DNA from: Planctomycetota bacterium
Lineage (GTDB): Bacteria; Planctomycetota; Phycisphaerae; Phycisphaerales; SM1A02
Assembly (NCBI GenBank): GCA_027622195.1
Contig: JAQBZO010000004.1
Span: 1 to 64,000 of the forward strand
DNA: 64,000 nucleotides
Direction: 5' to 3'
The notes beneath the pieces were generated by a model. It was given only the letters and a program-made list of their open reading frames with translations, was not told the DNA's origin and made no database searches. A program made the position numbers and the translations under genes. Shown piece after piece: positions 1-64,000 of this stretch (positions within the stretch are counted from its first letter, which is position 1; each line of letters starts with the position of its first letter).

Positions 1-205
1 CGGCCAGCGTTCATCCCAGCGATCCCGGAAGCCCCCACGAGGGGCGAGGGAAGGCGGTGAAAATCCGCCGCGGACGCGCCGCCGTAACGGGCAGAGGTTC
101 ATCCTCTCCACCTCGATCCATGTGCCACTGGAACTTCGACAAGTTCTGGGAAGGCGGACCGAGCGCCCGAAGCCGGAAGACCTGCCAATGGTTTTGGTCG
201 AGCCC
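1..205 (+). promoter_or_regulatory. Cobalamin (adenosylcobalamin-type) riboswitch
   Basis: Conserved core blocks of the cobalamin riboswitch occur in the correct order: a gggaa/ggcggtgaaaatccg block near 48-67, the cggac-gc-gccgtaacgg block at 71-90, gccactgg at 124-131, gggaaggcgg at 148-157, and the 3' gaagccggaagacctgcc block at 169-186. This is the classic core in which the gccactgg loop and the 3' block surround the corrin-binding pocket. The leader continues to the ATG at 247, with a GAGGA Shine-Dalgarno at 236-240, so control could be by sequestering that site. I see no clear intrinsic terminator between 190 and 246. The first bases may lie outside the window, so the 5' boundary is approximate. 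Confidence 0.88.
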
Positions 206-246
206 TCGCGTCACAGGGCAAGCACCGATCTGTTCGAGGATTCGGC

Positions 247-1146
247 ATGTCGCGCCGCATCACCACTTCCACTTTCGTTCTCGTCGCTGTGGCTTGTACC
301 ACCACCGCGAGCCCCGATTCACTTTTCGCGACGCTCGTTGTTGAGTATGTCGCGGGCGCCTCTCCTGCGGGAGGATTCACCCTCTCTCAATCAGCGCTCG
401 GAGAACCAACGCGCATGTCGGGCGGTGTCTTCGCTCCGTCTGTGGTGACTCCATTTGCCCCCGCATGGATGCCGAGCGATGTCGTGAGTATCGGCGCGGG
501 TGGATCGATCACCCTCGCATTCGACATTCCGATCATCGATGATCCATCTCACTTGTACGGAGTCGATGCCATTCTCTTTGGCAATTCATTCTTCACCGAC
601 ATGGCGCCGCCGAGTGGCGTGGCATCCACCTTGATTTCGGATGGAGGACTCGTCGATGTGTCAGAGGATGGAGTGAACTGGTTCACCATTCCAGGCGTGG
701 TGGCAGATGGACTCTGGCCAACGCTCGGATACCGCGATGTGGGTCCCTATGCCACGGTGGCTGGTTCGGTCATGACTGACTTCTCGGTGCCGATTGATCC
801 CTCACTCGAAGTGGCTGAATTCACGGGGCTTTCGTGGGATGAACGCGAAACGGTCTACGGCGCAAGTGGCGGTGGACGATCCATCGATCTCGCATCGGTC
901 GGACTCGCGCGCGCGAACTTCGTGCGCATCCGAGTACCGATCGGACATCCTTGGCATGTCGAAGTCGACGCCGTCGCGGTCATGTCCGTTGTCGTTGCGG
1001 GCGATCTCACGAGAGACGGTCTCGTCAACGGAGAGGACATCGCACAACTGCTCGGCGCATTCGGCAACGGCGCGGCGGGAGACCTCAACAATGATGGCGC
1101 CACCGACGGCACCGATCTCGCTCTGCTGCTCGGTGCATGGTCATGA
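247..1146 (+). CDS. Secreted protein with dockerin-like C-terminus, under B12 riboswitch control
   Basis: A 299-residue protein with an N-terminal signal peptide (about residues 1-22). The middle (about 30-245) is rich in beta strands and carries segments such as VVSIGAGGSITLAFD, VDAILFGNSFF and VDVSEDGVNWF. These resemble surface proteins encoded next to B12-uptake genes in other phyla; that resemblance is from memory and unproven. Residues about 252-299 hold two calcium-binding EF-hand-like loops (DLTRDGLVNGEDI and DLNNDGATDGTDL), the dockerin-like tail common in Phycisphaerae. The start has a GAGGA site 6 nt upstream. It is the first gene after the cobalamin riboswitch, so a role in cobalamin binding or uptake at the cell surface is an inference from context. 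Confidence 0.75.
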   Translation: MSRRITTSTFVLVAVACTTTASPDSLFATLVVEYVAGASPAGGFTLSQSALGEPTRMSGGVFAPSVVTPFAPAWMPSDVVSIGAGGSITLAFDIPIIDDPSHLYGVDAILFGNSFFTDMAPPSGVASTLISDGGLVDVSEDGVNWFTIPGVVADGLWPTLGYRDVGPYATVAGSVMTDFSVPIDPSLEVAEFTGLSWDERETVYGASGGGRSIDLASVGLARANFVRIRVPIGHPWHVEVDAVAVMSVVVAGDLTRDGLVNGEDIAQLLGAFGNGAAGDLNNDGATDGTDLALLLGAWS

Positions 1147-1928
1147 CTCGACGCGCCTTCACACTCGTCGAGATGCTCGTCGTGACCGCGATCACGGTGA
1201 CACTCTTGTCGCTGCTCGTCCCTGCGGTGAGTTCAGTGCGTGCATCGTCGCGCAGCACACAATGCCAGTCCCAACTCCGTTCACTCGCAGCGGGCGCCGC
1301 GCACTATGCGGCCACGCATCACGATTGGTTTCCCGCTGCACAACTCATGCTTCCTGCCGATGGCGGTGGATGGTGCACGATGTACTGGGACCAAGAAAAA
1401 CGAAGCGATGGATCATGGGGACCGGGCATCATTGCCCAGTTTCTTGACCACGATTTGCAATCGTTTCAATGTCCTTGTTGCTTCGGGGATCCACTCTTTG
1501 GCGAAGTCGTCACGGGGTACAACTACAACACGACCTTCGTCGGAACAGAGGGATATTTCCCAGCGCCAAACGGGAACGGCGGTTGGATTTCAGGATGGCA
1601 GAATGCGCGACTTGGCGTTTCTCCTGGGTCGATTCGGCGAACGAATGAATGTGCACTCTTCGGCGATGCTGGTTGGGCGGGCGGAACGAATCGTTTCATG
1701 CGCGCTCCTGGAAACAGCGTGGAAGGAGATCTCTCGATGGTGTACGCGGGTGGACAATCGTTTCGACATCTCGGTGGATCGAATGTGGCGTTCCTCGATG
1801 GACACTGTTCGACCGCACCAACTCCCTTTCGAGGCATCCATGCGACAGATGAGATCGCGAAGTCCATTCTCGATTTTCCGAAGAATGGTTTTCTGAGCGA
1901 CGACGACAGCGCGTACGACCCGCGATGA
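1143..1928 (+). CDS. Pseudopilin-like protein with H-x9-DG motif
   Basis: About 261 residues. The N-terminus (RRAFTLVEMLVVTAI) is a type IV pilin/type II secretion prepilin signal: cleavage before F, glutamate at mature position 5, then a hydrophobic helix. The C-terminal part carries FRHLGGSNVAFLDGH, the H-x9-DG motif of planctomycete pseudopilins. The ATG at 1143 overlaps the upstream stop (ATGA), indicating translational coupling; an in-frame ATG at 1137 is the alternative. It therefore belongs to the same B12-controlled operon as the dockerin-tailed protein. These proteins are expected to be processed by prepilin peptidase and to be membrane anchored or assembled into pseudopili; the individual function is unknown. 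Confidence 0.8.
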   Translation: MTRRAFTLVEMLVVTAITVTLLSLLVPAVSSVRASSRSTQCQSQLRSLAAGAAHYAATHHDWFPAAQLMLPADGGGWCTMYWDQEKRSDGSWGPGIIAQFLDHDLQSFQCPCCFGDPLFGEVVTGYNYNTTFVGTEGYFPAPNGNGGWISGWQNARLGVSPGSIRRTNECALFGDAGWAGGTNRFMRAPGNSVEGDLSMVYAGGQSFRHLGGSNVAFLDGHCSTAPTPFRGIHATDEIAKSILDFPKNGFLSDDDSAYDPR

Positions 1929-1936
1929 CTTGATCG

Positions 1937-3721
1937 CTATCGCCGACCGAAACGTTTTTCGATTTCTGCCAGCGGGATGCGAATCGAGGTCGGTCGCCCA
2001 TGAGGACAATTCGATGCGCGATCAATCTGATCCCGCATCGCCAAGAGTTGCGCGACCTCGGCACCCGTGAGTCGATCGCCACCTTTCACAGCCGCCTTAC
2101 ACGCCATCATGTCCAGCACTTCAGAAAGGACAGACTCTTCGTCTGTGGCTTGTCCTTCTGAATGCGGCTGTGCGAGAAGTCCCTTGAGGAATGTGGTTGG
2201 ATTCACACCGCGCTCAGCGAGAAAGGTCGGTGTTGCTGAAACGGCGATCGAGCGTGGTCCTGCTGGAGTCACCTCATATCCGATGCGCGTGAGAATCGGC
2301 GCAAGCGCGTCGAGGCGGTTCATGGCAGAACTCTCGACCGAGAACACATCAGGCAAGAGAAGTCGCTGCGCTGGAAGCGATGACTTCGAGACGCGTTCTT
2401 TGAGTGTTTCAAACATCACTCGTTCGTGAAGCGCGTGCTGATCCGCGACGACGAGTGCTCCATCTTCCTCAAAGACGAGCCATGTGCGATCGACTTGGAG
2501 GACTGTTCCGACTCCATCGAGGACTGTAGCGATTGGAACAATCGGACGAGATGACTCCGAAGAATCGACCTCGCGCGAATCCATCCACTGCGAAAGAGGA
2601 AGCGAGGAGGAGATCGCTGTCGGTGCCGTCGGAGCCACGGCGCGTTCGAGTAATCCTGTTTCAACTGGAACGAGATTCGCTCGGCGAAGAGCCCCTCTGA
2701 CTCCATCGCGTACCAATTTCCACAACACAGACGGATGTCGAAATCGCACCTCTGTTTTTGCGGGATGCACATTGACATCGACCGATGCGGGATTCACCGT
2801 GAGATGCAAGATCGCGGGAGGCAAATGGCCTGGCTCAGTGAGTCCACGAAATGCTTCTCGAAGAGCACTCGCGAGCGCGCGGTCCTGAATCGGTCGCCCG
2901 TTGACCAGAAATCGCTGCGCAGCGCCGCGCGGACGAGCCAATTCCGGATGTCCCACGAGTCCCCAGATGTGCACCGTGTGAACGGCAAGCGAATCAGGAT
3001 CGGTCACCTCACACGATGCTTCAACGTCGAGCATGTGCGGCTCGGATTCGGTTCCCAGGACATCCAGGAGACGGCGACGCACTGCACTCGTGGCTGCAAG
3101 ATCAACGAGAAGTCGTCCATCACTTTGAAGTCGAAAGGTCACTCCAGGATGAGCCAATGAAAGCAACTCAAGGACATCGCTGCAGCGCGCCGCTTCAGCT
3201 CGCGGAGTCTTGAGAAACTTTCGTCGAGCGGGAGTGTTGTAGAAAAGATGGCGCACCTCGATCGAGGTGCCCTGCGGACTCGCAGCAGGAGTGGACCCGA
3301 CAGTGAGCCCGCCTTCGACGGCGATCGATCCCCCCACTTCTGATCCGCTAGGACGAGAGACAATCCGAAGTCGGCTCACCGAGGCGATGCTTGCAAGTGC
3401 TTCTCCACGAAAACCGAACGTGCTGACCTCTTCCAGGTCATCGAGTGACGAGATCTTGCTTGTCGCGTGGGCAGCGATCGCGAGTGGCAATTCATCCACC
3501 GCAATGCCGCATCCATCGTCGAGGACTCGGATGAGATCAGTCCCGCCAGACTCGATGATGACTTCGATGCAGCGCGCGCCAGCGTCTAAGGCATTCTCGA
3601 CCAACTCCTTGACGACGCTCGCGGGGCGATCGACCACTTCGCCCGCAGCGATTTGATCGACAAGCGTGGCATCCATCGGGCGGATTGATCGGCGAACGGT
3701 CATCGTTTGAGTGCTGTCCAT
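1937..3721 (-). CDS. mutL: DNA mismatch repair protein MutL
   Basis: 594 residues. The GHKL ATPase motifs are present: ELVENALDAGA (39-49), DDGCGI (68-73) and GFRGEAL (103-109), with NVHPAK near 318. The C-terminal domain keeps the endonuclease motif DQHALHERVMFE (427-438), ACKAAVK (about 540) and CPHGRP (572-577), so this is a nicking MutL as in organisms without MutH. It couples MutS mismatch recognition to strand incision; mutS is not in the window. Start at residue 1 or at Met7 (3703), which fits the family N-terminus better. It is convergent with the pseudopilin gene, with an 8-bp gap. Confidence 0.95.
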   Translation of the reverse strand: MDSTQTMTVRRSIRPMDATLVDQIAAGEVVDRPASVVKELVENALDAGARCIEVIIESGGTDLIRVLDDGCGIAVDELPLAIAAHATSKISSLDDLEEVSTFGFRGEALASIASVSRLRIVSRPSGSEVGGSIAVEGGLTVGSTPAASPQGTSIEVRHLFYNTPARRKFLKTPRAEAARCSDVLELLSLAHPGVTFRLQSDGRLLVDLAATSAVRRRLLDVLGTESEPHMLDVEASCEVTDPDSLAVHTVHIWGLVGHPELARPRGAAQRFLVNGRPIQDRALASALREAFRGLTEPGHLPPAILHLTVNPASVDVNVHPAKTEVRFRHPSVLWKLVRDGVRGALRRANLVPVETGLLERAVAPTAPTAISSSLPLSQWMDSREVDSSESSRPIVPIATVLDGVGTVLQVDRTWLVFEEDGALVVADQHALHERVMFETLKERVSKSSLPAQRLLLPDVFSVESSAMNRLDALAPILTRIGYEVTPAGPRSIAVSATPTFLAERGVNPTTFLKGLLAQPHSEGQATDEESVLSEVLDMMACKAAVKGGDRLTGAEVAQLLAMRDQIDRASNCPHGRPTSIRIPLAEIEKRFGRR

Positions 3722-3762
3722 TTCACTTCGAGAGGGGGTTGGCGGTTATCGTATCGACATAC

Positions 3763-4542
3763 ATGCGGACCTTCGTGATTGGCGACTTGCACGGATGCGG
3801 AAGCGAATTGATCGCGCTTTTGAATCGGCTCGACCGCGAGGATCCCACGGCACGACTCGTCTTCGTCGGAGATTTACTCACCAAGGGTCCAGAGCCTGAA
3901 GTCGTCGTGGAAGAACTCCTCGCGCGGCGCGTCGAGCAACGGGAGATTGTCTTGGTGTGCGGCAATCACGAAATCAAAATTCGGAAGAAGATCAAACGTG
4001 CGATCGAACGCCCCCTTGAAGAGGATGAGTCGAATCACCAACACACGATCGATGCGCTGCGCGATGCCGATCTTTTGCACGAGGCGCTTGATCTGGTGGA
4101 AGAGGCGATGTGTCGAGTCAGTTACGCGATTCCCGGCGAACGATGCACAGTGATTCACGGAGGCATCGATCCGCAACTTGGATTTGCGTTGACTCCTGAC
4201 GCCTACAAGATCTCGGTCAAGGCAGAAGAGGATGATCGAGATTGGTGGTGGGACTATGACGGTCGTGACGGACTGATCGTCGTCGGTCACAAGCCATTCC
4301 ACAAGCCTGTGGTGGTGCCGCATCCCGATGGAAGACGATCTCGTCCCATCGTTGTGAATATCGACACGGGATGCGCCTACGGGGGACGACTCACCGCCTA
4401 CGAACCAGATCGAGATCGTTTTCTCTCTGTCCCGAGCGCGCAACCGACGCAATCGTGGTTCGTCAATCGGAAACACTCGAGCCCGGAGATGGACGCGCCG
4501 CGAGGGGCATCCGACGTCCAGGACCAAAAGCTCTCTGGCTAA
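3763..4542 (+). CDS. PPP-family metallophosphoesterase
   Basis: About 259 residues. It has the calcineurin-like PPP signature: GDLHGCGSEL (metal-binding D and H), VFVGDLLTKGP (GDxxxRG-like, with LTKGP in place of the usual VDRGP), CGNHE, a later VIHGGI block and VGHKP. The set suggests a protein Ser/Thr phosphatase or a symmetrical diadenosine-tetraphosphatase-like (ApaH/PrpE) enzyme; substrate cannot be decided. The ATG at 3763 is preferred because MRTFVIGDLHG matches the family N-terminus. A TATCGT -10-like element lies 10 nt upstream with no close Shine-Dalgarno. The 3' end overlaps the convergent nadE by 80 bp. Confidence 0.85.
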   Translation: MRTFVIGDLHGCGSELIALLNRLDREDPTARLVFVGDLLTKGPEPEVVVEELLARRVEQREIVLVCGNHEIKIRKKIKRAIERPLEEDESNHQHTIDALRDADLLHEALDLVEEAMCRVSYAIPGERCTVIHGGIDPQLGFALTPDAYKISVKAEEDDRDWWWDYDGRDGLIVVGHKPFHKPVVVPHPDGRRSRPIVVNIDTGCAYGGRLTAYEPDRDRFLSVPSAQPTQSWFVNRKHSSPEMDAPRGASDVQDQKLSG

Positions 4543-6151
4543 CCTTCGGCACCACAGGCGCCTGCGCGCGCTTGAATTGATTACGATCAATCGCGATGCA
4601 CCAATGATTGACGAGTTTCAAGTCGATGCCGTACTCGCTCGCGATGCGATCGGGCGACCAATCCAAATCCACTGCGCCACGCACGATGAGATCAATCGTC
4701 TCGTACGGCGGAAGTGATTGTTGATCCGTTTGATCGGGACGGAGTTCTGCGCTCGGCGCCTTCTCAATACTGCGAACGGGAATCGGCTCCATCGAGAATC
4801 CACACTCGCGCCAGTGGCTGTTCATCCAACGAGCGAGGGTATACACCTGCGTCTTGAGAACATCTCCGATGGGCATGATGGATCCGCACATGTCCCCGTA
4901 GAGCGTGGCGTATCCCGTGGCCAGTTCGCTCTTGTTCCCGGTGCTCACCACAAGTGCATTGGTCGCATTTGATAGGGTCATTAGTGTGAGTCCGCGCAGA
5001 CGACTCTGAAGGTTTTCATCGGCAAGTCCTTCGATCGATGTGGTCGACTGCATCGACTCTGAGAAGAGCGCGTGGGCCCGCTCGATGGGAAGGAGGTCAG
5101 GCATCGCCATGCCAAGAGCAGTCGCCGTGGCGCGCGCATCCTCGATCGAATGCGAACTCGAATAGATGCTTGGCATCATCACGCCGCGAACCTTGTTGGA
5201 TCCAAGAGCACGAACGCACAGAGCGGCGACAAGCGCGCTGTCGATGCCGCCCGAGAGTCCGAGGATCGCCTTGGAATGCCCTGTCTTTCGGAAGTACCCC
5301 TCAATCGAACAGACGAGCGCACCGAAGAGATCGTGCATCTCATCATTCGAATCAAGTGGCTTCGAGCCATTCGTCGTCTCGACGATCAGGAGATCGTCTC
5401 GGAACGAGTGCCCGCGAGTTCGTCCATCGATTGCGGCGACGAGTGCCCCGCTGGGAGTCACGACTGCGCTCTCGCCATCGAAGATCACATCATCATTCGC
5501 CCCAGCCTGATTGACATGCACAACGCATCCATCGCATGCCACGGCGGCGCGCGTGAGAATCGCGTGCTGGCGAGACCTTCGGCCGAGTCGGAATGGACTC
5601 GCGCTTGGGATACACAACATCGTGGCCCCCTGCTTGACCGCCTCATCGACAGGATCATTGCCATAGTGCGATCGTTCCGCTGCACCAGGGACATCTTCAG
5701 CGCGCCAAAGGTCTTCGCAGACGAGGACTCCAACACGCTCGCCGTCACAGTCGAAGACACAGGTCGATTCTCCAGGGCGGAAGTACCGATGCTCGTCAAA
5801 GACATCGTAAGAAGGCAGCAACTGTTTGTCGTACCACCTCTCGATCACTCCGCCGCGAATGAGCGCGACGCTGTTTCGAAGGGTGCCCGTTTCGCGGCAC
5901 CGCCGAGGTGATGTGACCAACATCGGTACTCGACATTGACGAGCAAGTCCTTCCACGGCGCGCTCGCATGCCTCGACGAATCCCTCACGCAGCAAGAGAT
6001 CGCGCGGCGGGTACCCACACACCGAGAGTTCGCTCGTCACACACAGAACCGCGTGAGACTTCGATGCATTCTCATTCGCGATCAGAAGGGCTGCGACATT
6101 CGCGTCGATGTTTCCGACAATCGCATCAATTTGGGCGAGTGCAACGCGCAC
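4463..6151 (-). CDS. nadE: Glutamine-dependent NAD+ synthetase
   Basis: 562 residues, two domains. The N-terminal nitrilase-type glutaminase has the catalytic triad Glu41 (SELSVCGYPPRDLL), Lys109 (WYDKQLLP) and Cys145 (VLVCEDLW). The C-terminal NAD synthase has the PP-loop LSGGIDSALV (about 299-308) and STGNKSELATGY. It amidates deamido-NAD using glutamine-derived ammonia, the last step of NAD synthesis. Start is GTG, 2 nt after the ilvA stop, so it is co-transcribed with pckA-ilvA. The last 27 codons overlap the convergent phosphoesterase gene; the tail (AQAPVVPKVSQRAFGPGRR...) looks non-conserved. Confidence 0.95.
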   Translation of the reverse strand: MRVALAQIDAIVGNIDANVAALLIANENASKSHAVLCVTSELSVCGYPPRDLLLREGFVEACERAVEGLARQCRVPMLVTSPRRCRETGTLRNSVALIRGGVIERWYDKQLLPSYDVFDEHRYFRPGESTCVFDCDGERVGVLVCEDLWRAEDVPGAAERSHYGNDPVDEAVKQGATMLCIPSASPFRLGRRSRQHAILTRAAVACDGCVVHVNQAGANDDVIFDGESAVVTPSGALVAAIDGRTRGHSFRDDLLIVETTNGSKPLDSNDEMHDLFGALVCSIEGYFRKTGHSKAILGLSGGIDSALVAALCVRALGSNKVRGVMMPSIYSSSHSIEDARATATALGMAMPDLLPIERAHALFSESMQSTTSIEGLADENLQSRLRGLTLMTLSNATNALVVSTGNKSELATGYATLYGDMCGSIMPIGDVLKTQVYTLARWMNSHWRECGFSMEPIPVRSIEKAPSAELRPDQTDQQSLPPYETIDLIVRGAVDLDWSPDRIASEYGIDLKLVNHWCIAIDRNQFKRAQAPVVPKVSQRAFGPGRRMPLAARPSPGSSVSD

Positions 6152-6153
6152 GA

Positions 6154-7416
6154 TCAGTTGCCCTTCGTCGGCGACTCTGCGGTACGCGACAAGATAGAGA
6201 TCCCGTGGCTCGACAGCAAGGCATACAACTCGTCCGCATGAGCGCGTCCACGCACTTCAATCTGACAGACCACTTGCACGCGACTCACATCCGCACCAGC
6301 GAAGGTGCGGTCGTGCATGATTTGTTTCACACTCGCGCCCGATTGAGCGATGAGCGTGGCAAGGTGGGCGAGTCCACCTGGACGATCTCCGATCATGGCT
6401 GAGAATTGCACCACGCGACCATCGACGGCGAGTCCATGCTCGATGACACGGCTCAGTGTGCTTGGATCGATGTTCCCTCCTCCAAGGACGAGGACGATTT
6501 TCTTTCCTGCAAGATGCGGAAGTTGGTTCGCGATCAGCGCTGCGAGCGGCGCCGCGCCTCCACCTTCAACGACTCCGCGCTCCTCTTCCAAAATGCGAAC
6601 GATGGCGAGAGCAATGTCATCTTCACCGACGCGTACTACTTGCGAGATGAGAGATCGAGCGATCGCGAATGCGCGTTCACCCACCTGAGGCACGGCGAGT
6701 CCATCGGCGAGCGTCGGTTCTATTTTCGTCATCACGGGCTTGCCCGCGGCGATGGCTGCACTCCACGATGCGGCTCGTTCTGGCTCGACGCCGATGATCT
6801 CAACGCGAGGAGCGAGCTCACGAACAGCAACAGCGATGCCGGCGATCAATCCTCCTCCACCGATGGGACAGACAATCGCGTCGAGGTCTGGAACTTGATT
6901 CACGATCTCGATGCCCGTCGTGCCAGCACCAGCGATAATCGCCGCATCATCGAATCCATTGATGTACGTCATGGAGTCTCGCGCGACAAACTCGTCTGCG
7001 CGAATACGCGCTTCAGCGATGTTGTCCCCGGCAAGGATCACATTCGCGCCGAATGAACGACATCGCTCCTGCTTGATGAGCGGCGCCCACTTGGGCATAC
7101 AGACGGTGATTGGAATAGCCAGATCGCGGCCGTGATAGGCGAGTGCAAGGGCGTGATTGCCTGCGCTTGCTGCAACGACACCTCGTCGGCGAGCTGGCTC
7201 ATCCAATAGGAGCAGAGCGTTGCGAGCACCACGCTCCTTGAACGACCCGGTGACCTGCTGATATTCGAGTTTGCACCAGACCTTCGCTCCAAGTCGCGCA
7301 CTGAGTGCAGGACTGAAAACGCAACTCGTTTGCTGCACACCGCCACGAATGCGCTGTTGTGCCGCGAGAATCGCGTCGTAGGTGACCGAGTCTGCGCTCT
7401 GGAGAGTCATCGCCAT
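6154..7416 (-). CDS. ilvA: Threonine ammonia-lyase with C-terminal ACT domain
   Basis: 420 residues from the ATG at 7416. A fold-type II PLP enzyme: SFKERGA with the Schiff-base Lys60, SAGNHALALAYH (84-95) and the PLP-phosphate loop GGGG (187-190). Residues about 335-410 form an ACT domain (MIGDRPGGLAHLATLI...). This is the short TdcB-like form with ACT. It deaminates threonine to 2-oxobutanoate, the first step toward isoleucine (ilvC is at 36.4 kb). The frame stays open further upstream, but that part is antisense-like and out of frame with pckA. The start is 11 nt after pckA; a TAAACT element overlaps the pckA stop. Confidence 0.92.
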   Translation of the reverse strand: MAMTLQSADSVTYDAILAAQQRIRGGVQQTSCVFSPALSARLGAKVWCKLEYQQVTGSFKERGARNALLLLDEPARRRGVVAASAGNHALALAYHGRDLAIPITVCMPKWAPLIKQERCRSFGANVILAGDNIAEARIRADEFVARDSMTYINGFDDAAIIAGAGTTGIEIVNQVPDLDAIVCPIGGGGLIAGIAVAVRELAPRVEIIGVEPERAASWSAAIAAGKPVMTKIEPTLADGLAVPQVGERAFAIARSLISQVVRVGEDDIALAIVRILEEERGVVEGGGAAPLAALIANQLPHLAGKKIVLVLGGGNIDPSTLSRVIEHGLAVDGRVVQFSAMIGDRPGGLAHLATLIAQSGASVKQIMHDRTFAGADVSRVQVVCQIEVRGRAHADELYALLSSHGISILSRTAESPTKGN

Positions 7417-7427
7417 GCCCGTTAAGT

Positions 7428-9017
7428 TTACGAGCGAGGGCCCGCTGCGCGAACCTCTGGCGCCATATCGAACTTGGTGTCGTTGTCGCGGAACTTCTTC
7501 GCCAATTCCTTCGCCTTGGTGTCGTAAGCCGCCTTGTCGGACCAAGTGTTGCGCGGATCGAGGACTTCGCTCGGCACTCCTGCAACCGCAGTAGGCATCT
7601 CCAAGCCGAAAACAGGATGCGTGACGGTCGGCGCGTCTCGGAGTGATCCATCCAAGATGCCCTTCACCATCGCTCGCGTGTAGGACAACTTGAAACGCGA
7701 ACCTGTCCCGTATGGACCGCCTGTCCATCCCGTGTTCAACAACCACACGTTGGATCCGTGCTTCTTGATTCGATCGGCGAGCATGCGTGCATACACCATC
7801 GGAGGACGCGGCATGAATGGTCCGCCGAAGCACACGCTAAAGTTTGGTTGCGGTTCGGTCACACCGGCCTCGGTCCCCGCGAGCTTCGAGGTGTATCCAT
7901 TGAGGAAGTAGTACATCGCCTGCTCAGGAGTGAGTTTTGAAACAGGTGGAAGGACTCCAAATGCATCCGCGGTGAGGAACACCACATTCTTTGGATGTCC
8001 AGCAATGCTGGGGATGCGCGAGTTCGCAACGAACTGCACGGGATACGTCACTCGCGTGTTTTCAGTCCGAGCACTGCTGTCGTAATCTGGAACACGCGTG
8101 ACTGGATCCAAGGTCACATTCTCAAGGACGCTTCCGAATCGAATCGCATTCCAAATCTCTGGCTCTCCTTCTTTCGAGAGTTTGATGCACTTGGCGTAGC
8201 AACCACCTTCGATGTTGAAGATGCCTCGGTCCGACCAACCATGTTCATCATCGCCCACCAAATCGCGTGTGGTGTCGGCGCTCAGTGTTGTCTTACCCGT
8301 ACCAGAAAGGCCGAAAAACAACGCCGAATCGTGCGCTTCGGTGCGACCCACATTGCAAGAGCAATGCATCGGGAAGACGCCCATGTCAGGAAGGTCATAG
8401 TTCATCGCGTAGAAAATGCTCTTCTTGATCTCGCCCGCGTAGCGCGTGCCGATGATCAGCACCGTGCGGCGCTCAAGGGACTGCACAATGGCGAGCTTCG
8501 ACTTGAGTCCATAGCGCGCTGGATCGTCGATGGTGAGATTGCACGCATTGATGATCGTCCAGTCCTGCTGAAAGTTCTTGAGTGTCGCAGCGTCTGCATT
8601 GATGAAGAGTGTCTTGGCGAAGAGGCTGTGCCACGCTTCTTCCGTGACGACGGAAACCTTGAGGCGGTATTGCGGATCAGCACCCGCGAAACCATCGAAG
8701 CGGAAGAGATCCTGCTTCTTGCTCATGTATCCATTGACGAGCGTAGCGAGCGCGTCGAAGTGTGCAGGCGAGATTGGCTGATTCACCTTGCCCCAGTCGA
8801 TCGTGTCGTGAATCGCTGCCGTGTCTTCGAGGAACTTGTCGCTAGGACTGCGCCCCGTGCGTTCGCCAGTGTCGCACATCAGTGCTCCGTTCGAGGCGAG
8901 GAGTCCCTCTCCTCGACGAATCGCCAACTCGATCAGTGTGGCTGCCGACAAGTTTTGATGAATCTTGGCGGATCCGAAGGCGAGCGAGGCATCACAGCAT
9001 GTTGCGGTCAGCGTCAT
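7428..9017 (-). CDS. pckA: Phosphoenolpyruvate carboxykinase (ATP)
   Basis: 529 residues, the usual length of ATP-type PEPCK. Key motifs: MHCSCNVG, the kinase P-loop GLSGTGKTTLS (236-246), the metal-binding DDEHGW (about 255) and a TGWTGGPYGTGSR segment near the C-terminus. It converts oxaloacetate and ATP to PEP, CO2 and ADP, the entry to gluconeogenesis. Start ATG has a strong GAGGAAC Shine-Dalgarno 4 nt upstream. A TAGACT -10-like element at 9054-9059 would give a leader of about 30 nt. First gene of the pckA-ilvA-nadE block. Confidence 0.96.
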   Translation of the reverse strand: MTLTATCCDASLAFGSAKIHQNLSAATLIELAIRRGEGLLASNGALMCDTGERTGRSPSDKFLEDTAAIHDTIDWGKVNQPISPAHFDALATLVNGYMSKKQDLFRFDGFAGADPQYRLKVSVVTEEAWHSLFAKTLFINADAATLKNFQQDWTIINACNLTIDDPARYGLKSKLAIVQSLERRTVLIIGTRYAGEIKKSIFYAMNYDLPDMGVFPMHCSCNVGRTEAHDSALFFGLSGTGKTTLSADTTRDLVGDDEHGWSDRGIFNIEGGCYAKCIKLSKEGEPEIWNAIRFGSVLENVTLDPVTRVPDYDSSARTENTRVTYPVQFVANSRIPSIAGHPKNVVFLTADAFGVLPPVSKLTPEQAMYYFLNGYTSKLAGTEAGVTEPQPNFSVCFGGPFMPRPPMVYARMLADRIKKHGSNVWLLNTGWTGGPYGTGSRFKLSYTRAMVKGILDGSLRDAPTVTHPVFGLEMPTAVAGVPSEVLDPRNTWSDKAAYDTKAKELAKKFRDNDTKFDMAPEVRAAGPRS

Positions 9018-9053
9018 AAAAGTTCCTCATGAGGCCAAATGGCGAAACATCGA

Positions 9054-9059
9054 AGTCTA
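9054..9059 (-). promoter_or_regulatory. Candidate -10 element of pckA (TAGACT)
   Basis: On the minus strand TAGACT lies 36 nt before the pckA ATG, which has its own Shine-Dalgarno. The same hexamer precedes hflX, tal, the UDP-glucuronate decarboxylase gene and uvrD, supporting a role as a -10 box. Confidence 0.35.
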
Positions 9060-9124
9060 TCGAAAAACGATCGGTCGAACTTCAGAGGTCTCTCTCGCGC
9101 GGTACCATGTCCGCCCCCCGCTAC

Positions 9125-9198
9125 GGCGACCGTAGCTCAGTTGGTAGAGCACCGGGTTGTGATCCTGGTGGTCGCGGGTTCGAGCCCCGTCGGTCGCC
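9125..9198 (+). tRNA. tRNA-His (GTG anticodon)
   Basis: A full cloverleaf can be drawn: acceptor GCGACCG/CGGTCGC, D arm GCTCAGTTGGTAGAGC, anticodon stem CCGGG/CCTGG around loop TTGTGAT, and T arm GCGGG-TTCGAGC-CCCGT. The extra G at 9125 faces a C discriminator at 9198, the G-1:C73 identity pair of tRNA-His. CCA is not encoded. Confidence 0.97.
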
Positions 9199-9206
9199 CT
9201 TTCAGA

Positions 9207-9235
9207 AACCCCTCTTCATCGAGGGGGTTTTTATT
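9207..9235 (+). terminator. Intrinsic terminator after tRNA-His
   Basis: Stem AACCCCTC/GAGGGGGTT with a short TTCATC loop followed by a T-rich run. The T tract overlaps the stop codon of the convergent gene ending at 9231. Confidence 0.85.
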
Positions 9236-10067
9236 TCACACGAGTCGGTGGGATGAATTGTGCCCCACATTCAGAACAAATTGATCCCGCTTCATTCGCG
9301 CGCGGGTATCCGCACGCCACGCACACGCGAGTTTGGATGGTGCGCCGTCTGCGCCGAAGAAAAATAAGAAGCGGTCCGCCGAGCATGACGAGTGACCAGA
9401 GTCCGACGACGAGTGACCAGAAACTTCCCATCCCGCAATAGCAACTATCGCGCGATCTCACGAGGGCGTACCACGGAATCGAAAGTCCCACGCCGATCGC
9501 AGTGCCCTTCACGCAATTCGTCACGAATCGTTCAAATCGATCGGGCTCGCGCCTTGCTCGATACAACAAGATCGGCATCCAGATGATCCAACTGATGAGC
9601 CACAGCACAAGCATGATGTTGAGGAGCAAGGAAAACCATCCGTCCATTCCGCCCAGTGAGTCGGGCTCGCGACTCCCAAACAGTATCGGCAGATCAGCAA
9701 CCATCGCGATGGGAAGGAAGGTCAAGATGGAGACCACAAGTGCCGCAGCGATGGCCGATGAGTAGAGACTCGTCGCGCGCGTTGAGGTTGCAGTCGGCAT
9801 CGACACCGGCACCACAATGAGCACCGCTTGAATCAATGGGATCCCGATGAGTATCGTGACGAGCCCCACCGCCTGGACGACATTGACGAGCAGTTGACCC
9901 GGTTCAGGAGAGTGTCGAAGCGAATCCCAGAGCCCGCTCCAGATTCCGAAGGGATTCGACGCGAACTCTCCCTCCCCCAAGAGGGCGATGAGATGACTCC
10001 AGAAAACGCCCGCTACCAACATCCAAGCGAGCAGGACTCCGATGACGATGAGCACACGACCTTTCAT
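9231..10067 (-). CDS. Membrane protein with C-terminal zinc ribbon
   Basis: 278 residues. Several hydrophobic segments (about 5-25, 58-85, 103-130, 145-168, 190-235) indicate an integral membrane protein. The C-terminus has CVACGYPRANEAGSICSEC, a four-cysteine zinc-ribbon-like knuckle that is probably cytoplasmic. No enzyme motif is recognised. The start lies 17 bp from the divergent amidase gene, with a TACTGT -10-like element 5 nt before ATG, so the mRNA may be leaderless. Function unknown. Confidence 0.7.
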   Translation of the reverse strand: MKGRVLIVIGVLLAWMLVAGVFWSHLIALLGEGEFASNPFGIWSGLWDSLRHSPEPGQLLVNVVQAVGLVTILIGIPLIQAVLIVVPVSMPTATSTRATSLYSSAIAAALVVSILTFLPIAMVADLPILFGSREPDSLGGMDGWFSLLLNIMLVLWLISWIIWMPILLYRARREPDRFERFVTNCVKGTAIGVGLSIPWYALVRSRDSCYCGMGSFWSLVVGLWSLVMLGGPLLIFLRRRRRTIQTRVCVACGYPRANEAGSICSECGAQFIPPTRVK

Positions 10068-10071
10068 GACC

Positions 10072-10077
10072 TACAGT
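10072..10077 (+). promoter_or_regulatory. Candidate leaderless -10 (TACAGT) of the amidase gene
   Basis: TACAGT is 7 nt before the ATG at 10085 and no Shine-Dalgarno is visible. It overlaps, on the opposite strand, a TACTGT (10073-10078) placed 5 nt before the divergent ATG at 10067. Confidence 0.4.
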
Positions 10078-10078
10078 A
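10073..10078 (-). promoter_or_regulatory. Candidate leaderless -10 (TACTGT) of the membrane protein gene
   Basis: Minus-strand TACTGT followed by five bases and ATG (10067). It is nearly coincident with the plus-strand TACAGT. Confidence 0.4.
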
Positions 10079-10084
10079 TCGCCC

Positions 10085-10876
10085 ATGCGCGTCGCACTCC
10101 TGCAGCATGATCCAGTCTGGGAAGACAAAGCATCGAATCGCGCGACCATTCGCGCCGCGCTCGATGGAGCGAAGTTTGCCCCGCGCACTTTGGTGGTCCT
10201 TCCAGAGTTGGCTGAAACAGGTTTTTCTTCGAATGTCGATGTGACCGCTGCAGGAGACAGTGTTTCCTGGGCAACGTCCCTCGCAAAAGACCTCAATATC
10301 TGGCTCGTCGCAGGAATCGCTGAACGTGATGGACGGGGCAAACCTCGTAACGCTGCGATTGTGGTGAATCCCGAGGGAGTGGTCGCCGCGCGTTATTGGA
10401 AGATGCATCCATTCACCGCCGGACGCGAAGAGCGGAGTTATCCGGCAGGACGCGAGGTTGTGGTGGTGGATGTGGACGGCGTCGCCGTGGCTCCGATCAT
10501 TTGCTACGACCTTCGATTTCCAGAGTTGTTCCGAGCCGCAGTGCGCCAAGGCGCTGAAGTCTTCGCGATCGGAGCGTGCTGGCCCACTAATCGCATTGCG
10601 CACTGGGACACACTGAGTTGCGCGCGCGCAATTGAAAACCAAGCGCTGGTCATCGCGGCGAATCGAACCGGCAAAGAACCCACCGTCGAGTGCGGAGGAC
10701 GAAGTGCCATCATCGATTGGCAAGGCGTCCGAGTGCAGCACGCCGACGCGCGTCCGTGCATTCTGGAGGCAAACATCGACATTCAGGCGCTGCGCGATTG
10801 GCGTTCAAAGTTCCCCGCCCTTCGCGACATGCGCGACGAGTTTTTTATCGACCACCGCACACCTCGGTGCGGATAA
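10085..10876 (+). CDS. Carbon-nitrogen hydrolase (omega-amidase/Nit2-like)
   Basis: 263 residues of the nitrilase superfamily. The catalytic triad is Glu41 (LPELAETGF), Lys106 (YWKMHPF) and Cys140 (ICYDLRFPELFR). The ICYDLRFPE box is typical of the YafV/omega-amidase group, which hydrolyses 2-oxoglutaramate or similar omega-amides in methionine salvage and glutamine metabolism; exact substrate is inferred. Start is ATG at 10085 because the protein begins MRVALLQHD, the family N-terminus. Confidence 0.88.
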   Translation: MRVALLQHDPVWEDKASNRATIRAALDGAKFAPRTLVVLPELAETGFSSNVDVTAAGDSVSWATSLAKDLNIWLVAGIAERDGRGKPRNAAIVVNPEGVVAARYWKMHPFTAGREERSYPAGREVVVVDVDGVAVAPIICYDLRFPELFRAAVRQGAEVFAIGACWPTNRIAHWDTLSCARAIENQALVIAANRTGKEPTVECGGRSAIIDWQGVRVQHADARPCILEANIDIQALRDWRSKFPALRDMRDEFFIDHRTPRCG

Positions 10877-10942
10877 CCATTTCGTGGATGAACTGTTTGT
10901 TGTGGACTTGCTGCGCGGTCGATCTACACTCCGCCGCAAGTC

Positions 10943-11485
10943 ATGGCGAAGTCGCGACGAGTCATCTTGCCCACGGAGCCGCAACCATCTGCGGAGGATC
11001 GTGGAGCATCCGCCGTTCGCAGAGCGTTCTTCGCGCGCGCGCAAACCTTCGCACTGCGTTTTGGAGTTTCACTCGACGAAGTCATCGAGCACCTGCACTT
11101 TGCACAACCTGATGAGAGTCGATGGGATGGCGCATGGATGGAAGATGTCGTCATGGTTGTGGCGACACTGCGTGGGGATCAACATGCTTGGAACGAGTTG
11201 ACGCTCACGCATCATTGGAGACTGCGTGAACTTGCTCACGACGCAACAGGCCCGATGGAAGGTGCTCTCGTTCTGGAGCGTTTTATGCAATCGATCCGTC
11301 GCAATGGACCGAGTGGACCACTCGGTGAATACGATGGAAGTCGTTCACTCGCCGCGTGGCTCGCATCCCGATTGGCTGGACACCTTGGTCAGCGGTTTCC
11401 ATCCGGACTTGACATGGAACGCAAACCACGTACTCTCTCGATCCGATCTGCGGACAATGTCCTCTTGGATCGTTCGGCAACTTAG
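10943..11485 (+). CDS. Sigma-70 region-2-like protein lacking region 4
   Basis: 180 residues. The segment LRGDQHAWNELTLTHHWRLRELAHDATGPMEGALVLERFMQSIRRNGPSG is split here for brevity; with LGEYDGSRSLAAWLASRL it follows the pattern of ECF sigma region 2 (GDxxAWxxL, then YDGxxSLxxWL). No region 4 helix-turn-helix follows: the protein ends after a short basic tail. Its stop codon (TAG, 11483-11485) lies inside the tRNA-Phe gene. A TACACT hexamer is 12 nt before the ATG. It may be a truncated sigma factor, or a sigma-derived regulator that binds core polymerase or an anti-sigma factor. Assignment is from pattern only. Confidence 0.55.
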   Translation: MAKSRRVILPTEPQPSAEDRGASAVRRAFFARAQTFALRFGVSLDEVIEHLHFAQPDESRWDGAWMEDVVMVVATLRGDQHAWNELTLTHHWRLRELAHDATGPMEGALVLERFMQSIRRNGPSGPLGEYDGSRSLAAWLASRLAGHLGQRFPSGLDMERKPRTLSIRSADNVLLDRSAT

Positions 11486-11548
11486 CTCAGTTGGTAGAGC
11501 AGCGCATTGAAAATGCGCGGGTCCGCGGTTCAAGTCCGCGAGTTGCCA
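11476..11548 (+). tRNA. tRNA-Phe (GAA anticodon)
   Basis: Acceptor GGCAACT/AGTTGCC, D arm GCTCAGTTGGTAGAGC, anticodon stem GCATT/AATGC around a loop with GAA, T arm CGCGG-TTCAAGT-CCGCG, discriminator A, no encoded CCA. It overlaps the 3' ends of the genes on both sides: 10 nt of the plus-strand gene and 62 nt of the minus-strand gene. Confidence 0.97.
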
Positions 11549-12095
11549 TTCCACTCTCGGGGGTCTCTTCGTTCTCTTGTTCATCGACCGGCAAACGCAC
11601 TCCACAGCGAAGGTGACGCACATCCAGTCCGGCGAGTGGATAGAAACGAGTGAGCAAGTTGGCGAGCACTTCGCTGTCCGCCACTCGGAGCATGACGGGT
11701 CGACCGAGAACAGCTGTTGCAAATCGGCTGGCTTGGGCGAGGTGACGCGCAGTCGTTGCGGCAATGAGTGTTCCGTTCTCGATCGAGAGTGGAAGGATGC
11801 GAAACTGCCATGCTTGTCGCGCCGTCACGCTCGCCAAAGCGCGCGGATTCGGCTCGGGCGGAGCGGAGTCCAGTTCACTCGCCTGTTCGCGATATTGATC
11901 CATCCACACCGCTTCAATGAGATCTGGCTCGATGCCGTACATGCGCTCTGCGATGTCTCCGAATGGACGCGTGCTTTCGCGCTGCACACTGAGCACTTGG
12001 TCGACTTGTTCGCGGGTCATTACCCCCTGAGACAGGAGGCGCTCTCCCATCTTGAGTCCGCGTCGAGGATGGTCATTTTGGTTTGTGTTCGTCAT
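11487..12095 (-). CDS. Stand-alone MshEN/GspE N-terminal-like protein
   Basis: About 202 residues from the ATG at 12095, chosen because GGAGGA sits 7 nt upstream. The protein resembles the N-terminal domain of type II secretion/type IV pilus ATPases: MGERLLSQGVMTREQVDQVLSVQ, then ALASVTARQAWQFRILPLSIENGTLIAATT. In GspE/PilB/MshE this domain precedes the ATPase and can bind c-di-GMP. No Walker motifs follow, so it may be an adaptor for a pilus or secretion machine. The last 20 codons are antisense to tRNA-Phe, and that tail (GMATRGLEPRTRAFSMRCSTN) is therefore constrained by the tRNA, not by protein function. Confidence 0.65.
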   Translation of the reverse strand: MTNTNQNDHPRRGLKMGERLLSQGVMTREQVDQVLSVQRESTRPFGDIAERMYGIEPDLIEAVWMDQYREQASELDSAPPEPNPRALASVTARQAWQFRILPLSIENGTLIAATTARHLAQASRFATAVLGRPVMLRVADSEVLANLLTRFYPLAGLDVRHLRCGVRLPVDEQENEETPESGMATRGLEPRTRAFSMRCSTN

Positions 12096-12211
12096 AGGGC
12101 ATTCCTCCAACTGGAATGGGTCATCGGGCTATCCATGACCCCTCTTTGGTCAACTTTTCGATTTCGACGAGAGAAATTGCACCCCAATTGCGGCATCGGC
12201 CCTTTGTGCGC

Positions 12212-12217
12212 CATAAT
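12212..12217 (+). promoter_or_regulatory. Candidate leaderless promoter (CATAAT, with TTGCGG at 12188)
   Basis: TTGCGG (12188-12193), an 18-nt spacer and CATAAT place the expected transcription start within a base or two of the GTG at 12223. Confidence 0.4.
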
Positions 12218-12222
12218 CCACT

Positions 12223-13029
12223 GTGGCGAGGATCGACCTTGAATCGGAACAACGTGTTCTTGCCGCCATCAAGCGCATCGGTTGCGTTTGGGCTCGTGAA
12301 ATCCCAGGTCCGACGGGACGAACTAGCGACTTTCTCGCCATGCGAGAGGAGACGCATCTCGCTCTCCATGTCAAAGAGTTGGCACTTGACCCGGAAGATC
12401 AAGGTTCGTTGCCCACTTGGGCACTTGGCATGTCGCGCGTTCGTCGCAGTGTCCTCGTGGGCGTCGTTCTTGAATCGGCTCGCGCACGCGTGGGAACGGA
12501 ATCGCGAAGTGAGGCGCGCGCGTTTCTGAGTCACGGCGCGATTGGAGAAGAGCACATCGTTCGATCGGATGATCGTTCTCGTGCAGCGATTCTTCGCATC
12601 CTCGGTCCTGCCCCCGCTGCTCGAAAGACGGTGCGACTCTTGATTGAGGCGGATGCACAGCCCGACCGCGATGTCTGGCGCATTCGTCGATTACTGGACC
12701 GCGCCTTCGCGCAGTTCATGCCGCGGATGACGAACCTCATCGTCCTTGCGGGTCCACATGATCGATGGCTTGCGCTCGATCATGCGTTGTTGGGACGTCC
12801 CATTGAGAGGTGGGATCTTTTTCCAAAGCGCGGCGAACGCATCGCTGTGGGAAGATCGGACGACAGTTTTTGGGCGACTCGTGCGCGACCAGAGAGTGGC
12901 GCGCTCTTGTGGGTTCCGACATCGGGTCGTGGCGTTGAGAAACAGCCCACTCTTTGGATTCGCGGTGGTGCGCGATTGAATCTGCCCGAAGAAGCGATGC
13001 TCCTTGATCTTCGCGATGCGCTCGCGTGA
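12223..13029 (+). CDS. Conserved-looking protein of unknown function
   Basis: 268 residues beginning with GTG (VARIDLESEQRVLAAIKRIG). I do not recognise the family. The N-terminal part contains TSDFLAMREETHLALHVKEL, which has the spacing of a PD-(D/E)xK nuclease core (D, then hydrophobic-x-K) but with His in place of the acidic residue, so a nuclease call is not justified. The rest is mixed alpha/beta with many arginines and no signal peptide or membrane segment. It is divergent from the MshEN gene and convergent with hflX (13-bp gap). Confidence 0.55.
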   Translation: MARIDLESEQRVLAAIKRIGCVWAREIPGPTGRTSDFLAMREETHLALHVKELALDPEDQGSLPTWALGMSRVRRSVLVGVVLESARARVGTESRSEARAFLSHGAIGEEHIVRSDDRSRAAILRILGPAPAARKTVRLLIEADAQPDRDVWRIRRLLDRAFAQFMPRMTNLIVLAGPHDRWLALDHALLGRPIERWDLFPKRGERIAVGRSDDSFWATRARPESGALLWVPTSGRGVEKQPTLWIRGGARLNLPEEAMLLDLRDALA

Positions 13030-13042
13030 AAACGGATGGAGG

Positions 13043-14452
13043 TCAATCTCCGCCGTTGATGCGCTCGTGCGGTGGCGTGCGTCGTGCCTCGCCCCACGAT
13101 TCGGTCACGCCGAACACCTTGTCCAGTCCAGCCTTTCCCTTGAGTCCATCAATCTCGATGGGAACGCCACCCTCGACGACTTGGTCCAGCGTTCCGCGTC
13201 CCGCGCGAATGCGCAGTCGCACGCGGTCGCCATCCCAATGACGATCCAACACTTCTGTGCGGCGCTCGATGAAGTCGATCGCCTTGCTCTGTGACATAGG
13301 GATCCACACATCGAGTTCGGTGGCTTGACCAGTGCGCATGACTCGAACGGTTTCAGAAAGGTGCCCAATGCCTTCCTTGGTCAGTGCACTCACTGCGATT
13401 TGCGCGATGCCGCAGCCTTTCCACTGCTCGACGAGTTCACTGCGCGTGCTCTCTTGCAATTGATCGACCTTATTGAGGATAAGGACTCTCGGTTGAGTGG
13501 ACGCGCCAATCGAATCGAGCACTTCGCACACGGTTTTCCAATGCATCCGTGCGTTCCGGTCTGCTGCGTCGACGACGACGAGCAACACGTGCGCGCTGAT
13601 GGCATCCTCGAGCGTCGCACGAAAACTCGCGACGAGGTGATGGGGTAGGTTGCGAATGAATCCGACGGTGTCCCCGAGCATCACGCTCTCGCCGCCACCC
13701 GTGTTCCATACTTCAACGCGTGTGGCGAGCGTGGCGAAGAGTTGATCGTTGGCGAATGCTCCTCCTGCGGTGAGCGCGTTGAAGAGCGAACTCTTGCCCG
13801 CGTTCGTGTATCCCACAAGGCATGCAGTGAAATGATCGCGCCTCCGCTCGGAGACTTCTCGCGCGCGCCGCTCGAGCACTTCGTTCATCTCATTGCGAAG
13901 GACAGTCAGTCGACGCTTCACGATGCGTCGATCGATTTCGATCTGCTGCTCGCCCGGTCCGCGCGTACCCACGCCCATCGGCGCTCCGCCTGTGACCTGT
14001 CCTAAGTGGGTCCACATCGCTCGCAATCGAGGGGCGACATATTCAAGCTGCGCGATTTCGACTTGCAAGATCGCGGCGCGCGTGGTCGCTCGATTCGCAA
14101 AAATATCGAGAATGAGTTCCGATCGGTCGAGGACCTTGCACTTCGTCGCCTCTTCGAGCACTTGAATCTGACTCGGCGCGAGTTCGTTATCAAACACGAT
14201 CACCTTCGCGCCCGTCTCGACGACGAGTATCGCCAATTCTTCGAGTTTTCCCTTGCCGACATACGACCGTCCACTGGGATTCCGGCGGTTTTGCTCGAGT
14301 GTTGCGACGACTCGCACTCCAGCCGATTCTGCGAGTGCGCGAAGTTCTCCAAACGGATCCTCCGCGTCGAAGTCATCGCCGTGCATATGGACAGCGACCA
14401 AGATCGCCGTCTCTTTTTGCAGCGTGACATCCGATCGAAGTCCTTGTTCCAT
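13043..14452 (-). CDS. hflX: Ribosome-associated GTPase HflX
   Basis: 469 residues. The HflX N-terminal domain includes GRSYVGKGKLEEL and the glycine-rich GTRGPGEQQIEIDRR loop (about 163-176). The G domain has G1 GYTNAGKSS (214-222), G3 DTVGFIRNLP (about 260) and G4 NKVD (about 331). HflX splits stalled 70S ribosomes under stress. A TAGACT -10-like element lies 9 nt upstream of ATG and there is no Shine-Dalgarno. It is divergent from tsaD, with 43 bp between starts. Confidence 0.95.
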   Translation of the reverse strand: MEQGLRSDVTLQKETAILVAVHMHGDDFDAEDPFGELRALAESAGVRVVATLEQNRRNPSGRSYVGKGKLEELAILVVETGAKVIVFDNELAPSQIQVLEEATKCKVLDRSELILDIFANRATTRAAILQVEIAQLEYVAPRLRAMWTHLGQVTGGAPMGVGTRGPGEQQIEIDRRIVKRRLTVLRNEMNEVLERRAREVSERRRDHFTACLVGYTNAGKSSLFNALTAGGAFANDQLFATLATRVEVWNTGGGESVMLGDTVGFIRNLPHHLVASFRATLEDAISAHVLLVVVDAADRNARMHWKTVCEVLDSIGASTQPRVLILNKVDQLQESTRSELVEQWKGCGIAQIAVSALTKEGIGHLSETVRVMRTGQATELDVWIPMSQSKAIDFIERRTEVLDRHWDGDRVRLRIRAGRGTLDQVVEGGVPIEIDGLKGKAGLDKVFGVTESWGEARRTPPHERINGGD

Positions 14453-14461
14453 GTCGCGCGA

Positions 14462-14467
14462 AGTCTA
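14462..14467 (-). promoter_or_regulatory. Candidate -10 (TAGACT) of hflX
   Basis: TAGACT-N9-ATG on the minus strand, the same hexamer and spacing as before the UDP-glucuronate decarboxylase gene and uvrD. Confidence 0.4.
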
Positions 14468-14495
14468 TCTTGCATCTGCGATACGCTTGAGGATC

Positions 14496-15581
14496 ATGAT
14501 CGTCCTCGGCATTGAGACCAGTTGCGATGAAACAGCGGCGAGCGTTGTGCGGCGCACCGCCGATGGACGACTCCACGAGCTCTCCTCCGTAATCGCCACG
14601 CAAGAGAAGATCCACGAAGAATGGGGAGGCGTCGTCCCCGAGATGGCGAGTCGCGCCCACGCCGAGCGGTTGCTTCCAGTGATTCGATACGCGCTTGACA
14701 GAGCATCGACTTCACTCGCGGCGATTGATGGCATTGCGGTCGCGGTTCAGCCTGGGCTCATCGGTTCGTTGCTCGTTGGAGTGAGTGCCGCCAAAGCCAT
14801 GGCTTGGAGTCTTGGCAAACCCATCGTCGGAGTCGATCACCTCGTGGCTCATCTCATCGCTGCTGAAATCGACGGTGAACCAATCGACTATCCCGCAATC
14901 GGATTGGTCGCATCGGGTGGACACAGCAGCCTCATCCATCTGGACGCAGACGGATCCATGTCGCTCATCGGCGCCACCGTCGACGATGCTGCGGGCGAAG
15001 CGTTCGACAAGGGAGCGACGATCCTTGGAATCCCCTACCCGGGCGGACCCAATCTTGAAATCGCAGCGCGCGAGGGGGATCCAAAGGCATTTGCATTTCC
15101 TGTCCCCCATATTCAAGATGGACTGGGATTCAGTTTCTCTGGAATCAAAACTTCGCTGCTTTATGCAGTGCGTGGGAATCCTGTGCGAGCGGATCATCGA
15201 GGTGCATCCCCCGCCGTCGCACCAGAACCGATGACATCGAGTCGGCGCGCCGATCTCGCTGCGTCGTATCAATTCGCCATCGTCCACGCACTCGTGCGCG
15301 GAGTGCGCAAGGCGGTCGAAAGCACTGGCATCACCGAGGTCGTCGTCGGCGGAGGCGTCTGCGCGAATGGAGTCCTTCGATCCAAACTCGAAGGGCTCGC
15401 TTCAACGCATCATCTTTCGATTCGCATGCCTCATCCACGACACTGCACCGATAATGCCGCCATGATCGCCGCTGCTGGAATCCGCCGATTCGCTCGAGGT
15501 GAATCCGATGGACTGGAACTCGCAGCGCGACCACTCTCCGCTCTGATTCGTGGCCACCGCGGCCGTCCACAGACAAAGTAA
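14496..15581 (+). CDS. tsaD: tRNA N6-adenosine threonylcarbamoyltransferase
   Basis: 361 residues from the ATG at 14496, where MIVLGIETSCDETA matches the TsaD N-terminus; GAGGA lies 3 nt upstream. Metal-binding His115 and His119 are in VDHLVAHL, and the C-terminal HCTDNAAMIAAAG supplies the conserved Asp. TsaD transfers threonylcarbamoyl to A37 of ANN-decoding tRNAs together with TsaB and TsaE, which are not in the window. The frame is open upstream but is antisense to hflX there. A release-factor-like gene follows after 6 bp, so the two translation-related genes form an operon. Confidence 0.96.
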   Translation: MIVLGIETSCDETAASVVRRTADGRLHELSSVIATQEKIHEEWGGVVPEMASRAHAERLLPVIRYALDRASTSLAAIDGIAVAVQPGLIGSLLVGVSAAKAMAWSLGKPIVGVDHLVAHLIAAEIDGEPIDYPAIGLVASGGHSSLIHLDADGSMSLIGATVDDAAGEAFDKGATILGIPYPGGPNLEIAAREGDPKAFAFPVPHIQDGLGFSFSGIKTSLLYAVRGNPVRADHRGASPAVAPEPMTSSRRADLAASYQFAIVHALVRGVRKAVESTGITEVVVGGGVCANGVLRSKLEGLASTHHLSIRMPHPRHCTDNAAMIAAAGIRRFARGESDGLELAARPLSALIRGHRGRPQTK

Positions 15582-15587
15582 CGAGCC

Positions 15588-16145
15588 ATGTCAACCCGAT
15601 CTTCCTATGTCGATCCGCGCGCGAAGTACCTCAAGGGAATCCATCCTGCGACACTTGAAGAAGAGACTCTGCTCGCGCAGTGCGAGTTTCGGTTTGGTCG
15701 TGTGTCGGGTCCTGGAGGACAGCACCGCAACAAGACTGAGACAGCCACTTGGATCAAGCACATCCCCACTGAGTTTGAGACGCAAGCGACTGAGCGTCGA
15801 AGTCAGCACGAAAATAAGCAGATGGCTATTTTTCGAATTCGCATCAAACTCGCCATTCGATGCCGCACGCTGCTCGACCGAGACTGCCACTATGCAAGTG
15901 AGTTATGGAAGCGACGCCGCCTCGGAGAAAAACTAACGGTCAATCCGCACCACGAGGATTACCCAGCGCTCCTTGCCGAGGCACTCGATGTCATCACCGC
16001 TCGACGTTTCGATGTCGCTGGAGCGGCGGGGCTTCTCGGCATCACGATGAGTCAACTGACGCGACTCGTTCGACACGAGAAGCACGCCTTCGCGATGCTC
16101 AACGAAGGACGCGAACAGGTTGGACTCGTCAAACTTCGGTCGTAG
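15588..16145 (+). CDS. Release-factor-like GGQ protein with C-terminal HTH-like tail
   Basis: 185 residues. SGPGGQHRNKTETA (about 40-53) is the peptidyl-hydrolase GGQ motif of class I release factors and ArfB, here followed by the conserved basic stretch. The codon-recognition domain of RF1/RF2 is absent, so it resembles rescue-type or RF-like proteins. Unlike ArfB it lacks a lysine-rich tail. Instead residues about 125-185 (YPALLAEALDVITARR, then AGLLGITMSQLTRLVR) look like a helix-turn-helix. A role in ribosome rescue is inferred from the GGQ motif and tsaD linkage. Confidence 0.8.
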   Translation: MSTRSSYVDPRAKYLKGIHPATLEEETLLAQCEFRFGRVSGPGGQHRNKTETATWIKHIPTEFETQATERRSQHENKQMAIFRIRIKLAIRCRTLLDRDCHYASELWKRRRLGEKLTVNPHHEDYPALLAEALDVITARRFDVAGAAGLLGITMSQLTRLVRHEKHAFAMLNEGREQVGLVKLRS

Positions 16146-16152
16146 GCAAACG

Positions 16153-18336
16153 TCAACCAGTCCATCCACTCAGGATGATGCCGAGGTCAGCGCCGTCGAC
16201 GGCACCACTCCCGTCGAGATCGCCCTGCCCTGGCATTCCCCAACGAGCGAGGACGATAGCGAGATCCAATGCATTCACCAGAGTGTCTGCATTGACATCA
16301 CCGAGTCGAGGAGCTCCACCACGCGTGAGTGCGGAGGATGGCACGGTCGTCTCGGTCACATTGGGACCGCTCCACCGCATCAAGAGACCTGCGCCGCCGC
16401 CGCCCTCAAAGAATTCAACACGCAGCGCATGCTTTCCGCTCGCGAGTGGGACTGTGCCGGACACCTTGACCATGCCGTGCAATCCGTCATTGAGCACCAC
16501 TTGAACACCATCGAGATACAACGCTGATCCATCGTCGCTGTCGGTCGAGAGTGTCCACCATCCCGCCGACGGCACATTGATCCACCCTTCGAACACGGCG
16601 CCAACATTGTCGGCCCGCGTGCTGTTCGCGAAGTTTCCCCCCGTGGAGTTGTACGCCAACACCGAAACCCAAGTCGAAAGATAGGGAGTGAGAGGATCGA
16701 AATCCGGCAACACGCTCCAACCAACATTGTCGAAGTAGCGCGCTGTGAGTCCCGCCACATCGCCCACGGGTGCCGTTGGTGGCATTGGTTCAGTCACTCT
16801 CACCACAACCGTGCCCGTTGCCACTGCAAGACTGGTGTCTCGAATCTGGTAGGTGAAGGTGTCCAATCCGGCGAAGGAAGGGGCGGGCGTGTATCGAAGG
16901 AGAGGTCGACCCTGAGGACCAGCGCCTGGAAGGTGGACGATTTGTCCACCAGGAAGTGTCGAGGTTGACCACTGTGTCACCGTGATCTCCTGACAATTCA
17001 CGGGAAGATCATTCGCCAAGAAGTCAACATCAATGAACCCAACTCCTGAGAGCATCGCGACATAATCGTTCACGGCTGCAGGAGCCGCTTCGTTGCCCGG
17101 CATCGAACAGGAGATTGCTGCCAAATGGTTCTGCATCGATTGGATGCTTCCGGGAGCAAAGCGAAGTTGAATATTGCTCATGCCTCCATCGCAGATGTGA
17201 CAGTAACTCATGATCGTGCCAATGTTGAGCTCGGCCGCTGTGCAATCTTGAGGATTGCTGCCGCACCCATCGATCGGCGGCGTGTAGTCATGGGTATGCG
17301 GCGCACCACAGTTGTGACCCATCTCGTGCGCAACGACCATCACATCCCAGTTGCCCCAATCGTTGTCGACGAGTGGATACGGGAATGATCCTCCGACACA
17401 ACTTGCGGCGTACGCCCATGGAGAGCAAAGCGATCCAAGCCATGCGACGCCTCCGCCGATCGATCGACCGCAGAGAAAGTGCGCTTCATTTCGAGAGACC
17501 GAGAACATGCTCGATTCCCACAGGTTTCTGAACGCTCCAAGTTCCGCCCCGATATCAGCGCCGACCCACGGATCATCGGGAGTCGCCCAGAGGCGCAGGT
17601 AACAAATCCACGGGTGCAGTTGAACATCACGCTGATAGATCTCGTTCATCGCCGCATACAACTGCCCGACATAGCCCGCTGCCGCAGTCGTGCTGCCACC
17701 GAAACGCATGAGGAGTTCATGATCGGTATCGATCGCGACACGCATCTGCCGACACACACTCGCGCCCGCGATGCCGCCTTCTGGCGAAGGATCTCCCCCT
17801 TCATCCAACGCCTTGAACACTTGGCATGTCCAATCTGATGGAGGGATCGTCCCTTCAGGAAATGCTGCTGGCTCGTAGACGACTGTTTCAAACCCTGCGC
17901 CGAGCGGTCCACTCGAGATGATCCATCGTCGACCAAACGCTTCGACGAATCCAAATGTGCCCGCTTCGCTGCGCGAGAGAAAGAGGTGGCTTGCAGGATC
18001 TCCCTCAATCATCCCTGCGATTGCAGCGACCGCTGGAACGGGTTCTTGGTGAGACACGATTTCCCCATTCGCAGTACGCCCCGTGACTACTTCAATCATG
18101 GCGGTCGGTTCGAATCCAGCGATGGGTCCGCCCGCAGCGGACACAACCACATCGTGTGACAATCGAAGTTCTTCAATGCGCACGGGATGACCATTGAGCG
18201 CGTTGATCCACGCCGATTCCTCGACCACGAATGGCACGATCGCTGGATGATGGAGTGGACGCGGTGGTTGAGGACGATCCGTGTTCGCTGAAGCCAAGAT
18301 CGACAGGAGCGCAACGGCGAAGTGGGCGAAGAGCAT
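16153..18336 (-). CDS. Secreted reprolysin-like zinc metalloprotease with PA14 and dockerin-like domains
   Basis: About 727 residues from the ATG at 18336 (an ATG at 18357 is possible). A signal peptide is followed by a propeptide-like region, then the metzincin zinc motif HEMGHNCGAPH (about 337-347 in this numbering) with CDGGM downstream as the Met-turn. A linker (about 425-520) resembles a tandem beta-repeat, and a PA14-like domain (LTARYFDNVGW ... DSDDGSALYLDGV ... LRVEFFEGGG) covers about 530-670. The end has two EF-hand-like loops (DVNADTLVNALDLA and DLDGSGAVDGADLG). It is likely a surface-attached or exported protease for protein degradation. A TATAGT element is 9 nt before the chosen ATG. 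Confidence 0.85.
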   Translation of the reverse strand: MLFAHFAVALLSILASANTDRPQPPRPLHHPAIVPFVVEESAWINALNGHPVRIEELRLSHDVVVSAAGGPIAGFEPTAMIEVVTGRTANGEIVSHQEPVPAVAAIAGMIEGDPASHLFLSRSEAGTFGFVEAFGRRWIISSGPLGAGFETVVYEPAAFPEGTIPPSDWTCQVFKALDEGGDPSPEGGIAGASVCRQMRVAIDTDHELLMRFGGSTTAAAGYVGQLYAAMNEIYQRDVQLHPWICYLRLWATPDDPWVGADIGAELGAFRNLWESSMFSVSRNEAHFLCGRSIGGGVAWLGSLCSPWAYAASCVGGSFPYPLVDNDWGNWDVMVVAHEMGHNCGAPHTHDYTPPIDGCGSNPQDCTAAELNIGTIMSYCHICDGGMSNIQLRFAPGSIQSMQNHLAAISCSMPGNEAAPAAVNDYVAMLSGVGFIDVDFLANDLPVNCQEITVTQWSTSTLPGGQIVHLPGAGPQGRPLLRYTPAPSFAGLDTFTYQIRDTSLAVATGTVVVRVTEPMPPTAPVGDVAGLTARYFDNVGWSVLPDFDPLTPYLSTWVSVLAYNSTGGNFANSTRADNVGAVFEGWINVPSAGWWTLSTDSDDGSALYLDGVQVVLNDGLHGMVKVSGTVPLASGKHALRVEFFEGGGGAGLLMRWSGPNVTETTVPSSALTRGGAPRLGDVNADTLVNALDLAIVLARWGMPGQGDLDGSGAVDGADLGIILSGWTG

Positions 18337-18345
18337 CGTGGATTG

Positions 18346-18351
18346 ACTATA
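18346..18351 (-). promoter_or_regulatory. Candidate -10 (TATAGT) of the metalloprotease gene
   Basis: TATAGT-N9-ATG on the minus strand. It supports the start at 18336 over the ATG at 18357, which would lie upstream of this element. Confidence 0.4.
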
Positions 18352-18409
18352 GCTCACCCATCCAATGGGTCAAGCGAGCGCGGCGAGTTTCAATGAACTA
18401 TTCGGCGCC

Positions 18410-19492
18410 TTAGGCGGTCGCCAAAACCTTCATTTTGCCTTCCACCGTCGAGATGAGATGCGTCCAACTCTCGACGAACGAGGCTGCGCCCTCTCTCTGC
18501 AATTGCAGAGCAATCGTATCGAGATTCACTCCAGCCGAAGTCAGACGAGCGAGCATCTCACTGCCGCGATGGTCATTGGCACAGAGCACCTCGCGAATCA
18601 TTCCGCTTGAAGCGAAGGCGAGAAGCGTCGCCTCTGGAACGGTGTCGACGGTACAAGGCGCGGCAAGAGCTTCGACATACATCGTTGGAGAGAGCAAAGG
18701 ATCCTTCGTGCTCGTGCTGGCGAACAAGAGTCGCTGAGGAGTCGCCCCTTGATCAGCGAGTCGGCTCCATCGATCACCTGAATAGAGCGAAACATATTCC
18801 TCCCAGCACCGGCGGCCCGCAGCGATGCCAGCTTGATTGAGGAGGTCACCCTTGACCAGTGGCGTGACTGGTTTTTCCCAGCGAGAAATAAAGACGCTTG
18901 CGACTGAATGGACGAGCGGACACTTCCCGCTCGCGGCGCGACGCTCGAGTCCAGTCCACCATGCCTCCGCTGCGGCGCGGTACTGCGCGAAATCGAACAG
19001 CAGTGTGACATTGACTGGCACACCCTCGAACGCGAGCCGTTCAATGGCGGGAAGTCCTTCAGGAGTTCCAGGCACCTTGATGAAAAGATTCGCACGGTCT
19101 GCCTTGCGATGCAATTCGATCGCTTGCTTCACCGTGCTCTCTGAGTCGTACGCCAACTTGGGCGACACCTCAAGCGAGACCCAACCATCCAGCCCTCCCG
19201 TGCGGTGCGCAACAGAGGCGAAGAGATCGCAAGCGCGACGAAGATCGGCAATGGCGAGTTCAAAGAACGACGCCTCGGGCGAGAGCCCTTGTGCGGCGAG
19301 TTCTCGAATCTGTTCGTCGTACGCGCTGCCTTTCGAGACAGCGTTGTCGAAAATGGTCGGATTACTCGTCAATCCCACCACATTAAGATCGCGGATGTAT
19401 CGCGCCAGCGTTCCATCATTGAGCATCGTGCGGGTGATGTTGTCAAGCCAGATGGACTGGCCAGAGAGAGCGAGTTGCGCAGTGTTGGTCAT
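18410..19492 (-). CDS. tal: Transaldolase
   Basis: About 360 residues from the ATG at 19492. It has the GLTSNPTIFDNAV motif (40-52), SLEVSP (106-111) and the Schiff-base Lys139 in NLFIKVPGTPEG. The length fits the longer bacterial transaldolases seen as TalB-like fusions or stand-alone forms. It exchanges dihydroxyacetone units between sugar phosphates in the non-oxidative pentose phosphate pathway. It is divergent from pgi, another sugar-phosphate enzyme, with about 54 bp between starts. A TAGACT element lies 19 nt before ATG. Confidence 0.93.
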   Translation of the reverse strand: MTNTAQLALSGQSIWLDNITRTMLNDGTLARYIRDLNVVGLTSNPTIFDNAVSKGSAYDEQIRELAAQGLSPEASFFELAIADLRRACDLFASVAHRTGGLDGWVSLEVSPKLAYDSESTVKQAIELHRKADRANLFIKVPGTPEGLPAIERLAFEGVPVNVTLLFDFAQYRAAAEAWWTGLERRAASGKCPLVHSVASVFISRWEKPVTPLVKGDLLNQAGIAAGRRCWEEYVSLYSGDRWSRLADQGATPQRLLFASTSTKDPLLSPTMYVEALAAPCTVDTVPEATLLAFASSGMIREVLCANDHRGSEMLARLTSAGVNLDTIALQLQREGAASFVESWTHLISTVEGKMKVLATA

Positions 19493-19511
19493 AGTGGTGG
19501 TCTCAGGGAAG

Positions 19512-19517
19512 AGTCTA
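19512..19517 (-). promoter_or_regulatory. Candidate -10 (TAGACT) of tal
   Basis: Minus-strand TAGACT 19 nt before the tal ATG; it would give a leader of roughly 12 nt. Confidence 0.3.
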
Positions 19518-19546
19518 TCGAACTCTGATACCGTTTCAGTTGCCTC

Positions 19547-21187
19547 ATGGACACCGCATTTATCGCACAATCTGGAAAGCTAGGAAGCCTGCAGGAATAC
19601 GGTGCGCTCATGTCGCACGCCGAGGTGGTGCGCCCGACCCATCTTCGAACGCTCTTCGCCACCGATCCAACGAGAGCATCGTGGCTCTGCTTTGAGGGAG
19701 CGGGCATGCGCGTCGACCACTCGCGTCAGCGCATCGACCGCGGGGGACTCCGCCTGCTCTTTGCTCTCGCCCGCGCACGAGGCGTCGAGGCGCGGCGCGA
19801 TGCGATGTGGAGAGGCGAACGCATCAACATCACCGAAGACCGGAGTGTCCTTCATGTCGCTCTTCGCGCAGCGAGGGGCACAAAGATCCTCGTTGATGGA
19901 CGCGATGTCGTCGCCGATGTGCACGAAGTCCTCGATCGAATGGCGGCATTCTCGCGTCGTGTGCGCGATGGTTCGTGGGTGGGATGGACAGGCAAGCGCA
20001 TTCGCGCTGTCGTGAATATCGGCATCGGAGGAAGCGACCTCGGACCAGCGATGGCGGCACTTGCCCTTCGCCCATGGAGTGATCGATCGATCGCGATGCG
20101 ATTTGTTTCGAATGTGGATGGAGACGACTTCGCCGAACAAACCGCCGACCTTGACCCTGAGTCCACACTCTTCATCGTCGCGAGTAAGACATTCACCACA
20201 CTCGAAACGATGACCAATGCCACAACGGCTCGTGAGTGGAGCCTCGGCACACTCAAGGATCCACGCAGCGTCGCGAAACATTTCGTTGCCGTGAGCACGA
20301 ATGGATCTGAAGTGTCGAAGTTCGGCATCGACACCGCGAATATGTTTGGATTCTGGGATTGGGTCGGCGGTCGATACAGCATGGACTCGTCCATCGGACT
20401 CTCGACCATGATTGCGATTGGCCCAGAACAATTCGATGAAATGCTCGCTGGGTTTCGCGAGATGGATGACCACTTCCGAACCGCTCCGCTCGAGCAGAAC
20501 CTTCCCGTCATTCAAGGTTTGCTCGGCATCTGGAACCGAAACTTTCTCGGATTCCCAACACTCGCGGTGGTCCCCTACTCTCACCTCTTCTCTCGCTTTC
20601 CTGCCTACTTACAACAACTCGAGATGGAATCGAACGGCAAGTTCGTCTGCCTCGATGGTTCTCGGGTGACGTGGGAGACTTGCCCCGTCGTCTGGGGAGA
20701 GACGGGGACGAACTCGCAGCACGCCTACTTTCAGATGTTGCACCAAGGCAGCAGCATCGTGCCGATGGACTTGATCGGATTCCGCACTCCCGCGCATTCG
20801 GTCGAAGGACATCAGCCGCTGCTCATGGCGAACATTCTCGCTCAAGCGCAGGCGCTTTCGTTTGGTCGAACCTCTGACGAAGTGCGCAAGGATGGATGCG
20901 AAGAACGACTCGTCGCCGCACGCACGTTTGAGGGGAATCGTCCCATCAGCGTCTTCATGCAGAGTGCACCTGGACCCAGAGCACTCGGTCGCATGGTGGC
21001 GATGTACGAGCACAAAGTCTTCACGCAAGGCGTGATCTGGGGAATCGATTCATTCGACCAATGGGGTGTCGAACTCGGGAAGAAACTCGCCGTTCACATC
21101 GCACCAGACCTCGAACCTGGGTCGAAGTCCACTCCAGCGCATGATCCAGCGACCAACGCGTGGATCCATTGGCTGCGCGAGAGTTGA
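19547..21187 (+). CDS. pgi: Glucose-6-phosphate isomerase
   Basis: 546 residues, the length of the long bacterial/eukaryotic-type PGI. Motifs include VVNIGIGGSDLGP, the SKTFTT phosphate loop, GGRYSMDSSIGL, WGETGTNSQHAYFQMLHQG and the C-terminal signature GIDSFDQWGVELGKKLA. It interconverts glucose-6-phosphate and fructose-6-phosphate. Start is ATG 19547; Met22 (19610) is a less likely alternative. It is divergent from tal and convergent with the cysteine desulfurase (21-bp gap). Confidence 0.96.
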   Translation: MDTAFIAQSGKLGSLQEYGALMSHAEVVRPTHLRTLFATDPTRASWLCFEGAGMRVDHSRQRIDRGGLRLLFALARARGVEARRDAMWRGERINITEDRSVLHVALRAARGTKILVDGRDVVADVHEVLDRMAAFSRRVRDGSWVGWTGKRIRAVVNIGIGGSDLGPAMAALALRPWSDRSIAMRFVSNVDGDDFAEQTADLDPESTLFIVASKTFTTLETMTNATTAREWSLGTLKDPRSVAKHFVAVSTNGSEVSKFGIDTANMFGFWDWVGGRYSMDSSIGLSTMIAIGPEQFDEMLAGFREMDDHFRTAPLEQNLPVIQGLLGIWNRNFLGFPTLAVVPYSHLFSRFPAYLQQLEMESNGKFVCLDGSRVTWETCPVVWGETGTNSQHAYFQMLHQGSSIVPMDLIGFRTPAHSVEGHQPLLMANILAQAQALSFGRTSDEVRKDGCEERLVAARTFEGNRPISVFMQSAPGPRALGRMVAMYEHKVFTQGVIWGIDSFDQWGVELGKKLAVHIAPDLEPGSKSTPAHDPATNAWIHWLRES

Positions 21188-21208
21188 ATGATCGCTGATG
21201 CTCTCCCG

Positions 21209-22405
21209 TTAGTGAACCGAACGACCCCTGACGCTTGATGCGGATCGAGAAAGCACGCGCACAGCATCGATGACTTGCTCTGCGGCGATGCGGAGTTCGT
21301 CGGCGGTCGTCTCGCGTGACACACTCAATCGAATCGATCCGTGCGCGATCACATCATCGATGCCCATCGCACGAAGGACTGGTGATGGTTCGAGTGATCC
21401 ACTCGCGCACGCTGCTCCCGCTCCCACCGCGATGCGACGCTCTGAGAGCAGCAACACAAGTGCCTCAGCTTCAAGGCGAGGGAATCCAATGTTCGTCGTG
21501 CTCCACACACGATGATGCATGTCGCCGTTCACCACGGCTCCAAACTCAGCACATCCCTCGACAATGCTCTGTTCGAATCCATCGCGCATCAAACCCATTC
21601 TCGTTTGCTGCGCACCGTCGTCGAGCGTCAACCACGACTGCGCAAGTGATGCCGCAACACCCATCCCCGTAATCGCGGGGACATTCTCGGTGCCAGCGCG
21701 TCGGCCGCGCTCTTGTGATCCATCCATCCATGGAACCCACTCCGCTCCCGCGCGCGCGATGAGCACCCCCACTCCCTTAGGTCCATGAAACTTGTGCGCA
21801 CTACAAGAGAGAAAGTCAATGCCGAGCGCTGGGACATCCACCAGCACACGGCCAACCGCTTGCGTGGCATCGGTGTGACAGACCACTCCAGCGCGACGAC
21901 ACATCGACGCGATTCGCTCGATGTCTTGCAACACACCAGTTTCATTGTTCGCGAACTGGACTGACACGAGCGCGATGCGATCACCGTCGCGCGCGAGGAT
22001 TTCAGACAGTGCCTCGACATCGATCAGTCCTGCATGATTCACGGCGAGGCGAATCACCGTGGCTCCAAGGGACTGCGCTGTTGCGCACGCGGCGAGAACG
22101 GAACTGTGCTCGACGGATGTGGTCACGATGATCGGTCGCCCCAATGCTGCTCCAACACGCCATGATCCGAGAATGGCGAGCATCACGCTTTCCGTGCCGC
22201 CCGAAGTAAAGATCACGGATCGTTCAGTCGTCCGCAAGAGTTGCGCAACCTGCGCGCGCGCGCGTTCGACGACATGACGTGCAGCGAGACCTGGTCGATG
22301 CGTACTCGATGGATTCGCCCACGATGACGCGAGGCAGTCGCGCATGGCCTCGAGAACGGCAGGATCAGGACGCGTGGTCGCGTTGTTGTCGAGATAGATC
22401 TCCAC
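21209..22405 (-). CDS. Cysteine desulfurase (NifS/IscS family)
   Basis: 398 residues, fold-type I PLP enzyme. It starts MEIYLDNNATTRPDP, has HTDATQAVGR and the PLP lysine in SAHKFHGPKGVGVL (Lys205), and a catalytic Cys333 in GAGAACASGS. The sequence is of the IscS/NifS class. It supplies sulfur for Fe-S clusters or tRNA thiolation. The 5' end overlaps the upstream MFS gene by 41 bp, so the two are co-transcribed and probably coupled. No iscU/sufE or tRNA thiolation partner is in the window. Confidence 0.93.
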   Translation of the reverse strand: MEIYLDNNATTRPDPAVLEAMRDCLASSWANPSSTHRPGLAARHVVERARAQVAQLLRTTERSVIFTSGGTESVMLAILGSWRVGAALGRPIIVTTSVEHSSVLAACATAQSLGATVIRLAVNHAGLIDVEALSEILARDGDRIALVSVQFANNETGVLQDIERIASMCRRAGVVCHTDATQAVGRVLVDVPALGIDFLSCSAHKFHGPKGVGVLIARAGAEWVPWMDGSQERGRRAGTENVPAITGMGVAASLAQSWLTLDDGAQQTRMGLMRDGFEQSIVEGCAEFGAVVNGDMHHRVWSTTNIGFPRLEAEALVLLLSERRIAVGAGAACASGSLEPSPVLRAMGIDDVIAHGSIRLSVSRETTADELRIAAEQVIDAVRVLSRSASSVRGRSVH

Positions 22406-23660
22406 TCGCGGAGACTACGCCCAGAACCGTGCGCGCCAAGAGCTGTGCGGCGAAGACTCCGGGAACGGCGATCGCCGCGCAGACGAGAAAGACTTGATGG
22501 GCATCGAGACCGAAGAGCCTCGGGTTGCGAAGGAGGATGTAGAGACCACTCGCCGCCGCCATCAAGAGAAAACTCAGCGTATTGACCGCGCCAATGACGC
22601 GCCCTCGTTCGTCGTCCTTCGTCAAGACGAGAAGCATCGTCTGCAGTGAGACCACGACGACGCCGCTGGCGAGTCCGCCCACTCCGATCCATATGCACAG
22701 TCTGAAAAACGCGACGGGCAACAGTCCAATCGCGCCGAATGAGAGCGCCATGCCGACACATCCGATCGGTACGGCGAGTGGATGCACCTTCACACGAGAC
22801 AAACGCGCGCAGATCAGTCCACCAGCACCAATCGAGAGGGAGAGGATGAGCAACAGCACAGTGATTTGCATTGGCGAAAGCCCGCCCGACGATGGTGCTT
22901 GGAAGTCTGGCAACGCCAAGAGTGCCAGCATCCCCAACGCGTAAAAAATTGCGTCCATCAGGGCGACAGGGAAGACTGGATTTCGATAGAGACCGATCAA
23001 TCCAACCACCGCGCATTTGGGGATGTTCATCGAGACTTTAAGTGTCGGCGCACGCGGTTCCAACTTCGGAATCAACGCGCAACTCACCAAACCGATGATC
23101 GCGAGTATCAAGATGAATCCGCCTGGAGCGAAGAGTGCGCCCTGGGCGTACCACGCATACAACGGTCCCGCGACGGCGGTGCCCGCAATGATCGCCACAT
23201 TCGTCAACATGTTGAGCACCCCATTCGCCGCGGTGAGCGATGCGGGCGGAACCAGTTCGGGAATCATGCCGTACTTTGCGGGACTGTACAGGGCAGCCTG
23301 AACTGCAAGAAAAAACATGCAGACGAGTCCAGCGACAGGACTCTGCAGTGCAAAAGCCGCGACGACGGCAACGGCCGTCACCACCTCCCACGAACGGACA
23401 ATCCAAGTGATGTGGGTCTTGGACCACCGATCCGCAAACTGCCCGAACCACGGCGAAAAGATCACGAATGGCAAGGTGAACGCGAGACCGATGTACGCCT
23501 GTCCCCCTGGTCCCAGTGCGCCCGACCACACTCCTCCAGACGCGAGGGCGAAGAGCAGTATCTGTTTCAGCAGATTGTCATTCGCAGCTCCGATGAATTG
23601 AATGATGTTGAGTCCGACAAAACCGCGACTGCAAAGCGGATTGTCTAAGGAACACGCCAT
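22365..23660 (-). CDS. MFS transporter, LplT-like
   Basis: 431 residues with about 12 hydrophobic segments. The N-terminus FIGAANDNLLKQILLFAL and the segment FLAVQAALYSPAKYGMIPELV are characteristic of the lysophospholipid transporter LplT and of the carrier half of Aas-type fusions, in which LplT flips lysophospholipids for re-acylation. No acyltransferase or acyl-ACP synthetase is adjacent; instead the 3' end overlaps the cysteine desulfurase. A TAGTCT -10-like element is 6 nt before ATG. The substrate is inferred from family resemblance. Confidence 0.8.
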   Translation of the reverse strand: MACSLDNPLCSRGFVGLNIIQFIGAANDNLLKQILLFALASGGVWSGALGPGGQAYIGLAFTLPFVIFSPWFGQFADRWSKTHITWIVRSWEVVTAVAVVAAFALQSPVAGLVCMFFLAVQAALYSPAKYGMIPELVPPASLTAANGVLNMLTNVAIIAGTAVAGPLYAWYAQGALFAPGGFILILAIIGLVSCALIPKLEPRAPTLKVSMNIPKCAVVGLIGLYRNPVFPVALMDAIFYALGMLALLALPDFQAPSSGGLSPMQITVLLLILSLSIGAGGLICARLSRVKVHPLAVPIGCVGMALSFGAIGLLPVAFFRLCIWIGVGGLASGVVVVSLQTMLLVLTKDDERGRVIGAVNTLSFLLMAAASGLYILLRNPRLFGLDAHQVFLVCAAIAVPGVFAAQLLARTVLGVVSASGDLSRQQRDHAS

Positions 23661-23666
23661 GTAGAA

Positions 23667-23672
23667 AGACTA
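23667..23672 (-). promoter_or_regulatory. Candidate leaderless -10 (TAGTCT) of the MFS gene
   Basis: TAGTCT-N6-ATG on the minus strand places the expected transcription start at the A of the start codon. Confidence 0.4.
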
Positions 23673-23703
23673 TGCGCGAGGTCGAGCAAGGGGTTCCTAC
23701 AAC

Positions 23704-23730
23704 AAAACACCCCGACCGAGGTCGAGGTGT
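23704..23730 (-). terminator. Intrinsic terminator after tRNA-Leu
   Basis: Minus strand: ACACCTCGAC/GTCGGGGTGT stem with a tight loop, followed by TTTTG. It lies 9 nt after the tRNA 3' end. Confidence 0.75.
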
Positions 23731-23738
23731 CTTGAAAG

Positions 23739-23822
23739 TGCGGATAAGAGGAATTGAACCTCCACGGGTTTTACCCCACAAGAACCTGAATCTTGCGCGT
23801 CTGCCAATTTCGCCACATCCGC
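23739..23822 (-). tRNA. tRNA-Leu (CAG anticodon)
   Basis: Minus strand: acceptor GCGGATG pairs with TATCCGC, D arm around TTGGCAGACGC, anticodon stem CAAGA/TCTTG enclosing TTCAGGT, a long variable arm (GTGGGGTAAAACCCGT) as expected for Leu, and T loop TTCAATT. Discriminator A, no encoded CCA. Confidence 0.96.
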
Positions 23823-23870
23823 GTGAACGAGAAAGTATAGCGCGCAAGGACACCGACTTGATCGAACGCA

Positions 23871-25067
23871 TCACTCATTCGTTGAGCGAGTGGGCGCAGC
23901 GTTCGGATTCGCCATTCGCTTCGCAAGAACCTTCTGACGAAGTTCGGCACTGAGCGCAGGGTTGTCGCGGAGCATCTGCTTCGCCGCCTCGCGTCCCTGT
24001 CCCAACTTCATCTGCCCGTAGGCGAACCATGAGCCAGACTTCTCGATGATGTTGTCGGCAACGGCGAGATCAACGATGTCACCAGACACGCTGATGCCCT
24101 CGGTGAAAATGATGTCGAACTCAGCTTCGCGGAATGGCGGAGCCACCTTGTTCTTGACCACCTTCGCGCGAACGCGATTGCCCACATTGACTTCTCCATC
24201 CTTGATCGCGCCGATGCGGCGGATGTCAATGCGCACAGTCGAATAGAACTTGAGCGCGCGTCCACCAGTGGTGGTCTCTGGACTACCAAACATGACGCCG
24301 ATCTTCTCGCGCAACTGATTGATGAAGATCACCGTGGTCTCGCTCTTCGACACGGCACCGGTGAGTTTTCGAAGTGCCTGGCTCATGAGGCGAGCCTGAA
24401 GACCGACATGAGAATCGCCCATCTCGCCCTCGATTTCCGCCTTGGGGATGAGCGCGGCGACTGAGTCGATCACGATGATGTCGACGGCATTCGAGCGCAC
24501 GAGCATTTCACAAATCTCAAGTTCTTGTTCGCCGGTGTCTGGCTGAGAGACGAGCAGGTCATCGACCTTCACCCCCAGTCGCTTCGCCCACGATGGATCA
24601 AGCGCGTGCTCCGCGTCAATGAATGCGGCTGTTCCACCGAGTCTCTGCGCGTTCGCGACGACGGTGAGCGCGAGTGTGGTCTTACCGCTTGCTTCTGGTC
24701 CAAAGATTTCGATGATGCGTCCGCGCGGGAGTCCGCGTCCACCTAGCGCGAGGTCAAGGCTGAGTGCTCCAGTCGAGATGCTCGGAATTTTCGGGATGTT
24801 CTCGCCATCGAGTCGCATAATGGCTCCCTTGCCATAGTTCTTCTCGATTTGTCCGAGCGCCGCTTCGAGTGCCTTCATGCGCCCCTTCTCGTCCAGTCCA
24901 CCGCTGAGCTTTGGATCTCCCGCAGCCTGCGTGATCGCTGCATGCGTCATTGTGTTGGTTGCGTTCGTCGTGGCGAAATCACTCTTTGGTTCGACGGAAT
25001 TCTTTCCCACAGGAGTCTTCATTGTGGAAGTTGTAGCGGCGGTTGGTGCGTCCTTGCTGATGGCCAT
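23871..25067 (-). CDS. recA: Recombinase RecA
   Basis: 398 residues. The core begins near residue 60 ([26 protein letters not shown]). Walker A is [12 protein letters not shown], with the MAW-like [26 protein letters not shown] segment and the typical [20 protein letters not shown]-terminal domain. The first about 55 residues are a low-complexity Thr/Ala-rich extension not found in E. coli RecA. RecA forms filaments on ssDNA for strand exchange and LexA self-cleavage. Start ATG follows an AAAGGA Shine-Dalgarno. A LexA operator sits 85-100 bp upstream. Confidence 0.97.
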
Positions 25068-25081
25068 ACTCGGCGTCCTTT

Positions 25082-25097
25082 CAAGCCCTTCGGGGCT
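25082..25097 (-). other. Hairpin in the recA leader
   Basis: AAGCCC-CGAA-GGGCTT, a 6-bp stem with a CGAA tetraloop (minus strand), ends just before the recA Shine-Dalgarno. It could affect initiation or mRNA stability. Confidence 0.4.
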
Positions 25098-25144
25098 TTG
25101 GTCTCTGTTTCGAGAATCGTCTCGAATTCTGTTCGGTCTTTGTC

Positions 25145-25172
25145 AGGTTACCGAACAGATGTTCGGTGTCAA
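25145..25172 (-). promoter_or_regulatory. recA promoter with LexA/SOS operator in the spacer
   Basis: Minus strand: TTGACA (25172-25167), a 16-nt spacer and TAACCT (25150-25145). The spacer is exactly the palindrome CCGAACATCTGTTCGG (25166-25151), which contains GAAC-N4-GTTC, the Gram-positive-type SOS box (CGAAC-N4-GTTCG). Placement between -35 and -10 would block RNA polymerase directly. Confidence 0.8.
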
Positions 25173-25299
25173 CCCCACTGTAACTGCAATAAATGAGAAA
25201 AATGGATCCGAAGCCTTTTGGCTTGGTCCAATAACACGCGCCTGCGTGCCAGAAGACGAGGCAGAATCCCCCGTTTCTAAATCTCAACTCGTTCTGCCG

Positions 25300-26271
25300 T
25301 CAATAGTTCGGCGTCGGAGCCCGCACCGAGGACAAATCAACCGTGCGGAACCAGTCAATCGTCTTTTTCAGACCCACGTCCAATTTGATCGCTGGCTCCC
25401 ATCCGAGCTCACGCTTGGCGATCGTGATATTGGGGCACCGCTGCTTCGGATCATCCGCGGGCAAGGGACGACCCGTTTCGATCTTCGACTTGCTGCCCGA
25501 AATCGCCACCACCTTCTTCGCCAAATCCAAAATGGTGAACTCGTCAGGGTTCCCAATATTGATCGGTCCAGTGATCGTGTCGTTCGTATTCATGAGACGA
25601 ATCATCGCCTCAATGAGATCATCGCGGTAGCAGAACGATCGTGTTTGCATTCCATCGCCATACATCGTGATCGTTTCATTCGCGAGTGCTTGTCGAATAA
25701 AATTACTCACAACGCGCCCGTCATACGGATGCATGCGCGGACCGTACGTATTGAAAATGCGAGCCACCTTGATCTTGACCTTGTGCATTCGGTGATAATC
25801 GAACATCAGCGTTTCCGCAGCGCGTTTTCCCTCGTCGTAGCACGCGCGAGGTCCGATTGGATTCACACATCCACGGTAGGACTCAGGTTGCGGATGAATG
25901 TCAGGATCGCCGTACACCTCGCTCGTCGACGCTTGCAGGATCTTGGCTCCGACTCGTTTCGCAAGTCCGAGTGCGTGCATCGTGCCAATGAAACTGGTCT
26001 TGATGGTGCGAATCGGGTTGTACTGGTAGTGACCAGGCGCGGCGGGACATGCCAAGTTGTAAATCTCATCCACCTCAAATGAGAATGGACTCGTGACATC
26101 GTGCCGAGCAAACTCAAAACGAGGTTGCCCAAGCAGATGCTCGATATTCGAACGCTGGCTCGTGAAGAGGTTGTCGAGGCAAATGACCTCGTGCCCCCCC
26201 TCAAGAAGGCGCTCACAAAGATGGGAACCGAGAAATCCGGCTCCGCCTGTTACAAGGATTCGCTTTGGCAT
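25300..26271 (-). CDS. UDP-glucuronate decarboxylase (UDP-xylose synthase)
   Basis: 323 residues, extended SDR family. Nucleotide-binding GGAGFLG (9-15), the active-site Ser/Thr in QASTSEVYG, and YDEGKRAAE with the catalytic Tyr-x3-Lys. The segments [15 protein letters not shown] and [11 protein letters not shown] are characteristic of UXS, which makes UDP-xylose from UDP-glucuronate for surface polysaccharide. A TAGACT element is 9 nt before ATG and no Shine-Dalgarno is visible. It is divergent from anmK, with 36 bp between starts. Confidence 0.92.
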
Positions 26272-26280
26272 CGGGCACGA

Positions 26281-26286
26281 AGTCTA
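26281..26286 (-). promoter_or_regulatory. Candidate -10 (TAGACT) of the UDP-glucuronate decarboxylase gene
   Basis: TAGACT-N9-ATG (minus strand), the same arrangement as hflX and uvrD. Confidence 0.4.
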
Positions 26287-26307
26287 TCGGTCGATGACAA
26301 TGCCCAC

Positions 26308-27432
26308 ATGAGCGGGATTCTGGCAATTGGTTGCATGACTGGCACGAGTTGCGATGGCATTGATGTCGCCGCAGTGCGAGTGGATCTGCACTCGCTTCGA
26401 GCGACATTCCTCGAACACCGACACTTGGCTCTCGGCGAACTCTCGTCGTCTCTCCTTCGAGTGCGTCGGCAGGAACCTATGTCAGCGTCGACCCTCGCCG
26501 AAATCGCACGAAGGGTTGCGCTCCTTCATGTCGATGCGATTCGACCCATCATCGATTCGTGTGGCACTCCAGACCTCATCGCGCTGCACGGACAAACAGT
26601 GGTGCACGCCCCGCCTCTCTCGTGGCAATGGTGTGATCCTTGGCCGGTTGCTGCAGCGTTTCATGTGCCCATCGTCTTTGACCTTCGATCGGCTGACATT
26701 GCTGAAGGAGGACAAGGCGCGCCACTCGTTCCACTCGCCGATTGGGTTTTCTTTCGAAGCGCCCAACCGACCATCGTGTTGAACTTGGGCGGATTCGCCA
26801 ACGCCACATTGCTTCCATCCGATGACGCCTCTTCGCTGAAATCCATTCAAGGAGGCGATCTCTGCGCCTGTTGCCAGTGGTTGGATGGACTCGCACGCGC
26901 GCTCTTGTCACGTCCATTCGATCAGAATGGAGAAGTCGCGGCGAGCGGCGCGGTGGACGAACTCAAGGCCGCGAAGTGGAGCGAACAACTCAATCCAACA
27001 CATCGAAACTCCCTTGGCACATCGGAAGAAATACGCGTCGCAGCGCTCGTGCACGAAATCGCCACCGCACACGAATCGCCCAGCAATCAACTCGCCACGG
27101 CGACGGATGCGTTGGCCCGGACGATCGCATCGCGACTCACGATTCCCGTTAACGCGCGGATTCTGGCGGCGGGCGGGGGCGCGCTCCATCTTCTCTTGAT
27201 GCGACGAATCGCCTTTCATACCGGGGTTTCGGTTGAATCCACCGCCATCGCAGGGGTTCCAATCGATGCGCGCGAAGCTGCGGCATGGGCACTCCTTGGA
27301 GCCCTTGCACAACAACGCACCATCTCCCTTCCATCTGTCACTGGACGACAATCCTCACACCTTGCCGATGGCGTGTGGGTCCACCCACTGCGCTCTTTCC
27401 AGTCGTCTTCACGAAATCCACACACAACCTGA
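26308..27432 (+). CDS. anmK: Anhydro-N-acetylmuramic acid kinase, divergent active-site loop
   Basis: 374 residues from the ATG at 26308. Family motifs are GCMTGTSCDGID (9-20), LHGQTVVHAPP, DLRSADIAEGGQGAPLVPLADW, VLNLGGFANATLL and the C-terminal AAGGGALHLLL. It phosphorylates and opens anhydroMurNAc during peptidoglycan recycling. The usual nucleotide/sugar loop DTGPGN reads DLCACC here (GGDLCACCQWLDG), keeping the catalytic-type Asp but losing GPGN. The enzyme may have altered activity. GACAAT lies 6 nt before ATG. It lies upstream of phoB on the same strand, with a 35-bp gap. Confidence 0.88.
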   Translation: MSGILAIGCMTGTSCDGIDVAAVRVDLHSLRATFLEHRHLALGELSSSLLRVRRQEPMSASTLAEIARRVALLHVDAIRPIIDSCGTPDLIALHGQTVVHAPPLSWQWCDPWPVAAAFHVPIVFDLRSADIAEGGQGAPLVPLADWVFFRSAQPTIVLNLGGFANATLLPSDDASSLKSIQGGDLCACCQWLDGLARALLSRPFDQNGEVAASGAVDELKAAKWSEQLNPTHRNSLGTSEEIRVAALVHEIATAHESPSNQLATATDALARTIASRLTIPVNARILAAGGGALHLLLMRRIAFHTGVSVESTAIAGVPIDAREAAAWALLGALAQQRTISLPSVTGRQSSHLADGVWVHPLRSFQSSSRNPHTT

Positions 27433-27467
27433 ATATCATTCAAAGGTCACTTCGAGACACTTCCGCC

Positions 27468-28205
27468 GTGAAAACTCCATCCATCACCGCCATTGTCATC
27501 GAGGACGAACCCGAAATCGCAGATCTGATTCGATTCCACCTTGAACGCGAAGGGATCGCGACGACGATTGCGCATTCGGGACAACGCGGATTGGAACTCG
27601 TGACATCAACGGTGCCATCGCTTGTGGTGCTCGATCTCATGTTGCCCGACTTGAATGGATTGCAAGTCTGCCAACGTGTGCGCGCCAACGCGGCGACGGC
27701 GCAGACTCCCATCATCATGGTCACTGCGAAGGGCAGCGAGTCGGACATCATCGCTGGACTCGAAGCGGGCGCCGACGATTACGTCACCAAGCCGTTTTCC
27801 CCGAAGGTGCTCGTGGCCAGAGTGCGCACCACACTGCGTCGGTTGCAACTTGCCGCGACCGGTGCCGACAAAGCGGATCGACGCGAACTCATCGGTGGAC
27901 GTCTCGTCATCGATACGGCACGACATGTCGTGCTGGGTGATGGCGTTCCAGTCGATCTCACGATCACCGAGTTCCGACTCCTCAACTTCCTCGCGCAAAG
28001 ACCTGGATTCGTCCGCACGCGCGACCAAATCATTTCCGCAGTGCATGGACAAAACACACGCCTCTCGACGCGCACCGTCGATGTTCATGTCACCGCACTT
28101 CGAATGAAACTGCGCGACCTCCAGAGTGCCATTGAGACGATTCGCGGTGTTGGGTATCGTTTCTCTGAGGTTGGTTCAGTCGAGGCCACTGTTGTGGATG
28201 GCTGA
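27468..28205 (+). CDS. phoB: Phosphate regulon response regulator PhoB-like
   Basis: About 245 residues from a GTG at 27468 (VKTPSITAIVIEDEPEIADLI). The receiver domain has the acidic pair E-D at 13-14, phospho-acceptor Asp56 in VLDLMLPDLNG, and the Lys in VTKPFSP. The C-terminal OmpR/PhoB winged helix includes LTITEFRLLNFLAQRPGFVRTRDQII and RTVDVHVTALRMKL. Placement with phoR, pst genes and phoU identifies it as PhoB. It overlaps the next gene by 8 bp. Confidence 0.92.
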   Translation: MKTPSITAIVIEDEPEIADLIRFHLEREGIATTIAHSGQRGLELVTSTVPSLVVLDLMLPDLNGLQVCQRVRANAATAQTPIIMVTAKGSESDIIAGLEAGADDYVTKPFSPKVLVARVRTTLRRLQLAATGADKADRRELIGGRLVIDTARHVVLGDGVPVDLTITEFRLLNFLAQRPGFVRTRDQIISAVHGQNTRLSTRTVDVHVTALRMKLRDLQSAIETIRGVGYRFSEVGSVEATVVDG

Positions 28206-29622
28206 CGCCGACTCCGAGACGAACACGATCGAATCTTTGACTCCTACTGCTACTGCACCACGCGCGCCCTCGACGGAACTCCAACACACGGTGATGGCGG
28301 TGTTGCTTGCACTCTTTGTAGTGGTGGCGATCGTGTTGGGATGGCCGGCAGTACTCCCAGTGGCCGCAGCCGTTGGATGCACGCTTCTCCTTCAAAACAA
28401 GGGTCGCCATCGAGCGATGGTCTCTCTTCACGCACTGGAACAGTTCGTTCACCTCGCTGAAAGTGAGACGACACCGTTGACTCCGCCGTCGGTGGATTGT
28501 CCCGATACAGCACGACTCGCTCGGGCAATCGCTCGACTCCACGCGCACCACACCACTCGCACGACTCGAATCGAAGCAGAGTACGAGGACATGCGGCGCA
28601 CTTTGGAAACGATTGGACACGGACTCCTCGTCGTCGACGTGCAACATCGCATCCTGCGCGCCAATCGAATCGCAGAACAACTCTTTGGACTCTCGCCCGA
28701 TGGATGGCGCGGTCGCATGCTCGAAGAGTGCGTGCGGGAACCCGCCATCCACGAATTGGTGAGCCGGTGCCTTCTCTCGAACGAAGTTGCCCCTGAAGAA
28801 CTTCGACTCGGAGATGCCTCTCGCGTCTATCTCGCTGCCGTCGAGCCATTGCATTCGGGGCAAGGTCGCCCTGATGGAGTACTCCTCGTCCTCGATGACA
28901 TCACACGACTGCGCCGACTCGAAGCGATGCGCACTGACTTTGCGGCCAATATCAGCCACGAACTCCGCACTCCCATCACCAACATTCGCGGTTATGCAGA
29001 GACACTGTTGCAGATGGATGAATTGGATGACGCGCAAGTGCGACAGTTCACCGGCATCATCGCTGGCAATGCGACTCGACTCGCCACATTGATCGAAGAC
29101 ATCCTGACCCTTTCGTTTCTTGAGTCTCCGCAAAGCGCTCGAACACTGGAGTTCGTCAGCGCACCGATCGCACCGATCATTGAAGAAGTCGTTGAGATTC
29201 TCAAACCCACCACTGACGCACGCGAGATCAAGGTCCTCATCGAATGCGATCCGTCCCTCTCTCTGCGTGTGAACCGAACGTTGCTTGGACAAGCCATCAC
29301 CAACCTCTTGACGAACGCCATCAAGTTCAGCCCTGATGGCTCGAAGGTGCGCATTCGTGTTGGCGCAGACGGCGATTCTGTCCGACTGAGTGTCCTTGAT
29401 GAAGGACCTGGGATTGCTCCCGAACATCACCACCGACTCTTCGAGCGTTTTTTCAGAGTCGATGCCGCGCGCAGTCGCGATCGCGGAGGCACTGGACTCG
29501 GCCTCGCCATCGTGAAGCACATCGCTCGCGTCCATGGTGGTGATGCCGGAGTCGAGAGCACCATCGGGAAAGGCTCAACCTTCTTTCTGCAACTTCCTGC
29601 GGGAAATCCACGAGGTTTGTAG
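28198..29622 (+). CDS. phoR: Phosphate sensor histidine kinase PhoR-like
   Basis: 474 residues from the ATG at 28198. Two N-terminal membrane helices (about 31-66) are followed by a PAS-like region (about 135-240). The dimerisation box NISHELRTPITNIRGYAE carries the phospho-accepting His254. HATPase motifs follow: LLTNAIKFSP (N box), DEGPGIAPEHH (G1) and GGTGLGLAIVKHI (G2). It senses phosphate status through the Pst system and PhoU and phosphorylates PhoB. Confidence 0.93.
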   Translation: MADADSETNTIESLTPTATAPRAPSTELQHTVMAVLLALFVVVAIVLGWPAVLPVAAAVGCTLLLQNKGRHRAMVSLHALEQFVHLAESETTPLTPPSVDCPDTARLARAIARLHAHHTTRTTRIEAEYEDMRRTLETIGHGLLVVDVQHRILRANRIAEQLFGLSPDGWRGRMLEECVREPAIHELVSRCLLSNEVAPEELRLGDASRVYLAAVEPLHSGQGRPDGVLLVLDDITRLRRLEAMRTDFAANISHELRTPITNIRGYAETLLQMDELDDAQVRQFTGIIAGNATRLATLIEDILTLSFLESPQSARTLEFVSAPIAPIIEEVVEILKPTTDAREIKVLIECDPSLSLRVNRTLLGQAITNLLTNAIKFSPDGSKVRIRVGADGDSVRLSVLDEGPGIAPEHHHRLFERFFRVDAARSRDRGGTGLGLAIVKHIARVHGGDAGVESTIGKGSTFFLQLPAGNPRGL

Positions 29623-29668
29623 CCGTTCTTGAGTCCAAAACGCGGACCGCTCCCCTCCTTTCCACAAC

Positions 29669-29696
29669 TTCATCGATTCTGAACACAATCTAAACA
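29669..29696 (+). promoter_or_regulatory. Candidate Pho box upstream of pstS
   Basis: Three hexamers TTCATC (29669), TGAACA (29680) and TAAACA (29691) recur with an exact 11-bp period. This resembles the TTAACA-like direct repeats with about 11-bp spacing bound by PhoP/PhoB-type regulators. It lies 59-86 bp before the pstS ATG. Confidence 0.5.
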
Positions 29697-29754
29697 TGGG
29701 TCGATGAGGATGCCCCCCGTTCAGTTTCGCTCCTCACTAGAAAGGACTCGGTTG

Positions 29755-30729
29755 ATGAAACTCGCACAAGTTGCATCGTCACTGATCGTCGGTTCGCTCT
29801 TCGTCTCGGCAAGTGTTTTTGCACAGAAGAGCGAACTGAAAGGACCCGTTCGCATCGATGGTTCGAGCACAGTGTTTCCCATCACCGAAGCGGTCGCCGA
29901 AGAGTTTTTACGCACGCAACCCAAAGTCAATGTCACCGTCGGCGTGAGTGGCACGGGTGGCGGATTCAAGCGGTTCTGCGCTGGAGAGACGGACATCGCG
30001 AATGCTTCGCGTCCAATCAAGCCATCCGAGATGGAGATTGCCAAGACCACCGGCATCGAGTTCATTGAACTTCCAATCGCTTACGACGGACTCACCATCG
30101 GCGTCAACAAGGAAAACACTTGGGCGACAGACCTCACGATCGCTGACCTCAAGCGCATCTTCTCGACCGAGAACACTGCAAAGACTTGGAAAGACCTCAA
30201 CGCCGCGTGGCCAGCTCAGCCGATTCTCGTCTACTCGCCTGGCACCGACTCTGGCACATTCGATTACTTCAAGGAAGTCGTGATGGGCAAAGAAGGCAAG
30301 GCTCGCAGCGACATGAGCGTTTCCGAGGATGACAACGCGCTCGTGATGGGCGTCAGCGGAAACAAGTACGCCATCGGATTCTTCGGATGCGCTTACTACT
30401 TTGAGAACACCGACAAGTTGACGGCGGTCAAGGTCAATGGCATTGCGCCCACGGCGAACACCATCGAAGACGGCTCGTACGCTCCGTTTAGCCGCCCGCT
30501 CTTCGTCTATGTGAACAGCAAGAGTGCCTCGAATCCACAGGTCAAGGCATTCGTTGATTTCTACCTCGCCAATGCTGCAACGCTTTCGGCTGAGGTGGGG
30601 TACGTGAAGTTCCCTGCGGCCATCTACGGCAAGGTCGCGAACAACTGGACGAAGGGTCGCCTCGGAACGCAGTTCACGACTGCCGACGGCAAGAGCATCT
30701 CCACCTCATTCTCGAAAACCTACGAGTAA
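29755..30729 (+). CDS. pstS: Phosphate-binding protein PstS
   Basis: 324 residues from the ATG at 29755 with AAAGGA upstream. A Sec signal peptide (about 1-24, ending VFAQ) precedes [13 protein letters not shown], the phosphate-binding loop, and [37 protein letters not shown] provides more phosphate contacts. It delivers phosphate to the PstCAB ABC importer. First structural gene of the pst operon. Confidence 0.97.
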
Positions 30730-30761
30730 GACTCACGGGTTCAAGTCGTTGTTGTTCCCAT

Positions 30762-30789
30762 GGGCTTCTCGTTTTCGGACAAGAAGCCC
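30762..30789 (+). terminator. Hairpin between pstS and pstC
   Basis: GGGCTTCT (30762-30769) pairs with AGAAGCCC (30782-30789), followed by a pyrimidine run (gtttctctctc). It is a plausible partial terminator or 3' stabiliser that would give more PstS than membrane components. Confidence 0.6.
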
Positions 30790-30814
30790 GTTTCTCTCTC
30801 TCCTGTCCAACTCA

Positions 30815-31798
30815 ATGACTCCAGTAGAACAGTCCACACTCGCTCAAGTCACTCAACGTGGCAGGATTGTGACGCGCGCATCACGTGAAGGTGCCGAACG
30901 CGTTGTTCGTGGAGCACTCTTCCTCTGCGCACTCTTCTCAGTATTGACGACCATCGCCATCATTGCGGTACTCGCGAAAGAGGCGCTTACCTTCTTCACA
31001 CTTCCGAATCATCCAGAGATTTCAGTGTGGCAGTTTGTATTCGGGACCGAGTGGACTCCACTGCTTGGAGCCAAGCCCGGATTCGGAGTCCTGCCACTGA
31101 TTTCAGGCACATTTCTCGTCACGGGCATCGCCGCTTGCGTCGCACTGCCTGTCGGTCTCATCACGGCGATCTACCTGAGCGAGTTTGCACCGCAGTGGCT
31201 TCGAACACCGCTCAAAGCTGTCCTCGAATTGCTCGCCGGTGTTCCGACTGTCGTGTATGGATTCTTCGCCCTCACCTTCATTACGCCTGACATTCTGCAA
31301 CGCGTTTCCCGCTGGGTCACAGGAGAAGAAGTCTTCGGCACCTACAACGCGCTTTCTGCTGGAATCGCCGTTGGAATCATGATCTTGCCGATCGTCTGCA
31401 GTTTGGGCGAGGATGCACTGCGAGCCGTCCCTCGCGCACTTCGCGATGGTTCAGCCGCTCTCGGCGGAACCAAGTTTGATACGAGCATTCGTGTGGTCGT
31501 GCCCGCTGCTTTGAGCGGCATCGTCGCTGCGTTTCTCCTCGCCATCACTCGCGCCGTAGGAGAGACGATGATCGTCGCGCTCGCGGCAGGAAGTCTTCCA
31601 ACCCTAACTGCGAATCCTGCGGCACAAGTGCAGACGATGACCGGTTACATGGTGCAGATTTTCCTTGGCGATGCACCCGCTGGCGGCGTCGAATACCAAT
31701 CCGCCTACGCCGTCGCCGCAATGCTCTTCCTCTTGACCTTGTCGCTTGCCTGGATTGGTGGCATGGTCCTGCGCCGGTTTCGAGAGGAATACGACTGA
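30815..31798 (+). CDS. pstC: Phosphate ABC transporter permease PstC
   Basis: About 327 residues from the ATG at 30815; the frame is open back to 30749, but that part is the hairpin leader. About six membrane helices. Contains FGVLPLISGTFLVTGIAACVALPVG and the EAA-like loop ALRAVPRALRDGSAALGGTK that contacts PstB. Its TGA shares one base with the pstA ATG (ATGA-type coupling). Confidence 0.95.
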   Translation: MTPVEQSTLAQVTQRGRIVTRASREGAERVVRGALFLCALFSVLTTIAIIAVLAKEALTFFTLPNHPEISVWQFVFGTEWTPLLGAKPGFGVLPLISGTFLVTGIAACVALPVGLITAIYLSEFAPQWLRTPLKAVLELLAGVPTVVYGFFALTFITPDILQRVSRWVTGEEVFGTYNALSAGIAVGIMILPIVCSLGEDALRAVPRALRDGSAALGGTKFDTSIRVVVPAALSGIVAAFLLAITRAVGETMIVALAAGSLPTLTANPAAQVQTMTGYMVQIFLGDAPAGGVEYQSAYAVAAMLFLLTLSLAWIGGMVLRRFREEYD

Positions 31799-32748
31799 TG
31801 AATCAGCGAGTTCCATCGAAGGGCACACCCATCGCATCGTGGCGTCGGTTAGCCGCCAATCGGATGTTCCTTGTCGCGTGCCTCGCGGCAACGTTGCTCG
31901 CAGTCCTTGTCCTTTCGGCGCTCTTGATTTCGATTCTTGTGGACGGATGGAGCAGCCTTCACTGGGATTTCCTCAACTCGTTCGCAAGCAGAAAACCAGA
32001 GAAAGCAGGAATCAAGGCTGCCCTCTTCGGATCGCTTTGGGTCGTCGCCACATGCACTGTTCTTGCTGTTCCCATGGGAATCGGCACAGCGCTCTACCTC
32101 GAAGAGTTCGCGAAGAAGTCTCGACTCACCCGCTTCATCCAGTTGAACATCACGAACCTCTCGGGTGTTCCGAGCATCGTGTATGGCATCATCGGACTGA
32201 CCGCATTCACGCGGCTGTTCGGCATGATCGGTGCCAACGATGCATGGTCCATCGGATCGGAGGAGTCGTTTTTCTATCTTCGTTTGCCCTTCGGACCAAG
32301 TGTTCTCACCGCCGCGCTGACGCTGATGCTCGTCGTCCTTCCCGTCGTCATCGTGGCGAGCCAAGAGGCATTGCGTGCGGTTCCTAAGTCGCTGCGCGAG
32401 GGATCGCTCGCCATGGGAGCAACGACATGGCAAACCATATGGAGGACGACACTTCCCGCGGCATCTCCCACCATTTTGACGGGGGTGATCTTGGCGATCA
32501 GCCGCGCCATCGGAGAAGCGGCTCCCATTCTCGTCATCGGCGGAGCACTCCTCATCTTTCAGACGCCGACCAATCTCATGAGTGATTTCACTGTCCTTCC
32601 GCTCCAGATTTTCAACTGGGCAGGACGACCACAGGCTGGATTTCATTCGATCGCCGCCGCGGCAATCCTCGTTCAACTCGTCCTCCTCTTGATCTTCAAC
32701 GGAACGGCGGTCGCCATTCGACTGCGACTCCAGAAGCCATTGCAATGA
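31798..32748 (+). CDS. pstA: Phosphate ABC transporter permease PstA
   Basis: 316 residues with six membrane helices. It carries [20 protein letters not shown] and the EAA loop [23 protein letters not shown], partner to PstC. It overlaps pstC by one base and pstB by four (ATGA). Confidence 0.95.
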
Positions 32749-33581
32749 GCAACGACACGATTGCGCGTACCGTTCCTGTGCGAATGAGCTCCACCTCCAC
32801 CTATGGTTCAGCGAACGAGAATGCAACGAATGTCTGCTTGCGACTCGTCCACCTCGAGAGTTGGTACGGATCCTTTCAAGCGCTTCATGGCATCACCCTC
32901 GACATCGCGAGCAATGCAGTCACTTCGTTCATCGGTCCATCAGGTTGTGGAAAGAGCACCCTGCTGCGTTGGATGAATCGGATGAACGACACGATTCCGA
33001 CAGCCCGCGTCTCAGGAGAGATGACACTCGACGGCGAGGACATTCTCGCGCGCACCGTCGATGTGGTGGATCTGCGTCGCCGAGTCGGCATGGTCTTCCA
33101 GAAGCCGAATCCATTTCCAAAATCGATTTATGACAATGTGGCGTATGGACCTCGGTTGCACCGCGTCTACTCTCGCCCAGATCTCGACGAACTCGTGGAA
33201 CGCAGCCTGCGCGCCGCAGCGATCTGGGACGAAGTCAAGGATCGCCTCTCGCAGTCCGCACTTGGGCTTTCTGGAGGCCAACAGCAGCGTCTTTGCATCG
33301 CCCGCGCGATCAGCGTTGATCCTGAAGTGCTCCTGATGGATGAACCATGCTCGGCGCTTGATCCGCGATCATCCGCATCGATTGAAGAACTGATCGCACA
33401 GTTGTCGAGTTCGTACACGATCGTCATCGTGACACACAACATGCAGCAAGCATCGCGTGTTTCAGACCGAACTGCATTCTTCTACGAAGGTCGCCTCATT
33501 GAATTCGGTGAGACCGAGGCGATTTTCACCAACCCCAGACACAAACAAACCGAAGACTATGTCACGGGTCGATTCGGATAA
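32745..33581 (+). CDS. pstB: Phosphate ABC transporter ATPase PstB
   Basis: 278 residues. Walker [13 protein letters not shown] (about 66-77), Q-loop [22 protein letters not shown], signature [14 protein letters not shown], Walker [14 protein letters not shown] and the H-loop VTHNMQQA. These are typical of PstB. The N-terminal about 25 residues are a non-conserved extension. Powers phosphate import. Confidence 0.97.
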
Positions 33582-33604
33582 CGCTTCGACATCATTGGAA
33601 CACC

Positions 33605-34261
33605 ATGGCTGTTGACCTCCACGAACAAATCCTTGAACTGCGCCGCGAACTCCTTTCGATGGGAGCCCTCGTGGACCAACGACTCGGCGCTGTGATCCAC
33701 GCCCTCATGCGAAGTGACGCTGAAGGTGCAGGAGTCGTGCAGCGCGGCGATCAGGACATCGATGCCTTCGACACGCGAGTCGAGGCGATGAGCGTTCGAC
33801 TGCTCGCGCTGACCCATCCTGTTGCGGGAGACCTCCGCGCGATCCTCGCGTCGATTCGAATCGGCACCGAGTTTGAACGGATGGGTGACCTCATCCGCGG
33901 CATCGCGAAGAGGTCGAGGAAACTCGCAGAATCCGGTGCACCAGCTCCTCCGCCACTCCTTATCGAACTTGGACTTGCAAGTAGAACGATGCTCTCGGAT
34001 GTGCTCGCAGCGTTCGCGAACTCGGATCCAGTGCTCTGTCGTCGACTCCGACGCGCCGACGACCGAGTCGATGATTTGCAAAAGGCGGTTTTGCTCGACC
34101 TGCGCGAACGGTTTCTGAATCCAACCGAGGACATCGATCACGCCATCCACTGGATGACCATCGCCCAGCGTTTTGAGCGATTGGCCGACACAGCCGTCGC
34201 GGTCGCCGAGGATGTGATTTTCCTGGTCGAAGGGAATGTGGTTCGCCATACCCCTGCCTAA
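33605..34261 (+). CDS. phoU: Phosphate signalling protein PhoU
   Basis: 218 residues, two PhoU three-helix repeats. Motifs: QRGDQDIDAFDTRVEAM and LRAILASIRIGTEFERMGDLIRGIAKR, then the second-repeat equivalents RRADDRVDDLQKAV and ERLADTAVAVAEDVIFLVEG. PhoU links Pst occupancy to PhoR and represses the regulon when phosphate is high. It ends the pst operon, 23 bp after pstB. Confidence 0.95.
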   Translation: MAVDLHEQILELRRELLSMGALVDQRLGAVIHALMRSDAEGAGVVQRGDQDIDAFDTRVEAMSVRLLALTHPVAGDLRAILASIRIGTEFERMGDLIRGIAKRSRKLAESGAPAPPPLLIELGLASRTMLSDVLAAFANSDPVLCRRLRRADDRVDDLQKAVLLDLRERFLNPTEDIDHAIHWMTIAQRFERLADTAVAVAEDVIFLVEGNVVRHTPA

Positions 34262-34288
34262 ACCAAGATTCACAAGGTCTGGTGCGCC

Positions 34289-34317
34289 TTGCGTGGTTCA
34301 GGAAGGGGCGGTACAGT
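34289..34317 (+). promoter_or_regulatory. Candidate promoter of rpmH-aroK
   Basis: TTGCGT (34289-34294), 17-nt spacer, TACAGT (34312-34317). A small hairpin ACTCCCCAGAGTGGGGACT follows in the leader (34323-34341). Confidence 0.45.
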
Positions 34318-34352
34318 ATGCGACTCCCCAGAGTGGGGACTAAGAGACCACC

Positions 34353-34487
34353 ATGCATTACCCGCACAAATCCAGCCGCATCAAGAAGGTTCGATCCATC
34401 GGGTTCCGTGCTCGGATGAAGTCCTCAAAGGGTCGCAAGATCATCAATCGCCAGCGCGCTTTGGGTCGCAAGTTCAGCCCGCGTTGA
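34353..34487 (+). CDS. rpmH: Large ribosomal subunit protein bL34
   Basis: A 44-residue basic protein. SRIKKVRSIGFRARM and KGRKIINRQRALGRK match the bL34 core (K-x3-R-x2-GFRARM...GRKxLxxRRxKGRK). The N-terminus MHYPHKSS replaces the usual MKRTYQPS. The gene lies 3 bp upstream of aroK, whereas bL34 is usually next to rnpA and dnaA. It sits in the ribosomal large subunit. Confidence 0.93.
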   Translation: MHYPHKSSRIKKVRSIGFRARMKSSKGRKIINRQRALGRKFSPR

Positions 34488-34490
34488 CCG

Positions 34491-35060
34491 ATGAACCGTC
34501 CCTCGACGGCATCCTTCACAAATCAATCGATCGGTCGGGGTGTGATTGTCATTGGCATGCGCGGTGTTGGCAAAACCACCGTTGGACGCGCCGTTGCCGA
34601 TCGCCTCGCCACTGAGTTCATCGACATCGACGCGGTCGCTCTTGGCTCGTCAACCCACTCCTCTGTCGCAGACTTTTTTGCGGCGGAAGGTGAATCGGCA
34701 TGGAGAACCGCCGAAGCTCGCGCTCTCTCGAACACTGTGGCTGCCGCGGTCCGCCCCACCGTGGTTTCCATCGGGGGCGGACTTCCGATGAGCGATGGTG
34801 GAAACGCTGCGATCCACGAGGCGCGCGCGAATGGTTGGACGATCGTCTGGCTCGATGCAACGGTGGATGTCATTGCGCACCGCATTGCGCACGACATCAC
34901 GGTGCGACCTGCGCTCACGGGTCCTTCGGTGATCGATGAACTGAGCGCGCTCGATGCAGCGCGTCGTCCCACCTATGCGACCCTGTCGTCGGTTCGGGTC
35001 GATGCATCTGGATCAATCGAATCCGTCGTGGATTCTGTCGTGTCATCGCTCACGCCGTAA
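34491..35060 (+). CDS. aroK: Shikimate kinase
   Basis: 189 residues. Walker A IGMRGVGKTTVGRA (about 22-35), the shikimate-binding FIDIDAV and SIGGGLP motifs, and RRPTY as the lid/adenine segment near the end. It phosphorylates shikimate at the 3-OH in aromatic amino-acid synthesis. Organised with rpmH (3-bp gap). The last 88 bp overlap the convergent rnc. Confidence 0.92.
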   Translation: MNRPSTASFTNQSIGRGVIVIGMRGVGKTTVGRAVADRLATEFIDIDAVALGSSTHSSVADFFAAEGESAWRTAEARALSNTVAAAVRPTVVSIGGGLPMSDGGNAAIHEARANGWTIVWLDATVDVIAHRIAHDITVRPALTGPSVIDELSALDAARRPTYATLSSVRVDASGSIESVVDSVVSSLTP

Positions 35061-35791
35061 AGTTTTGTCCAGTCCACCTCGGGCTCTCCATCAGGTCCAT
35101 CGACGAGGAGTCCGAATTCCCGCAGCGCATACTCGGCAGCGGCCTGCTCTGCAGCCTTCTTGCTCTTTGCCCACCGACTTCCAAAACGGCGCGTTCCGAG
35201 TGTGATCGCGACTTCAAACACTTTTTCGTGATCGGGTCCCTGCTCGGCGATCAACAGATAGCAGGGATTTCCCTCGCCGCGCGCATGCGTTGCTTCTTGC
35301 AGCACACTCTTGAAATTCCGATGATGTCCTGCCTTGCATGCCTTGACAATCAATCCCATCAAATGCTTTTGGATAAACCGCGCGGCAGGCTCCATGCCGC
35401 CATCCAAATACATCGCGCCGATCAAACTCTCGAAGATGGCTGCAGAGACAGAGACAGGCAGCGTGCGCGGATCCATCCCTCGGCCGAGCAAGAGAAATGT
35501 TTCGAGTCCAAGTTCTTTGGTGATCTGTGCACAGACCTCGCGGCTCACCACCAACGACTTCACCTTCGTCAGTTCGCCTTCTGGCAAGTGGCTAAGTGTG
35601 CGGAAGAGGTACTCGCATGCAACGAATCCAAGAATGGCGTCACCAAGAAACTCAAGACGCTCATTGCTCTCTGCTTCAGTGGATGATGCCGACGTGTGCG
35701 TGAATGCCTGAGCCAAGAGGGCTTCATCGACAAAGCGATAGCCTGAGATCGTTTCGATTTGCTGGGCAAGCGTTGCATCGGATAATGCCAT
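34973..35791 (-). CDS. rnc: Ribonuclease III
   Basis: 272 residues. The RNase III signature NERLEFLGDAILG (about 43-55) and the later catalytic Glu in AAIFESLIGAMYLDGG are present. Residues about 160-235 form the dsRNA-binding domain (KSVLQEATHARGEGNPCYLL ... AKSKKAAEQAAAEYAL). A C-terminal extension of about 35 residues is encoded over the convergent aroK 3' end. It processes rRNA and other dsRNA. Confidence 0.95.
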   Translation of the reverse strand: MALSDATLAQQIETISGYRFVDEALLAQAFTHTSASSTEAESNERLEFLGDAILGFVACEYLFRTLSHLPEGELTKVKSLVVSREVCAQITKELGLETFLLLGRGMDPRTLPVSVSAAIFESLIGAMYLDGGMEPAARFIQKHLMGLIVKACKAGHHRNFKSVLQEATHARGEGNPCYLLIAEQGPDHEKVFEVAITLGTRRFGSRWAKSKKAAEQAAAEYALREFGLLVDGPDGEPEVDWTKLYGVSDDTTESTTDSIDPDASTRTDDRVA

Positions 35792-35946
35792 AGCCGTTCA
35801 CAATCCTTCTGGCGGACTGGTTCGCCATCGAAGAGACGGACAGCTCGGGCAACCCCCATTTCGAAGAGTGGCCCGAGCGGTTCGCCGCATCCATCCGCGC
35901 ATGACCAGTCTGGCATGCGTGTTTCAATCCAACGAGATTGGAGAAC

Positions 35947-36348
35947 TCAAATCTCTGAGGGTAACCAACGATCCGCAAGGTGCGAAGTCAAAGAACTTCG
36001 ATCGGATTCAGAATCAAATGTGTCGAAGTGGGCTGCCATCCTGCGTGGACCTGGGTCGTCGTCCGTCTCGAAGACGCGCACGACGTGTCCCTTTCCGTGG
36101 ATGGTCTTGATACACCCGGGCAAATAGAGTTCGATGGTGATCGGCGTTCCTGCGGCGAGCGCGTTATCGAGTTCAAAGCGAAGTCCTGAGGTCGAAACGT
36201 CGTAGGCATGACCTTCAAGGAGCGGCTTTGGTTCGGTCAGCGAGACCTCAGGTTTCGTCCCCTCGCGAACGACAACACGCGTGTACGGGGCATTGGCCCG
36301 GTATCGCTCGTTGGTTCTGTGCTCGCGTCCTATTAAGGTCATCTGCAT
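35947..36348 (-). CDS. PilZ-domain protein
   Basis: 133 residues. NERYRANAPYTRVVV supplies the RxxxR-like arginines and YDVSTSGLRFEL the D-x-S-x-x-G box of PilZ domains, which bind c-di-GMP. No other domain is present, so it may be a small c-di-GMP effector acting on motility, pili or polysaccharide. Start is ATG 36348; ATG 36342 is an alternative. The 155 bp between this gene and rnc holds nothing I recognise. Confidence 0.8.
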   Translation of the reverse strand: MQMTLIGREHRTNERYRANAPYTRVVVREGTKPEVSLTEPKPLLEGHAYDVSTSGLRFELDNALAAGTPITIELYLPGCIKTIHGKGHVVRVFETDDDPGPRRMAAHFDTFDSESDRSSLTSHLADRWLPSEI

Positions 36349-36441
36349 CGCTTATCGGCACTTGTCTCAAACACTCTGGAGGAATCGTCTACCACCTCAA
36401 TGTGCCACAGTTCCCTTTCAACGCAACCAAAACCCACTCGG

Positions 36442-36447
36442 TATCCT
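36442..36447 (+). promoter_or_regulatory. Candidate leaderless -10 (TATCCT) of ilvC
   Basis: TATCCT-N6-GTG (36454), in frame with ilvC. It supports a GTG start over the upstream ATG at 36400. Confidence 0.35.
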
Positions 36448-36453
36448 CAGACA

Positions 36454-37485
36454 GTGCCAATTGTTCCTGCGCAACCTCCTTTTTCAGAAGATTTGTGCGG
36501 TCGTGCGACGGCGGCCCTTGCGCGGGAGTTTGAACGCAAGACGGTGTGCGTTATCGGGTATGGAAACCAGGGGCGATCCCACGCGCTCAATCTGCGTGAT
36601 TCCGGCGTCGACGTGGTGGTGAGTGGACGGGCTGGATCGGCATCTCGAGAACGGGCTAAGTCGGAAGGACTTGCGCAGGATGATCTTGCGCCAGCGATCG
36701 ACCGCGCGCGACTCGTCATCGTCGCACTGCCAGACCAAGTCCATGGGGATGTGTGGCCCGAAATTGAGTCGCACCTCCACACGGAATCGGTGATTGGATT
36801 TCTTCATGGTTCGAGCGTTCACTTTGGGTTGGTTCGCCCAAACAACCCGACTTCTATCGTCCTCGTAGCGCCTAAGGGACCGGGGACGGCGCTTCGTCAG
36901 CGGTTCGTCGACGGGGTGGGAATCCCCGCCCAAGTCGGTGCACTCGATCCTTCAGCCCACGGATCTTTTGAAGTCGCCCTCGCTTGGGCGGCGGGTATTG
37001 GATGCGCGCGCGCGGGATTGATCGAATCGAGTTTTCGAGATGAAGCCGTTGCCGACCTCTTCGGCGAGCAGTCGGTGATCTGTGGTGGAATCACCGCGCT
37101 CATGGAATCGTCGTACCGCCTCCTCATCGAAAAGGGTATTCGTCCCGAGGTGGCGTACATCGAGTGCATTCAAGAACTCAAACAGATTGGCGACCTTGTC
37201 TACGAGCGGGGCATCGCTGGCATGCGGCGCGCCATCAGCGACACTGCTGAAGCGGGGATCAATCATGCTGCGCCTCGGATTGTCTCCGCACAGACTGAGT
37301 CGGTGCTGCAAGAATTGCTCAATGAGATTGAGTCGGGCGCATTCTTCCAATCATTTGTTTCGAAGTCGAACGATGGATCATCGGCGAGTGCAGCGCAGCG
37401 AGCGCAGTGTGAATCATCGTCAATGGAAGTCGTCGGCGCACGAGTGCGGACCATGTACGAAGCGAAACGAGAACACTCTTCATGA
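36454..37485 (+). CDS. ilvC: Ketol-acid reductoisomerase
   Basis: 343 residues from GTG 36454 (or 361 from ATG 36400). NADP-binding CVIGYGNQGRSHALNL, APKGPG, and the C-terminal metal ligands in DLFGEQSVICGG and YIECIQELKQIGDLVYE are those of class I KARI. It converts acetolactate or acetohydroxybutyrate to dihydroxy acids in valine/isoleucine synthesis, downstream of IlvA. Its stop overlaps the uppP start (ATGA). Confidence 0.93.
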   Translation: MPIVPAQPPFSEDLCGRATAALAREFERKTVCVIGYGNQGRSHALNLRDSGVDVVVSGRAGSASRERAKSEGLAQDDLAPAIDRARLVIVALPDQVHGDVWPEIESHLHTESVIGFLHGSSVHFGLVRPNNPTSIVLVAPKGPGTALRQRFVDGVGIPAQVGALDPSAHGSFEVALAWAAGIGCARAGLIESSFRDEAVADLFGEQSVICGGITALMESSYRLLIEKGIRPEVAYIECIQELKQIGDLVYERGIAGMRRAISDTAEAGINHAAPRIVSAQTESVLQELLNEIESGAFFQSFVSKSNDGSSASAAQRAQCESSSMEVVGARVRTMYEAKREHSS

Positions 37486-38372
37486 CGATTTTTGATGCGA
37501 TTGTCTTGGGCATTGTGGAAGGTGTCACCGAGTTCATCCCAGTGAGTTCCACTGGACATCTCATCCTTGCTGCTGATTTCCTTGGACTTCGCGATGAAGC
37601 GTCTCCCCGCCGATCGGTCGATGCCTTTTCAATCATCATCCAAGGTGGAGCGATCCTTGCTGTCCTCGGCTTGTATCGCAACAAGGTCCTCGGCATGTTG
37701 CGCGCCATCTTTGCTTCCGCAGGATTGATGAAGTTCGGACCAGATCACCGCCATTCGATCGGACTCGCACGCAATATCACGCTCGCGTTCTTGCCAGCCG
37801 CTGTCATTGGATTGATGTTCGAGGATCTCATCCAGAGTCGACTTTTTCGACCAGTACCCGTTCTCGTCGCCCTCTTCTTCGGCGGGATCGCGATGATTCT
37901 GGCATCGAAGACGGTGCGCGCGCGAAGTGGAGTGTCACAGGGGCGAGGTCCAGGACCAGAGACACTCGTGCCGATGCAAGCCTTGCTGATTGGCTTCGCG
38001 CAATGTCTCGCGATGTGGCCAGGAACGAGCCGATCGATGGTCACCATCCTTGGTGGCATTGGCGTTGGCATGCGCGCGAAAGAAAGTGCTGAGTTCAGCT
38101 TCTTACTCGCCCTGCCGACTCTCGGCGCCGCGTGTCTGTGGAAACTGCGCAAAGTGGTTGTCGAGCCTGGAGCGGTTGAACTCCTCGGCGGATGGGCTGT
38201 GATTTTGATTGGACTCGCTGCCGCGACCATTGCAGCATTCCTGAGCGTGAAGTGGCTCATTTCGTATCTCGCGCGCGGCGGACTCGCCATCTTCGGTTGG
38301 TGGCGCGTGGCACTTGCCCTTCTGCTCGGTTTCGCGATGTATTCAGGTTGGATCACACTTGGCACTTCGTGA
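37482..38372 (+). CDS. uppP: Undecaprenyl-diphosphatase UppP (BacA)
   Basis: 296 residues, about eight membrane segments. Signature EGVTEFIPVSSTGHLIL (13-29) and a second GTSRSMVTILGGIGVGM motif carry the catalytic Glu, Ser and Arg residues. It dephosphorylates undecaprenyl-PP to recycle the lipid carrier for cell wall synthesis; relevant because planctomycetes do make peptidoglycan. It is coupled to ilvC by a 4-bp overlap. Confidence 0.95.
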   Translation: MTIFDAIVLGIVEGVTEFIPVSSTGHLILAADFLGLRDEASPRRSVDAFSIIIQGGAILAVLGLYRNKVLGMLRAIFASAGLMKFGPDHRHSIGLARNITLAFLPAAVIGLMFEDLIQSRLFRPVPVLVALFFGGIAMILASKTVRARSGVSQGRGPGPETLVPMQALLIGFAQCLAMWPGTSRSMVTILGGIGVGMRAKESAEFSFLLALPTLGAACLWKLRKVVVEPGAVELLGGWAVILIGLAAATIAAFLSVKWLISYLARGGLAIFGWWRVALALLLGFAMYSGWITLGTS

Positions 38373-38393
38373 ATCGCACTACAATCACGGGTC

Positions 38394-38852
38394 TTGAGTC
38401 AACTCGCACTTGGACTTCGAAACCTCGCCTTTCGCCTCGCCATTTTTATTGCGCTTGCGGCCGCTTTTGCATGGATGGTCGGCGGACAACTCTTCCCGGG
38501 ATGGCGCACGGTGCGACTGGATTCAACGCTCTCGAAAACCGCAGAATGGAATCTCGCTGTCGATGGCCATGCCTCTCGTCCAAGCGAGGGACGGTGGTTT
38601 CTGGAGCGAAGAACCACCGCTGATCGCGACGCGAATCCAGAGCGCATCGACTTGATTCCGAGCGTGTGCACTTTTGCGATCGGACCGTTTCTCATTGACG
38701 AGACGATTCAGGTGTGGGCGAGAGAGTCCACCCAGCATGGTCCGATTTGGTGGCGCGTCGATGTGAGTGAGGATGGATCCATCGTGCGCACTCGCATGGA
38801 GGGGATCATCGGATCAGTGGGAAGTTCGTTGAAGCCTGCGGCGGACGGATAA
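38394..38852 (+). CDS. Hypothetical single-span membrane protein
   Basis: 152 residues beginning at a TTG (38394); the TTG start keeps an N-terminal helix FRLAIFIALAAAFAWMVGG that would otherwise be lost. The rest is soluble, with no recognised motif (ERIDLIPSVCTFAIGPFLIDETIQVWARE). A TACAAT hexamer is 8 nt upstream. It lies between uppP and the convergent ligA. Function unknown. Confidence 0.5.
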   Translation: MSQLALGLRNLAFRLAIFIALAAAFAWMVGGQLFPGWRTVRLDSTLSKTAEWNLAVDGHASRPSEGRWFLERRTTADRDANPERIDLIPSVCTFAIGPFLIDETIQVWARESTQHGPIWWRVDVSEDGSIVRTRMEGIIGSVGSSLKPAADG

Positions 38853-38863
38853 GCGCGAACGCC

Positions 38864-41529
<2,666 letters not shown>

Positions 41530-41553
41530 CCCTGCATTTGTACCATTGAGCAA

Positions 41554-42393
41554 ATGGACTCTCACCCCAACGCTCGAAATGCCTCCTGCGCTGTGTGTTC
41601 CTGGAGCCTCCGCCCTGATGGTCCCCGCGCCCTCGCTCAAACGCTCGCAGGATTGGGCATTCGGCGTGTGCAATTAGCCTTGCTTCCATTCTTCGATCGT
41701 CCCGCTGCGTGGAGCGATGCATTTCGAATCCTCTCAGAGAACGGCATTCGCGTGGTGAGCGGCATGATGCAAACAGTGGGAGAGGATTACTCAACGCTGG
41801 CATCCATCGCCAGAACAGGCGGCATGCGATCAGACGAAACTTGGCCCGCATCGCTCGACCGAGCGTTTCGCACCGCCGATCTTGCCGCCGAACATGGAGT
41901 CACACTCGTCACATTTCACGCTGGGTTCATTCCGCACGACAAGGGGCATGAACGCGACATCATTCTGGCGCGACTTCGGACGGTGACTGATCTTTTTGTA
42001 GCGCGTGGCATCAGTATCGCGTTCGAGACTGGACAAGAATCAGTTGAGACGTTGTGGGGGGCTCTCGAAGAACTCGATCGTCCCGCCATCGGCATCAACT
42101 TCGATCCCGCGAACATGATTCTGTACGGCATGGGAGAGCCAGTGGCGGCGCTGCGAACACTCCTCCCTCGCGTGGTGCAGTTGCATATCAAGGATGCGAT
42201 TCCCGCGACCACGGCAGGCGAATGGGGACGAGAAGTCCCTGTTGGAAGTGGCAGCGTGGACTGGGCAAGTTTCTTTGCGGTGGTTCGTCAGTCTCCGCTT
42301 CCACTCGAGATGGTCATCGAACGCGAAGCGGGCACGTGTCGCGAAGCCGATATCGTTGCAGCACGCGATCTCATTACACGGAATATGAATTGA
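41554..42393 (+). CDS. Sugar phosphate isomerase/epimerase family TIM-barrel protein
   Basis: 279 residues. A xylose isomerase-like TIM barrel/AP endonuclease 2 family pattern: VTFHAGFIP, IAFETGQESVETLWGAL, INFDPANMILYGMG, VVQLHIKDA and MVIEREAG provide the metal-binding His, Glu and Asp positions. Substrate is unknown; family members act on keto or aldo sugars and inositol. ATG chosen at 41554. It is followed after 1 bp by an FmdB-like gene. Confidence 0.82.
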   Translation: MDSHPNARNASCAVCSWSLRPDGPRALAQTLAGLGIRRVQLALLPFFDRPAAWSDAFRILSENGIRVVSGMMQTVGEDYSTLASIARTGGMRSDETWPASLDRAFRTADLAAEHGVTLVTFHAGFIPHDKGHERDIILARLRTVTDLFVARGISIAFETGQESVETLWGALEELDRPAIGINFDPANMILYGMGEPVAALRTLLPRVVQLHIKDAIPATTAGEWGREVPVGSGSVDWASFFAVVRQSPLPLEMVIEREAGTCREADIVAARDLITRNMN

Positions 42394-42394
42394 T

Positions 42395-42676
42395 ATGCCG
42401 ACCTATGTTTACGCCACAGTGAATGACGACGGATCGTTCGGCGACACCTTTGAAGTGTTTCAGAAAATGACCGACGATGCGCTTGTCACGCATCCCGTCA
42501 CAGGGGCGAAAGTCCAGCGTGTGCCGGTCGCACCACAAGTGCAGACAACGACAGATAAGGGTCGATTCTCGAACAAGAATCTCGCACGACTTGGCTTCAC
42601 CAAGTACGAGCGCGCGGGTGATGGTCACATGGAAAAGAAGGCGGGAAAGGGTCCCGATGTCATCAGCGGCAACTGA
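42395..42676 (+). CDS. FmdB-like protein without zinc-ribbon cysteines
   Basis: 93 residues. MPTYVYATV...FEVFQKMTDDALVTHPVTGAKVQRVPV aligns in order with FmdB-type putative regulators (MPTYEYxCxxCGHxFExxQ...CPxCGxxVxRv), but all zinc-binding cysteines are absent. The C-terminus is charged and flexible. It keeps the FmdB fold pattern but cannot bind zinc. Function unknown. Confidence 0.7.
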   Translation: MPTYVYATVNDDGSFGDTFEVFQKMTDDALVTHPVTGAKVQRVPVAPQVQTTTDKGRFSNKNLARLGFTKYERAGDGHMEKKAGKGPDVISGN

Positions 42677-42682
42677 CCGAAC

Positions 42683-43771
42683 ATGAATCGCCACGCCTCT
42701 CACTTTTTCTGGGGGCTCGTCCTCACCAGCAGTTGGACATGGTGCATTGGCCTGTATTTGCCTGTCATTTTGATGCGCCTGTTTGGATGGGAAGGATTCC
42801 TCGCCTTCGCCATTCCCAATGTAATTGGATGCGCACTCTTCGGATTTATCGTGAATGACGAGCGCGGTGCTCGGATGCGCGCGCGGTGGCACAATGCCAT
42901 TCGAGTTTTCGCATTATGGACAATCGGCTATCAGGTCTTTTTTCTTCTTTGGTTCATGGGAGATCGCTCACACGTTTTTTCAGTGATCGAATGGATCTTC
43001 GTCGTGGCTGGCGTCTACTCCATCTCTCGACTTCGTTCGGAAGCGTGGTGGATGGTGCTCGCCGTCATCGGCGCCGCCTTGGCGTTGTTCGCATCCATGT
43101 CGTTGAGCACACCGTTGACCGCGGTTGTTGAAAAGAATCCTCCGCTACTCGGTGCTGAAGCCGCGTGGTGGGGAGCTCCGCTGATGGCCCTTGGATTCTT
43201 GCTCTGTCCCCTGCTCGATCCCACGTTCCACTGGGTACGGCAACGCGCGCAGAGCCCCGCTCCATTCGCTTGGTTTGGCTTGTTTTTCGCAGGAATGCTC
43301 GCACTCTCAGCCTCGTACGCGAGCGATGGAATCCTCGTACTGACATCGCTCGTCGCTGCGCACATCATCTTCCAATTGTTCTTTACCGCATCACTTCAAT
43401 GGCGCGCTTGCGATGGACAAGGTGGACGGCCCAATCTTGGACTCTTCGCTGTTCTCATCGCCACCCTGTTCGGTTGGATCGCATCACGACTCGCGTTCAT
43501 CCCTGCACTCTCGACAGAGACGATTCCAAACTCGGTTGACGCGGTGTACCTCGTCTTGCTCGGTGCGTACGGAGTCCTCTTCCCCGTGTGGGTTCTTGTG
43601 GGAGGACGGGGACGCGATCTTGCTTTTTGGATCGCGCTCATTCCAGCGGCGTTGTTGGCAGGCCCTGGTTTTCTCGGAGGCGACACAAGATGCCTCTTCG
43701 TCGCTGCCCTCTGGATCTTGCTTGTCTTTGTGAGTTCGTCGAAGACCACGCCACTAACCGCGCGCGCTTGA
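42683..43771 (+). CDS. Polytopic membrane protein
   Basis: 362 residues with about 9-10 membrane helices (first at about 8-35, last at about 335-355). Segments such as FFWGLVLTSSWTWCIGLYLPVILMR and LLCPLLDPTFHWVRQR weakly recall sodium/solute symporters but lack substrate-binding motifs. It starts 6 bp after the FmdB-like gene and is 1 bp from the convergent helicase gene. Function unknown. Confidence 0.6.
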   Translation: MNRHASHFFWGLVLTSSWTWCIGLYLPVILMRLFGWEGFLAFAIPNVIGCALFGFIVNDERGARMRARWHNAIRVFALWTIGYQVFFLLWFMGDRSHVFSVIEWIFVVAGVYSISRLRSEAWWMVLAVIGAALALFASMSLSTPLTAVVEKNPPLLGAEAAWWGAPLMALGFLLCPLLDPTFHWVRQRAQSPAPFAWFGLFFAGMLALSASYASDGILVLTSLVAAHIIFQLFFTASLQWRACDGQGGRPNLGLFAVLIATLFGWIASRLAFIPALSTETIPNSVDAVYLVLLGAYGVLFPVWVLVGGRGRDLAFWIALIPAALLAGPGFLGGDTRCLFVAALWILLVFVSSSKTTPLTARA

Positions 43772-43772
43772 A

Positions 43773-45830
43773 TCACCAATCGATTGATTCTTCCACTTCT
43801 GGAAGTCCATCCATCTCAGCTTCCACCCCCTCAGGGAGTGCTGCGAGAAATGCTTGTCCGTATCGGTGCGTCACGATTCGAGGATCGAGGACCACCACCC
43901 GTCCCATGTCTTCGCGCGAGCGAATCAATCGACCGACTCCCTGCTTGAATCGGATCACGGCGCGAGGAAGTGAATCGACCAAGAATGGATTTTGCTTCAG
44001 CTCTGTGATCAGTTCTCCACGCGCTTGAACAAGTGGACGATCAGGCACTTCAAACGGAAGTCTCGTGATGATGACATTGCGAAGTCCATCGCCGCGCACA
44101 TCAATCCCCTGCCAAAAACTCGATGTTCCAAAGAGGACACTCCGTGGATCGCTCCGAAACGCCGTGAGCATCGCCGACCGTTCACCATCTTGACCGTGGA
44201 CGATCATCGGTCGCTCATCGTTCGCGAATGCCTCGGCGCACAAACCGGCGACTGCATTGAGCATGGTGTAACTCGTGAAGAGGACGAATGCCCCTCCGTC
44301 CGTCTCGCGCACATGGCGGATGATGCGCTGCGCCGCCATCGCGTTCATTCGATCGCCCGCCTTGTCGGGCATTCCCGTGTCGATGATCAAACGTAACTGT
44401 CGACGAAAGTCGAATGGACTTCCCAGTTGGAGTGTGCGAGGCTCATCGCATCCGAGCCGCGATGCGGTGTGCGCGAAGTCCCCTGCGCCCAGCGACAACG
44501 TCGCGCTCGTGAGAATGCAGCCGCGATGGCGCGAGAAGAGGTGTTCTCGAAGGACTGGAGCGACATCGACAACGGCGGCATGCATCGACACGGGAGGATG
44601 ACCTCCACGGCGAGTTGGCGCTTCATCGGGAAACAGTTCATCCTTTCCAATTGGTGGATCGATCGAGTCGCCTCGCTTGGAGTCAATCCAATACACGCAT
44701 CCAGGAGTGGACTGCGCGAGGAGTGCGCTTGCCGTTTCGGCGACGCCCTCTGCGCGTTGAAGGAATGCGGCGATCTCGAACTGATCCGCTTCGCTCTCTG
44801 CACCTCCCTTGATCTGGGTGAGCAGTGCGGTCAATTCGCGCATCCGTGTGGGCAACGCATCGGCGCCCTCGATCGGCGCACGGACACGATCTTCCTTGGC
44901 GTTCTGACGATGTTCCCACAGTCGATGGAAGAAATCGTTTGCGGCAGTCTTGCAGAGCTCCACCATCGAGATCGCTTCTTCCACAGCGCGATCGGTGGAT
45001 GATCCCTTGATCGATCCAAGGAGACCGTGCTTCGACGATCCAGACCAGAGCGAGCGAAGAAGATGGTGCACCGTTGATTCAGAAATGCTCAATCCGAAGT
45101 GGGACGAGACGACCTCCTCAATGGTGTGCGCCTCATCAAGAATGACATGGTGATAATCAGGGAGAAACCCCTTCCCACTCACCTTGAGCGCGAGGTCGCT
45201 GAAAAACAATGCGTGATTGCAGATGAGGATGTTGGCGCCCTCCATCCCTCTTCGCGCCGTTTGATAAAAGCACGAGTCGTAGTTCGGGCAACGAGATCCC
45301 ATGCAGTTTCCCTTGTCGCTTTGCACGGCTTCCCAGATGTGGTGCGGTGGACGAACGGGAAGCGAGGATCTCGATCCATCGGTCGTCTCAATCGCCCAGT
45401 CTTCCAGTTGCTGCAGAACGATGCGATCCGCCTCGTTTCGCACGACTCCCCTCTGCCGTTCTGTGGCGAGTTGCAGCCGTCGAATCGACACATAGTTCCC
45501 GCGACCCTTCACGAGGCAGGCCTTGAAGGATTGCGGATACACCGACTGAAGGAGTGGAATGTCCTTCTCGATCAACTGCTCTTGAAGCGCAATGGTGTTG
45601 GTGCAGATGACAATCGTCTCAGAGAATCTCGTCGCGCGTTCGACCGCTGGAATGAGATACCCAAGGCTCTTGCCGACTCCTGTACCCGCCTCAACGAGCA
45701 GGGTGGCCTTGTCCGCAAGTGCGCTCGCCACTGCGGACGCCATTTCGATTTGTTGTGGACGAACTTCAAATCCATCCAATCGTCCTGCAAGAGGACCATC
45801 CGCCGAAAGAAAGGATGTGTGATTGTTCAC
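43773..45830 (-). CDS. DinG/YoaA-type ATP-dependent helicase
   Basis: 685 residues from a GTG at 45830. Walker A VEAGTGVGKSLGYL, the iron-sulfur cysteines CMGSRCPNYDSC, the DEAH box ILDEAHTIEEV, and the C-terminal motif VI-like IRFKQGVGRLIRS. It is an XPD-like superfamily 2 5'-3' helicase that resolves R-loops and damaged forks. A TACAAT element 9 nt before GTG supports this start. No SOS box is visible. Confidence 0.88.
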   Translation of the reverse strand: MNNHTSFLSADGPLAGRLDGFEVRPQQIEMASAVASALADKATLLVEAGTGVGKSLGYLIPAVERATRFSETIVICTNTIALQEQLIEKDIPLLQSVYPQSFKACLVKGRGNYVSIRRLQLATERQRGVVRNEADRIVLQQLEDWAIETTDGSRSSLPVRPPHHIWEAVQSDKGNCMGSRCPNYDSCFYQTARRGMEGANILICNHALFFSDLALKVSGKGFLPDYHHVILDEAHTIEEVVSSHFGLSISESTVHHLLRSLWSGSSKHGLLGSIKGSSTDRAVEEAISMVELCKTAANDFFHRLWEHRQNAKEDRVRAPIEGADALPTRMRELTALLTQIKGGAESEADQFEIAAFLQRAEGVAETASALLAQSTPGCVYWIDSKRGDSIDPPIGKDELFPDEAPTRRGGHPPVSMHAAVVDVAPVLREHLFSRHRGCILTSATLSLGAGDFAHTASRLGCDEPRTLQLGSPFDFRRQLRLIIDTGMPDKAGDRMNAMAAQRIIRHVRETDGGAFVLFTSYTMLNAVAGLCAEAFANDERPMIVHGQDGERSAMLTAFRSDPRSVLFGTSSFWQGIDVRGDGLRNVIITRLPFEVPDRPLVQARGELITELKQNPFLVDSLPRAVIRFKQGVGRLIRSREDMGRVVVLDPRIVTHRYGQAFLAALPEGVEAEMDGLPEVEESIDW

Positions 45831-45839
45831 AGCGCGCTG

Positions 45840-45845
45840 ATTGTA
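45840..45845 (-). promoter_or_regulatory. Candidate -10 (TACAAT) of the DinG-type helicase gene
   Basis: TACAAT-N9-GTG on the minus strand; 5 of 6 matches to TATAAT. Confidence 0.4.
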
Positions 45846-45850
45846 GTTTG

Positions 45851-48088
45851 CTACAACGACCACGCGCCGAGGATGAGCGCGAGGTCTTGTCCGTCGGTGA
45901 CGCCGTTGCCGTCGACATCGCCAGCGGTTGAAACACCCCACGCAGCAAGGAGGAGTCCGAGGTCGGCGCCATTGACGATGCTGTCACCGTTGAGATCGCC
46001 GACCACCGTCGTGCAGCCCGACCGAGAGACGCGAAAGTCATCGATCGCGGCTTCGACGAGACTCCCCGCTCCGAGGTCTCGAGCGACGAAACGAACTCGA
46101 GATGCAGTCGGCGCAGGTTGGCTCGTCAACACATCGCCCACTCGAAACGAGAAGTTCGCCCACGCGTTGGTGCTTTGCAAGATGTCGAGAGCAACCACCC
46201 ATCCACCCTGAGCGTTTTCGATTTCAACGACCATCGAATCGAGTCCTGGACTGCTGCCGAGGTTGTTACTCCACCATCCATAGAACGAAACAATCGTGTC
46301 GGGATCAGACGAGTTGAATGGAGCGGTGACGAGCGTCGTGATGCCCCCATCGAGATCGGATGTGCCCGCGCCTCCGCTCACATGCTGGCCGGTGATCCAA
46401 CACTTCGTTCCGATGGGCGAATGATCTGAGCCTGTTTGTGCAGTCGTTGCGACGGGGGTGGCGAGGACCCAGACTCCAGCTGTCGCCGTATCACCTGCGA
46501 TTCCTGCAGTCCATCCATCGACTGCTTCGCACTCGGTTTGAGCAATGAGTTCGATCTGTTGCGCGGTGGATGAGAACACCGAGGCCGTGCCGAGAGGAAG
46601 TCGAACTTCGGCGGTCGGCATCGATGCCGTCAAAAACCAATCGATCGTGGATCCGCACGAGACCGAGGGAAGCGTTGCACTCCACTGCCCGTTTCCAAGG
46701 GATGTAGCGAGTTGCGTCTGAAATGGAACGCCGTTCACCGAAGTATGCAGAATCGGCGGCGATGTGGACGAACCGACACTCTCGAAGAGTGCGAATGCAA
46801 TCGATGTCAACGTGTTCGATTCGATGATGCTGGGCGCAGCGGATGCAAGTTCAATCGTGGCGGGATTCGTTTGAAACCACTGCGCCATGGCGAGGAACGC
46901 GGCGTAGTTTTCCTCGGCGTTGGGAATGATTTCGCTTACGGGCATAATGAATCCGTAGGCTCCTGTGTCGCGCACTTCAATCGTCCAAGCGCATGCCTCT
47001 GCCGTTTCGTGAAGCCAGTCAACAGCACTTCCGTCAGCCACATACAGGGTCGGCGCAACGGGTCCTGCTGTGTACACCATGCCGTGCGCCGACTCAATGG
47101 CCACGTCAATCGCTGCGGTGCTCTGCTGATACACGGCATTATTCGCGGGCAATTGACTCGCCGTCCAACCATACGGCCACAGAATCAATTGGCTATAAGA
47201 ATGAAAGTCAATCGCCGCGACGATTTCAGGATGCAGCAAAATGAAATCGCGCATCGCTTGCGTTTCGGGTTCTGACCATGGACTCACGCCGCGGTACGTT
47301 TCAGAATTCGTCGCGCCGCTGGAACCTGGCCCTCCCCACATGAATCCCCAGTTGCGATTGAGGTCGACGCCGAATGTGCCGTCGCCATTGTCGCGGCGGT
47401 TTTTTCGCCAGAGTCGATTGGTGGTCCAACTGTGTTCGTATCCATCACCATTCACGACGGGAATCACGAACACATCAAAGGAGGAAAGGATTGACGTAAC
47501 GACGGGGTCAGCACTCTGCCAACCTGAAATCAATCGATCAGCAATCCACATCGTGACCGTCGGCGTTGCCCATTCTCTTGCATGCTGACATCCATCGACA
47601 AACAAGGCTGGTCGAATGGACCCGGCCGGCGCAGTCGAGATGCGCAGTCCGCGAATGTCGCGTCCCTCGAGAGTCAAGCCGATTGAAAACTCAGAGGCGA
47701 TTCCTTGTGACCCTTGCGCCAGCTCTGCGAGTCGTTGGTGAATGAGTGGCAGTGGGCGAAAGTCGTCGAAGTAATTCACCCCCGCGATCCCACCGTCCTG
47801 TTGCGCGAGTCTCGCCGCCTCTTCTGCAATGAGTGCTTCGAGATCGTCGATGAGAACGCAATAGTCGACCCCCGCGCCATCGAGCAATTGCTTTCCATCA
47901 TCGTCGACGACGATGTCGACTGGACCAATTCCGACGCTGTGGCTCCAGATATCTTTTGCAGTATGCATGACCACTCGAAGATCACGCGCTGATGCTGGAA
48001 CAGTCCGCACGACCGAATCGGCGACCGTCGCCGAGGTAATGAGGAGCATTGACATGAATGCGCAAGAGAGCAGAACAGTGGGCGGCAT
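45851..48088 (-). CDS. Secreted M14 zinc carboxypeptidase with dockerin-like tail
   Basis: About 745 residues from the ATG at 48088. Signal peptide about 1-22. The M14A catalytic set is present: zinc ligands in DGCQHAREW (His and Glu), the substrate-binding DLNRNW, the third zinc His in AIDFHSYSQL, and the catalytic Glu in WTIEVRDTG. A long beta-rich region follows, then the dockerin-like repeat DLNGDSIVNGADLG ... DVDGNGVTDGQDLA. It removes C-terminal residues from proteins outside the cell. A TACATT element is 6 nt before ATG and overlaps a divergent one. Confidence 0.9.
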   Translation of the reverse strand: MPPTVLLSCAFMSMLLITSATVADSVVRTVPASARDLRVVMHTAKDIWSHSVGIGPVDIVVDDDGKQLLDGAGVDYCVLIDDLEALIAEEAARLAQQDGGIAGVNYFDDFRPLPLIHQRLAELAQGSQGIASEFSIGLTLEGRDIRGLRISTAPAGSIRPALFVDGCQHAREWATPTVTMWIADRLISGWQSADPVVTSILSSFDVFVIPVVNGDGYEHSWTTNRLWRKNRRDNGDGTFGVDLNRNWGFMWGGPGSSGATNSETYRGVSPWSEPETQAMRDFILLHPEIVAAIDFHSYSQLILWPYGWTASQLPANNAVYQQSTAAIDVAIESAHGMVYTAGPVAPTLYVADGSAVDWLHETAEACAWTIEVRDTGAYGFIMPVSEIIPNAEENYAAFLAMAQWFQTNPATIELASAAPSIIESNTLTSIAFALFESVGSSTSPPILHTSVNGVPFQTQLATSLGNGQWSATLPSVSCGSTIDWFLTASMPTAEVRLPLGTASVFSSTAQQIELIAQTECEAVDGWTAGIAGDTATAGVWVLATPVATTAQTGSDHSPIGTKCWITGQHVSGGAGTSDLDGGITTLVTAPFNSSDPDTIVSFYGWWSNNLGSSPGLDSMVVEIENAQGGWVVALDILQSTNAWANFSFRVGDVLTSQPAPTASRVRFVARDLGAGSLVEAAIDDFRVSRSGCTTVVGDLNGDSIVNGADLGLLLAAWGVSTAGDVDGNGVTDGQDLALILGAWSL

Positions 48089-48094
48089 GGTGAG

Positions 48095-48100
48095 AATGTA
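48095..48100 (-). promoter_or_regulatory. Candidate leaderless -10 (TACATT) of the M14 peptidase gene
   Basis: TACATT-N6-ATG on the minus strand; overlaps the plus-strand TAGGCT (48099-48104). Confidence 0.4.
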
Positions 48101-48104
48101 GGCT
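48099..48104 (+). promoter_or_regulatory. Candidate leaderless -10 (TAGGCT) of the ChaN-like gene
   Basis: TAGGCT-N6-ATG (48111), no Shine-Dalgarno; shares bases with the divergent TACATT. Confidence 0.4.
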
Positions 48105-48110
48105 GACATC

Positions 48111-49094
48111 ATGTCAAGGCGAATGAAGCACAGGCAATTCATTCACATTCGGAGTTTTTTCTTGCTGTTTTCGCTGGTTGGATGGTCGGCGTTCACCACT
48201 GGATGCACCTCGCCGACCAAGATTGCTCAACCTGTCCCCATTGACACGGAACGAGTCGGCGTGTGGGACCGCAACGGAACCCCTTCCACATGGGATGTGA
48301 TGATCGATGACCTCGCGAGCGTCGATGCCGTTTTTCTCGGAGAAGAACACGACGACGGGGCTGGACACGCGATCCAGCGAGAGATTGTCAAGACCTTGTT
48401 TGAGAGGTGGAACGGCGGAGTCCTCACACTTGAGATGTTGGAGCGACACGAACAAGTATGGATCGACGAGTGGATGGAAGGATCACTCTCGAAGGAAGAG
48501 TTGCGCGATCTGACACACAGCAATTCGTGGTGCGGCGAAGGATCATGGGACGCTTGGTATCAACCGATTCTCGATGAGGCCATCGAACACGGTGGAATCG
48601 TGATCGCTGGCAATGCGCCTCGTCCCTTGGTTCGCACCGCTGGACGCGACGGCTACGAAGCATTGCCTTGCGAAGGAGATGTCGAACGAGCAGACTTTGA
48701 TTTGCCTTCGATCGATCATCCCCTGTACCGCGCCGATTTGCGCGCACTCATGATCAAGATGCGCACCGATGACAAGATCCCCGATCCCGTGGTCACCGAC
48801 GACGAGGTCGAACTTGCACTTCGATCACTCTTGGTGTGGGACGCCACAATGGGAAGTAGTGCAGCAAGCGCGAGATCGCGCGGGCGCGTCATCCACATGG
48901 CTGGACACTTTCACATTGATCGGAACGGCGGAACGGTGGCTGAGTTTCGAGCCCATCGACCAAGCGACTCCGTTCGCACCGTGACGGTTCGACAGGGTGC
49001 TGGATGGAATCCAACCGATCATCCCGATGTTCTTGGTGCCGCCGATTGGTTGATCGGTTCCACCGCCGGAATTATCTCGTCAACAATGCCTTGA
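48111..49094 (+). CDS. ChaN-like lipoprotein
   Basis: 327 residues. A lipobox (FTTGCTS, Cys about 32) marks an outer-membrane lipoprotein. The ChaN/TIKI-fold pattern follows: FLGEEHDDGAGHAIQREIV, LTLEMLERHEQ..., and HMAGHFHIDRNGG near the end. ChaN relatives bind haem or act as metal-dependent hydrolases; the actual role here is unknown. It overlaps the convergent STAS gene by 23 bp. Confidence 0.75.
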   Translation: MSRRMKHRQFIHIRSFFLLFSLVGWSAFTTGCTSPTKIAQPVPIDTERVGVWDRNGTPSTWDVMIDDLASVDAVFLGEEHDDGAGHAIQREIVKTLFERWNGGVLTLEMLERHEQVWIDEWMEGSLSKEELRDLTHSNSWCGEGSWDAWYQPILDEAIEHGGIVIAGNAPRPLVRTAGRDGYEALPCEGDVERADFDLPSIDHPLYRADLRALMIKMRTDDKIPDPVVTDDEVELALRSLLVWDATMGSSAASARSRGRVIHMAGHFHIDRNGGTVAEFRAHRPSDSVRTVTVRQGAGWNPTDHPDVLGAADWLIGSTAGIISSTMP

Positions 49095-49455
49095 GCGCGA
49101 CATCATCGTCCACGAGTTTGAAGAACTTGTCGATCTTCATCATCGCAAGCAACCCTTTGAGTTCCTTGTTGACGTGCACAAGGACCGCGCTCGCTCCCGC
49201 CGAATGGGCTGCGGTACGGCAATTGATGAGCGTTCCAAGCCCCATCGAGCTCATGAACTGCACATCCGCGAGATCGACCACAAGGTGGCGCAGTCCCTTC
49301 CCAGCCGCTTTCAAGTACGGCTCGATCTCAGCAGCGAGAATCGGTGCTTCCTTCTGCCCCACATGAGGACCCGCGGGCTTGATCATGAGCGTTGCGCCAT
49401 TCCACTGGATTTCGGCATACGCAGACTTTTTATGGGTCGGAAGTGGATCAGCCAT
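49072..49455 (-). CDS. STAS-domain anti-sigma factor antagonist
   Basis: 127 residues. HLVVDLADVQFMSSMGLGTLI is the SpoIIAA/RsbV signature, with the phosphorylatable Ser in MSSMG. It likely takes part in a partner-switching system that controls a sigma factor; no kinase or anti-sigma gene is adjacent. Start is ATG 49455, with TACGAT 10 nt upstream. It is divergent from hutI (45 bp between starts). Confidence 0.85.
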   Translation of the reverse strand: MADPLPTHKKSAYAEIQWNGATLMIKPAGPHVGQKEAPILAAEIEPYLKAAGKGLRHLVVDLADVQFMSSMGLGTLINCRTAAHSAGASAVLVHVNKELKGLLAMMKIDKFFKLVDDDVALKALLTR

Positions 49456-49488
49456 AGGACCACCAATCGTACAGTCAACTCTGCTGCG

Positions 49489-49494
49489 TAGAGT
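49489..49494 (+). promoter_or_regulatory. Candidate leaderless -10 (TAGAGT) of hutI
   Basis: TAGAGT-N6-ATG (49501), no Shine-Dalgarno visible. Confidence 0.4.
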
Positions 49495-49500
49495 ACCCCT

Positions 49501-50757
49501 ATGCCCTTCGCGCTCTCGCGTGCTCGCATCGTCACACTGCGCCCACACTCTCGCGGAGTACGCCGAGGTGCCGCACTGCGCGATCTTGGTGTCATCACCC
49601 ATGGATATGTGGTCATCGACGATGCGCTCTGCATCCAACGAATCGATGCAGGAGATCCGCCTCGCGATATTCCAGCCATTGACCTCGGTGGACGCACGCT
49701 CATGCCCACTTGGGTCGATTGCCATACCCACGCCTGCTTCGCAGGTGATAGAACCGATGAGTGGACGAAGTTGCTCGCGGGTATTCCTTACCTTGAAATA
49801 CTTCGCGCGGGCGGCGGCATTCACTCCACGGTGCGATCGGTACGAGAGACCTCTCGAACTGCACTCACCGCATTGCTCTCGCGCCGGCTTGAGAGGATGC
49901 ATGCACTCGGAACGGGTGTCGCCGAAGTCAAGACGGGATATGGCCTCACGGTCGAATCCGAAGCGCGCATGCTCGATGCGATTCTCGATGCGCAGTCGGA
50001 TATGCGTGTTGTCCCTACCTTTCTCGGAGCCCACGCCCTCGATCCTGCGAACCCCAATTGGGTTCGCGAGTGCATTGACATGGCACTCCCCGCTGCAGCA
50101 AAGCGTCTCCCTTCGATTGCGTGCGACTGCTTTTGCGAGAAGGGTGCGTGGAGCAAAGAGGATTGCATCACACTCATGGAACGCGCGCGAACGCTCGGAT
50201 GTCCGATTCGCGTGCACACCGATCAGTTCACACAACCCGGACTGATTGCGGATGCTGTTCAACGTGGCGCGCGAACGATTGACCATCTCGAATCGTCATC
50301 GCCCCAATCACTCGCCCTCATCGCCAAGAGTGAAACAATAGGCGTTGGACTTCCCGTCTCCCCTTATTGTCTTTCCACTCCATTCATGAATGGACGTCAG
50401 TTCATTGACTTCGGCGGCGCGATTGCGATTGCGAGTAATTTCAACCCAGGGAGTGCGCCCACACCGAGTGTGGCCTTCGCCGCGGCACTCGCTGTAAGGT
50501 CCATGGGGCTGACTCCAGAAGAGGCAATCACCGCCGCGACTTGGAATGGAGCGTGCGCCCTTGGACTCGAACATGAGGCGGGCGCATTGCACGAAGGTCA
50601 GCCTGCGCGGTTGCAAGTCATTGATGCCACCGACGAACGGGCCGCTGTTCTCGAACTCGCCGGGGGCGGTCCCGCCCTCGTGCTCACATCACGAAACCCA
50701 GTCGGCACCGATCGAACGCTTGTCGCCGCGGTGATGCGCGCGCTGCATGGTCGGTAA
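49501..50757 (+). CDS. hutI: Imidazolonepropionase
   Basis: 418 residues of the amidohydrolase superfamily. Metal-binding HTHACFAGDRTDEW, the Tyr-containing VKTGYGLTVESEARML, the metal-ligand His in VHTDQF and ASNFNPGSAPTPS are typical of HutI. It hydrolyses imidazolonepropionate to formiminoglutamate in histidine degradation. No hutH or hutU is in the window. It is followed by map after 15 bp. Confidence 0.94.
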   Translation: MPFALSRARIVTLRPHSRGVRRGAALRDLGVITHGYVVIDDALCIQRIDAGDPPRDIPAIDLGGRTLMPTWVDCHTHACFAGDRTDEWTKLLAGIPYLEILRAGGGIHSTVRSVRETSRTALTALLSRRLERMHALGTGVAEVKTGYGLTVESEARMLDAILDAQSDMRVVPTFLGAHALDPANPNWVRECIDMALPAAAKRLPSIACDCFCEKGAWSKEDCITLMERARTLGCPIRVHTDQFTQPGLIADAVQRGARTIDHLESSSPQSLALIAKSETIGVGLPVSPYCLSTPFMNGRQFIDFGGAIAIASNFNPGSAPTPSVAFAAALAVRSMGLTPEEAITAATWNGACALGLEHEAGALHEGQPARLQVIDATDERAAVLELAGGGPALVLTSRNPVGTDRTLVAAVMRALHGR

Positions 50758-50772
50758 TCTGCCCGCTCTCTC

Positions 50773-51585
50773 ATGCCGGTCCTCGATCCACACGATATTG
50801 AAGGCGCCACCGCTGCAGCGCGGTGCGTCGTCACGGTGCACGAGCGGCTCGTGTCATTTCTTCGCCTCGGACTCACACTCGCCCAGATCGATGATTTTTG
50901 CGCGGAGCAACTTCGCGACCTCGACGCGCCCAGTTGTTTCAAGGGATACCGAGTTCGCGGTCATCCTCCCTTTCCGAGTCACGCTTGCCTTTCGGTGAAT
51001 GATTGCGTCGTTCACGGGACACACGATATGTCGACCGATGGACTGCGAGATGGAGATTTACTGAGCATCGACATCGGCGTGAAACATCATGGGTGGATCG
51101 GCGACGCGGCGTGGACCTATGCGATTCACTCGCGCGATCGCATCGGTGAGGCACTCATGTCCGCAGGGAGAGTGAGCCTTCAGCGCGGCATCGCCGCACT
51201 GGTGCCAGGTCGTCCTCTTATGGATTTTGCCCGCGCGGTGCAGGGTCATGTCGAACGCGAAAAGAAACTCTGCCTGATTCGAGGACTCGGCGGACACGGT
51301 TATGGGAAGGCGCTGCATGCGCCGCCATTCGTTTCCAATTCTGTTCCCACGACTCCAAGCGAATGGCGCGAGGCATTCCATCCCGTCGAGATTGGAATGC
51401 TGCTCGCGGTCGAACCGATGATCGCCGTCTCGACCACCGAGACCGTGGGCAAGGGAAACGCATGGCCGCTGCGCACATCGGATGGATCGATGAGCGTCCA
51501 CTACGAAGCCGATGTGCTCATCACTCAATCTGGTCCCGTAAACCTGACTGCAGACCTCTTCAAACTCCCAGAGATCGTCGGATGA
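50773..51585 (+). CDS. map: Methionine aminopeptidase, type I
   Basis: 270 residues. The five metal ligands are Asp100 (DLLSIDIGV), Asp111 (GDAAWTY), His175 (GGHGYGKALH), Glu214 (AVEPM) and Glu245 (YEADVLIT). It removes N-terminal methionine from nascent proteins. The frame ends at a TGA overlapping the serA ATG. It is a compact type I form with a distinctive N-terminal VLDPHDIEGATAAARCV. Confidence 0.95.
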   Translation: MPVLDPHDIEGATAAARCVVTVHERLVSFLRLGLTLAQIDDFCAEQLRDLDAPSCFKGYRVRGHPPFPSHACLSVNDCVVHGTHDMSTDGLRDGDLLSIDIGVKHHGWIGDAAWTYAIHSRDRIGEALMSAGRVSLQRGIAALVPGRPLMDFARAVQGHVEREKKLCLIRGLGGHGYGKALHAPPFVSNSVPTTPSEWREAFHPVEIGMLLAVEPMIAVSTTETVGKGNAWPLRTSDGSMSVHYEADVLITQSGPVNLTADLFKLPEIVG

Positions 51586-52817
51586 CACCACACACTCAAG
51601 ACAAACAAAGCGCGCCGCTCGCCATTCTTGCAGAGAACGTACACACGGTAGCTGATGCCGTGCTCCACGAGGCTGGATTCACGATCGAACGAATCGGCGG
51701 AGCACTCGAAGGAGAGCCACTTCGCTCGGCACTACAGCGAGCGCAATTCATCGGCATCCGAAGTAAGTCCCAGATTCGTCGTCTTTCGATTGAGGAAGCT
51801 CCGGGGCTTCTCGCTATCGGTTGTTTTTGCATCGGCACCAATCAAGTCGATCTGGACACCGCTGAACATCGCGGCGTGCCCGTGTTCAATGCTCCCTTTG
51901 CGAATACGCGCAGCGTTGCCGAACTCACCATTGCCGAAATCGTCTGTCTCTTCCGCCGCACCTTTGACCAATCTTCGGGACTGCACCGCGGCGAGTGGGA
52001 CAAGTCAGCCGAAGGATCGCATGAAGTGCGCGGACGCACCGTGGGCATCGTTGGATATGGACACATTGGTTCGCAAGTCTCAGTCCTCGCTGAAGCGATG
52101 GGCATGCGTGTTCTCTTTCACGACATCGCTCGCAAGTTGCCTCTGGGCAATGCCCACTTCCGCGCCAAGCTCGATGAACTGCTTCACGAGTCGGATGTCG
52201 TCACGCTGCATGTTCCATCCACCCCGCTCACCGATGGCATGATCGGCGCGAAACAACTCGCGCGCATGAAGCGAGGCTCGCACCTCATCAACAATGCGCG
52301 AGGATCCGTCGTGCAGTACGCCGCAGCGGCGGATGCGCTGCGATCGGGACAGCTCGGTGGATTGGCGGCGGATGTTTTCCCAGAAGAACCGCTTCGCAAC
52401 GGCGAACGATTCGAAAGTCCACTCCAGGGGCTCACGAATGTGATTCTCACGCCGCATGTCGGGGGAAGCACCGAAGAAGCGCAAGAGGCGATTGCCCTCG
52501 AGGTCGCTGAAAAACTCTCTCGATTCTGGCGCGACGGATCAACGAGTAGCGCAGTCAATTTCCCTGGCGTCGATCTTCCGCATCAACGCGTCGGCGAACT
52601 TCGCATCATGCATGTCCACCGCAATGTGCCTGGTGTCCTTGGACGAATGCACACGCTGCTTGCCTCTCGCAATGTGAATATCAGCGCCGAATTCCTTCAA
52701 AGTACGCGGGATGTTTCGTATGTCATCCTCGACACTGAACCTGTTCAGGATCCTGCTGTCTTGCGTGCGCTCGCTGAAATGCCCGAAACGATTCGCATGC
52801 GCGTTGCTCGCAGTTGA
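51582..52817 (+). CDS. serA: D-3-phosphoglycerate dehydrogenase
   Basis: 411 residues from the ATG at 51582 (ATGA overlap with map). FNAPFANTRSVAELTIAEI, the NAD-binding VGIVGYGHIGSQVSVLAE, the catalytic Arg/Glu region and HVGGSTEEAQEAI (catalytic His) match the E. coli-type SerA. A C-terminal ACT-like domain (MHVHRNVPGVLGRMHTLLA...) provides allosteric control by serine. It commits 3-phosphoglycerate to serine synthesis. The frame is open far upstream but overlaps map in another frame there. Confidence 0.94.
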   Translation: MTPHTQDKQSAPLAILAENVHTVADAVLHEAGFTIERIGGALEGEPLRSALQRAQFIGIRSKSQIRRLSIEEAPGLLAIGCFCIGTNQVDLDTAEHRGVPVFNAPFANTRSVAELTIAEIVCLFRRTFDQSSGLHRGEWDKSAEGSHEVRGRTVGIVGYGHIGSQVSVLAEAMGMRVLFHDIARKLPLGNAHFRAKLDELLHESDVVTLHVPSTPLTDGMIGAKQLARMKRGSHLINNARGSVVQYAAAADALRSGQLGGLAADVFPEEPLRNGERFESPLQGLTNVILTPHVGGSTEEAQEAIALEVAEKLSRFWRDGSTSSAVNFPGVDLPHQRVGELRIMHVHRNVPGVLGRMHTLLASRNVNISAEFLQSTRDVSYVILDTEPVQDPAVLRALAEMPETIRMRVARS

Positions 52818-52820
52818 GCC

Positions 52821-52826
52821 TACGAT
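52821..52826 (+). promoter_or_regulatory. Candidate leaderless -10 (TACGAT) of the prolyl oligopeptidase gene
   Basis: TACGAT-N6-ATG (52833), just after the serA stop. Confidence 0.4.
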
Positions 52827-52832
52827 GGGCGG

Positions 52833-54953
52833 ATGCGCACGCATCTCACCGCCGTTTCGTTGGCTTCTCTTGCATTCCTCTGTCCATCCTTCGCTTGGGG
52901 TGGACCACCTCCCACACGAACGGATCCCGTCACCGAAACAATGCACGGCGACTCGGTGGTCGATCCGTATCGATGGCTTGAATCACTCGAGAGTGAATCG
53001 TCCGAGGTGCGTGAGTGGACCGATGCGCAAAACGCATTCACGCGCGCGACGCTCGAAGCGCTTCCTTGTCGCGACGCACTCACTGCTGAACTCACGCCGC
53101 TGATGGAGATTGGCGCTGTCGGACTTCCTCGTCGACACGGCCACTCTGTTTTCTACACCGAGCGAACGGGCAGACAGAATCAAGCAGTCCTCAAAGTGAG
53201 AGCGATCGACGGGACAGAGTCGCGCGTCTTGATCGATCCAAACACACTCGACGCGCGCGGACTCACGAGCCTTGACTGGTGGAATCCATCCAAGGACGGC
53301 ACCCTGCTCGCATTCGGCACTTCGCAGTCTGGCAGCGAAATGAGCGAATTGCATCTGCTTGTGGTCGCGACAGGAGCGATGCTCACCGACACAATTTCAG
53401 GCAAGGTCGACTTCGGAGGATGGACTCCCGCGAACGATGCCTTTGTCTACAGCGCCCTTCGAGATGTCAAGGATCCATACAGCCGAGAGAGCCGCTGGCA
53501 TGTCGTCGGAAGCGACCCCGCCAAGGATCTCATCCTCGTGAAACAAGATGATCCGAAGCGCATTCCCTATGTGGGACTTTCAGAGGACGGACGGTGGTTT
53601 TTCGTGGGACTCACCGATGGTTGGCAACGCAACGACCTTTGGATCGCGAGCACCAGTGCGTTCCTCTCAAGCGGAACGCTGACTCGCATTCCCATCGCCG
53701 TTGGACTCGACGGGCAGTTTGAACCTCAAGTCGATTTTGAGGAGAGATTCGTGATGCGAACCACTCTTGACGCGCCGAAGGGAAAATTGCTCGCTGTGGA
53801 TTTCCATCATCCTGAGTCTGCACACTGGAAAACTGTTGTCGCTGAGCGCGCCGATGCAGTCCTCACGGGATCATCCCGCACGACCAACGCGATGCTCGTG
53901 ACATGGGAAAAGGATGTGCACTCTGAAGTGTCGATTCACAATCAAGATGGCGCCGCAACTGGGGCCATGACCTTGCCTGGACTTGGAAGCGCAACAGTCA
54001 GCGCGAACCATCAGGGCTTCGATGCGTTTGTCTCGTACACCTCGTACAACTGCCCTCGCACGATTCTTCATTTCAACACTCCATCAGGAGCGTCAACCAC
54101 TTGGGCGCAACCCGCAGTGCCTGCCGACCTTTCGTCGATTTCGGTCACTCAACACTTCACGCCGAGCAAAGACGGTACGAAGATTCCTTACTTCATCATC
54201 TGCAACAAAGATGTGAAACCGACGGGAGCGAACCCATGTCTCTTGTACGGATACGGCGGATTCAATGTCTCGCTGACACCGTACTTTCAATCCACGATCA
54301 TTCCGTGGCTCTCTCGCGGCGGGGTCTATGTTGTCGCCAATCTTCGCGGCGGAGCTGAATACGGTGAGGCATGGCATCAAGCGGGCATGCAAGCAAAGAA
54401 GCAAAATGTCTTTGATGATTTGTATGCCGTAGCGAACGCGCTCACCTCGCAAGGGTGGACCAATGCGGCTCACCTTGCAATCGAAGGTGGATCGAATGGA
54501 GGACTCCTCACCGGAGTTGCTGTCACCCAAAGACCCGAACTTTTTTCCTGCGCGATCAGTGCAGTGCCCCTCTTGGACATGCTGCGTTTTCACAAGTTTT
54601 TGATCGCGCAATATTGGGTGCCGGAATACGGATCAAGCGATGATGCTGCTGCCTATCCATGGCTCAAGGCGTATAGCCCGTACCAGAACGTGAAGTCAGG
54701 GCGGAAGTATCCCGCCGTACTCTTTACCGCTGGAGAAAATGACTCCCGCGTTCACCCACTTCACGCTCGCAAGATGGCGGCACTCTTGCAATCCGTTGCC
54801 GCCAATGGTCCAGAGGATCCCATTCTTTTGTGGGTCGACCGCGATGCTGGACATGGACAAGGCAAACCGCTCGCCCTTCGCGTTCGAGATGAGGTGGATC
54901 AGTGGTCCTTCGTGATGTGGCAGACGGGACTCTGCGAGTCAGCGAAACGCTAG
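52833..54953 (+). CDS. Secreted prolyl oligopeptidase (S9A)
   Basis: 706 residues with a signal peptide (about 1-23). The N-terminal propeller domain begins DPYRWLES. The catalytic triad is Ser554 in GGSNGGLLTG, Asp637 in GENDSRVHP and His674 in DAGHGQGKP. It cleaves peptides after proline in the periplasm or outside the cell. Length and motifs are typical of the family. Confidence 0.93.
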   Translation: MRTHLTAVSLASLAFLCPSFAWGGPPPTRTDPVTETMHGDSVVDPYRWLESLESESSEVREWTDAQNAFTRATLEALPCRDALTAELTPLMEIGAVGLPRRHGHSVFYTERTGRQNQAVLKVRAIDGTESRVLIDPNTLDARGLTSLDWWNPSKDGTLLAFGTSQSGSEMSELHLLVVATGAMLTDTISGKVDFGGWTPANDAFVYSALRDVKDPYSRESRWHVVGSDPAKDLILVKQDDPKRIPYVGLSEDGRWFFVGLTDGWQRNDLWIASTSAFLSSGTLTRIPIAVGLDGQFEPQVDFEERFVMRTTLDAPKGKLLAVDFHHPESAHWKTVVAERADAVLTGSSRTTNAMLVTWEKDVHSEVSIHNQDGAATGAMTLPGLGSATVSANHQGFDAFVSYTSYNCPRTILHFNTPSGASTTWAQPAVPADLSSISVTQHFTPSKDGTKIPYFIICNKDVKPTGANPCLLYGYGGFNVSLTPYFQSTIIPWLSRGGVYVVANLRGGAEYGEAWHQAGMQAKKQNVFDDLYAVANALTSQGWTNAAHLAIEGGSNGGLLTGVAVTQRPELFSCAISAVPLLDMLRFHKFLIAQYWVPEYGSSDDAAAYPWLKAYSPYQNVKSGRKYPAVLFTAGENDSRVHPLHARKMAALLQSVAANGPEDPILLWVDRDAGHGQGKPLALRVRDEVDQWSFVMWQTGLCESAKR

Positions 54954-54987
54954 CGAACCGCTAGAAAACCGCTCGCGAACCGCTAGC
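54943..54987. repeat. Short repeats between convergent genes
   Basis: GCGAACCGCTAG-like units (GCGAAACGCTAG, GCGAACCGCTAG, GCGAACCGCTAG) recur, with palindromic CGCTAGCG. The block spans the prolyl oligopeptidase stop, the 29-bp gap and the last codons of uvrD. Confidence 0.5.
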
Positions 54988-57217
54988 GAACGACTTCCAA
55001 TTTGGCGTACGCGAGAATGAGTGTCTTGGCCCCCGCTCCAGGAAAATTCACTCGAGCGGCATTGTGTCCACTTTGAAGAAAGACGGACTCAATCTTGCCG
55101 ATGCCGAATTGTCCGTGTCGAACCATCATGCCAGCCGAGTACTCGGATCCGTCCTCGACCAATGTTCTCTCCTGAGCGATGCGCCCCGCCTTCTCTTCCA
55201 CGATGCGCCTCTGAGAAAGGTGTGCGATGGGCAATTCGTCCGAGAAATCGCTTTCGATCGCGACATCACGCATGCCATGCTGGGATCGCATCCTCGCCGA
55301 GGTAATGAGCAGTCTTCGCTTCGCACGCGTGATGCCGACATACAGCAGTCGTCGTTCTTCTTCGAGTTCGGCTTCGCTCTGGGCAGCACGCGAGTGGGGC
55401 AAAATATTCTGTTCAAGTCCGATGATCATCACGGTGTCGAACTCAAGTCCCTTCGCAGCGTGGAGTGTCATCAATGTGAGTGCGCCACGCTCTGGATCCA
55501 CCATGTCGGCATCGGCGACCAGAGCCACTCGCTCCAGAAACAGGTGCAGCGCACCCATGAGTGAACGATCTGCTTCGGCATCTTCGGCAACAGGCGATGC
55601 GACATCCGCTGCCGCGTTCGCCACCTCTTGCAAGTTGGCGCAGCGATCATCTGCTTCTTCTTCGTCGGCAGCATCCTTCGCCACTGCTTGCCTCAGTCCC
55701 GCACGCTCGATGAGTTCGGTGATGAATGCACCGAGCAGGGACTCTCCCTGCTCATTCCATCCGCGCCCCGCAAGTTGCAGTGTGTATCCATCGAGTTCGT
55801 CCGCGAACCGCATGCAGGCTGATGCGGTCCGAGGCGCTGCGCCTGCCGCCCTCGCTTGTGGCAGCACCGTGCGCACGCAACTCTGTCTCGCCGCCGCGAA
55901 CTCAAGGAGTTGATCGAATCCAGCATCTCCGATGCCGCGCGAAGGCGTTTTCGATGCCCTCTTGAGCGCGAGATCATCGGCAGGATTCGCCAACACACGG
56001 AGGTACGACAACAAGGTGCGCACCTCGGCTCGTTCATAGAACGCCGTACCACGTGCGATCACATAGGGAATCTGCCGACGGAGGCACTCTTCTTCAATCG
56101 AGCGACTCAGCGCGTTCATCCGATACAACACAGCCATGTCACGCAGTGGGATCGACGCAGCCATTCGATCGACGACCATTTGAACAACGATTTGCGCTTC
56201 ATGTTTCTCATCGAGGGCGACGAGTCGATCCACCAATTCGCCCGCCCCAGCCATGCTCGAGAGTGGACGCTCTCGGCGATCCTTGTTGTGTCGGATCAAT
56301 GCATCGGCGCACGCGACGATATGCCCCGTGCTCCGGAAATTCTCGCCCAGCGCAATCACCCGAGCACCTGGCCATGTGTCCTCGAATCCAAGGATGTTGG
56401 TGATATCCGCGCCGCGCCAACCATAGATTGATTGGTCAGGATCTCCCACGACACAGACATTGCCATGTTCTTGAGCGATCATGCGCACGATCGTGAACTG
56501 TGCCTGGTTGGTGTCCTGATACTCGTCCACCAAGAGATGCTGGCATCGACGACGGATCGCGTCACGAACGGTCGCGTCTCCGATCAACATTTTTGCCGTG
56601 CGCATCAAGAGATCATCGAAGTCGAGCGCGTTCGCGCGAGCCAAAATCCCCTCATATTCACGGTATACCCGTGCAAGCGAGCGTGACGCGAAGTCCGTCG
56701 ATTCCGCCTCAAGAGCCTCTGCGCTGAGCAAACGATTCTTGGCAGTACTGATGGAAGACTGTACCCACGCTGGACGAAATGTTTTGACATCAAGACCGGC
56801 TTGAATCACCGCCGATTTCACAGATGATCGCGCATCGCTTGCATCAAGAATTGAAAAACCAGAAGCGAGTGGACCAATCACATGCGCCGCAGCACTCGAT
56901 GCGGGGCCATATTGCCGCAGGATTCGTGCACACCACGCATGGAAGGTGCTGACTTGCAATCCACCACGACTGATGACTTGTGCACCAAGCAACACATCCA
57001 CCCGTTCGCGCATCTCGCGTGCTGCTTTGTTCGTAAAGGTCAATGCAAGGATTTGCCACGCAGGAACACCGCGCGCCATGATCATCGCAACGCGGCGGGT
57101 GATCACGCGCGTTTTTCCAGAACCTGGCCCAGCAAGGACGAGCAGCGGTCCATCGCCGTGTTCGACGGCGAGTCGCTGCGGTTCAGTCAAGTCGGCGAGA
57201 AGTGGGTCACCATCCAT
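54983..57217 (-). CDS. UvrD/PcrA-type DNA helicase
   Basis: 744 residues. Superfamily 1 motifs: Q-motif LTEPQRLAVEH, Walker A AGPGSGKTRVITRR, DEYQDTNQAQ, GDPDQSIYGWRGAD, GENFRSTGHI, and LMTLHAAKGLEFDTV, followed by VGITRAKRRL. The C-terminus (RHGQFGIGKIESVFLQSGHNAARVNF) is the Tudor-like RNAP-binding tail of PcrA/UvrD. It unwinds DNA in repair and transcription-coupled repair. A TAGACT element is 9 nt before ATG. Confidence 0.93.
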   Translation of the reverse strand: MDGDPLLADLTEPQRLAVEHGDGPLLVLAGPGSGKTRVITRRVAMIMARGVPAWQILALTFTNKAAREMRERVDVLLGAQVISRGGLQVSTFHAWCARILRQYGPASSAAAHVIGPLASGFSILDASDARSSVKSAVIQAGLDVKTFRPAWVQSSISTAKNRLLSAEALEAESTDFASRSLARVYREYEGILARANALDFDDLLMRTAKMLIGDATVRDAIRRRCQHLLVDEYQDTNQAQFTIVRMIAQEHGNVCVVGDPDQSIYGWRGADITNILGFEDTWPGARVIALGENFRSTGHIVACADALIRHNKDRRERPLSSMAGAGELVDRLVALDEKHEAQIVVQMVVDRMAASIPLRDMAVLYRMNALSRSIEEECLRRQIPYVIARGTAFYERAEVRTLLSYLRVLANPADDLALKRASKTPSRGIGDAGFDQLLEFAAARQSCVRTVLPQARAAGAAPRTASACMRFADELDGYTLQLAGRGWNEQGESLLGAFITELIERAGLRQAVAKDAADEEEADDRCANLQEVANAAADVASPVAEDAEADRSLMGALHLFLERVALVADADMVDPERGALTLMTLHAAKGLEFDTVMIIGLEQNILPHSRAAQSEAELEEERRLLYVGITRAKRRLLITSARMRSQHGMRDVAIESDFSDELPIAHLSQRRIVEEKAGRIAQERTLVEDGSEYSAGMMVRHGQFGIGKIESVFLQSGHNAARVNFPGAGAKTLILAYAKLEVVR

Positions 57218-57226
57218 AGTCGGGTG

Positions 57227-57232
57227 AGTCTA
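57227..57232 (-). promoter_or_regulatory. Candidate -10 (TAGACT) of uvrD
   Basis: TAGACT-N9-ATG on the minus strand. Confidence 0.4.
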
Positions 57233-57285
57233 TGGGTCGATTTCCTGCCTCTACAGTGAGAAAGTGTTTTGATAAGGGCACAATC

Positions 57286-57400
57286 TCACCGTAGACGGCC
57301 TTCATTCGTCGAGATGAAAGTGATGTCGCAGAGCCATCGCGGCGTGTCCATCGAACCCAGAAAAATCCGTTGCTGACAGCCATAGTTGGAAGTCTGTCGC
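57286..57400 (-). pseudogene. Relic of an IS3-family transposase (OrfB)
   Basis: The reading frame encodes PRWLCDITFISTNEGRL, which matches the catalytic DDE-domain segment of IS3-family OrfB (NRxWVxDITYIxTxEGWLYL) including the first Asp. The frame stops immediately after, and I see no inverted repeats or remaining DDE residues. It is a short degraded fragment in the 475-bp gap between uvrD and nrdJ. Confidence 0.5.
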
Positions 57401-57467
57401 AGGGTTGAAATCATGTTGGCTTGACATAAAGTCTCCCCAATTCGTCGGTTACGCTTTTTTATGTGAA

Positions 57468-57483
57468 TTACTAGATTTTGTGG
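57468..57483 (+). promoter_or_regulatory. NrdR-type box 1 upstream of nrdJ
   Basis: Contains TACTA-gatt-TTGTG, a near match to the NrdR half-site pattern CACTA-N4-TAGTG. It starts 32 bp before box 2. Confidence 0.5.
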
Positions 57484-57499
57484 AGAAGTGGTCTTGAAA

Positions 57500-57515
57500 C
57501 CACTACAGGTAGTGG
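57500..57515 (+). promoter_or_regulatory. NrdR-type box 2 upstream of nrdJ
   Basis: CACTA-cagg-TAGTG, within the 18-bp inverted repeat ACCACTACAGGTAGTGGT (57499-57516). Two boxes with a 16-bp gap is the spacing reported for NrdR operators. The NrdR gene itself is not in the window. Confidence 0.65.
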
Positions 57516-57691
57516 TATTGTCTTTGGATCTTGTGAGTGTTGTGTTCATCAAGGGGTCCATCCACACGGATGATCGTTGGCAGAAACCCGCGTCGAGACG
57601 GCGCCATTTTGGTGTTGAGAGTTCCCGTTGTTCCAGTTCAAAACACGCCGTAGACGCGCTTGATTGATTCTCAAGGAAGGATTTCGCGGTT

Positions 57692-60600
57692 ATGAAGATT
57701 GCTCGCCGTTTTACGACCCCTGCCACGGATGTCTACAACTCAGTCGAATGGACTCGCCGCACAAGTCGGATCTCGAACACCGATGGGTCAACCGTCTTCG
57801 AGATGCGTGATGCTGAGGTTCCAAAGGAATGGAGCCAACTCGCCACCGACATCGTGGTGAGCAAGTATTTCCGCAAGGCGGGCGTCCCCCAACTTGACCC
57901 AACAGGATCTCCTGAGACCCATGCGGGAAACGTGGTCTACGGATCAGAGAAGAGCGTCAAGCAAGTTGTGCATCGCATGGTGGGATGTTGGCGCCACTGG
58001 GGCGAGAAGCATGGGTACTTCCACTCGACCGATGACGCTGAATCGTTCTACGACGAGTTGGCGTACATGTTGCTGCATCAGATGGCCGCACCGAATAGTC
58101 CTCAGTGGTTCAACACTGGACTCAACTGGGCCTACGGCATCAATGGCCCAGCCCAAGGACATTGGATCGCTGATCCCGCAACTGGCGCGCCGACTCTCGC
58201 GGCTGACGCGTACACGCATCCTCAACCTCACGCGTGCTTCATCCAATCGATCAGCGATGATCTCGTCAAGGAAGGTGGCATCATGGACCTGTGGGTTCGT
58301 GAGGCTCGTCTCTTCAAGTACGGATCAGGCACCGGCACCAATTTCTCGAATCTTCGCGGCGAAGATGAACCACTCTCAGGAGGCGGACGCAGCAGCGGAC
58401 TCATGAGTTTCCTGCGCATCGGAGACCGCGCTGCAGCAGCCATCAAGTCGGGCGGAACGACGCGCCGCGCCGCAAAAATGGTCTGTTTGGACGTGGATCA
58501 TCCCGATATTGAAACCTTCGTGAACTGGAAAGTCCGCGAGGAAATCAAGGTTGCGGCACTCGTGGAAGGGATGAAGCACCTTCCTCAAGAACATCGTGAT
58601 CTCGCGAAGCAATTCAAACTCTCACTCGACTACGACTTCAACGGTGAGTCGTACACCACGGTGAGTGGACAGAACAGCAACAACTCAGTGCGACTCTCGG
58701 ACGCGTTCATGGAAGCGGTTGCATCCGATAGCGACTGGACGCTCGTCCGACGCACCGACGGCAAGCCCGCGAGAACTTTGAAGGCGACTGCACTGTGGGA
58801 GACGATCAACTTCGCCGCGTGGCGCTGCGCTGATCCTGGACTTCAGTATGACTCGACCATCAATGCGTGGCACACCTGCCCCGCTGGCGGACGGATCAAC
58901 GCAAGCAATCCGTGCAGCGAGTACATGTTCCTCGACAACACGGCGTGCAATCTCGCGAGCATCAATCTGCTTCGCTTCTACGATTCCGAAAAACGCGAGT
59001 TTGATATCGATGGGTACGAGCACGCGATTCGTCTTTGGACGATCGTCCTTGAAATCTCAGTGCTCATGGCTGCTTTCCCAAGCCGTGAAATCGCAGAACT
59101 CAGCCACCACTATCGAACACTGGGACTCGGATACGCCAACTTGGGCGCCATGCTCATGCAGGCAGGCATCGGTTACGACAGCGAAGAAGGACGCGCGGTC
59201 TGCGGATCGGTCTCAGCCATTCTCACCGGTCGCTCCTACGCCACCAGTGCAGAAATGGCTTCAGAACTCGGCGCATTCGCGGGATACGAAGCGAATAGCG
59301 ATTCGATGTTGCGCGTGATGCGCAACCATCGCCGAGCTGCGAACAATGTCTCTCGCACCAGCAGCGAGTGGGAATCACTCCACGCTCGTCCTGTGCCGAT
59401 CGATCACGATGTCTTCCGTTCGGGACGCGTCAACATCGCTCGCGCCCAAGATCTCTTGGATGCAGCAACCCGCAGTTGGGACGATGCACTCTCGCTCGGC
59501 GAGCGTTTCGGATATCGCAATGCTCAGACGACCGTCATCGCTCCAACGGGAACGATTGGTCTGCTGATGGACTGCGACACCACCGGCGTCGAACCCGACT
59601 TCGCGCTGACCAAGTTCAAGAAACTCGCGGGCGGCGGGTATTTCAAGATCGCCAATCAATCGCTTCGCCCATCGTTGAAGGCTCTCGGATACTCACCACG
59701 CCAAACGGATGACATCCTCGCGTATGTGATGGGTACCCTCTCGCTCGATACGCGACTTCCCGACGAAGGCGGACACGCTTCGACCTCCACTCCCACACTG
59801 CGCGAGTGGTTGCTCACGAAGGGATACACCGGAGACGATTTGGTCGAAATCGAGAATGCACTTCCTGGCTATTTCGAAATCGGCCTCGGCTTCTCGGCAT
59901 GGTCGATGCCAGAGCGCGTCTTCTCGCTCTTGGGAATCGATCCTGCCACGGCACGCGCCGATGCCAAGTTCAATGGACTTCGCGCTCTTGGATTGACGAA
60001 GGGTCAGATCGATGGACTCAACCGAGTGATGTGCGGTACACAAACCATCGAGGGTGCTCCTCACCTTCGCGACGAGCATCTTCCTGTCTTCGATTGCGCC
60101 AATCGATGCGGCTCACTCGGCGTTCGGTTCATTCCGTCCGAAGGACACATCCGAATGATGGCTGCTGCACAGCCATTCATTTCGGGCGCGATCAGCAAGA
60201 CGATCAACCTTCCGAATGAAGCGACAATGGCCGACATCGGTGCGTGCTATCGACTCTCATGGGAACTCGGACTCAAGGCGAATGCCCTCTACCGCGACGG
60301 ATGTAAGTTGAGCCAACCGCTCAATAGCACGAGCGACTCCGCGACCGCCGATGCAGCGAACACGGTGGAACGCGAAGAAGCCGACACCGAGGGCGTCGTC
60401 ATCGAATCGCGAGAGCCTGTCATCATCGAGCGCATTGTGGAGCGCATCGTTGAGCGTCCGATGCGCCGACGACTTCCCGACACACGCGACTCGATCACTC
60501 ACAAGTTCAATGTGGCGGGCCACGAGGGATACCTCATCGTCGGTCTATACGACGACACGAAGACTCCAGGCGAACTCTTCATCACGATGGCGAAGGAAGG

Positions 60601-61234
60601 ATCCACCATCGGTGGACTCATGGATTCGCTCGGCACCGCCATCAGCGTGGCGTTGCAGTATGGCGTGCCCATTGAAAGCCTTGTCAAGAAGTTTGCGCAC
60701 CAACGGTTTGAGCCGATGGGCATGACGACCAACAATGACATTCCATTCGCCAAGAGCCTCGTGGACTACATCTTCCGTTGGATGGGAATGGAGTTCATCG
60801 ACGGATATCGTGAGGAAAACGCTCCCGCGCGATTTGGAAAGGGAGCACACACCGCATCATCCAATGAATCGGCATCAATCAAGGAGGACACTGCATGGAC
60901 CGATCACAGCACGGACGGCCGATCGGCAACCGTCGACGCCCTGGCGTCAACGGATCGAATCAATTCGCGGACCGATTTATCTGGTTCATCATCCGGCGCT
61001 GGCGTGGGATCGACCAACGCCGCGGCTGGGGCTCCAGTGCACGAGAGTGGCTTGCGCCCTCGGAGCGTCGCGAAAAGCAACACCTCATCAAGAGCAACGG
61101 CCTCAGCTCTTGATCAAGCCAACGCCTCACTCATGGGAGATGCGCCTGCATGCGACGCGTGCGGATCCATCACCGTCCGAAACGGCACGTGCTATCGGTG
61201 CGTGAACTGCGGACAAAGCATGGGGTGCAGCTAA
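57692..61234 (+). CDS. nrdJ: Adenosylcobalamin-dependent (class II) ribonucleotide reductase
   Basis: 1180 residues, the length of the large NrdJ form. Catalytic cysteines lie in SNPCSEYMFLDNTACNL, with the phosphate loop APTGTIGLLMDCDTTGVEPDF downstream. The C-terminus ACDACGSITVRNGTCYRCVNCGQSMGCS carries the redox/zinc cysteines. Residues about 1075-1150 are a Ser/Thr/Ala-rich linker of low complexity. It reduces ribonucleotides to deoxyribonucleotides using AdoCbl, working with or without oxygen. Start ATG 57692 has AAGGAAGGA upstream. Two NrdR-type boxes are 177-225 bp upstream. Confidence 0.95.
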   Translation: MKIARRFTTPATDVYNSVEWTRRTSRISNTDGSTVFEMRDAEVPKEWSQLATDIVVSKYFRKAGVPQLDPTGSPETHAGNVVYGSEKSVKQVVHRMVGCWRHWGEKHGYFHSTDDAESFYDELAYMLLHQMAAPNSPQWFNTGLNWAYGINGPAQGHWIADPATGAPTLAADAYTHPQPHACFIQSISDDLVKEGGIMDLWVREARLFKYGSGTGTNFSNLRGEDEPLSGGGRSSGLMSFLRIGDRAAAAIKSGGTTRRAAKMVCLDVDHPDIETFVNWKVREEIKVAALVEGMKHLPQEHRDLAKQFKLSLDYDFNGESYTTVSGQNSNNSVRLSDAFMEAVASDSDWTLVRRTDGKPARTLKATALWETINFAAWRCADPGLQYDSTINAWHTCPAGGRINASNPCSEYMFLDNTACNLASINLLRFYDSEKREFDIDGYEHAIRLWTIVLEISVLMAAFPSREIAELSHHYRTLGLGYANLGAMLMQAGIGYDSEEGRAVCGSVSAILTGRSYATSAEMASELGAFAGYEANSDSMLRVMRNHRRAANNVSRTSSEWESLHARPVPIDHDVFRSGRVNIARAQDLLDAATRSWDDALSLGERFGYRNAQTTVIAPTGTIGLLMDCDTTGVEPDFALTKFKKLAGGGYFKIANQSLRPSLKALGYSPRQTDDILAYVMGTLSLDTRLPDEGGHASTSTPTLREWLLTKGYTGDDLVEIENALPGYFEIGLGFSAWSMPERVFSLLGIDPATARADAKFNGLRALGLTKGQIDGLNRVMCGTQTIEGAPHLRDEHLPVFDCANRCGSLGVRFIPSEGHIRMMAAAQPFISGAISKTINLPNEATMADIGACYRLSWELGLKANALYRDGCKLSQPLNSTSDSATADAANTVEREEADTEGVVIESREPVIIERIVERIVERPMRRRLPDTRDSITHKFNVAGHEGYLIVGLYDDTKTPGELFITMAKEGSTIGGLMDSLGTAISVALQYGVPIESLVKKFAHQRFEPMGMTTNNDIPFAKSLVDYIFRWMGMEFIDGYREENAPARFGKGAHTASSNESASIKEDTAWTDHSTDGRSATVDALASTDRINSRTDLSGSSSGAGVGSTNAAAGAPVHESGLRPRSVAKSNTSSRATASALDQANASLMGDAPACDACGSITVRNGTCYRCVNCGQSMGCS

Positions 61235-61553
61235 ATGACATCGAGTCGGCACATCGAATGGCCGATCCGAATGAGAGACGTTCTCTCGTTCGAAGTCCAG
61301 AACCGCGGATGGCGCCACTCCGACGGCCGCCATCCGCACACGCGGTGGGGATGACTCCAATGGAGACACGCGGTCGGCAGGTGAATGGATCCTCCCTCGC
61401 ACTGGTCGAACAAGCACGGAGTTGGTTTCGTTCGACCCACTGCATCGACAGGTCTGCCCGTCCATGCAGCGTGACCAAGACCACCCAAACGGGTTGTCCC
61501 CGCCGTTATTGAAACGGATCGAAGCCAAGGCCGGCTCTGATCCCTTCTCCAAT
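61235..61553 (+). other. Structured 3' region of nrdJ, possible ncRNA
   Basis: No gene is recognised in this 365-bp gap. It holds a 9-bp perfect stem GCGGATGGC/GCCATCCGC (61305-61313 with 61329-61337) with an inner GCC/GGC stem, and GAGAG/CTCTC (61274-61288). A strong terminator closes the region. It is a long 3' UTR or a separate RNA. Confidence 0.35.
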
Positions 61554-61586
61554 CCCCGCCGCGAGCATTCTGCGGCGGGGTTTTTG
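61554..61586 (+). terminator. Strong intrinsic terminator
   Basis: CCCCGCCGC pairs with GCGGCGGGG around a 9-nt loop, followed by TTTTTG. It is about 320 nt after the nrdJ stop, on the plus strand. Confidence 0.9.
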
Positions 61587-61598
61587 TTGAAATGTTGT

Positions 61599-62246
61599 TC
61601 AGCGAACGACGGGTTCGAATGCAAGGCGCGCAGCCAATGCTGCGTCAGAGAGTTCTTGCCGGTCCTTTGCTTGCAGTGGACCAACACCCTTCGCTCCAGC
61701 ATCGAGTGCTTTCGTTGCAGCGCGCTCGTCCACCGGTTTCATCCCACCTTGTGACGCTGCGTTCCAAGACTCTTGCGCTGCCGCCGCGGTGATTTGCTCT
61801 GGCAACGCCGGCGCGCTCCACCAAAGTGTGATCGATGAGAGCGCAACGTTGGGGAGCGACTGCGCATTCGGGTCGGCGCGCACAATGGCGACGACGAGCG
61901 TGCCACCCTGCACCGGCTCGATGACTTCAACGGGCATGTCGTTCGCCATCAACACTGGTGATGCAACTTGGCGCGGAAAGCACATTCCACTCTCAGCGCG
62001 GAGGACAACGATCCATCCACATGATGTCGTTGGATGGTCTGCGCGCCAATCACTCGCCCACGGCACTTCGACGGTGAACGGACGCGCCCACACAATTTCT
62101 CCAACGCGAGCGGGCGTGGCGGGAATCGGCGGAATTCCTTGCTGTCCCTGCGCCATCGCACTTGGCGATGCGAGCGCCAATGCGCCCACGATCAGGGCGA
62201 CACATCGAACAGCGCGGAATCGGGATGGAATGGTCTGCTGCTTCAT
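61599..62246 (-). CDS. Hypothetical secreted protein
   Basis: 215 residues with a signal peptide (ending ALASPSAMA, about residue 32). The mature part has GEIVWARPFTVEVPWASDW, a region of beta strands and an Ala/Glu-rich helical C-terminus. No family recognised. It is 24 bp downstream of the alpha/beta hydrolase gene on the same strand, so both may be co-transcribed. Confidence 0.6.
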   Translation of the reverse strand: MKQQTIPSRFRAVRCVALIVGALALASPSAMAQGQQGIPPIPATPARVGEIVWARPFTVEVPWASDWRADHPTTSCGWIVVLRAESGMCFPRQVASPVLMANDMPVEVIEPVQGGTLVVAIVRADPNAQSLPNVALSSITLWWSAPALPEQITAAAAQESWNAASQGGMKPVDERAATKALDAGAKGVGPLQAKDRQELSDAALAARLAFEPVVR

Positions 62247-62270
62247 GAGTGAATTCGTTTCGTCCGTCGA

Positions 62271-64000
62271 TTATGGCTGAGTCAACATGATGTCATCGAT
62301 TTGCAATCGGCCGACCGAACTGCCGTAACTGCCTCCGACCAAGAGCGTGATGGATTGCACCGCCGAGAGATTGAGCGTGGGCGATTGAAGGACAAAGTCA
62401 GCGAGCGGAAGTCGAATCGTTTCCATTTCGCTCTGCCATCCTGCCCCCGTGCCATAACCAGTGCGCTGATACGGACGCTCGATGCCTCCACCATAGGCGC
62501 CGATACGAATATCACTCATCACCCCTGCCATATCGGTGATGCGAACGGTCAGATTGAGATCTCCATTCAAGGTCACCGTATTAGGATGACGAGTGCCCTG
62601 CGCGGCGCGAAACTGCACGAATGCAAAGTCGGTGCAATTCGCCAAGGCTGTGGGAATCGTCCACGCAATCGAACTGTTCTGCGCGAACTCGAAGACTCCG
62701 CTGCGCTGCGTGTCCGCGGCCCGCCCTCGCGCAAGACCATTCTGTGGATCCGTAACGATCCATGTGTACGCCGTGTTCGCATCCTGCATGAGTCCCTCGC
62801 CAAGCGCGGTGCCTGACGAGAGCACCGCGCCACCACAACTCGACACCGTGGGCGCTGTGTTCGTTTGGAAGTTGTCGATCACGCGCGATTGCGTGGCAAT
62901 CGGTTGGAATTCGCGCACCACTGTCGTGGTACTCGCCTGAAGAGGAGAGCGCAAACTTTCATCTTGCCGCCACAAAAACTCACTCGCTGCGGGGTCTCGG
63001 TACAGCGTGAATAAAACGGCAGAGAGTATTTGCACCTTGGCCACATCTTGGGTCTCTGTCCTGCCGATCGCCGTGCCGGCCGGTCCTGTAAAGTCGTCAA
63101 AACCGCAGCAATTGAAGTCATTGTGATCGCTGCCTTGCAGATACGTACTCATCTTCCAGCCCGATGCGCGTTCATACACATTGAACGAGTCAGTGATGTC
63201 GTTGTTGGGGCATCCGCACACATCTCCGTCGGCGCTTCCGTACAACAACATGAATGGCGTGGCGTGTGGATCGGCGCTGCCAGTGCCAAGAAAGTCAGTC
63301 GGCGCAATCGAAATCAGCAACTTGATGTCGGATGTGATGTAGTTCGTGGGGACAAATGCATTGTCGAACAACCGATCGAACGCGCGGCAAATGCCTTCGC
63401 CACCTCGGCTATGTCCAATCCACACGATCTGATTGGAGTCGATTCGATTGGCGATCGCTCCCGCAGCAACGGTCGATTCTTGTGCGATGATCGCTTGCGT
63501 GTGTTGAAGGGTCGTCGTACTACTCGTCTCGATTCCAGGAACGGTGTTGTTCTGATGCGAGATCACGACAAATCCATAACTCGCCAAGTGCGTTCCGAGG
63601 TAGTCGTACCACGTGTACTGATGTCCATTCCCATGACTGATGACGACGAGCGGTCGGGCGGTCATCGATTGAATCGCCGTGGGGTAATAGAGACGCGCTG
63701 CGGTGAATCCCGCCGTGACACCAGTCGCGGTGTAACTCGCGAGCGTGGTCGTCGCGAATGGACCAGTCACCGACGGATCGCGCGCGACGACCATTCCTGC
63801 ATTGGTCTGCCCATCGACGAGGTCTCCGATCGAGAGTGTTCCACTCTGATCGGCATCGATGACCAGATCGAAACCACGACCAATCGCTCCATCCACCGCC
63901 GTCGCAAGCGTGGCCGTCGAGGTCAGTTGCACTTGATTGGATTGAACTCCGCCACCAACCAATGCCCACGGCTGAAATGCGCCGCGCACATCGACAAGTT
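62271..64000 (-). CDS. Secreted alpha/beta hydrolase (5' end outside the window)
   Basis: At least 575 residues; the reading frame is open to the window end (LVDVRGAFQPW...), so the start and signal peptide are missing. An EF-hand-like DADQSGTLSIGD segment is followed by an alpha/beta hydrolase: RPLVVISHGNGHQYTWYDYLG (oxyanion), WIGHSRGGEG (nucleophile Ser), PFMLLYGSADGDV (Asp) and GSDHNDF (His). This resembles chlorophyllase or dienelactone-hydrolase-type lipase/esterases. The C-terminal third is a beta-rich jelly-roll-like region ending LQIDDIMLTQP. Substrate unknown. Confidence 0.8.
   Translation of the reverse strand, partial: LVDVRGAFQPWALVGGGVQSNQVQLTSTATLATAVDGAIGRGFDLVIDADQSGTLSIGDLVDGQTNAGMVVARDPSVTGPFATTTLASYTATGVTAGFTAARLYYPTAIQSMTARPLVVISHGNGHQYTWYDYLGTHLASYGFVVISHQNNTVPGIETSSTTTLQHTQAIIAQESTVAAGAIANRIDSNQIVWIGHSRGGEGICRAFDRLFDNAFVPTNYITSDIKLLISIAPTDFLGTGSADPHATPFMLLYGSADGDVCGCPNNDITDSFNVYERASGWKMSTYLQGSDHNDFNCCGFDDFTGPAGTAIGRTETQDVAKVQILSAVLFTLYRDPAASEFLWRQDESLRSPLQASTTTVVREFQPIATQSRVIDNFQTNTAPTVSSCGGAVLSSGTALGEGLMQDANTAYTWIVTDPQNGLARGRAADTQRSGVFEFAQNSSIAWTIPTALANCTDFAFVQFRAAQGTRHPNTVTLNGDLNLTVRITDMAGVMSDIRIGAYGGGIERPYQRTGYGTGAGWQSEMETIRLPLADFVLQSPTLNLSAVQSITLLVGGSYGSSVGRLQIDDIMLTQP

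Follow-up and report, generated by a model that had tools for sequence, protein, structure and literature searches.

The riboswitch and the genes behind it

The first 1,928 nucleotides of the DNA analysed here carry, all on the forward strand, a cobalamin riboswitch, a gene for an exported protein (P1) and a gene for a type IV pseudopilin (P2). The whole stretch (hereafter the window) is 64,000 nt long and covers positions 1 to 64,000 of contig JAQBZO010000004.1, assembly GCA_027622195.1, from a Planctomycetota bacterium whose draft genome (G000) amounts to 1.79 Mb and is 88% complete. The window starts at the contig end (G000:C26:1), and the upstream neighbour on the P1 side lies outside the readable DNA. 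The related genomes used for comparison come from uncultured Planctomycetota of waters and sediments, for the most part Phycisphaerales.

The riboswitch aptamer, at 12–203, is full-length, matching the RF00174 model from 1 to 189 with 77.0 bits (cmscan, E 3.1e-17; gathering score 31.5); it contains the B12 box GCCACTG at 124–130 and is the single RF00174 match in its genome. Judging from its RNA family, it would turn the operon on at low B12; in Bacteroides thetaiotaomicron, the promoters of genes controlled by such riboswitches are repressed by B12 (PMC12751083). A conserved L13 or kissing-loop regulatory hairpin after the aptamer occurs at chance level (2/23, with 1.5 expected), and the folding energy of the leader itself is unremarkable (z −0.2).

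The P1 gene (247–1146) is an open reading frame with orthologues in related genomes, and encodes 299 amino acids, in which a signal peptide is followed by a domain resembling the B12-binding BtuH domain (residues 27–247, at 325–987 of the window) and by a dockerin or EF-hand-like C-terminal tail (991–1140). The AlphaFold2 model of the protein has a pLDDT of 92.6. Pfam, NCBIfam and PDB sequence searches with P1 detect the dockerin tail alone, and this weakly (18 bits against a Pfam cut-off of 22.9, and likewise below threshold in NCBIfam); Dockerin_1 is matched by 33 of the 39 P1 homologues, and the modelled tail superposes on the solved dockerin 2y3n_B with 1.3 Å over 54 residues. Dockerin-type matches number 32 in the genome, and such tails (about 30 in a small genome, e.g., at 45857–46012 on the reverse strand of the window) may be a common sorting or anchoring tail. 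The P1 leader (247–297) also contains the string VAVAC, which fits a lipobox pattern; relatives do not share its cysteine, and lipid anchoring is therefore no general feature of the family.

The reading frame of P2 opens at 1137 or 1143 and ends at 1928 (263 or 261 aa), the start at 1143 being the most likely given the ATGA overlap with P1 and the standard prepilin leader MTRRA/FTLVEM. The protein scores above the cut-offs of the NCBIfam prepilin motif TIGR02532 (17.6 against 16.3) and H-X9-DG model TIGR04294 (20.3 against 19), and of Pfam PF07596, DUF1559 (25.8 against 23.3), and below that of PF07963 (18.4 against 21.2). Its model (pLDDT 90.3) consists of a long N-terminal helix (10–60) and a beta head, for which Foldseek gives no significant fold match (best E 0.47, to pilins). 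In an alignment of 31 homologues, the glutamate of the prepilin motif is invariant and the last residues, NGFLSDDDxAYDPR, are nearly so; in the window this motif reads NGFLSDDDSAYDPR (1884–1925). In each family genome that has P1, the best P2 match sits in the P1 locus, with E values from 1e-31 to 1e-114 in the relatives, whilst the next-best match in the own genome reaches 1e-11. By these sequence comparisons, P2 is a type IV pseudopilin dedicated to the P1 locus, with one orthologue per genome. It shares the prepilin leader, the H-X9-DG motif and the long N-terminal helix with other planctomycete pseudopilins of the DUF1559 type, and differs from them in its single orthologue per genome, its link to a B12 riboswitch and its own C-terminal motif. 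A preliminary description of this DNA had noted a clear B12 riboswitch core, two downstream genes overlapping by ATGA, a secreted beta-rich protein with a dockerin-like tail and an H-x9-DG pseudopilin, all of which are borne out by these results.

Further downstream, we read genes for MutL, a phosphatase-like protein and NAD synthetase in the window, and for MoeA, MoaD, an alpha/beta hydrolase and a BFD-like protein after P2 in relatives. B12 transport genes were considered as neighbours of P1 and P2 and rejected, since the genes found after P2, in the window and in relatives alike, are not B12 genes. In many relatives (e.g., L045, L047, L052 and L058), the molybdopterin genes MoeA and MoaD and the alpha/beta hydrolase gene are inserted between P2 and mutL.

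P1 as a relative of BtuH

Among the PDB chains compared with the P1 model by VIA-align, the best two rows are the two solved BtuH domains that bind B12, those of BtuH2 (7biz_B, Z 13.4) and of BtuG1, also called BtuGH (8blw_B, Z 12.7), both at 24–25% identity; Foldseek places BtuG1 first and BtuH2 second. The next VIA-align row is PAPP-A (Z 10.5), followed by CBM32/F5-8C modules (Z about 9–10). Sequence comparison gives no direct link: neither P1 nor a profile of its body finds a BtuH match among PDB sequences at E up to 1 (the profile, by hmmsearch, finds no PDB sequence at all), a body profile enlarged with two distant members finds chance matches only, and hhalign of the P1 profile with the two Bacteroides BtuH domains by themselves is weak (Prob 13). 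Homology between P1 and BtuH rests, therefore, on intermediates and structure. One such intermediate, L071, lies behind a cobalamin riboswitch in another family of the order; in phmmer searches of the PDB it finds BtuG1 (8blw, E 4e-18) and BtuH2 (7biz, E 6.7e-11), and in a search of the own genome it finds P1 with E 2e-7, the match covering the body but not the dockerin. A gene at L234 behaves similarly towards BtuG1 (E 3e-20) and BtuH2 (E 2e-12). In addition, a profile of 37 P1 orthologues aligns to the BtuH-like set with Prob 99.5 in hhalign, as opposed to at most 0.7 in 20 column shuffles. By bridging homologues, profiles and modelled structure, then, the P1 domain is related to the B12-binding BtuH domain of Bacteroides. 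The preliminary description had pointed to a likeness of the first protein to surface proteins encoded in B12-uptake loci, which was well founded, its fragment ILFGNSFF (with the FGN motif) being the most telling part. Of the BtuG/BtuH-like folds that it proposed for comparison, BtuH2 and the BtuH domain of BtuG1 are indeed the closest, and the BtuG propeller is not.

BtuH2 binds B12 in its BtuH domain, where Asn399 contacts the phosphate of the vitamin (PMC8941943); by sequence numbering, this residue is the asparagine of QGNAF. In our alignments it corresponds to Asn113 of P1, in the FGN motif (codon at 583–585, numbering checked), which is invariant in 39 homologues. It is also the only one of the BtuH2 contacts conserved among P1 homologues: Gln333 is not conserved, Trp577 has a counterpart in the own genus only, and the segment with His476, Tyr510 and Trp511 is missing or unrecognisable in P1 and cannot be aligned. 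The binding loops of another group of B12 binders, the DUF4465 proteins, also vary widely, so the non-conserved contacts lower confidence in B12 binding by P1 and not in its homology to BtuH. P1 is a putative B12 binder.

P1 thus resembles BtuH2 (BT_1956) and the BtuH domain of BtuG1 (BT_1490) of B. thetaiotaomicron in its homologous discoidin-like domain, in the asparagine at the B12-phosphate position, in being exported and in having its gene in a B12-riboswitch locus (theirs lie in B12-riboswitch or B12-transport loci). It differs from them in its dockerin tail, where they have PKD or propeller domains together with a lipid anchor, in most of the contact residues, and in its partner, which is a pseudopilin and not a BtuB/TonB receptor. 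The DUF4465 binders include BtuJ1 and BtuJ2, and also a protein from the planctomycete Mucisphaera calidilacus (PMC12751083, PMC13398666). They are, as P1 would be, exported B12-scavenging jelly-roll proteins, riboswitch-regulated in B. thetaiotaomicron; by contrast with P1, the genes reported next to theirs are for TonB and ABC transport and not for pseudopilins. We rejected membership of P1 in this group (DUF4465, BtuJ), since the Pfam family has no match in any of the 39 P1 homologues at E up to 1; that DUF4465 is missing among the structural matches carries no weight in either direction.

Conservation in the family and the order

Orthologues of P1 occur in 34 of the 37 family genomes, the three others being 72–80% complete, and also elsewhere in the order, in further families. 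P1 and P2 are syntenic in the same proportion of family genomes (34/37), and P2 follows P1 in distant families as well; across 36 loci measured, the gap between the two genes ranges from −7 to 350 nt (median 15.5). A riboswitch lies upstream of P1 in 32 of the 34 family genomes with the pair, a count that includes G028, where it was missed by the model and recognised in the leader by eye; most of these riboswitches are at or above the gathering score, and one has 25.5 bits. Two genomes, G002 (of the same genus) and G023, showed no riboswitch ahead of P1. In G002 (L033) the pair is kept and a divergent upstream gene abuts P1. The preliminary description had named non-conservation of the pair with the riboswitch as grounds against its reading; the survey of riboswitch neighbours finds the order riboswitch, binder, pseudopilin conserved.

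Outside the family, riboswitches of the order likewise lead into genes for an exported protein, BtuH-like or not, and a pseudopilin. The arrangement in family f4 is mostly riboswitch, exported protein, BtuH-like protein, pseudopilin, and G058 and G052 have the same succession; G054 has riboswitch, BtuH-like protein and pseudopilin, and in some f2 genomes a PQQ-type propeller with a dockerin stands between P1 and a P2-like pseudopilin. For the exported gene that comes before the BtuH-like gene in f4 (L234), sequence searches of the PDB give no relative, and the only motif is PEP-CTERM; that it is BtuG-like is our guess. PEP-CTERM-like tails instead of dockerins are found in many of the order's exported proteins encoded downstream of these riboswitches. 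Among the riboswitches inspected, only one precedes a TonB receptor (G048).

A further exported family, with a GYRWDG-like motif and about 175–260 aa, follows cobalamin riboswitches in several Phycisphaerae (L224, L226, L231, L239, L242, L245, L221 and L048), the riboswitches there not being followed by P1. A pseudopilin lies alongside in L224 and L242, and elsewhere these genes sometimes stand alone. Several of the proteins end in a PEP-CTERM-like tail. They belong to no Pfam or NCBIfam family and are candidates for a new B12-binding family. In L048 (G009:C2:19844-22280) the cobalamin riboswitches are in tandem, one before P1 and P2 and the second just past P2, before the GYRWDG-type gene. 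In L225 (G056) and L237 (G049), the riboswitch-controlled genes encode exported proteins with FAVFENGF-like motifs, and a pseudopilin follows; these exported proteins appear to be remotely related to the BtuH-like set.

Probable cobamide acquisition and its rivals

The own genome encodes three proteins with B12-binding domains, including a MetH-sized one of 1186 aa, and a FecCD permease with an ABC ATPase as candidate B12 transporter, for which no BtuC model exceeds its cut-off. It also has one secretin, several PilB/GspE-like ATPases and two ATPases of the PilT family that exceed the curated cut-off. Searches with PF00593 and PF07715, in which positive controls were matched, detect no TonB-dependent receptor in this 88% complete genome, and they agree in finding none in 24 of the 34 genomes with P1 (the own genome and 23 others), whilst ten family genomes with P1 do have such receptors. 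The genome thus appears to use B12 and to have its own pilus-type machinery, yet to be without the classical receptor. Cobamides are too large for ordinary porins, whose size limit is about 600 Da (PMC5394234), so import must follow a different route in bacteria that lack a TonB receptor. The locus and BtuB-TonB import would both be riboswitch-controlled answers to B12 shortage, and they differ in that the majority of the genomes with P1 have no such receptor detected.

We favour, with a probability of roughly two in three, the interpretation that the riboswitch, P1 and P2 form a cobamide-acquisition operon made of a BtuH-type surface binder and its dedicated pseudopilin. When B12 is scarce, the riboswitch would permit expression of the operon; P1 would be exported and its BtuH-type domain would capture cobamides outside the cell or at its surface, with the dockerin tail tethering it to a partner. 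P2 would be processed by prepilin peptidase and built into a type II/IV pilus-like fibre, which may present loaded P1, or guide it through the outer membrane, to an inner-membrane BtuCD-type ABC transporter. A bolder version, in which a type IV pilus or pseudopilus with the BtuH-type binder itself moves B12 across the outer membrane and replaces BtuB-TonB in this order, is speculative and we consider it rather unlikely. It does fit existing planctomycete puzzles, as pili-like fibres of these bacteria bind dextran and macromolecules reach their periplasm by an unknown route (PMC5394234).

Alternatively, P1 could bind B12 whilst P2 merely exports or anchors it via type II secretion, the vitamin crossing the outer membrane elsewhere. 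We take this as a possible explanation, if an unlikely one. DUF1559/H-X9-DG pseudopilins are numerous in these genomes, the single secretin and the several GspE/PilB ATPases are at hand, and the second riboswitch copies of family f1 (L221, L226, L239 and L245) precede exported proteins with no pseudopilin found adjoining. What such a helper role leaves unexplained is why the B12 binder alone should have a dedicated pseudopilin, when most of the genome's dockerin-type proteins have no known partner of this kind. Low B12 could also induce a pilus-like fibre with a lectin-like tip of discoidin/CBM32-like fold, by which the cell attaches to algae or particles that supply the vitamin. Attachment is a frequent role of pili and dockerins, and carbohydrate-binding CBM32/F5-8C modules do share the P1 fold; their Z scores, however, and that of PAPP-A before them, stay clearly behind those of the BtuH domains, the asparagine facing the B12 phosphate is invariant, and the bridging homologues match BtuH by sequence, which makes adhesion improbable. 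That the riboswitch simply drifted beside ordinary exported proteins, in genomes where both dockerins and pseudopilins are common, is refuted by the order-wide conservation and the orthology of P1 and P2, and has next to no probability left, given that the about 13–19 pseudopilin-like matches in 1.8 Mb would put one in the 3 kb downstream of it about 2% of the time.

Returning to the proposed cobamide-acquisition operon, the preliminary description had called it a previously undescribed surface device. This holds in part: BtuH-type genes in B12-riboswitch loci are known in Bacteroides, and it is the dedicated pseudopilin that is new. The combination of dedicated pseudopilin, dockerin tail and lack of a detected TonB receptor is new as well, and we found no earlier description in the open literature of a B12-riboswitch binder-pseudopilin pairing, or of a cobalamin riboswitch with a prepilin.

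BtuH-type binders have been reported in Bacteroidetes and three Firmicutes (PMC8941943). P1, as a divergent member of the BtuH family from a phylum not reported for BtuH in the papers examined, extends them beyond these groups. Conserved order-wide together with its B12 switch, in bacteria that are common in aquatic habitats, the operon is a concrete candidate for B12 import that is not TonB-dependent, and it supplies a testable vitamin cargo for the unexplained macromolecule uptake of planctomycetes. Control of a pseudopilin by B12, not described in the literature searched, is directly testable through it. Should pilus-driven import turn out to be true, it would be vitamin import powered by a pilus machine, which would be categorically new.
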